From a virus: 28,538 nucleotides of DNA. Of this stretch, positions 1 through 28,538 are shown piece by piece; the stretch's first letter is position 1, and each line of letters begins with the position of its first letter. Under the pieces are notes generated by a model. The model saw only the letters and a list, made by a program, of their open reading frames with translations. It was not told the origin of the DNA and made no database searches. The DNA is taken from IMG/VR virus record IMGVR_UViG_3300034685_000110, positions 1-28,538 of that record; one strand, given 5' to 3'. Position numbers and translations under genes: made by a program.

Positions 1-3000
1 GCTGGAGTTGAATTTCTCGAAGAGCAATTTGCTACTGCAGGTCATGCAATGCTTGGAGACGAACAAGCTGAATGGAAAGACCTTGTTGATCCTCGCAAAC
101 AGCTTATCACGGCGGGGGTGGTCGGTGTTATTCAGCTTCCATATGCAGCAATAAATGCAGGAGGGTATGCCGCAGCGAAACACAACGACAAAAAGCAAAA
201 GAGATCGATCAATCAGGCCTATACAAATAATCTTACAAACATACAATCAATTTTTGGAGATGAGGCCAAAGATGTGATATCGTTGGTAAATGGAATCATA
301 GATAACAACAGACAGGACACCGAAACGATATCAAAAGTAATAAGCGGAATCGCTACATCGAACGAATTTGACGAGAAACAATCAGACGCTTTAATAAAAT
401 ATTCATTAGCCTATTTAGCGAAAAACGGACTCGAAAGAGGAAAAAACGAAGAGATACAACAAGCACAAAAGGAAGCGCAAGAAACAATACAACAGACAAT
501 AAATCCGGAGACAAACAGTATCATCCTCGCAAAGATACCAGGCGTAGAGGAGCCTACATTTGTTCAAGGGAATATTGTTTTGCATGAAGACGGATCTATC
601 GACACACATAAATCGGGAGAAATTTATTACACTGACAGCAACGGAAAGAGGCAAGTCATCGATCCGAAGTTTGTAGATATCATTGAAAATGTTCCGGCTG
701 AACAGGCAATAGAAGAGGCTACGGCAGAGAAAACAGCTGAGGTGGTTAACAGGCAGGCAAACGATGAGGTCAGACAATATGAGCCTGGAGAAACTGTAAG
801 ATTTACATCAGGCGGGAATACATCATTAATAGGGAAAATTGCCAATGTTGATGAATCTGGGAATTATCAAGTTATGGTCGATGGCGTTCCTGCACCCGTA
901 AATGTTGAGCCGAGAATGATTATCGAAGAGGACAATCTTCGGGGCGTGGATAACGGCGTACAAGTGGACTATACCGATGAAAAAGGCAATATCGTAACCG
1001 GCACGGTGGATGATATGAGCCTGAGAAATAACGGTATTATCGTTATCGACGAGAAAGAAGTACCGTCGGTAAATGTCATCGGAGTACATCGGGAAGAGCA
1101 AGCTAAACGGGAAGAAGTTGACAGAATGTCAGAAATTATTCCCGAAAATGAGGGTATGCCAGCCGAACAGATAGAGCAAAATGTCACAGAAACGGGAAAA
1201 GAAGAAACAAAAGGACAAATAGCATTACCAGAGGAGACGGAACAATCATCCGGACAAGAGGCCGATGCAGAAAAGCAGGCATTCATGCAATCATTGCCGA
1301 TCGTCCGGGAAGGGAAAAATAAGGGTCAAATCGATCAATCACGGATGACGCCGGAGCAGAATATTAAATATTTTGAATACAAATACGGGAAAGACAGAGC
1401 GATTCAGGCTGCCAAAAAGATGTCTGATAATCTCGAAGCGAGGATCAAAAAAGAGCAGGCGAAGCTGGATGCCGATCCGTTCAACATTGCACAGAATGAT
1501 CTTGTAGAAAATCTGTTATCGCAGCAAAAAGTATATCAAGATTATACCAGCAATGCAACACCGGATGAAAAAGTGAAGATCGAGCCGGTAAAAGAATCCG
1601 TAACGACAAAATCGCCCGTAGATGTTCCCGAACAAGCTATAAGACCAAATAAAAAGCGTACCACCACCGTCAGCCGACAGGATGAACAACAAGAACAGGC
1701 GGAAATAGACGAAAACATGACTGATGTTGATCGTTTTCTGAGCGATATTGAAAAACAAAAAGAAGCTATCCGGCAAGAGGTTGAAAAAATGACGCCAAAA
1801 CAGAGGGAAGAATGGTGGGGAGAACCTCAGTCTTTGCGTGAATATATCATGCGAGAACTTATCAACGGGCAACGTATTCTATGGTCCGATACCCCTACAT
1901 CAAAAGGTTTTGGTAGTCATCTCGGGATGAAAGGAAAAGAAAAGGAAAGAAGAAAATATATAGGGCTTTTAGGTTCTGCGAAAACAAATGCTTTAACGCC
2001 CGAAGCTTTTGCGCACAAAGTATGGGAGGATGTTGTCTCAAAAGGCGGTGGAAACGAAATAGGTGTCCGCTTTCATAATGTGGATACTATGGATGTTTTG
2101 GATGAGGTGCTGGATGTGCTTTATACTCACTACTCGAAAGGTCAAATGATATCCGATATTAATGAAAGCAGGCTTGAACAGATTTTTAACGAATTAGACA
2201 TGCAGGCAGGAGTAGCCATGAGCGGCGCATGGGATATTGATCCAAACGAAAGATCGCAAAACGAAATACTTCGCGGACTAATGTCGGAGGCTGAAGTTGA
2301 CGAAGTATCAATGTATGAAATAGAAGAATATTATGTTAATCAGGTAACACAGGATGAATTTTACGAATATTTTTATAAATTTGTAGTAAATAATAATGAT
2401 TATGACGAGACAGGAGCAGTTGGAAGTAGTCAACAGGATGCTGGAGAAGGATCCGTCATTGCCGATGGAGAAGGACGAGATCAGGATAGCCCTGGCTATA
2501 ACGAAGGCGCAGAAGAAGCTGATCGAACTGATGAGAGAGAAGCAGAGACACCAGAAGAATCTGCAGGCCCAATCGGATATGGGCAAAATGATCAGGGAGG
2601 AAGAGGCCAAAACGCTGAGGGAGTTGCTGGAATCACACAAGAGATACCTTCAAAATCTCTTGAGCAACGAATAAAAGAGGCTGATGCTGAACTGAAGAAG
2701 AAACAGTTTGCCATCATTCAGGCCTCAAATCCGATGAAGGACGATATCCATACCGGGATCAGATCGGCAAATGAAATTCTAACGGCAGAGGAAGCGTTCT
2801 CGCCATTAATTGAAAGCGGAGATGAAGCTTCACCGGACTTCACGGCAGCCGATATGGCAGAGGCTTTAAAAAGTGGTCAGATCACAGTATATTCATCCTA
2901 CCCGATAACGAACGGAGTGTTTGTCACGCCATCCAGAATGATAGCCGAAGATTATGCCGGCGGAAAAAATGTGTATTCTGCACGTGTTCCGATTAATAGC

Positions 3001-6000
3001 GTGGCATGGATAGATGAATCGGAAGGACAAATGGCGAACATTGATGAAACGGTTAATACTGAAAGTTATACAAAACAGACAACTTCAAGTGAAAAATCAC
3101 AGCATGGTTTATTAAATGAAGAGAATAAACTGACTGTAAATCAGAAACAAAAAGAACAGGAAGAGCCTTTAAAGGTTAATCAAAAAGAAAACATTAAAAA
3201 ACAATCGGTTGAACAAAAAGAAAATAAGGACGAGCCAATCGATATTCTCAAGAAGGCACAAGAGACTGTTGAGGGGGAACAACAAAGGAGAAATATTCCG
3301 GTAATAACAGAAGAGGAATATCTATCTATGAATGGCGCACCATTTATGGCTGGGTCAGAGCCGGCACTACACATGAACATTCAGGACGATGCCAACAAGA
3401 AAAAAAATATAGGCCGCGTAATGGGTGACATGAAAGAGAATAATGAGCGAAGAGAAAAATTAAGGAAGGAATACGCCGAGAAAGTAGCGAAGGGAGAGAT
3501 ACGTCCTCCCTCCAGAACAGAATTACTCATAGCAACGGCACAAGGACATCCGGACAATGAATCGACACAAGCCGCCAGAAGATTACTCGAAAGGCAGGGA
3601 ATAAATTGGGAAAGACCAAGTGATAATAATTTAGTTGTTAACGAAAAAGGTGCAACTCTTACAAAAAATAAACCAAATGAAAAAAGAAAGCAAAAAGCAA
3701 TCAACCTCCAAATCAATTGGGACGAAGAAAACGGTGATGTATCCGCAAAAAGAGATGAAGCCTTCGGTGCTGACCCCGAAACAAGAGACGTACAACGGAA
3801 AGCGGGTTACGATCCGGCCATCGATAATAGAATAACCAACATGGAGCGGCTTCTGATAAACAGAGGCCACCTGGATTTTGTAGGAAATCCATTAACGGGA
3901 CCCGTTAAGATAACAGACGCCAACGACGTTGCTTTTCTATTTAAAAATCTTGAAAGGGCTCAATCGGAAAATGTGTTTGTTGTCCTTGCGAAAGATAATG
4001 GCGAATACCGTGTGTTATATCTAACTACCGGATCATCCACATCGAGCATCGTAGATACTAAATTAATAGCTCCTGCCGCAAAAGACTTCAGAGCAACAAA
4101 GATGTGGATGGTACACAACCATCCGTCCGGAAAGCTTGAGCCATCAGTTCAGGATATTTCAGTGCATAGAAACCTTGAACAGCTTGGCGAGGTACTTGGC
4201 ATCTCGGTTATGCCGTCAATTATTATCAACCTTGATTCGGGGAAATATGCCAAATTTTCAGAATGGTCGCGCACAACGATCGATACGCCAAGAGGTCCAG
4301 CTCAGGGTGAACCCGTCCGGGTTGATGTTTATTCATTTGACAGGCAAATGCTATATACCCCGTTCTCGGAAAAACAAAAAATAAAGAGTTCGGTTGACGT
4401 TGCCCGGTTATTAAGCCAACAAAAACGCGGAACGGTAGATAAGATTCATGCCCTGATTATTGACAGAGCGAATAATATCAACAGGTATGTACTTATCGAC
4501 GGCAACGTATCAACAGATGAGCTAAACAAAATACTACTCGAAGAAGTAGGGAGACACGGAGAGAACGTCATCCTTTCTACGAACGGCATTCAGTTGGACT
4601 TTAAGAGGATCAAAAAGGCATTAAACATCGTCGGAGCCGACCTCCTCGATGTGATAACGATAAAGCAAGATGACGATATCATCAATAATTATGAAAGTCT
4701 ATATGAATTAGGGCTACTTGCTGATGAACAAGCCGGATATGAGCCGCGTCAATCCGAAAACGTTCCGGGTGCTACTTACAATGGATTAATGTTCCATGTA
4801 GTTGATGAAGCCGGATATTATTCTACCGTTGAAGATGCGCTTGAGAAGATTAAACAGGAGAAAGGTACACCCGAACAATTCAAAGCCATGCTGCTGAAAA
4901 ACGGGGCTAAACAGGCCGAGTTGGACTGGATGGGATGGGATGAAACCTTCACCGGTAAATCGGTAACAAAAGCCGAGATACAGGACTGGATCAACCAAAA
5001 TAAGATCGAAATAAGTGAAGTAAGGAAAGAAAAAAATGAACCACTTACTGAGGGGGAAATTATACAAAGAGAACAAGATATTTATATCAATGCCGATATA
5101 GCTACGAGAGAAAAGTTTGGTATTGACGAACCGATCGAGCGATGGGATGAATATTATAAAGGTGATGCTGATGAAGATATATTAAACGAGATAGCTGCAA
5201 AAAACGGATATAGTGATTATAAGAAAATGTTCGATGCGATGGACTTATACTACGAGGATCTTGTTTATGAAGAACTTAGCGAGTTAGATAGATCGAGAGA
5301 AGATAGCACCAAATATTCCTATTACGTACTTCCTGGTGGCGAAAAATACAACGAATTGTTGTTGACAATGCCGCATAAAATATCAGAAAAGAGGAGAAGA
5401 TATGAAGAGTTAAGAGCAAAAGAGAAAATGACAGAATCAGAACGTCGTGAATTTTCTGATTTGGTAAACGATGATGTAGATATAAGCGATGAAAAATTCC
5501 GTTCACTCCATTTCGATGAACCTAATATCGTTGCACACATCCGTTTCGATGAAAGGACAGCAAACGGTGAGAGAATTTTATTCCTGGAAGAGATACAATC
5601 AGACTGGGCGCAGCAAGGAAAGAGACACGGGTTTAAAACAGGGAAGGATAAAGATGTATTGAGGGCTGAAAAAGCCTTAGAAGAATCGAATAAAAATCTT
5701 GAAAAAGCTATTAACAGAAGGCATGAATTAGGCCTACCCGTCGGGGCAGGATCTACGGAACAGAAGATGTTTGGTTCAGAAATATGGTTATTGGGGAATA
5801 ATAAAGAGTATATTCAATTAAACAGGGAGCTTGAAAAGGTAAGAAATAACAAGGATTATAATTCCATTCAGCAAAGAATGGAGGAAATAAAAAAGGAATA
5901 CGACAAGGCAAATTCGGATTATCAGAAAGCGCTTGATGATGTAGAATTGGACAGCAAGGTGTTAGAGAAAATGAAAGAGCTTTCAATCATTTCCGAAAGA

Positions 6001-9000
6001 TATAAGGTGCCAGATATGCCTTTCAAAAAAACCGACCAATGGATAACCCTTGCATTCCGCAGAATGATGCGATATGCAGCCGAGAACGGTTATGACCGAA
6101 TTGCATGGACAACGGGAGAGCAACAGGCCGATAGGTACAATCTGAGCAAGCAGGTGGATCGAATCGTTATAGACGAAGAGAACGGGCAGTATTCCATTAT
6201 GGCTGTTCCAAAAGGGGGGCAAGAGCTTGAGAATATAGCAACCGCGACAAAAGAAAACCTTTCCGACTATGTAGGGAAAGAAATTGCCTTAAAAGCGATC
6301 AACGAAGGGGGTGGCGATTTTCGTGGCGATGATTTGAAAGTTGGCGGCGAAGGAATGAGGGCGTTTTATGACCAAATCGTTCCGAGCGTCGTAAAAAAAA
6401 TCAGCAAACCTTTCGGCGTAGATATAGAGACCATCGAATTGCCGGAAACAGGAGCGCAACAGTCTATTCCTGTTACGGACGATATGCGCGGATATGCCGA
6501 AAACGGGATGCCGTTATTCAGTATAGCGCAGATGAGTGAAGATATCGACACCCTTCTTAACGCCGCAAAAACGCCACAGGAAAAGACGAAAATCGTTTCG
6601 GATATGGTCGATGAGCTGGAGAGCAGGTATAGGAAATCGGTTGACACAGTAGTGCTCCCAACAAAAAAAGACGTATTTGAATCCCTCCGGATGATGGGGG
6701 CCGACAGTGAATTGCTTAGCATGGCCGAGAAAACCAAAGCCAAGCTTAACGGAGTTTTCTTTAATGGTGTAATATACTTAAATTCGTCTTCGCTCGATAA
6801 GGCGAAAAATGTAGCAGAAGTGTGGGCGCATGAGAATTTTCATGCGTGGATATCGGACAAAAAAGAATTATTAGTACCTTTGATAAACAACCTCGACGAT
6901 AATTTTCTGAACGCAAATCTTCATGCGTACTATCATAAGCTCGATAAAGAGGAAAAAGTAAACGAATTGCTTGCATTTGCCGTCGGGAGAATTTTCACGG
7001 GTAGAGATATTGCAAAAATAAAGGAAGCAGATATCATTTTACCGGTAATCATAAAATATTTAGATTATGTCACAGAAGGAGAATTTAGTAAAAGTGGTGC
7101 TCGAATACGGAGCGGGAGAAGATCGGATGCGGATGCATTACGAAATAACCAGAGAGGCATACCGCAGGGCGAACGAATTAATCAGCCGGGAGAAGTCTCC
7201 TATCAGCCACAACAGGAGGACGGAACTGTTCTTTCAGGCTATGGAGGAGTATCCGGTGCCGGAGGAATAGCGGAATCGGCTTATGCGCCAATGCCGCAGC
7301 AAAAAGAAGGACAAAGCCTGGAGGATTATTCGCGCGAAGTAAGCGATTGGTATTTCAAACAGAGAGAGCTGCCTAACCAACCATTATTTAGCGTGTCGGA
7401 TGTCGCAGATCGTACAGGATCGAAAATGCCGGAAGATCTTCGCAAGGAGTATGATGTGAAATATGATCGGTTTTTCACCCGTTTCCGCGAGGCGTGGGAG
7501 GACACGTTTTTGCCGGTAAAAGACTTTCTCGATCTTTTAAGAAAAAACGGTGTCGAGATAGCAGAATACAACGATTTCTACAAGCAGGCAACACACCTGC
7601 AGGGGAAAAACGATTCGCAGCTGAAAATATTCAAAGACAGTTACCAACATCCGATCACACTTGCCGTCAGCGCACTCGTAAATAAAGGGTTTAAATACCG
7701 TGATATCGAAAACTATGTATTCGCAAAGCACGGTATCGAACGCAATGAATACATGCGCAATGCCGCCATAGAGGAATGGGAAAACAATCATCCGGAGGCT
7801 GAGGAAGACGAGAGAGCCGCATTCATCAAATCGCTTCCGAATGATTACGCGGGTATCACTGCACTGGAAGAAGAGTTGGGACAACCGGCAGAGATGTTCA
7901 TCGACAGCTTTGAGAATAAGGCCGGAGAAGAGGATATCAACAGATTGTGGGCGGCGATCAATAACGCAACCCACTGGACGCTGACCAAGCAGTACCAAAC
8001 CGGCATGATAAACAAAGAGGTTTATGACGATCTGATGAATCGATACCGATATTACGTTCCACTTCGGGGACACGACAAGGAAACGGCTGAGGACAGATGG
8101 GACTATACACCCGATATGGGAACATTCTTTACTGCTCCGTTGGTGAGAGCCAAAGGGCGCAGGTCGAGAGCAGAAAGCCCGTTCGCCTTTATTGAGCAGA
8201 TGGCTCACTCAGCCATAGTGCAAGGCAACAAAAACACCCTTAAACAATCTATCCTAAGGCTTGCCCAGAAGGAAAACGGAGGCTTGATGTCTGCCACCAA
8301 AACGTGGAAGGTTAACGTAGGAACAAAAGAAAAACCGATATGGGAGCAACAATCTGCACCGTACAGCGAAGACCTTGATACCTATCTTCAAAACCAGCAA
8401 CTTTTTGAGGAGAGGATGCAGCAGCTCAAAAAGGAGGGTATGGCCTATCAGGGGAGAGCAAGGCTGGATATTGGCGATCTGTTCATTAAACCAAAACAGG
8501 CAGAACAGCATGAAATACGAGTTTACCAGAACGGCATAAGTTATACGGTTTATATCAATGCAAACCCGGCTATTGCAAAAGCAATCAACGGAGCAAACCG
8601 GAAAGATATATCCAATAACTTGGGACTCTTTTCAACCATAACCCGGAACATGGCGGCCAACTTCACTACCAGAAATCCTCTTTTTGTCATGACGAACTTC
8701 TCGCGAGATTACATTTATTCCACGACGATGTTACTTGCGAAAGAAACGCCCGAGTTTATGCTTGACTTCCAGCGAAATCTTCCGGCAGCTGCCAACGCCT
8801 TAAGAAGGTATGAGAGAGGAAATGTCGATCTGAATAAAAAATCCGATCAATATCTTTACGAATATATGATCAATGGAGGTAAAACAGGATTCTCGCATAT
8901 CTTCGAGCTTGACAGGGTGGCAAAATCGCTGGAAAGAGAAGCACAAAAAGGAGGAAAGAAAAACTTTGCGGATCATGCCAGAGCGATCATAGACGTTATC

Positions 9001-10311
9001 GACATGTTTAACGAAGTGGCAGAAAATACGACCAGGTTATCCGTTTATATTACCTCTCGCGAGCATGGCAAAAGCATTATTGACTCGATTAATGATGCAA
9101 AGAACATCACGGTGAACTTCAACCAAAAAGGAGCAGGATCCAGCGTAGGAAAAAACAGTTTCGAACAAGTCATTTTATCGGCAGCTGGATGGGTAAGGCC
9201 ACTTTATTTATTCTCAAATGCCGCCATACAAGCGCTTAGCAATATCGTGAAAGTAACCAATAAGCATCCGGTGAAGATGGCCGCCATCCTCTCATCGTAT
9301 GCGCTTATCGGGTTTATATCACCCCTGTTGGCCGCGATGATTGGAGGCGATGATGGAGAAGATAGTTATATGAAGCTATCTGATTGGGAAAGACAAAATA
9401 ACTGGTGTGTGTTACTCCCGAACGGATCTTTCCTTAAAATACCGCTTCCTCAAGAACTAAGGATATTCAGCCGCATGGGAGACGATATCTATCAGGCATA
9501 TACCGGAAAGAAAGACATCTTACAGGTATTGATGGATATCGCGTTTTCTATTTCGGACCTTCTTCCGATGAATCCACTGGGTGCAGCCGGAACAAGCTGG
9601 GCTGAATTATCACCTGACTTTGCGCGTCCTATCGTGCAGATAGTAGGGACAAATACGAATTTTATGGGGTCGCGTATATACAACGAATGGGCAAACAAAA
9701 ATATGCCCGGATACCTGAAAGCAAGGACAAACAAGAAAGGCGAATATTATGCGCCCAATTTCATGGTTGACTGGTTTATGATATTGGATCATCTCACCGG
9801 TGGTGACGGCGTGAAAAAAGGAGTGATAAGCCTCAATCCGGATATAACAAATCACCTGCTTAGAGGATATTTTGGAGGACTTTATACATTAGCGGAGCAG
9901 GGAATCGGCATAGCAAGCGAAGCATACAATTTTACAAAAACAGGTGAGTTGGATATTAAAGTCCGGGAGACGCCGCTTCGCGTATTCTATGTAGATAAAA
10001 ACGATCTTCAGCTGCAATCCAGCGGAATCTCAAGCAGATATTACGATATATACGATAAGGTCATAGAATCACGGCGTAGAGCCAAAGCATATACGGAGAA
10101 GGTTCAAAAAGGCGAGATGGGAATCGACGAATACTCGCGTGTGATGAGTGAACTAAACATGCCTAAGATCAATGCCATGTATGATCGGATAAAAGAGATA
10201 AAACGAATTGAAAGAGAAATGAAAGAGATGAATCCGCAGCAACAGAAACAGGCAGAAGAAATGATTTTTGATCTAAGAAAAGAAGTTGTAGAGTTGAACA
10301 GCAATCAGTAA
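1..10311 (+). CDS. Giant phage polyvalent (internal virion) protein, 5' partial
   Basis: The reading frame is open from base 1, so the start lies upstream; the first ATG in the window is at 49. At least 3436 residues are encoded. Numbering from the ATG at 49, recognisable parts are: about 945-1000, a region like phage ADP-ribosyltransferase-type segments (NGVFVTPSRMIAEDYAGG); about 1270-1430, a RadC-like JAB/MPN domain with HNHPSG at 1356-1361 followed by S..D metal ligands; about 1600-2035, a conserved polyvalent-protein region (EEIQSDW, AWTTGEQQADRY); HENFH at 2261, an HExxH zincin site; from about 2865, an LPD38-like C-terminal part (TRNPLFVMTNFSRD) with a hydrophobic segment at about 3078-3100. 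Linkers are charged and Q/E-rich. Proteins of this kind are thought to be injected with the DNA and to act against host functions. Its position just upstream of the portal gene and its size fit an ejected virion protein. Domain calls are from motif recognition only; the overall class is fairly sure, individual enzymatic activities are not. Confidence 0.85.
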   Translation, partial: AGVEFLEEQFATAGHAMLGDEQAEWKDLVDPRKQLITAGVVGVIQLPYAAINAGGYAAAKHNDKKQKRSINQAYTNNLTNIQSIFGDEAKDVISLVNGIIDNNRQDTETISKVISGIATSNEFDEKQSDALIKYSLAYLAKNGLERGKNEEIQQAQKEAQETIQQTINPETNSIILAKIPGVEEPTFVQGNIVLHEDGSIDTHKSGEIYYTDSNGKRQVIDPKFVDIIENVPAEQAIEEATAEKTAEVVNRQANDEVRQYEPGETVRFTSGGNTSLIGKIANVDESGNYQVMVDGVPAPVNVEPRMIIEEDNLRGVDNGVQVDYTDEKGNIVTGTVDDMSLRNNGIIVIDEKEVPSVNVIGVHREEQAKREEVDRMSEIIPENEGMPAEQIEQNVTETGKEETKGQIALPEETEQSSGQEADAEKQAFMQSLPIVREGKNKGQIDQSRMTPEQNIKYFEYKYGKDRAIQAAKKMSDNLEARIKKEQAKLDADPFNIAQNDLVENLLSQQKVYQDYTSNATPDEKVKIEPVKESVTTKSPVDVPEQAIRPNKKRTTTVSRQDEQQEQAEIDENMTDVDRFLSDIEKQKEAIRQEVEKMTPKQREEWWGEPQSLREYIMRELINGQRILWSDTPTSKGFGSHLGMKGKEKERRKYIGLLGSAKTNALTPEAFAHKVWEDVVSKGGGNEIGVRFHNVDTMDVLDEVLDVLYTHYSKGQMISDINESRLEQIFNELDMQAGVAMSGAWDIDPNERSQNEILRGLMSEAEVDEVSMYEIEEYYVNQVTQDEFYEYFYKFVVNNNDYDETGAVGSSQQDAGEGSVIADGEGRDQDSPGYNEGAEEADRTDEREAETPEESAGPIGYGQNDQGGRGQNAEGVAGITQEIPSKSLEQRIKEADAELKKKQFAIIQASNPMKDDIHTGIRSANEILTAEEAFSPLIESGDEASPDFTAADMAEALKSGQITVYSSYPITNGVFVTPSRMIAEDYAGGKNVYSARVPINSVAWIDESEGQMANIDETVNTESYTKQTTSSEKSQHGLLNEENKLTVNQKQKEQEEPLKVNQKENIKKQSVEQKENKDEPIDILKKAQETVEGEQQRRNIPVITEEEYLSMNGAPFMAGSEPALHMNIQDDANKKKNIGRVMGDMKENNERREKLRKEYAEKVAKGEIRPPSRTELLIATAQGHPDNESTQAARRLLERQGINWERPSDNNLVVNEKGATLTKNKPNEKRKQKAINLQINWDEENGDVSAKRDEAFGADPETRDVQRKAGYDPAIDNRITNMERLLINRGHLDFVGNPLTGPVKITDANDVAFLFKNLERAQSENVFVVLAKDNGEYRVLYLTTGSSTSSIVDTKLIAPAAKDFRATKMWMVHNHPSGKLEPSVQDISVHRNLEQLGEVLGISVMPSIIINLDSGKYAKFSEWSRTTIDTPRGPAQGEPVRVDVYSFDRQMLYTPFSEKQKIKSSVDVARLLSQQKRGTVDKIHALIIDRANNINRYVLIDGNVSTDELNKILLEEVGRHGENVILSTNGIQLDFKRIKKALNIVGADLLDVITIKQDDDIINNYESLYELGLLADEQAGYEPRQSENVPGATYNGLMFHVVDEAGYYSTVEDALEKIKQEKGTPEQFKAMLLKNGAKQAELDWMGWDETFTGKSVTKAEIQDWINQNKIEISEVRKEKNEPLTEGEIIQREQDIYINADIATREKFGIDEPIERWDEYYKGDADEDILNEIAAKNGYSDYKKMFDAMDLYYEDLVYEELSELDRSREDSTKYSYYVLPGGEKYNELLLTMPHKISEKRRRYEELRAKEKMTESERREFSDLVNDDVDISDEKFRSLHFDEPNIVAHIRFDERTANGERILFLEEIQSDWAQQGKRHGFKTGKDKDVLRAEKALEESNKNLEKAINRRHELGLPVGAGSTEQKMFGSEIWLLGNNKEYIQLNRELEKVRNNKDYNSIQQRMEEIKKEYDKANSDYQKALDDVELDSKVLEKMKELSIISERYKVPDMPFKKTDQWITLAFRRMMRYAAENGYDRIAWTTGEQQADRYNLSKQVDRIVIDEENGQYSIMAVPKGGQELENIATATKENLSDYVGKEIALKAINEGGGDFRGDDLKVGGEGMRAFYDQIVPSVVKKISKPFGVDIETIELPETGAQQSIPVTDDMRGYAENGMPLFSIAQMSEDIDTLLNAAKTPQEKTKIVSDMVDELESRYRKSVDTVVLPTKKDVFESLRMMGADSELLSMAEKTKAKLNGVFFNGVIYLNSSSLDKAKNVAEVWAHENFHAWISDKKELLVPLINNLDDNFLNANLHAYYHKLDKEEKVNELLAFAVGRIFTGRDIAKIKEADIILPVIIKYLDYVTEGEFSKSGARIRSGRRSDADALRNNQRGIPQGERINQPGEVSYQPQQEDGTVLSGYGGVSGAGGIAESAYAPMPQQKEGQSLEDYSREVSDWYFKQRELPNQPLFSVSDVADRTGSKMPEDLRKEYDVKYDRFFTRFREAWEDTFLPVKDFLDLLRKNGVEIAEYNDFYKQATHLQGKNDSQLKIFKDSYQHPITLAVSALVNKGFKYRDIENYVFAKHGIERNEYMRNAAIEEWENNHPEAEEDERAAFIKSLPNDYAGITALEEELGQPAEMFIDSFENKAGEEDINRLWAAINNATHWTLTKQYQTGMINKEVYDDLMNRYRYYVPLRGHDKETAEDRWDYTPDMGTFFTAPLVRAKGRRSRAESPFAFIEQMAHSAIVQGNKNTLKQSILRLAQKENGGLMSATKTWKVNVGTKEKPIWEQQSAPYSEDLDTYLQNQQLFEERMQQLKKEGMAYQGRARLDIGDLFIKPKQAEQHEIRVYQNGISYTVYINANPAIAKAINGANRKDISNNLGLFSTITRNMAANFTTRNPLFVMTNFSRDYIYSTTMLLAKETPEFMLDFQRNLPAAANALRRYERGNVDLNKKSDQYLYEYMINGGKTGFSHIFELDRVAKSLEREAQKGGKKNFADHARAIIDVIDMFNEVAENTTRLSVYITSREHGKSIIDSINDAKNITVNFNQKGAGSSVGKNSFEQVILSAAGWVRPLYLFSNAAIQALSNIVKVTNKHPVKMAAILSSYALIGFISPLLAAMIGGDDGEDSYMKLSDWERQNNWCVLLPNGSFLKIPLPQELRIFSRMGDDIYQAYTGKKDILQVLMDIAFSISDLLPMNPLGAAGTSWAELSPDFARPIVQIVGTNTNFMGSRIYNEWANKNMPGYLKARTNKKGEYYAPNFMVDWFMILDHLTGGDGVKKGVISLNPDITNHLLRGYFGGLYTLAEQGIGIASEAYNFTKTGELDIKVRETPLRVFYVDKNDLQLQSSGISSRYYDIYDKVIESRRRAKAYTEKVQKGEMGIDEYSRVMSELNMPKINAMYDRIKEIKRIEREMKEMNPQQQKQAEEMIFDLRKEVVELNSNQ
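2396..2674 (+). CDS. Overprinted 92-aa helical ORF inside the giant gene
   Basis: This ORF lies in the +2 frame, fully inside the giant polyvalent gene. It encodes a highly charged, probably all-helical protein beginning MIMTRQEQLEVVNRMLEKDP and rich in K/E/L/R heptad-like patterns. Over the same bases the main frame reads as a D/E/G/Q/A-rich, low-complexity linker, which is the usual appearance of the non-ancestral frame in overprinted DNA. It could be a real nested gene, or the remnant of a small gene that was captured out of frame to form the linker. No ribosome binding site is obvious, but Bacteroidales genes often lack one. Function unknown. Confidence 0.35.
   Translation: MIMTRQEQLEVVNRMLEKDPSLPMEKDEIRIALAITKAQKKLIELMREKQRHQKNLQAQSDMGKMIREEEAKTLRELLESHKRYLQNLLSNE
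7067..7270 (+). CDS. Overprinted 67-aa ORF inside the giant gene
   Basis: A second +2-frame ORF nested in the giant gene. It encodes an ordered-looking acidic/basic helical protein (MSQKENLVKVVLEYGAGEDR at the start, EEYPVPEE at the end). The main frame here is a G/S/Q/R-rich linker, located just after the zincin region and before the next folded section. Purine-rich AGAAGGAG occurs just after, not before, the ATG, so it does not support this start. It may be a nested gene or an out-of-frame captured gene. Function unknown. Confidence 0.35.
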   Translation: MSQKENLVKVVLEYGAGEDRMRMHYEITREAYRRANELISREKSPISHNRRTELFFQAMEEYPVPEE

Positions 10312-10362
10312 TTAACTCTAACAAACATCGGTGAATATTATAATACTCATATTTGCATAGTT

Positions 10363-12324
10363 ATGGCACAAAGAATAGTGAACGAGAAATTGGCGAAGAA
10401 ATACTTCCCCAAAAAGGCAGTAATAGACACGGTGCGTGATGCCAAAAAAGAATACAAAGAAAGGCATGACGTACTCGCAGATGCCTTCTCGGCATGGAAT
10501 TCTCTCGAAGAATTGCGAATTAAAGAGAGGCGGCACGAGAGGTATGTGTTCGGCGATCAGTGGGGAGACAGGATAGTGAAGGATGGCGTTGCGATGACGG
10601 AAAGGACAAACATTCTAAATCAGGGCAACATCCCGCTTCAGAACAACCGGATCAGAAATATCCTGAAAACAGTGGTAGGCCAATTCCAAAACAACCAAAC
10701 CGAACCGGTATGTATAGCCAGAGAAAGAGACGACCAGGAGATGGGCGAGATAATGTCGAACACTATTCAATATGTATATCAAAACAATAAAATGTGGGGG
10801 CTTGACTCTCTGGCGCTGTACAATCTTTTGATTTCTGGAATATCGGCATTCCGGAGTGAATGGGGCCGCAGAGAGGATAGGTGGGATGTGTGGACGGATG
10901 CGATCGATTTGGAAAGGTTTATCGTAGATAACAACATGAAGGATCCGCGAGGTTATGATTGCAGGCTTGTGGGCGCTTTGTGGGATATGGGGCTCAATGA
11001 CGTATTGGGGAAATTTGCCACAAACGAGCAGGAAAGAGACAGGATACTCGATATTTATCGACACATCGGCATGAAGAGCGTTTTCGAGGAATTTACTTCA
11101 CGGTATACCGATAAAAGAAACGAGCTTAACTTCTTTGTTCCGGAAAACAATCAGTGCAGGGTCATCGAAGTGTGGCGAAGAGAAAGTAAGGAGCGTATCG
11201 AATGTTGGGATACGCTGAGTGGAGACTATTTTAAATACGAACTCGAAGACATAGATCGCATAAGGCTGGAAAATCAGAGACGAATAGCAAAATACAAACA
11301 GCAGGGAATAGCCGAAGAAGATTACAGGTTGATCAAAACAAGATGGTTTGTTGATAACTACTGGTATTTCTATTTCCTGTCTCCGATGGGAGATGTTCTG
11401 AAAGAAGGAGAAACACCTTATTGGCACAAATCGCATCCCTTCTCATTTAAATTGTACCCACAATACAACGGAAAGGTATATCCGTTCGTAGGTGATTTTA
11501 TCGACCAGCAACGTTTTATCAACCGATATATGATGCTGTACGATTTTATCATCCGGAACTCGGCCAAAGGCGTTCTTGTTGCACCAAGAGAGTTACTCAA
11601 TGACTATACACAAGAGATGCTGCGGGATGAATGGACGAGAGTGGATGGTTTAATACTCTATAATAGCGATGCGCTTAAAACGATGCCAAATGCCAAGATC
11701 GAACAGATCAAAAACGCTTCCGTTCCTGTAGGCATTACGGATATGATTGCACTTCAAATCAAAATGATGGAAGAAGTGTCCGGCGTATCCGGAGCACTGC
11801 AGGGACAGGCACCTAAATCGGGGACGCCGTCATCGCTTTATTTACAACAGACGCAGAACTCATCCTCTTCACTTATGGAGATATTTGAATCATTCCGCGA
11901 ATTAAGGGAGTCGAGGGATTTAAAGAACCTGAAACTCGTACAGCAGTACTACACCGAAAAACGTATCATAAACATAAACGGAAGTAGCAATCGAATCAAG
12001 TCCATAACGTACAATCCCGAGCTTGTGCGGGACGTATCGTTTGATTTGAGTATCACAGAGAGCACATCGACAGCATCATACCGTCAAATTATCAACGACA
12101 TGCTATTGCAGTTCTGGCAGGCAGGGGCAATTAATTTGAAGCAGATGCTCGAGAACGGTGCATTCCCGTTTGCCGACAAGCTGCTGCAATCGATAGAAGC
12201 AGATCAAACGGAAGCGCAAAATCAGGCAATGCAGCAAGGTATCAATCCAGAAGTGGCAGAGCAGATCTATTCACAGGCAAACCCGCAGGCAATGGAAATA
12301 ATCAATAAAGGGTTACGGCAATGA
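10363..12324 (+). CDS. Phage portal protein (P22-like class)
   Basis: 653 residues, the usual length for a P22-like portal. The portal forms the dodecameric ring at the capsid vertex through which DNA is packaged and ejected. The N-terminal third has the pattern common in these portals: W/YxGDQW (YVFGDQW near residue 62), then a stretch about NRI..I...VVGQFQNNQTEP, followed by a helical crown/stem section. The Q/A-rich C-terminus (AQNQAMQQGINPEVAEQIYS) is typical of the barrel or clip end. It starts 51 bp after the giant gene and its stop overlaps the next start as ATGA, so it is co-transcribed with the following gene. The family call is by recognition of overall pattern and position. Confidence 0.85.
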   Translation: MAQRIVNEKLAKKYFPKKAVIDTVRDAKKEYKERHDVLADAFSAWNSLEELRIKERRHERYVFGDQWGDRIVKDGVAMTERTNILNQGNIPLQNNRIRNILKTVVGQFQNNQTEPVCIARERDDQEMGEIMSNTIQYVYQNNKMWGLDSLALYNLLISGISAFRSEWGRREDRWDVWTDAIDLERFIVDNNMKDPRGYDCRLVGALWDMGLNDVLGKFATNEQERDRILDIYRHIGMKSVFEEFTSRYTDKRNELNFFVPENNQCRVIEVWRRESKERIECWDTLSGDYFKYELEDIDRIRLENQRRIAKYKQQGIAEEDYRLIKTRWFVDNYWYFYFLSPMGDVLKEGETPYWHKSHPFSFKLYPQYNGKVYPFVGDFIDQQRFINRYMMLYDFIIRNSAKGVLVAPRELLNDYTQEMLRDEWTRVDGLILYNSDALKTMPNAKIEQIKNASVPVGITDMIALQIKMMEEVSGVSGALQGQAPKSGTPSSLYLQQTQNSSSSLMEIFESFRELRESRDLKNLKLVQQYYTEKRIININGSSNRIKSITYNPELVRDVSFDLSITESTSTASYRQIINDMLLQFWQAGAINLKQMLENGAFPFADKLLQSIEADQTEAQNQAMQQGINPEVAEQIYSQANPQAMEIINKGLRQ

Positions 12325-12827
12325 GTATAATAGTACCTTACATATTTTCGCACGATCATATTCTCGAAGCAGTTAAACAGGAATCGTCACTGTATGCCGA
12401 AAGGAAGATTGCAGGTGACGGACAGAGTCTCTTCGAGCAGTTTGTATTTGACGAAGAATATTTTCGCAAGTTCAGGGAGTTGTTTTTTGATGCACAGGCG
12501 AAGGTAATGGATAGATACGGGGCATATATGCAATACATCCCTGAGACTGACGAACAGTATTTCTTTGAGGAGTCCGACTTCTCGATTGATCGGGATTTTA
12601 GTTTCTCGCTTTTGATGCCCGATGATTATAATCAGTTTTACAACAAACAAGTGAGTATAAAAACAAGAGAATTCCTCGTGTCTTACATTATGTACCGATG
12701 GCTGGAGACGAAGGATGCACAAGATGCAGCACTTTACAAAGCAAGGGCGGATAATGCACTTATGGACGGCCGTGCATATCTGGAAAAACGAATAGCACGG
12801 TCGAGAACGGGCGGCAACTTTTTTTGA
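12321..12827 (+). CDS. Putative head/connector protein, unrecognised
   Basis: 168 residues, translationally coupled to the portal gene by an ATGA overlap. It is acidic and aromatic-rich in the middle (EEYFRKFRELFFDAQ; DEQYFFEESDF), with a basic C-terminal tail (KRIARSRTGG). I do not recognise a family. The tight coupling with the portal suggests a small head-completion or connector protein. It is the last gene before the strong + strand terminator at 12868-12902. Confidence 0.7.
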   Translation: MSIIVPYIFSHDHILEAVKQESSLYAERKIAGDGQSLFEQFVFDEEYFRKFRELFFDAQAKVMDRYGAYMQYIPETDEQYFFEESDFSIDRDFSFSLLMPDDYNQFYNKQVSIKTREFLVSYIMYRWLETKDAQDAALYKARADNALMDGRAYLEKRIARSRTGGNFF

Positions 12828-12853
12828 TGAGTTTACTGTTTAATGATGGTTAG

Positions 12854-13369
12854 TTAGTTTTTTGATGGATGGAGATGTCTGCGAAGATGTCTCCATCTTT
12901 TTACCATGTAGAACATTGCGCCGAAGGTGTAGGAAGTTATATGCACCATAAACGAACTGCCGGCATTGAAAAAGGACGCCGTAAGCATCACGATGATAGC
13001 AAAGAGGAATAACCGTTTCTGTTTGCCGGTTGCGTTATTGTATATAACGATCACCGTCTCCATGCCGAACATTGCATAGATCATGCCGGACGATCCAACG
13101 GCGGGGATATCCGTAACGGAAGAAAAGGAAGCCAGCACTGCAACAATATATATCACAAGAAATAGAACAACTGGCCGGATGAATCGTTCCATCACCCGGA
13201 ACGCGGAAATAAAAACGAGGGTATTCAATGCAAGGTGGATGATACTTCCGTGCTGAAAGGAGAACGTAAGGTGAGTATAGAAGGGAGATACGGAAGTAAA
13301 TCCCAGCTCACGCCCATAGATGAAGTACACCGCCACGAAAAGAGCTGCGACGATATATTTAAGAACCAT
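12854..13369 (-). CDS. Rhomboid-family intramembrane serine protease
   Basis: 171 residues, about six transmembrane segments, the compact bacterial rhomboid core without a cytosolic domain. Rhomboids cut membrane-spanning substrates inside the bilayer. Visible hallmarks: H40-GSIIH45-LALN49, matching the HxxxxHxxxN region of TM2; G92-S-S94-G with following MIYAMFG, the GxSGxxxAxxG catalytic serine motif; and H143-ITSYTFG150 in the last helix, the catalytic histidine. The dyad S94/H143 appears intact, so it is probably active. It is the last gene of a minus-strand trio and its start overlaps the end of the 47-aa ORF. Its final residues (RWRHLRRHLHPSKN) are encoded on the complement of the opposing terminator hairpin. 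In a phage it could act in lysogenic conversion or superinfection exclusion; that role is inference. Confidence 0.88.
   Translation of the reverse strand: MVLKYIVAALFVAVYFIYGRELGFTSVSPFYTHLTFSFQHGSIIHLALNTLVFISAFRVMERFIRPVVLFLVIYIVAVLASFSSVTDIPAVGSSGMIYAMFGMETVIVIYNNATGKQKRLFLFAIIVMLTASFFNAGSSFMVHITSYTFGAMFYMVKRWRHLRRHLHPSKN
12868..12902 (+). terminator. Strong rho-independent terminator of the portal operon
   Basis: A 13-bp stem (GATGGAGATGTCT pairing with AGATGTCTCCATC, two G-T wobbles) closes a GCGA tetraloop of the stable GNRA class and is followed by five T. It ends the + strand transcript from the portal and connector genes. On the minus strand there is no T-tract after the stem, so it should be one-directional. 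It overlaps the 3' coding end of the opposing rhomboid gene. Confidence 0.85.
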
Positions 13370-13502
13370 TTTCTTTTCTCCATTGTTTTAGTGCCTCTGA
13401 AAGCGGGATGGACTCCTTAACGATCCTCTCCGTATCGTTATTTTCTTTTTCACTTTTTCTGCCAAGCAGTCTTTCTGCAATCTTACGAAACAGTTTACTC
13501 AT
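13359..13502 (-). CDS. Small 47-aa basic/charged protein
   Basis: A 47-codon ORF starting MSKLFRKIAERLLGRKSEKE and ending LSEALKQWRKENGS. It overlaps the first 11 bases of the rhomboid gene, which is typical of translational coupling, and follows the 131-aa gene by only a few bases. The N-terminal 15 residues form a basic amphipathic helix that could lie on the inner membrane. Function unknown; the operon position suggests a partner of the rhomboid protein. Confidence 0.55.
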   Translation of the reverse strand: MSKLFRKIAERLLGRKSEKENNDTERIVKESIPLSEALKQWRKENGS

Positions 13503-13508
13503 AGTTTT

Positions 13509-13904
13509 TTAATATTTATTACTGTGAATTAATTTGTAATACAAAATTGTTGCATAATCTTTATCGATATAGAATCGAGGCGCTGGCTGCATGCTTATCT
13601 GTCTTGCATACCATGAAAGCGGCTTGCCGTCTTTGGCAGATAGAAGAGCTTTGTATCTGGCATAGATTTCTTCGTGTTTGTCGCGGATGTGCTGAAATTT
13701 TGACAACTTGTGTCGGTCCGTGTTGATCTCCCACAGGAGGCGCTTAATATAGTACTCGCTCATAAAAAATGAAGAGCATTTAGTGTTCTCGGCCCTCTCG
13801 GCTATGTCCTTTGTTGAGAGATATTCTTTCTCTTCTCGCCTTATCTTCTCACATGCTCGATAGAACTCCCTGTTCTTTTCCAGCTTCATGTAAAGTTTCG
13901 CCAT
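13509..13904 (-). CDS. Hypothetical helical protein heading the rhomboid cassette
   Basis: 131 residues, strongly basic and helical, first gene of the minus-strand trio. A segment near residues 30-60 (STKDIAERAENTKCSSFFMS, then YYIKRLLWEI) could form a helix-turn-helix, and the C-terminal part contains QPAPRFYIDKDYATILYYKL, a pattern I associate from memory with small Bacteroidales phage proteins. No firm family. A DNA-binding or regulatory role is possible, given that it faces the intergenic region at 13905-14086, but that is inference. Confidence 0.65.
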   Translation of the reverse strand: MAKLYMKLEKNREFYRACEKIRREEKEYLSTKDIAERAENTKCSSFFMSEYYIKRLLWEINTDRHKLSKFQHIRDKHEEIYARYKALLSAKDGKPLSWYARQISMQPAPRFYIDKDYATILYYKLIHSNKY

Positions 13905-14086
13905 AGCGGTTATCTATTTAATAGTGATATACGCCAAAGAAACAAAACATTACCAAAATATAAAATAAAAAGGCAATAAATGTATCAACAATCTGATTTT
14001 AAATTTACTTTAACACACACTCTGCAAACTTCAAAACTGCATATTTGTGTCTGATATTGTCAGATAACAATTAATCTGTATAAAAA
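13905..14086. promoter_or_regulatory. Divergent intergenic region between rhomboid cassette and capsid operon
   Basis: A 182-bp AT-rich gap between two divergent transcription units, so it must hold promoters for both unless they are read through. A 5-bp inverted repeat, TCTGA-TATTG-TCAGA, lies at 14050-14064 close to the capsid-side start and could be an operator. No clean Bacteroidales TTTG/TAnnTTTG promoter pair is evident on either strand. Confidence 0.4.
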
Positions 14087-14875
14087 ATGGAGAAAGATTT
14101 ACAAACAATTCTGCAGGAAAAACCGGTACAGGAGCAGCCGCCAAGAGGAAGGAATGCAGTCATGAACCGCTGGCGAGAATCAAATCCTGATTACGAGGGA
14201 GAGCCTGCGGATGATGACCTGTATGATTACGTCTTATCTGAGGCCGATAGCTACAAAAGTAGATATGACAAGCAAAACGAAGTAAATTCTGCACTCGCAA
14301 AGCGTATTGCGGAAGATCCGCGTTTAGGGGCGCTCATTGCCGGAATCATGGGGACTGATGAAAACGGTAATCGGAGGAATCCGGCATACGTGATTGCAAA
14401 ATTGTACGGAAAAGATTTTCTACAGGATGAGGATGCACTAAACGATATGGAAAAAGGCTACGCCGAATACCTGGAACAGACAAAGAAAACGGAGGCAGAA
14501 GGTAAGCTGGCGCAAGAAAATTTCCTGAAATCAATGAAAAGGGTGGATGAGTATGCTAAGGCAAACGGTCTATCCGAAGAGAATACCGAGAGATTGCGGT
14601 ATCAATTGGTACAGGCGGCAGAGGATATGTTGATGGGTAATTTCTCGGATCAAATCATCGAGACGGTGGCGAAAGGAATTACTTATGATGCCGATGTTCA
14701 GGAAGCTGCCAACACCGGCTACGTAGAAGGCAAAAACGAAAAAGTGGAAATGAAATTTGGCAAAATCGAAGGCGATATGCCGGCAATGGGGACCGTTACG
14801 CGGAACCCCGTAAAACCAAAAACAAAACAAATCGCAAAGAAATCGTTCTTTGACGAAATGGAAACAGTTGAATAA
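14087..14875 (+). CDS. Putative capsid scaffolding protein
   Basis: 262 residues, acidic and mostly helical, immediately upstream of the major capsid gene, the usual place for a scaffold that guides procapsid assembly and is then lost. The middle (about residues 85-200) is charged and coiled-coil-like (YAEYLEQTKKTEAEGKLAQE, then NGLSEENTERLRYQLVQ). The N-terminus is Q/P-rich and disordered. The C-terminus is basic and ends KKSFFDEMETVE, resembling the capsid-binding tail of many scaffolds. No catalytic motif of a prohead protease is visible. The assignment is by position and composition. Confidence 0.65.
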   Translation: MEKDLQTILQEKPVQEQPPRGRNAVMNRWRESNPDYEGEPADDDLYDYVLSEADSYKSRYDKQNEVNSALAKRIAEDPRLGALIAGIMGTDENGNRRNPAYVIAKLYGKDFLQDEDALNDMEKGYAEYLEQTKKTEAEGKLAQENFLKSMKRVDEYAKANGLSEENTERLRYQLVQAAEDMLMGNFSDQIIETVAKGITYDADVQEAANTGYVEGKNEKVEMKFGKIEGDMPAMGTVTRNPVKPKTKQIAKKSFFDEMETVE

Positions 14876-14893
14876 TAACATAATTTTTTGAAC

Positions 14894-16279
14894 ATGAAAA
14901 TGAATAAGATTTTATCTAAAATGGAAGAAAGCGGGATATTGATGTTCCTGCTTGTAGCGTTACTTGCCATATTCGGTATTGCAGACGCAGGTGTTGTGAC
15001 AGCCGATGTGGTTAACCCTGCCGGAGGTGGGGCTGTGTTGGTTGATGAGAATAGTTCCGTATCCCGCACCATGAGCGATGAGGAATCGGTCAATCTGATT
15101 CTGGATCAGATTGATAAAAAGGTTACCAAGATCAGACCCTACGATGTGGTGCTTGACACGATTGCGAGGAATATTAAAGACGTAAAGACGAGTACCGGAC
15201 AGGTAGTAAGGCATTATGCCATCGATACCATCGACACTACGGCTACCGTTACCACTGCCGTTACAGCAGGCAGCACACAGGTAGAGCTCGTTACATCTAA
15301 CAAGGACATATTCGCATCGGAACAGACGATAAACGTAAACGGCGTGCCAGGCTATTTAGCTGACGGATCTACCGTTGATACAGAACACAATTTGCAGTTA
15401 TATGTTGTAGGGAAATCTGCCGCAGGCAATCCGCTGGTTGTTACTTATAATGGAACCGGACCAGGCAGAGACGTCATCCCGGCTATTCCCATTAACACGG
15501 TGCTAACGCGTTTTGGACGTGCTGCCGCAGAAAGTCAGATATCTACCGATGCTTACAGCGGTGTACCAACCGACTTTGAGCAACATTTACAAAAGTTTAT
15601 CGCCCAAGTTGAAATCACCGACATCTTCAACAAAGCAGATAAGGAAGTGGAATGGAACTTTAGCGATGCAGAAGAGGAAGCCATTTTCGATATGAAGCGT
15701 ACCCAAAATTTCTCGTTATGGAAAGGGGTTAAAGGGCGTAAGAAAGTGAAAAATGCACATACCACGAAGGCCGAAGACGTGTTCTGGACTGAAGGAATCT
15801 GGACTCAGGCAGGAAAAGACTTTTCTTTTGGAGGCGCTGTAACCGCTGCAAAGATGACCGACCTCATGATGACAGCCTTTACCGGAACAAACTCCGGAAA
15901 ACGTAAACTATTGATCGTTGGAAGCGGCTTACTGAAAGACATGGAGAATCTGTATCTGCAGGGCTCGACCAACGGATATGTAGCCAACGTATCGGTAGGC
16001 ACGCGCAAACAGGTTTACGGCATTGAATTCACTGAGTATATCAGCAAGTTTGGCGTACTGATGGTTACGCATGATCAGTCACTTGATGACTTGGGTATGT
16101 CTAACAGCGGATTTATTCTTGACCCCGACTTCCTGAGAAAATGGACAATGGGATGGAGAGTGACCAACTTTGACTTGAGAAAATCGGCGCAGGCCGACAG
16201 TGATGCGCGCGGTTTGATGGAGATTTGCGGACTTGTTCTGAAGAATCCGAAAGCACACGTTAGAGTTACTAAGGCATAA
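14894..16279 (+). CDS. Major capsid protein (HK97 fold, SU10/DUF5309-like)
   Basis: 461 residues from the ATG at 14894; a TTG two codons earlier is in frame but a less likely start. The sequence resembles SU10/DUF5309-type capsid proteins, for example the IRPYDVVLDTIARNIK segment, the TRFGRAAAESQISTDAYSGV region, WTEGIWTQ, and the C-terminal GWRVTNFDLRKSAQADSDAR. It assembles into the icosahedral shell. Odd feature: residues about 14-33 (GILMFLLVALLAIFGIADAG) are strongly hydrophobic and look like a signal or membrane segment before the mature-looking N-arm. It lies between scaffold and a small head gene, and the operon ends at the terminator at 16698. Confidence 0.88.
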   Translation: MKMNKILSKMEESGILMFLLVALLAIFGIADAGVVTADVVNPAGGGAVLVDENSSVSRTMSDEESVNLILDQIDKKVTKIRPYDVVLDTIARNIKDVKTSTGQVVRHYAIDTIDTTATVTTAVTAGSTQVELVTSNKDIFASEQTINVNGVPGYLADGSTVDTEHNLQLYVVGKSAAGNPLVVTYNGTGPGRDVIPAIPINTVLTRFGRAAAESQISTDAYSGVPTDFEQHLQKFIAQVEITDIFNKADKEVEWNFSDAEEEAIFDMKRTQNFSLWKGVKGRKKVKNAHTTKAEDVFWTEGIWTQAGKDFSFGGAVTAAKMTDLMMTAFTGTNSGKRKLLIVGSGLLKDMENLYLQGSTNGYVANVSVGTRKQVYGIEFTEYISKFGVLMVTHDQSLDDLGMSNSGFILDPDFLRKWTMGWRVTNFDLRKSAQADSDARGLMEICGLVLKNPKAHVRVTKA

Positions 16280-16291
16280 ACAAACAAGGGT

Positions 16292-16675
16292 ATGACATCA
16301 TACAGGATATATAAATCAACTACCGGCGTAGAGTATAACTTCTACGTCGGTGTTGACGGCAAAGAAGAGTTCGTATCATTCAGCGGGCCAGGAGCAGTCG
16401 CGTTCGTTGAAGATCCGAAGCTGGCGGAAGCGATTGAGGAAAGCGATTTATTTAAGAAAAGAAAGATTGTCCTTGTAAGCGTAGTGGGAGATTCTATAGA
16501 TGAAAATAAAGCCGCAGAAAGAATAGGAGATGAGTTTCCTGAGGTAAAGAATATGATTGACGCTATCGAAGTGCTTACAACCAAGTATGGCGTAAACGAA
16601 TCTGATATCGGAAGGAAGGCGCAAGTGTTGGCAAAGGCCGAAGAGCTTGGAGTTATCTTTCCGAATTACAAATAA
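16292..16675 (+). CDS. Small head protein, unrecognised
   Basis: 127 residues, 12 bp after the capsid gene. The N-terminal half is beta-rich (YNFYVGVDGKEEFVSFSG) and the C-terminal half helical (VKNMIDAIEVLTTKYGVNES). The compact fold and location suggest a capsid decoration or head-fibre component, but I do not recognise a family. It is the last gene before a terminator. Confidence 0.65.
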   Translation: MTSYRIYKSTTGVEYNFYVGVDGKEEFVSFSGPGAVAFVEDPKLAEAIEESDLFKKRKIVLVSVVGDSIDENKAAERIGDEFPEVKNMIDAIEVLTTKYGVNESDIGRKAQVLAKAEELGVIFPNYK

Positions 16676-16697
16676 CTTGTTTCATACATTAATTGAT

Positions 16698-16740
16698 AAG
16701 GCTGTTAGTGGTCAGTAAAGCTGCTGACAGCCTTTATTCA
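16698..16740 (+). terminator. Hairpin terminator after the capsid operon
   Basis: AAGGCTGTTAG (16698-16708) pairs with CTGACAGCCTT (16724-16734) over 11 bp with one G-T wobble, followed by a T-rich tail. A competing inner hairpin (GTCAG 16711-16715 with CTGAC 16724-16728) uses the same 3' arm. Only 17 bp separate it from the next ATG, so some read-through is likely. Confidence 0.7.
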
Positions 16741-16751
16741 TAAAGAGCGAG

Positions 16752-17453
16752 ATGACAAAACAGGAATTTATAAACAGGGTGCTGCTAATCATGAATGAAG
16801 CATCGATGGCAGATCCGGCAGGCACGATGTTCATAGGGGCAGATACTGCACAGGTGGACAGACAGATAGAGGGTTCATACGTGGATGCCTGGCGTAGGTG
16901 TGTAAAGGTGATGCCTCGATCATGGTTCAAGAATAATTCGTTCAAGAACGCAGGACTTGTTCCCAACCTTGCGCAAGGAACAGGGTATGTAGAACTGCCA
17001 GATGATTTTTACATGTTAAGTTCATTCAAAATGCAGGGGTGGCAGAAAGCAGCGCATGAGGCATCTATGATTAACGACCTGGTATCGTCCATACAATCGA
17101 ACGATTACACGCGTGGATCAGAAATAAGGCCGGTATGCGTGATTGACCTGTTGGAGGTATCGGGGACTGTAAAACATGTCTTAAGGTACTATTCTCTTAC
17201 TAAAAACCTTACGACACACGTTGTAGAACAAGCTATTTATGTGCCGGTAGTAACGCCGTTAGGAGATATTGAAACGACCGCAGAGCTGGGGTTGAGCGAT
17301 CAGGTAATAGAGCCGCTTGCCTATATCACCGCCAGCACAGTATTTACAATGCACGAGAAGAACAATATAGCGCAGGCGCTTGATGCAAGAGCCGTAGAAA
17401 TGTTTCCCGGCTTACAGAGCGTAAAAAATGGAGTAACAACGGTAAAACAGTAA
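16752..17453 (+). CDS. Putative head-tail adaptor protein
   Basis: 233 residues, first gene after the capsid terminator. The layout fits the adaptor proteins that bind the bottom of the portal in short-tailed phages: an N-terminal helical section (MTKQEFINRVLLIMNEASMA...YVDAWRRCVKVMP), a beta-rich middle with GTGYVELPDDFYMLSSFKM, typical of gp4/gp11-like adaptors, and a C-terminal helix (LSDQVIEPLAYITASTVFTM) ending in a flexible tail. The ELPDDFY-type motif is the main support. No enzymatic site is visible. Confidence 0.6.
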   Translation: MTKQEFINRVLLIMNEASMADPAGTMFIGADTAQVDRQIEGSYVDAWRRCVKVMPRSWFKNNSFKNAGLVPNLAQGTGYVELPDDFYMLSSFKMQGWQKAAHEASMINDLVSSIQSNDYTRGSEIRPVCVIDLLEVSGTVKHVLRYYSLTKNLTTHVVEQAIYVPVVTPLGDIETTAELGLSDQVIEPLAYITASTVFTMHEKNNIAQALDARAVEMFPGLQSVKNGVTTVKQ

Positions 17454-17460
17454 TAGATGA

Positions 17461-18006
17461 ATGGCAATATACATCCCATCACAGACGATCGAGATACCCG
17501 GATTGGATCGGATTCCTATACTGAAGTATCTGAAAGAGCCAGCCATCTATAAGGAAGAGCTTTATGCGAGATATCCATCAGGTGGTGAATACGGTTGGTT
17601 TGCTTTTGTTTATTCCTTAAAGAGTTTCGTTTACTGGGATCCGGATACGCAGGAATGGGCACTGCTGAATCTTGGCAGTGAAAATGTGAATCTGATACGT
17701 TACATGCAGATTGATCAGGAGTTATACGCTATGGGGCCTGCCGATATACAGACTATCAAATGCACTATATATGATGGATATAACAGAGACATCACATCGC
17801 AATACGGTCAACTTGATGTAAAGAGAGACAGCGGAGACTATTACAGCGATCAGTTATGGGATCAGGTTCATGGGATGAACAAGGGGTTTGAGTTTACGAT
17901 AACCTTTGACGATCTCAATTTCAGGGAAGGATCAACCGGTACGATGTTCACGCTAATAGCAACCCGTGACGCAAGCAGTATCATGTCATATATCAAAATA
18001 AGATGA
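17461..18006 (+). CDS. Structural protein with Ig-like C-terminal part
   Basis: 181 residues. The N-terminal half includes GEYGWFAFVYSLKSFVYWDP, a W/Y-rich beta pattern like carbohydrate-contact modules; the C-terminal half (IKCTIYDGYNRDITSQYGQL, then EFTITFDDLNFREGSTGTMF) reads as a beta-sandwich. Its stop overlaps the next start as ATGA, so it belongs to one tail operon. Role unrecognised; probably a tail or fibre-base component. Confidence 0.65.
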   Translation: MAIYIPSQTIEIPGLDRIPILKYLKEPAIYKEELYARYPSGGEYGWFAFVYSLKSFVYWDPDTQEWALLNLGSENVNLIRYMQIDQELYAMGPADIQTIKCTIYDGYNRDITSQYGQLDVKRDSGDYYSDQLWDQVHGMNKGFEFTITFDDLNFREGSTGTMFTLIATRDASSIMSYIKIR

Positions 18007-19247
18007 GAAGTACAGTAAAAAATACAAGGCTTGATTTTGAGCCGTTAAACATAAGCTGCTCTATCGAGTGTACGACTCCATTTTCGCCATTGGTGCAAGT
18101 ATCTAATGCATTGCTGGATGAATACGAGCCTGACCGATCAGTATCGCCATGCATTATACGTCCTTATGTGATGGTGAAAGATAAGGACGGTATATTTCCC
18201 GATGGAAATGCAAATGCGAGACTATCGTCTCAAACAATCAAATGGCTCTTTAATGGAGTTGATATAAAAGATATTCCTGAATTTACCGGAAAGTATGAGA
18301 TTATTACCGCAGACAATGAATTAAAAGGCTCATTAAAGATATTCAGGAATACGCCAGTAACAGAAACATGGATCATATCATTTGAGGCACAGTTCGAGGA
18401 CTGGAGAAGACCTAAAATAGAGACAGTGCAGAGCAATAGGCTGTCAATGTCCACCACCGACCTTGGGGAAGACCTGTACCGAATTAGCGTTGATGCCCCT
18501 CATATTGTTTACAATCCTGTTTTGGACAACCTATTGCTGTATGATTACATGCTGGCCAATAACCTTATACCGGCAGGAGATCGTAATGCCTACAAGGATG
18601 ATCGAAGTTTTGAGAAGTCCGTTTCCCTTGTCCTTAACAGCGGAAGTCGTAATGTAACTTCATTACCTGCCGGAACAACACTTCAGCTTTATGAAGTAGG
18701 ATCGCCAACGGCTATTATACCGGGTAGCGACAAAAATCCGGAAGTAATATCTATCGAGTTCCCGTTGATAAACTTCGACCTGAGGCTGATAAGCAAAAAG
18801 GAATATGAGGCAAGGATATATCGCGATGCAAAGCAGCTCGCCAAGGCAGTGTTTTCTATAAGGAGAGAAGAAGAAAAAATATACGAGTGTTTTCCCACAT
18901 TCGGATCGGATGTATCGCCACACCAACTCATATACTACAACAAGGCACTTGTAAACTTGAAAAACGGAACAATAGCATATCCGGAATTATACTACAAAAT
19001 CACGTGGTTCACAGAGGCACGCATTTATGACAATGTGCTGGGCAGTTGGGTCAGTGCTGGGGAGGTAAAACACAATATAGGCGCCTCCCTTGAGATTCCT
19101 CTATCGGACACAGGCGTAGGGGTGACCAAGAATAACAACTACTTCTCCGTTGGCTTTGATGTTGAACCGCATGGAGCAAGTTCTCTGGCAACGGATGAGG
19201 CGGGAGATATATATACAGATGAATCGGGAAACTATTATATGATATAA
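18003..19247 (+). CDS. Large beta-rich tail/fibre structural protein
   Basis: 414 residues, beta-rich throughout, with two or three successive sandwich-like modules (for example SQTIKWLFNGVDIKDIPEFT and ETWIISFEAQFEDWRRPKIE). The C-terminus holds two short related units, DEAGDIYTDESGNYYMI. It is translationally coupled to the previous gene. No family recognised. The length, composition and location between the adaptor and the DGR target suggest part of the tail or receptor-binding apparatus. Confidence 0.65.
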   Translation: MRSTVKNTRLDFEPLNISCSIECTTPFSPLVQVSNALLDEYEPDRSVSPCIIRPYVMVKDKDGIFPDGNANARLSSQTIKWLFNGVDIKDIPEFTGKYEIITADNELKGSLKIFRNTPVTETWIISFEAQFEDWRRPKIETVQSNRLSMSTTDLGEDLYRISVDAPHIVYNPVLDNLLLYDYMLANNLIPAGDRNAYKDDRSFEKSVSLVLNSGSRNVTSLPAGTTLQLYEVGSPTAIIPGSDKNPEVISIEFPLINFDLRLISKKEYEARIYRDAKQLAKAVFSIRREEEKIYECFPTFGSDVSPHQLIYYNKALVNLKNGTIAYPELYYKITWFTEARIYDNVLGSWVSAGEVKHNIGASLEIPLSDTGVGVTKNNNYFSVGFDVEPHGASSLATDEAGDIYTDESGNYYMI

Positions 19248-19249
19248 GT

Positions 19250-19468
19250 ATGAAATACGCAATAGTAAATAAGAAGAAAGCAGAGTCCTCCGGAATCAGT
19301 ATTCATTTGCATCGACTTAACCCATCAAGGACAAAGATGATAGTGAATGAGAATGAGCTAAGACATCTTGGCGATCCGGATGTATGGGCGGTAAATCTCG
19401 GCGGAAAGCTTGTAAGCAGAGCAGAATTAAACAATTTAATCAATAGCGAAGTATGGCAGAACAAGTAA
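19250..19468 (+). CDS. Small hypothetical protein
   Basis: 72 residues, starting two bases after the previous stop and overlapping the next gene by 16 bp, so it is clearly within the operon. Sequence includes SGISIHLHRLNPSRTKMIVN and DVWAVNLGGKLVSRAELNNL. It is a compact mixed alpha/beta protein. No family recognised. A small assembly or chaperone-like role in the tail module is possible. Confidence 0.6.
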   Translation: MKYAIVNKKKAESSGISIHLHRLNPSRTKMIVNENELRHLGDPDVWAVNLGGKLVSRAELNNLINSEVWQNK

Positions 19469-20499
19469 AAGGAGCGTTCACCGTACGCTTCTTAAAAATA
19501 GGAGATGATGTGTATATCACAAGAGAGATATACAGGATAGACAATGGCGTTAGAAAAGGAGCGGCATTGTTTCAGGCCGTTGATATTGTTTCGGGGGCAT
19601 TGTCTGTTGACTGGACAGATCCGAACCAGCAGCCGATATGCGAGTTTAGCGCGAAGAGTGCGGTAGGCTATCCTGTAAGTATCATTGAGGCAACATTCGC
19701 ATACGATGGATCTCAGATAGTATTTTCCTCTGCAGATGGAACAGGATGGAGAACATCAACGGATAATAAATTTAAGATGATGCAATCTGACGGAAAAGTA
19801 TTTTTCAAGATCGTCGATAACATTGCATCTCCTACGCAGGTAGCCAATAAGCAGATAGGATACAGCCTTACCTACATTTCCAACGGTATGATCAACTCTT
19901 ACGTTGGCAGCATGGATATCGTTATCCAGCAGGCAGGCAGCGATTCACATTATGCAGTTATCATCACGCCGAGAATTGTGTTAGATGCCATCAACACCTC
20001 CACTACTCTCACTCTACAGGCCAGCTATGGAGTAAAAAACATAACAATTGGAGAAGATGGTTATACTGTTGAGTGGTATAAAGACAAGGTGAAAATGCCG
20101 GATACAACGGCGTCGATTACGGTAACCAGGGATGATGTATCGGGCGCGAGCATGTATGTAGCCATATTACTTCTTAACGGGGTGCCCGTTGCGCAGGATG
20201 GCCAGCATATCAGTGATGTTGCCGATGAATACCAGGTGAGGGTACACAGGATAGTCGATTTCGTTAGCCAGACAACAAACGGCCAATTTGAATTTTATCT
20301 TATGAAGAATAATGTCACCCTTCCTACACTCGATACAGATTGGACATGGGATATTTACAATGCATTAGGCGTTGTAACCAAAAGCGGCACAGGGAAATCC
20401 GTAACCGTCACTGCCGCTGATTGTAAGAACACCCCTATCGGTGGAGGCCCCGAATATTATTCGGACGCCAACTATGTGGGAACAGTAACAATTATATAA
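19453..20499 (+). CDS. Tail/fibre protein with Ig-like domains
   Basis: 348 residues, beta-rich. Around residues 195-255 the pattern (YTVEWYKDKVKMPDTTASIT, then DDVSGASMYVAILLLNGVPV) resembles an Ig-like domain with the conserved W and the Y of the F strand. The first third (GAALFQAVDIVSGALSVDWT) resembles adhesion or fibre-base proteins of Bacteroidales phages. It directly precedes the DGR target gene and is followed by a weak terminator, so it probably forms the attachment base for the variable receptor-binding protein. That partnership is inference. Confidence 0.65.
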   Translation: MAEQVKGAFTVRFLKIGDDVYITREIYRIDNGVRKGAALFQAVDIVSGALSVDWTDPNQQPICEFSAKSAVGYPVSIIEATFAYDGSQIVFSSADGTGWRTSTDNKFKMMQSDGKVFFKIVDNIASPTQVANKQIGYSLTYISNGMINSYVGSMDIVIQQAGSDSHYAVIITPRIVLDAINTSTTLTLQASYGVKNITIGEDGYTVEWYKDKVKMPDTTASITVTRDDVSGASMYVAILLLNGVPVAQDGQHISDVADEYQVRVHRIVDFVSQTTNGQFEFYLMKNNVTLPTLDTDWTWDIYNALGVVTKSGTGKSVTVTAADCKNTPIGGGPEYYSDANYVGTVTII

Positions 20500-20506
20500 C
20501 ATAACC

Positions 20507-20532
20507 ACTACGCGGCCAAAGCCGGTAGTTTT
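20507..20532 (+). terminator. Possible terminator before the DGR target gene
   Basis: ACTAC-CGGC pairs with GCCG-GTAGT over 9 bp with one bulged G (20512), loop CAAA, then four T. The T-run is short, so termination may be partial. It separates the tail operon from the variable-protein gene. Confidence 0.45.
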
Positions 20533-20555
20533 AGACAAAAAATATATATAAGAGT

Positions 20556-21902
20556 ATGAATAAGGAATTAAGACAAGCGCAGTTAGTCACCGACTTTACG
20601 GATCAGGATCAGATCTTAGGTGTTTTCGGAAATACAGTCGGCCGCACAACCATGAAAGACCTGAAAGAAGGTCTTATCAAAAATAACGACCTTTATCTGA
20701 ACCAGGTAGCGTTTTACATTGACGTAAACGAACCGGCATCAACTCCGCTCAAAGTGAACGTAGGTGGTAACAGGGAGATGTTCAATCTATGGGTAAGAGA
20801 GTGGAAAGCAGGAGTAATGGATCAAACGGGAAACTTCGCCGAGCTGTCAAGAGAGGATAACCGGTATTTCGCTGATGGATCACCGGCCGTTGACCCTGGG
20901 ACAGGAAGTGCGGTAGCAGCTTTGGCTAACGCCAACTTCATGGGTAAGATTCCCAGAACGGGATGCTATATCCAGACGGTTGAGATAGCCGGCAAAACGA
21001 TACAACGGTTATGGTTGTCACTCATGGATCTCCCGGGGTGGACAGAGCCCGCTCAGTATGTTGGCATGTTCAAGGGATGGGTTGATGGAAGCGGACGGCT
21101 ACGATCTGTTCCCAATGTCGTACCAACCCGATCGAAAACAGTAAAACAATTTTGGGATAGCGCACAATTATACGGTAAAAGCTACGGGCTGGCAGGAGTG
21201 CATTTCAGAAACATGCTGTTATGGTATATGATGGCCGCTTATGGACAAAGAGGTAGCCAGGAGTGTGAGCTAGCTGATGCTACGAAGGTATGGGGTCCAG
21301 GTCTTGACGGTACGGGAAGTGCGGTAGCAACAAACCAATATACTATCGTTACCGGTCAAACACTCAGTCTCGGTACAGCGGACGGGAAATCATCGGTGCT
21401 CGATTCGGCAGGGGCTACCTGCAACTCCGTAAAGGTTCTCTCCTTTGAAAACCCGTGGGGACAGTTTTGGGAATTTGACGGACACATGTGTTCGATCAAT
21501 AACGATGTAGTGGTATGGAGAGACAATTTTATGCCGGCCACATCGGCCCCCACTATGGCAGATTTTGAAAAGATCAAAACTTTCGTCGCACATCGCCATA
21601 GTGCAGCCATTTCAAATACAGCAACCACTGCACATAAAATGAATTTAATAGCGATGGGAGAGCAGGCTGCGTTTATGTTTCCATATGCAGTGCAAGCCGG
21701 CGTATCATATAACGACTACTTCTATTACAATATTGCAGGTCAGGTGTGGCTCTGGGGCGGCGCCGCTGAGCACGGTGCGAAGTGCGGTCTCGCCTGCTCG
21801 TACTCGGCCAACGCCTGGACGCGCTCGGCCTCGCACCTCGGAGCCCGCCTTGCTTATTTTGGGGATGTGAATGAAATCAGCGGAGGCGATATGCTCGCGT
21901 AA
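20556..21902 (+). CDS. DGR variable protein: C-type-lectin-like receptor-binding fibre
   Basis: 448 residues. The N-terminus (QLVTDFTDQDQILGVFGNTV) is a typical phage-fibre attachment motif. The C-terminal half is a C-type lectin-like fold of the DGR target class: FENPWGQFWEFDGHMCSINN and VVVWRDNFMP precede the variable tip. Residues 397-434 are encoded by VR (21746-21855) and contain WLWGGAAEHGAKCGLACS and the closing LGAR motif. Only 14 residues follow. Diversified residues at the tip are A, H, K, Y, A, R, A, H, L, L and A where the template specifies N, N, N, N, N, N, N, N, I, H and T. The protein most likely sits on the tail and binds a host-surface receptor. It is followed by the DGR hairpin, TR and RT. 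Confidence 0.9.
   Translation: MNKELRQAQLVTDFTDQDQILGVFGNTVGRTTMKDLKEGLIKNNDLYLNQVAFYIDVNEPASTPLKVNVGGNREMFNLWVREWKAGVMDQTGNFAELSREDNRYFADGSPAVDPGTGSAVAALANANFMGKIPRTGCYIQTVEIAGKTIQRLWLSLMDLPGWTEPAQYVGMFKGWVDGSGRLRSVPNVVPTRSKTVKQFWDSAQLYGKSYGLAGVHFRNMLLWYMMAAYGQRGSQECELADATKVWGPGLDGTGSAVATNQYTIVTGQTLSLGTADGKSSVLDSAGATCNSVKVLSFENPWGQFWEFDGHMCSINNDVVVWRDNFMPATSAPTMADFEKIKTFVAHRHSAAISNTATTAHKMNLIAMGEQAAFMFPYAVQAGVSYNDYFYYNIAGQVWLWGGAAEHGAKCGLACSYSANAWTRSASHLGARLAYFGDVNEISGGDMLA
21746..21855 (+). repeat. DGR variable repeat (VR)
   Basis: The 110 bp align without gaps to TR at a constant offset of 245 bp. They differ at 15 positions; 14 correspond to A in TR and one (21782, G for T) does not. The first 104 bp contain 12 of the A-site changes plus the T-to-G difference. 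The GC-rich 3' end CGGAGCCCGCC is identical in both copies and is the likely mutagenic-homing initiation region. Confidence 0.93.
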
Positions 21903-21913
21903 ATTAGGGGGTG

Positions 21914-21935
21914 CAGGGGGAAGCGTCCCCCTGCT
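21914..21935 (+). promoter_or_regulatory. GC-rich hairpin/cruciform downstream of VR
   Basis: A perfect 8-bp inverted repeat, GCAGGGGG and CCCCCTGC, encloses a 6-nt loop AAGCGT, 12 bp after the variable-protein stop and 58 bp after VR. DGRs such as that of Bordetella phage BPP-1 have an 8-bp GC-rich hairpin at the same relative place, which stimulates retrohoming. It may also slow transcription, but no T-tract follows. Confidence 0.7.
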
Positions 21936-21990
21936 GGATTGATACAGATAAAAGTCCACCTGATCCGGGTGGCAGGCATATGATTGGAAA

Positions 21991-22100
21991 GTGGCTCTGG
22001 GGCGGCAACGCTGAGAACGGTGCGAATTGCGGTCTCGCCTGCTCGAACTCGAACAACGCCTGGACGAACTCGAACTCGAACATCGGAGCCCGCCATACTT
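21991..22100 (+). repeat. DGR template repeat (TR)
   Basis: Non-mutated copy of VR located between the variable gene and the RT gene. It contains 24 adenines, mostly in AAC or AAT codons when read in the VR frame, where the product would be WLWGGNAENGANCGLACS followed by an N/S-rich stretch. AAY codons let adenine mutagenesis reach many amino acids while avoiding stop codons, a hallmark of DGR templates. Transcribed as RNA, it is copied by the RT with errors at A and the cDNA replaces VR. Confidence 0.93.
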
Positions 22101-22273
22101 CAAATAATTATCAGGATGTGATTAGTGCGTCATACGAAAGCATCCGACCAGTCAAAGCCTCATCGGTGTAGCCGTATGCTACATGCAGAAGAAACAAAAT
22201 AACCTTGCGTGAATAGCCTCAGGGCATCACCATTACGGTGTTAGTAACTTAGATGTTGAACGCTCCGTAGAGA
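22101..22273 (+). ncRNA. TR-downstream spacer of the DGR template RNA
   Basis: The 173 nt between TR and the RT start carry no convincing gene. They contain a perfect 6-bp hairpin TGTAGC-CGTAT-GCTACA (22167-22183) and a smaller CACC-ATTAC-GGTG stem. In characterised DGRs the equivalent spacer folds, binds the RT and primes cDNA synthesis. An active role here is inferred from position and structure. Confidence 0.6.
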
Positions 22274-23683
22274 ATGAAGCAAGCAACGAAAATAATGAAA
22301 AGAGAAGGATACACGTACAGAAAGACGTATAATTGGGATAATTTGACGAAAGCCGAAGAGTCGGCTACCAAAGGCAAGCTAAAACGACATTATGTAAAAT
22401 CGCATCTGCATAACAGGATTAGGAATCTGTGTGAGATACAGAGCGGACTTATTGATAAAACAATACGTACGGATGAATACAAGCATAAGGATATGACAAG
22501 CGTACAAGGAAAGGTGCGTAAAATATCAAAACTTAACTTTCATCCGAACCACATTTACCATCAATCGTTGGTCACCGCCGGCGAAAAGAGGGTAGAGAAA
22601 AATCTCATCTATGATACCTATGCCAGCCGGAAAGGAAAAGGACAGATAGCTGGAGCATTAAGAGTGCAACGATGGTTGAGAGAATACCCTGAGGAAACGG
22701 TATGGTATGGACAGGGAGATATCCGTAAGTTTTATCAAAGTATCCCGCACGACCTGTTAAGACGCACATTAGAATCGATCTACAAGGATCAGAGCTATAT
22801 CGATGCGATGATGGAGCCGATAAACAGATTTGGGGATATAGGAATCCCATTGGGTATAAGGCCAAGCCAGATAATAGGAAATCTGATCCTTTCGTCTTTT
22901 GATCATTGGGCGAAAGAGGAAATGGGAATGAAGTTCTACATCCGATATATGGATGATTATGTAGTTTTAGGAAAGACAAAGGGAGAGGTTAAAAGATTCA
23001 TGAAGAAGGCAAATGAAAGGCTGGCCGAAATGGGGTTTAAAACCCATGTTCCGAAAATCCACAGAGTGTCGTTTGGATTAAGTTATCTCGGATTCATGAT
23101 TTACCCGGGTGGAGATTTATACTGGAGGAAGAGAAACAAATCGGCCTGGCTAAAAAGAAGAAGCCGCGCAACCAATAAGAAGCGATTAAAAGAGATTGAC
23201 GCAGCAGCTTGGGGCATGTTAAAACATGGGAATAAGCACTGCAAAAGATTATATTATAAGATGACAGGAGTAGATATAAAGCGATTAGGAATAAAAGCGA
23301 ACAACAGTGTAACAGGAAGGGACGGCAAGAAATTTTTCGATGTTCCGAGGATAGGTGCGTCAGTGGTGATAAATGATGTTATCGACATACTGGAATGGGA
23401 GAAAGACATTCGTACATCGCAAGGATCCGGGAGATGGGTCTTATTGATCAGGTTCCATGAAAAGGAATACCGATTGATCATAAACTCGATAAGAATTAAA
23501 AACTTTATCGAGACGCTGGAAGAGCATAACGTAACATCTTTCAGGACCGTAATGACAGACAGGTCAGGCAACAAGCATTATGATTTTGACTATGACCGAA
23601 CATCAATATTGAGCATATCCGGTAGCGACGTTTACGAGAAAGATGGAGAAATAATTCACAAAGATAAAGAACAACAATTATGA
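22274..23683 (+). CDS. DGR reverse transcriptase with extra C-terminal domain
   Basis: 469 residues. RT motifs in order: ASRKGKGQIAGALRVQRWLR near residues 117-136 (N-terminal finger block), GDIRKFYQSI with catalytic D149, LGIRPSQ at 193-199 (DGR-type GxxxSQ in place of the QGxxxSP of retroviral and intron enzymes), and Y225-M-D-D228 with catalytic aspartates. A basic thumb region follows (about 275-330). Residues about 330-469 form an additional domain (KKFFDVPRIGASVVINDVID, then GSGRWVLLIRFHEKEYRLII) not part of a minimal DGR RT of roughly 300-400 residues. The product copies TR RNA with errors at adenine. Its stop overlaps the next start as ATGA. No avd gene is recognisable next to it. Confidence 0.93.
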   Translation: MKQATKIMKREGYTYRKTYNWDNLTKAEESATKGKLKRHYVKSHLHNRIRNLCEIQSGLIDKTIRTDEYKHKDMTSVQGKVRKISKLNFHPNHIYHQSLVTAGEKRVEKNLIYDTYASRKGKGQIAGALRVQRWLREYPEETVWYGQGDIRKFYQSIPHDLLRRTLESIYKDQSYIDAMMEPINRFGDIGIPLGIRPSQIIGNLILSSFDHWAKEEMGMKFYIRYMDDYVVLGKTKGEVKRFMKKANERLAEMGFKTHVPKIHRVSFGLSYLGFMIYPGGDLYWRKRNKSAWLKRRSRATNKKRLKEIDAAAWGMLKHGNKHCKRLYYKMTGVDIKRLGIKANNSVTGRDGKKFFDVPRIGASVVINDVIDILEWEKDIRTSQGSGRWVLLIRFHEKEYRLIINSIRIKNFIETLEEHNVTSFRTVMTDRSGNKHYDFDYDRTSILSISGSDVYEKDGEIIHKDKEQQL

Positions 23684-24066
23684 AAAAGTATGAACAATTC
23701 AAGACAAGCGAGTATGATCAAATACCCTCGCTGTACGATACAGTAGGAAAGGTTATTCGCTTTGGGTTCACAGAACGCATCAAGCAGGATGAGGACGGTG
23801 AGGACAAGGTTGTGTATATGGGTTACAATATACCTCTCACCGGTCATATCGACTATGGACACATAAAAAGTCAGATCATAGAGTATGTTTACCCTCCCAA
23901 AGAAGAATTTGCCATCCTAAACAATGCCGTTGCCGCCTTACTGAAGGAGAGAGCAGGCATTACGGATCCGTCCATCGAAGAAGATATAACTGCCTTCATG
24001 GAGTTTGAAGAATGGAGAGAGATAGCTGCAGATGCAGCACATCAACTGATCGATATGAAAAAGTAA
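23680..24066 (+). CDS. Small acidic protein coupled to the RT, unrecognised
   Basis: 128 residues, translationally coupled to the RT gene. The N-terminal part is beta-like (KVIRFGFTERIKQDEDGEDK), the C-terminal part helical (EEFAILNNAVAALLKERAGI and an acidic EEDITAFMEFEEWREIAADA). Its size matches Avd, the DGR accessory protein, but Avd is basic and a four-helix bundle, and this protein is acidic with a mixed fold. It is more likely a tail-fibre-associated protein, perhaps an assembly factor for the neighbouring fibre. Function unknown. Confidence 0.65.
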   Translation: MKKYEQFKTSEYDQIPSLYDTVGKVIRFGFTERIKQDEDGEDKVVYMGYNIPLTGHIDYGHIKSQIIEYVYPPKEEFAILNNAVAALLKERAGITDPSIEEDITAFMEFEEWREIAADAAHQLIDMKK

Positions 24067-24077
24067 ACATTGCCGTT

Positions 24078-25076
24078 ATGCAAATACGTGGAGCAGGAGT
24101 TGTGCGCTGGATGGCCTCGGACGGTCATTCTCCCTACATTGGGGAGAATGGGAACTGGTGGCAGTGGAATGACGCCGTAAACGATTACGTTGATACAGGG
24201 GTTAGCGCAAAAGGTGTTCCCGGCATGCCGGGCCAAATACCGGTACAAAAAGAATGGAAAGCCGGCGATACGCACAGAAACGATACCAACATCGTTGATT
24301 ACATCTATGTTCGTGCTCCTCTCCCCGATAACAGGAAGTGGTATAAACTGAAAAACGATTACGTCGTTCGTGAAGTACCAAGCGATGAAACATACCCGTC
24401 CGAATCGACCTTATCGACTTATTATGATGAAATACCATGGCTAAAAGAATTGGCCGCAAAGGTTCTGATTGGGGAAGAGGCCAACCTTGCTAACCTTATT
24501 TTCAAAGACGATAAACTGATTTCGTTAAGAGGTACTGTAAACGGTGTTGCTGCGGATTACTCTGGTCAGGCAGACTTTGTGCCGAATATTATCATTGACG
24601 GAAAGACAGGAGAAATTACTGCCGCAGGCGGAAAAGTAAAATTTAAATTTGACGGAAGTGGATTTATCGCTGATGGAAATATACAATGGAATAGTAGTGG
24701 TAATATTGAATTTCTCGGAGGATTTAAATCGCCGTTTGTGGATGTTTCAAATGCAACAATAACCGAATTTTGGGAGGATGAGATAACAAGTTGGGCAAAT
24801 AATTTTTTTGAGAATAGCATTTTTTCTTCGCTTCCTATTAGAATTATACCTTGTAATACCCTATTGAATGGTCAAGTATTTAGGATACATGCGCTTAAAA
24901 AAGGTATTGTTATGCAGCCTGAAGAATATAACGGATTTTATGAGAATGGTATATTGCTAAATGAAATTCAATTAAATAAAGGTGATGCTATAGAGATGGT
25001 GTGTATCTGCTATGGCGGCGTTTTTCATAGTTGGGATATTATTAGGAGATATAAATGCAGACCATACGATCAATGA
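24078..25076 (+). CDS. Second tail fibre protein
   Basis: 332 residues from the ATG at 24078; the longer in-frame start at 24012 would overlap the previous gene by 55 bp and adds an unlikely Cys/Arg-rich leader. The N-terminal region (SPYIGENGNWWQWNDAVNDY) and a short collagen-like GVPGMPGQIP are typical of Bacteroidales phage fibres. The middle is beta-helical in look (IIIDGKTGEITAAGGKVKFK). The C-terminal 120 residues, probably the receptor-contacting tip, are encoded by markedly AT-rich DNA. It is not a DGR target, since it carries no TR-like repeat. Its stop overlaps the ATG of a 17-codon ORF. Confidence 0.75.
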   Translation: MQIRGAGVVRWMASDGHSPYIGENGNWWQWNDAVNDYVDTGVSAKGVPGMPGQIPVQKEWKAGDTHRNDTNIVDYIYVRAPLPDNRKWYKLKNDYVVREVPSDETYPSESTLSTYYDEIPWLKELAAKVLIGEEANLANLIFKDDKLISLRGTVNGVAADYSGQADFVPNIIIDGKTGEITAAGGKVKFKFDGSGFIADGNIQWNSSGNIEFLGGFKSPFVDVSNATITEFWEDEITSWANNFFENSIFSSLPIRIIPCNTLLNGQVFRIHALKKGIVMQPEEYNGFYENGILLNEIQLNKGDAIEMVCICYGGVFHSWDIIRRYKCRPYDQ

Positions 25077-25126
25077 TTATAATGAAAATTATCATAAATA
25101 AGTTCATCCCGTTTCCGGGAAAGTAA
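25073..25126 (+). pseudogene. 17-codon ORF, possible remnant of a conserved small Bacteroidales gene
   Basis: Overlaps the fibre stop as ATGA and reads MIIMKIIINKFIPFPGK then TAA. From memory, IPF-G is the start of a longer conserved small protein in many Bacteroidales phages and genomes, cut short here. No continuation is seen in other frames before the holin gene. It may be a remnant or a tiny peptide. Confidence 0.3.
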
Positions 25127-25158
25127 CTATTAATTGAAAACAAAATAAAATACAGGCT

Positions 25159-25701
25159 ATGAATTGGTTTGATAAATTTATGTCGCATCTCGGCAACGCA
25201 CTTAGCACAGCCTACGGATGGTTTATTGCATTATTAACGGCATCAATAACATTTATACAACCGGAGATGTGGACATTTATAGTAGTTGGAATGGCGGTAA
25301 TGGCTGACTTTATATGGGGCGTTTTGGCTGCGATAAAGCTAAAGAAGTTCATATTATCAAACGCATTACGGGAGACTATTAAAAAAATCGCAATCTATTC
25401 TTTTACATTGCTGGGAGTAATGTCGATCGAAATGGTAGTACATGAAAATGCGCCGTTCGTGCTTGTAAAAACAATAGGCATGTTTGCGGCGGTATGTGAG
25501 CTTTGGAGTATGAGCGCTTCAATGCTGATTGTTCGACCAAACACTCCGTTTCTAAAGTTATTCAGAAAACAACTGATTGGAGAGATTCAGTCAAAAGTTG
25601 GCAAGAATATTGACATCGAGCAGATACTCAAAGAATCGGACAAGAAGAAAGAAGAGGAAGAAAACAATGGACAAGATCAAACAAATATCGATAAAATATG
25701 A
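25159..25701 (+). CDS. Phage holin (holin family 4 / TcdE-like)
   Basis: 180 residues with about four hydrophobic segments (residues 18-36, 38-62, 75-97, 100-122). The block VMADFIWGVLAAIKLKKFIL followed by LRETIKKIAIYS is the typical centre of holin family 4 proteins. The C-terminal 50 residues are charged and cytosolic. It forms inner-membrane holes that release the endolysin. The last 35 bases overlap the endolysin gene, as is usual for a lysis cassette. Confidence 0.85.
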   Translation: MNWFDKFMSHLGNALSTAYGWFIALLTASITFIQPEMWTFIVVGMAVMADFIWGVLAAIKLKKFILSNALRETIKKIAIYSFTLLGVMSIEMVVHENAPFVLVKTIGMFAAVCELWSMSASMLIVRPNTPFLKLFRKQLIGEIQSKVGKNIDIEQILKESDKKKEEEENNGQDQTNIDKI

Positions 25702-26239
25702 AGCATGCAGAATAGACGTTGAACCCGAAGCTCTTGCGGCATTCATAGACGTAGAGTCTGGAGGAAAAGGTTTTAATGATGACGGCAAGCTTATTATACA
25801 ATTTGAACCGAGCTGGTTTCGTAAACACGAGCCTTATGCACCTTCCGGCAAATGGAGCGTCAACAAAGTTGACGTGCAGTCGAAGGAATGGCTTGCATTT
25901 AATGATGCATTTGCCATTAACCCGGAATCTGCAATGAAAAGCACGAGTATAGGCTTGGGACAAGTAATGGGTTATCACTACAAAAGACTCGGATACTCAA
26001 ATGTCGGAGAGATGTGGAACGATGCAAAGAAAGGAGAAGACAGGCAGATCTTCCAGATGGCAGAGTTTATCAACACGGACCGGATATTGTATGATGCTCT
26101 AAAGCGCAAAGACTGGCATACAGTAGCAGTCAGATATAACGGAGCGAAGTATAAAGAAATGGCTAAAAAGTGGGGCAGAGAACCCTACAACATTTCTATG
26201 CAAAAGGCTTACGATAAGTATATGAGAGATGGAATTTAA
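25667..26239 (+). CDS. Endolysin, N-acetylmuramidase family (DUF3380-like)
   Basis: 190 residues from the ATG at 25667, chosen because the family pattern starts there and GAAGAGGAAG lies a few bases upstream; a start at 25577 would add 30 basic residues read from the holin frame region. Family features: AFIDVESGGKGF with probable catalytic E30, then the LIIQFEPSWFRKH block, STSIGLGQVMGYHYKRLGY, and AVRYNGAKY near the end. No signal peptide, so export depends on the holin. It cuts the glycan strands of peptidoglycan. Confidence 0.87.
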   Translation: MDKIKQISIKYEACRIDVEPEALAAFIDVESGGKGFNDDGKLIIQFEPSWFRKHEPYAPSGKWSVNKVDVQSKEWLAFNDAFAINPESAMKSTSIGLGQVMGYHYKRLGYSNVGEMWNDAKKGEDRQIFQMAEFINTDRILYDALKRKDWHTVAVRYNGAKYKEMAKKWGREPYNISMQKAYDKYMRDGI

Positions 26240-26249
26240 ATGCAGCAAA

Positions 26250-26345
26250 ATGAATTGGTTGAAATACAGGATTAACTACTATGATAAAAAATACGAAATA
26301 CTTGATCGCTTTAATCGTTGGATTAACCGTCTTTTCTGGATGTAA
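26250..26345 (+). CDS. 31-aa ORF overlapping the spanin start
   Basis: Begins MNWLKYRINYYDKKYEILDR and ends WINRLFWM. It starts 10 bp after the endolysin stop and overlaps the first 65 bases of the spanin gene in another frame. The peptide is basic and aromatic, with an amphipathic character that would suit membrane contact. It may be a real small lysis-module peptide or a chance frame over the lipoprotein signal sequence. Confidence 0.3.
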   Translation: MNWLKYRINYYDKKYEILDRFNRWINRLFWM

Positions 26346-26829
26346 GCCGAAGCAGATCATCCAAGAGAGGGTTATTACCAAGTTTGACAGTACTGAAGTT
26401 CTCGCATTAAACGAGGAGCTTAAGAGAAAAACCATTGAAATTGAAGCGCTGAAAACCGATTTAGCGCGCACGAAAGAGGAGGTAAGCCGATTAGAGAGCG
26501 AGTCATCGACGCATACGATAAACTACGACACAACCGCTCCATTGAATTCTGACGGGCAATATCCAAAGCAGAGTGAGACGATCACTCAAAGCAAAACCCT
26601 ACTTGATAAAACCATCAAAGAGATGGAGGCAATAAAAAAGGAATATATCAGCGAGGTGAATACTCTCGAGCTGGAAAACAAAAATCTAAAGACGACTATT
26701 GAATCACTCAGAGAAGAAAACAAAAACATCAAAAAGGAAATAACGCCGACGACAGGATTTAATTTCCGGCTGTTCTTTTTTGGAGTGCTTGTCGGAATCG
26801 CGCTAATTATTTACATCAGAATGATTTAA
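26281..26829 (+). CDS. Putative unimolecular spanin (u-spanin)
   Basis: 182 residues. The N-terminus is a lipoprotein signal with lipobox VFSGC and lipidated Cys21. The periplasmic part (about 35-155) is a long coiled coil rich in E/K/L (LNEELKRKTIEIEALKTDLA; EYISEVNTLELENKNLKTTI), interrupted by a Q/S/T stretch. The C-terminus is a transmembrane segment (FRLFFFGVLVGIALIIYIRM). A lipid anchor in the outer membrane plus a C-terminal inner-membrane helix is the architecture of T1-type u-spanins, which fuse the two membranes in the final lysis step. Its position directly after holin and endolysin supports this. Confidence 0.75.
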   Translation: MIKNTKYLIALIVGLTVFSGCKPKQIIQERVITKFDSTEVLALNEELKRKTIEIEALKTDLARTKEEVSRLESESSTHTINYDTTAPLNSDGQYPKQSETITQSKTLLDKTIKEMEAIKKEYISEVNTLELENKNLKTTIESLREENKNIKKEITPTTGFNFRLFFFGVLVGIALIIYIRMI

Positions 26830-26868
26830 AAAGAGCGAAAATAATGTAAACAAAAAGCGGAAAAGAAC

Positions 26869-28538
26869 GTGGATAAGGATGTTGAGCATATATTAACTGA
26901 AAATGCCAATAGAACAATCAAAATAAACGAACCTTATGATCCTATTATTGGCGTAGGATGTTATGGAGATAGGGTGCCTCTGACAATAACAGACGCACCT
27001 TATCCTTTGATATACATCCCGCGCCAGATGCTAAACAACCCCATAATCAGGCAGGTCGCAAAACATAAATCGATCGAAAAACTATACAGGGCCAACAAAG
27101 TGCCATTTGACCGAGAGGAGCTGCAGAAGTGCTGGATCGATATTTGCGAGATCAGGATATCGTATGATCCGGAGTATTACTTCCGCATGTACGAAACAAT
27201 AGAAGATGCCCTGACCGGAGAGCTGATCCCGTTCGTCATGAACCGCGCCCAAAGGAAATTTCACGCAATAGTGATGGCCGACATCGAGAACGAAAAGCCT
27301 GTCCGCATCATCACATTGAAAGCCCGCCAACACGGCATATCGACGTACATACAGATGCTGTTCTCCTGGATACAGAAAGTGAAAAAGAAAAGATGGAACA
27401 GTGTTGTTTGCGCTCACGTGAACGATGCAGCAAAGAATATCAGAAGCATGTACACAAGAAGTATGGAGACGATGATGCCCATAGGTGGTGTACGCTACGA
27501 AATAAGCAATTTTGATCAAACTTTAAATATAAAGGAGATCAAAGAGAGGGGCTGCCGTATTACGGTAGGATCGGCAGAAAAGCCGGATAGTGTACGATCG
27601 CAAAACCCAAAACTGGCCCACTTCTCGGAGGTGGCCTTTTATCCTGACACGGATATGAAGAAAACGAGCGCCCTGCTCTCATCCATCATTGGCACTATGA
27701 AGCTGGTGCCGTGGACTGCAGTATTTTACGAGAGCACAGCCAACGGGCTTGGCGATTACTTCGAGACCGAATACAGTAGGGCAAAGAGAGGTGAAAGTGC
27801 CTATACCCCTATTTTTCTTCCCTGGTTTTACAACCCGAATTACAGCGAACCTATCACTACCGATTATTACGGATTCAACGGAAAGAAGAAAAAGGGGGAT
27901 ATCCGTAAATTCGTTTCTTCTCTCAGCGAGTACGAGTTGTCATTGTTCGAGAACAACGAAGAGGTAACACTCGAAAAAATAAACTGGTATCGGGCCAAGG
28001 CGGGCGAAATGTCATCCATAAGCGAGATGAGGCAAGAGTTCCCATCGGACGATATAGAAGCGTTCCAGGATTCCGGCAAGCCCGTGTTCCGCTCGGAGGA
28101 CATAGAGGCTCTAAGAAGTGATTGTCGTCCGCCGATGGCCATCGGGACGCTGGTAGCAGACGAGATGCCGCAGATCGCAAACATTGAGCCGAGCAAACGC
28201 AAGGGAATTATGAGCAACATTCACTTCGTCAATGATCCGGAAGCGATGGAGGCATACGGGAGCAGTGACGTGAAACTTAGGCTCAGAAAAACCCAGAACA
28301 AGCTCATGGTTTGGAGGCACCCCTCATCATTGAACGTCAGACACCGTTATGTGGTTATATTCGATCCGCAAAAAGGAATCAGTGATAAAGCGGACTGGGG
28401 CGTTATAACCGTAATTGACCGCCTCCCTTTGATAGACGGAGAAAAGCCGGAGATCGTTGCGCAATTTCGCGGGCATATCGACAAGGATATATCGATATGG
28501 ATTGCGGCTCAGGTAGCAAAGTTTTATAACGACGCACT
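26869..28538 (+). CDS. Terminase large subunit (TerL), 3' partial
   Basis: At least 556 residues, running off the right edge. The GTG at 26869 is the only start candidate after an upstream in-frame stop, with a GGAAAAG sequence 9 bp before it; the first in-frame ATG, near 27028, would remove a conserved-looking N-terminal region. The ATPase P-loop is LKARQHGIST at 150-159, a common TerL Walker A variant; the Walker B-type block is LAHFSEVAF with E254. The nuclease RNase H-like fold begins at YVVIFDPQKGISDKADWGVI with D499 as first metal ligand. TerL powers DNA packaging into the capsid and cuts the concatemer. No small subunit precedes it here. Confidence 0.88.
   Translation, partial: MDKDVEHILTENANRTIKINEPYDPIIGVGCYGDRVPLTITDAPYPLIYIPRQMLNNPIIRQVAKHKSIEKLYRANKVPFDREELQKCWIDICEIRISYDPEYYFRMYETIEDALTGELIPFVMNRAQRKFHAIVMADIENEKPVRIITLKARQHGISTYIQMLFSWIQKVKKKRWNSVVCAHVNDAAKNIRSMYTRSMETMMPIGGVRYEISNFDQTLNIKEIKERGCRITVGSAEKPDSVRSQNPKLAHFSEVAFYPDTDMKKTSALLSSIIGTMKLVPWTAVFYESTANGLGDYFETEYSRAKRGESAYTPIFLPWFYNPNYSEPITTDYYGFNGKKKKGDIRKFVSSLSEYELSLFENNEEVTLEKINWYRAKAGEMSSISEMRQEFPSDDIEAFQDSGKPVFRSEDIEALRSDCRPPMAIGTLVADEMPQIANIEPSKRKGIMSNIHFVNDPEAMEAYGSSDVKLRLRKTQNKLMVWRHPSSLNVRHRYVVIFDPQKGISDKADWGVITVIDRLPLIDGEKPEIVAQFRGHIDKDISIWIAAQVAKFYNDA

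Follow-up and report, generated by a model that had tools for sequence, protein, structure and literature searches.

Whether the locus at 20556-23683 is a working diversity-generating retroelement (DGR), and what its VR sequences say about how such an element changes its target, is the question raised by this phage DNA (the window: the whole stretch of 28,538 nucleotides, IMG/VR virus record IMGVR_UViG_3300034685_000110). The complete DGR claimed by a sequence-only reading was confirmed, with its parts on the plus strand and in the order target, TR, RT: a target (variable) gene (20556-21902; an ORF of 448 aa) whose 3' end contains the VR (21746-21855), the TR (21991-22100), and an RT gene (22274-23683) in which the GxxxSQ and YxDD motifs read IPLGIRPSQ and YMDD. 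We put the probability at about 96% that this DGR is complete and functional, or was so very recently, and that it belongs to a tailed phage with relatives whose hosts are Bacteroides and Phocaeicola. The phage is kin of gut Bacteroides phages; its own host is inferred. Across the whole window, no Rfam match reached the gathering score, and no tRNA was found.

The target protein falls in a tail family, phrog_5302 (7.8e-22), with no Pfam family and no PDB match by sequence. Its AlphaFold model (mean pLDDT 75.9, pTM 0.83, several loops below 50) matched TaqVP (5vf4) best among solved folds (Z 21.6, rmsd 3.5, 265 residues), and the fold also matches the DGR variable proteins TvpA and Mtd. The model thus supports a predicted DGR C-type-lectin fold for this VR-bearing protein. 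The protein had been described as a lectin-like fibre tip: the lectin-like part of that description agrees with the model, and the fibre-tip role is suggested by the PHROG tail family and by the tail or tail-collar-fibre annotation of LoVEphage homologues.

The RT is a single ORF of 469 aa, assigned to Pfam RVT_1 (8.6e-18) and phrog_1423 (5.4e-65). In the predicted model (mean pLDDT 86.9, pTM 0.67), its fold is closest to that of the BPP-1 DGR RT: 8ub7 is the nearest solved RT both by sequence (3.1e-18) and by fold (8ub7_A, Z 33.2, residues 7-335). The core (about 7-335) is followed by a C-terminal extension (about 345-469), and at least a fifth of the structural matches cover residues 5-360 only.

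TR and VR align over 110 bp without gaps and differ at 15 positions, 14 of them at TR adenines (hypergeometric P 1.4e-10); 10 of the 24 TR adenines, many of which lie within AAC codons, are unchanged in the VR. Eleven codons had been reported as changed through adenine sites. Eleven do differ in total, but only ten through adenines, because the codon at 21780 (AAT>AAG) owes its difference to the sole non-adenine change, a G at VR position 21782 against T at TR position 22027. Near its 3' end the VR shares a GC-rich segment with the TR, the putative IMH TCGGAGCCCGCC (21838-21849, plus strand). Two differences come next (21850 A>T, 21852 A>G), and they are the same in all three alleles available (the window and two relatives, L002 and L003); the VR end CTTGC also occurs in LoVEphage-type relatives. 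Both positions therefore lie beyond the transferred tract, and 12 adenine changes in the window allele are attributable to retrohoming. The diversified part of the VR stops before about 21849.

Comparison of these three natural alleles supplies the population test. Between 21033 and 24496, L002 departs from the window at 16 VR positions, and there is no substitution or gap elsewhere in this span; these 16 differences, among 104 VR positions, all fall at TR adenines (P 2.8e-14). The two TRs do not differ at all, and outside the VR 91 of 8250 positions differ. L003 differs from the window at 13 VR positions, 12 of them at adenines of the window TR, and the thirteenth (21830 C>G) is part of a TGG codon. 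This codon has a counterpart in the L003 TR, where 22073-22075 reads TGG instead of the AAC of the window, so that the pair, read from sequence, is a natural tagged-template transfer. The RT proteins of L002 and L003, each likewise encoded by one 469-aa ORF, are 100% identical to that of the window, with intact motifs. The expectation of the sequence-only reading that VR variants sit at TR adenines is thus borne out, and the adenine-specific signature it saw within one genome is now also backed by three alleles and by a TR-marked codon in the VR. Contig flanks of the window and its relatives diverge patchily, for example at 20.0-21.1 kb and 24.5-25.5 kb.

What the alignments establish directly is the set of parts, the adenine-only variation between alleles, the near-constant TR and the carry-over into the VR of a codon specific to one TR. 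At this level recent VR diversification in the window phage is shown, and mutagenic retrohoming as its probable cause is well supported; a change of host, the active tropism switching named by the sequence-only reading, would be a possible outcome. In this mechanism, the TR would be transcribed into RNA, which the RT would copy with misincorporation opposite its adenines. The resulting cDNA, for which the putative GC-rich IMH (21838-21849) is the likely priming site, would replace the VR and alter about 11 codons of the C-type-lectin-fold tail protein. The altered residues would lie at the protein surface, and the benefit may be receptor range.

A dead DGR, whose VR was diversified once and has since been frozen, has precedents: the accessible part of PMC3521204 puts on record DGR RTs disrupted by frameshift, one from a Bacteroides genome, and adenine-only TR/VR pairs beside broken RTs, and among the relatives here L102 and L104 lack the middle part of the RT, yet the TR/VR pair of L102 is adenine-only. 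For the window phage this history is highly improbable: the three phages agree fully in RT protein and almost fully in their flanks, yet each has a different VR, and the mutation in the TR of L003 has already passed into the VR of that phage. RTs with a broken active site in related genomes had been named beforehand as evidence against activity. The RT is intact in L002 and L003. Of 25 loci with an RT match, 18 have an RT that does not read as a single open frame, but the VRs of those 18 loci are diversified too. Ordinary homologous recombination with phages bearing other VRs, which the patchy flank divergence might suggest, is scarcely credible as the source of differences that break off abruptly at the VR boundary and follow the adenines of the TR, a separate piece of DNA. 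The role of the target is less firmly fixed, since its function is read from fold, gene neighbourhood and relatives' annotation. A structural protein serving something other than receptor binding is nevertheless rather unlikely: the gene lies downstream of other structural genes and is homologous to the LoVEphage 'tail collar fiber protein'.

Within this reading of a DGR that is, or very recently was, active, one position requires separate treatment. VR position 21782 (plus strand) is G in all three alleles against the template T, and the adenine sites on either side vary between alleles. This counts against simple copying of the whole tract, because such copying would bring in the T. Across 53 related TR/VR pairs, 17 independent non-adenine changes fall within the VR, and 11 of them are T>G; this affects about 0.8% of T cells, whereas 57% of A cells are changed. 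The count leaves out 3'-end changes beyond the IMH, which are T>G in LoVEphage VRs and G>A in L103, and also L083, L085 and L086, because the best repeat there is a long diverged copy and not a TR. In 9 of the 11 T>G events relatives bear T in both TR and VR, and therefore the VR changed and not the TR, so that the opposite polarity (G>T in the TR) was rejected; the other two events, both in L042, are not polarisable. Where the event in L016 lies, TR and VR alike carry G in the relatives L027 and L029. 'Sloppy' DGRs with several non-adenine changes are mentioned in the accessible part of PMC3521204.

For the fixed G, patchy or repaired transfer (heteroduplex repair or tract switching) combined with selection for lysine falls a little short of even odds. 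Transfers that kept the old G would have been selected because AAG (Lys) cannot be reached from the TR codon AAT by adenine mutagenesis. AAG is constant in all three alleles, whereas LoVEphage VRs vary that codon, and LoVEphage has T at the corresponding place in both TR and VR. A search of the 54.5-kb L003 contig that allowed up to 3 mismatches to the pattern gave no second TR with AAG and no second VR, and no second full target gene was found there. This explanation requires, however, transfer on either side of a stretch, 28 bases at most (21773-21800), that was left untouched, and AAG could simply have arisen in the TR by evolution. Separate T>G events at 21782 in each allele were judged unlikely because of the rate of about 0.8% per T. 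A second, weak channel in these DGR RTs is more doubtful, and we offer it tentatively: template U may at times be copied like G (C into cDNA), so that a T>G change appears in the VR, and in the window this could have made a lysine codon out of reach of adenine mutagenesis that was kept through later diversification.

Two observations on the remaining parts of the element, a deviating hairpin and the lack of a recognised Avd, speak against the functional reading. The GC-rich hairpin claimed for 21913-21934 is present as a perfect, strandless inverted repeat with a 9-bp stem and the 4-nt loop AGCG, 57 bp 3' of the VR (z -3.83, folded as DNA). DGR hairpins or cruciforms are defined by a GC-rich stem of 7-10 bp and a GRNA loop, 3' of the VR, and the examples in the accessible part of PMC3240598 have GRNA loops 4 to 34 bp from the VR, so that the window hairpin differs from them in both loop and distance. 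A perfect stem of at least 7 bp with a 4-nt loop 3' of the VR occurs in 6 of the 53 TR/VR pairs, 3 of these being the window clade. The hairpin is not conserved among related pairs, and its identity as a DGR cruciform is uncertain. The 'structured spacer' was not upheld: 22100-22280, folded as RNA, gave z -0.81, and an equal or better fold was obtained for 41 of 200 shuffles. A DGR accessory protein (Avd or other) is common but not universal. No Avd-like gene was recognised in the window by PHROG search or by tblastn with one phage Avd, which gave a weak antisense match within the RT gene (E 0.001) and another at E 1.5. The ORF 3' of the RT encodes 128 aa with a net charge of -10 and has no Pfam or PHROG family.

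In a search of genome contigs, the window protein alone gave no relative among 7 pattern matches, and alignment A1 gave 6 loci. LoVEphage (MW660583) has a similar gene order around its DGR, with about 29% aa identity in the target, about 34% in the RT, and 80% identity to the window over 106 bp in the TR region. It also resembles the window in pairing a single TR with several VRs: five records of its group have one identical TR and five different VRs, and in the 10 pairwise VR comparisons all differences but one L016 position lie at TR adenines. From its description, the Quimbyvirus DGR (PMC8008677) is probably of one kind with that of LoVEphage. It has a second, remote VR, whereas none was found in the 54.5-kb L003 contig, possibly a fragment. 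The LoVEphage-type RT is encoded in three overlapping frames, as already published for Quimbyvirus (PMC8008677), and the window RT in one ORF; the latter is related to this group but lies outside its three-frame branch. New here are the extent of the three-frame RT (31 distinct RTs, one branch) and its conserved start codons.

These results have three consequences. Alleles on identical or nearly identical backgrounds, together with a marked template reappearing in the target, provide a clean natural, experiment-free test of mutagenic retrohoming. A one-gene RT close to the three-frame group is a useful reference for how the three-frame enzyme is made. The T>G changes raise a measurable question about the range of errors that DGR RTs make at bases other than adenine.

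Among other known systems, the BPP-1 DGR (Mtd/Avd/TR/bRT) shares with the window adenine-specific TR-to-VR transfer, a CLec-fold target with a C-terminal VR, and the RT fold. It differs in that the window has the order target-TR-RT with no avd recognised, an RT extension outside the 8ub7 match, and a hairpin with a non-GRNA loop at a greater distance from the VR. The hankyphage (Bacteroides phage p00, BK010646) likewise carries a Bacteroides phage DGR, whose RT shares the C-terminal extension but is only about 26-27% identical to the window RT; the accessible part of PMC6199706 describes a C-type lectin target and, close to the RT, a small Avd-like ORF. TaqVP of Thermus aquaticus, although the closest solved fold to the target, has 17% identity and does not belong to this phage group. 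The window DGR is a further, well-documented example of an already known system.

The candidate DGR consists of a complete target ORF (20556-21902), a perfect inverted repeat with a 9-bp stem and a 4-nt loop (21913-21934), a template repeat (TR, 21991-22100) and a complete reverse transcriptase (RT) ORF (22274-23683). An ungapped scan placed the TR in register with the variable repeat (VR, 21746-21855) over 110 bp at a 245-bp offset, which scored 72.5 against 8.5 for the runner-up offset. Fifteen differences separate the repeats: 14 at TR adenines, of which the TR has 24, and one T>G (hypergeometric P 1.4e-10). These counts agree with the sequence-only reading, except that 10 codons, not 11, differ through adenines. 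The structured spacer it described was not recovered, as 22100-22280 showed no more structure than shuffled sequences.

A scan of viral contigs with the RT retrieved five loci: three distant ones and two close contigs, L002 and L003, whose RT protein is 100% identical and whose shared stretches are 98.6% and 96.9% identical to the window, respectively. Between the window and L002, 16 substitutions, all at TR adenines, lie in VR positions 1-104, against 91 in 8250 compared positions elsewhere; the flanking substitutions nearest to the VR, at 21032 and 24497, bracket an ungapped stretch of about 3.4 kb that is otherwise identical. L003 differs from the window at 13 VR positions (elsewhere 353/12153), 12 of which coincide with adenines in the window's TR. 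The thirteenth, at 21830, belongs to an AAC>TGG codon present in both the TR (22073-22075) and the VR (21828-21830) of L003. Because an AAC template and adenine changes alone cannot yield TGG, the most economical interpretation is a mutation in the L003 TR followed by its transfer to the VR; this codon would be the natural counterpart of tagged-template transfer, a laboratory method described in PMC3240598. Eleven codons vary among the three alleles. The earlier expectation that VR variants sit only at TR adenines was borne out, apart from one position in the codon that the L003 TR itself carries. The window element is a DGR, and it has been recently active.

Not every TR/VR difference reflects hypermutation. 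The three alleles share those at 21850 and 21852, which follow the likely IMH (the GC-rich segment 21838-21849) and are not to be counted as such; in LoVEphage-type relatives, too, the VR ends in CTTGC where the TR has CATAC or CAAAC. Position 21782 is G in each of the three VRs and T in each TR, although adenine sites on both sides vary between alleles; the two adenines of the codon concerned are unmutated in all three. LoVEphage (MW660583) likewise has T at the equivalent TR position; its VRs retain this T and vary in that codon. The 54.5-kb L003 contig yielded neither a further TR nor a further VR within 3 mismatches of the search pattern. We tentatively prefer to explain the fixed G by patchy or repaired transfer combined with selection for lysine.

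In all, 56 TR/VR pairs were detected and 53 kept; in the three dropped (L083, L085, L086) the best direct repeats were long and diverged (1105, 476 and 183 bp, respectively), probably reflecting duplication of the target gene. Within the tract, changed cells in the 53 pairs numbered 739/1287 for A, 13/1325 for T, 4/1592 for G and 2/1420 for C. With the window, L002 and L003 scored as one event, 17 independent non-adenine changes remained: 11 T>G, four G>T and two C>T. Such differences, mostly T>G, occur in the VRs of L005, L016, L025, L028, L033, L042, L084, L088 and L111, and at window 21782. The T>G excess (rough binomial 6e-11 under a transition-biased null, 8e-8 under a uniform one) comes from related pairs and from a search penalising non-A mismatches, and may be taken as a lead. 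For 9 of the 11 T>G events, relatives have T in both TR and VR, suggesting that the changes arose on the VR side where this can be judged. In E. coli, the BPP-1 RT misincorporates at adenines at 30.65% and transfers programmed non-adenine changes at 100%; the accessible text of that source (PMC12875486) contained no figure for template U. 'Sloppy' elements carrying several non-A changes are on record in what was available of PMC3521204, and the literature searched, in the portions accessible, yielded no T>G channel of DGR RTs.

The target matched no Pfam family; in PHROG it fell into a tail family (7.8e-22). The model of the protein (mean pLDDT 75.9, pTM 0.83, 33 rows; loops below 50) gave structural matches to three DGR variable proteins, with Z 21.6 for TaqVP, 13.2 for that of Treponema denticola and about 11 for Mtd, and to others that share the fold, formylglycine-generating enzymes being one example; in Foldseek only TaqVP passed E 0.001. 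The DGR probably diversifies a receptor-binding tail protein, with altered host range as a candidate effect. The window also encodes a P22-like portal and an SU10-type capsid protein, a Rhomboid-family membrane protein within the structural gene cluster (12854-13369, minus strand), and a giant ORF truncated at its 5' end (1-10311; at least 3436 aa), with a RadC-like domain and the polyvalent-protein domain LPD38.

The RT ORF matched Pfam RVT_1 (8.6e-18), PHROG 1423 reverse transcriptase (5.4e-65) and, among solved structures, 8ub7, the DGR RT of BPP-1, by sequence (3.1e-18). Its model (mean pLDDT 86.9, pTM 0.67; 24 aligned rows, some only pieces) superposed on 8ub7_A over residues 7-335 (Z 33.2, rmsd 2.6, 320 residues aligned). 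Hankyphage-type RTs share the extension at residues about 345-469. In two other loci, L062 (about 1489-1806, minus strand, phrog_19665) and L063 (1489-1863), the C-terminal extension exists as a small separate ORF close to the RT, possibly an accessory protein.

The sequence-only reading named a broken RT in related genomes as a refuting condition. Among relatives the RT is often divided over three frames (for example L012, 6374-7926; 18 of 25 loci with an RT match, 27 examined), though such loci have diversified VRs too; in the wider survey, duplicates included, 94 loci with all three parts comprised 51 three-ORF, 41 one-ORF and two mixed cases. A quick, midpoint-rooted tree of 65 distinct rows placed all 31 three-ORF RTs on one side of a branch (SH-aLRT 97), the nearest one-ORF RTs being L108 and the window with L025, where L108 and L025 form long branches. 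The shifts are +1, +1 in 29/29 distinct middle ORFs, the three LoVEphage ORFs cover consecutive parts of PHROG 1423, and third codon positions in each ORF's own frame take 726/1134, 343/509 and 804/1168 substitutions (12 pairwise comparisons, some with a common locus). For Quimbyvirus, whose three-frame RT is known, two programmed frameshifts have been proposed (PMC8008677). Alternatively, the parts might be made as separately started chains, since start codons are conserved at ORF2 (before [PT]IG, ATG in 27/29 distinct ORFs, TTG in 2/29) and ORF3 (ATG ahead of LGY in 28/29); however, the ORF2 ATG overlaps a conserved stretch of ORF1, so these codons are not decisive. L102 and L104 (3785-4989) keep the first and third parts without the YxDD-bearing middle there, and a weak test did not find it elsewhere in either contig; L102 nevertheless has an adenine-only TR/VR pair.

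Six LoVEphage-group records have a gene order similar to the window's and a TR region 80% identical, and PMC8525569 places the LoVEphage RT beside a tail collar fibre gene. L012 differs from the other five by 2-18 substitutions over 2050 bp around the RT, and all six VRs are different; in the five indel-free records VR-VR differences fall at TR adenines, with one L016 position the sole exception. The VR of L013 (about 6136-6275) has a 3-bp deletion relative to its TR. DGRs are reported from 13 of 68 species of inducible gut prophages (PMC12629997), and 50-75% of DGRs reportedly show signs of recent activity (PMC8144416). An active phage DGR is therefore ordinary, and the window element is of this ordinary kind, though unusually well documented.
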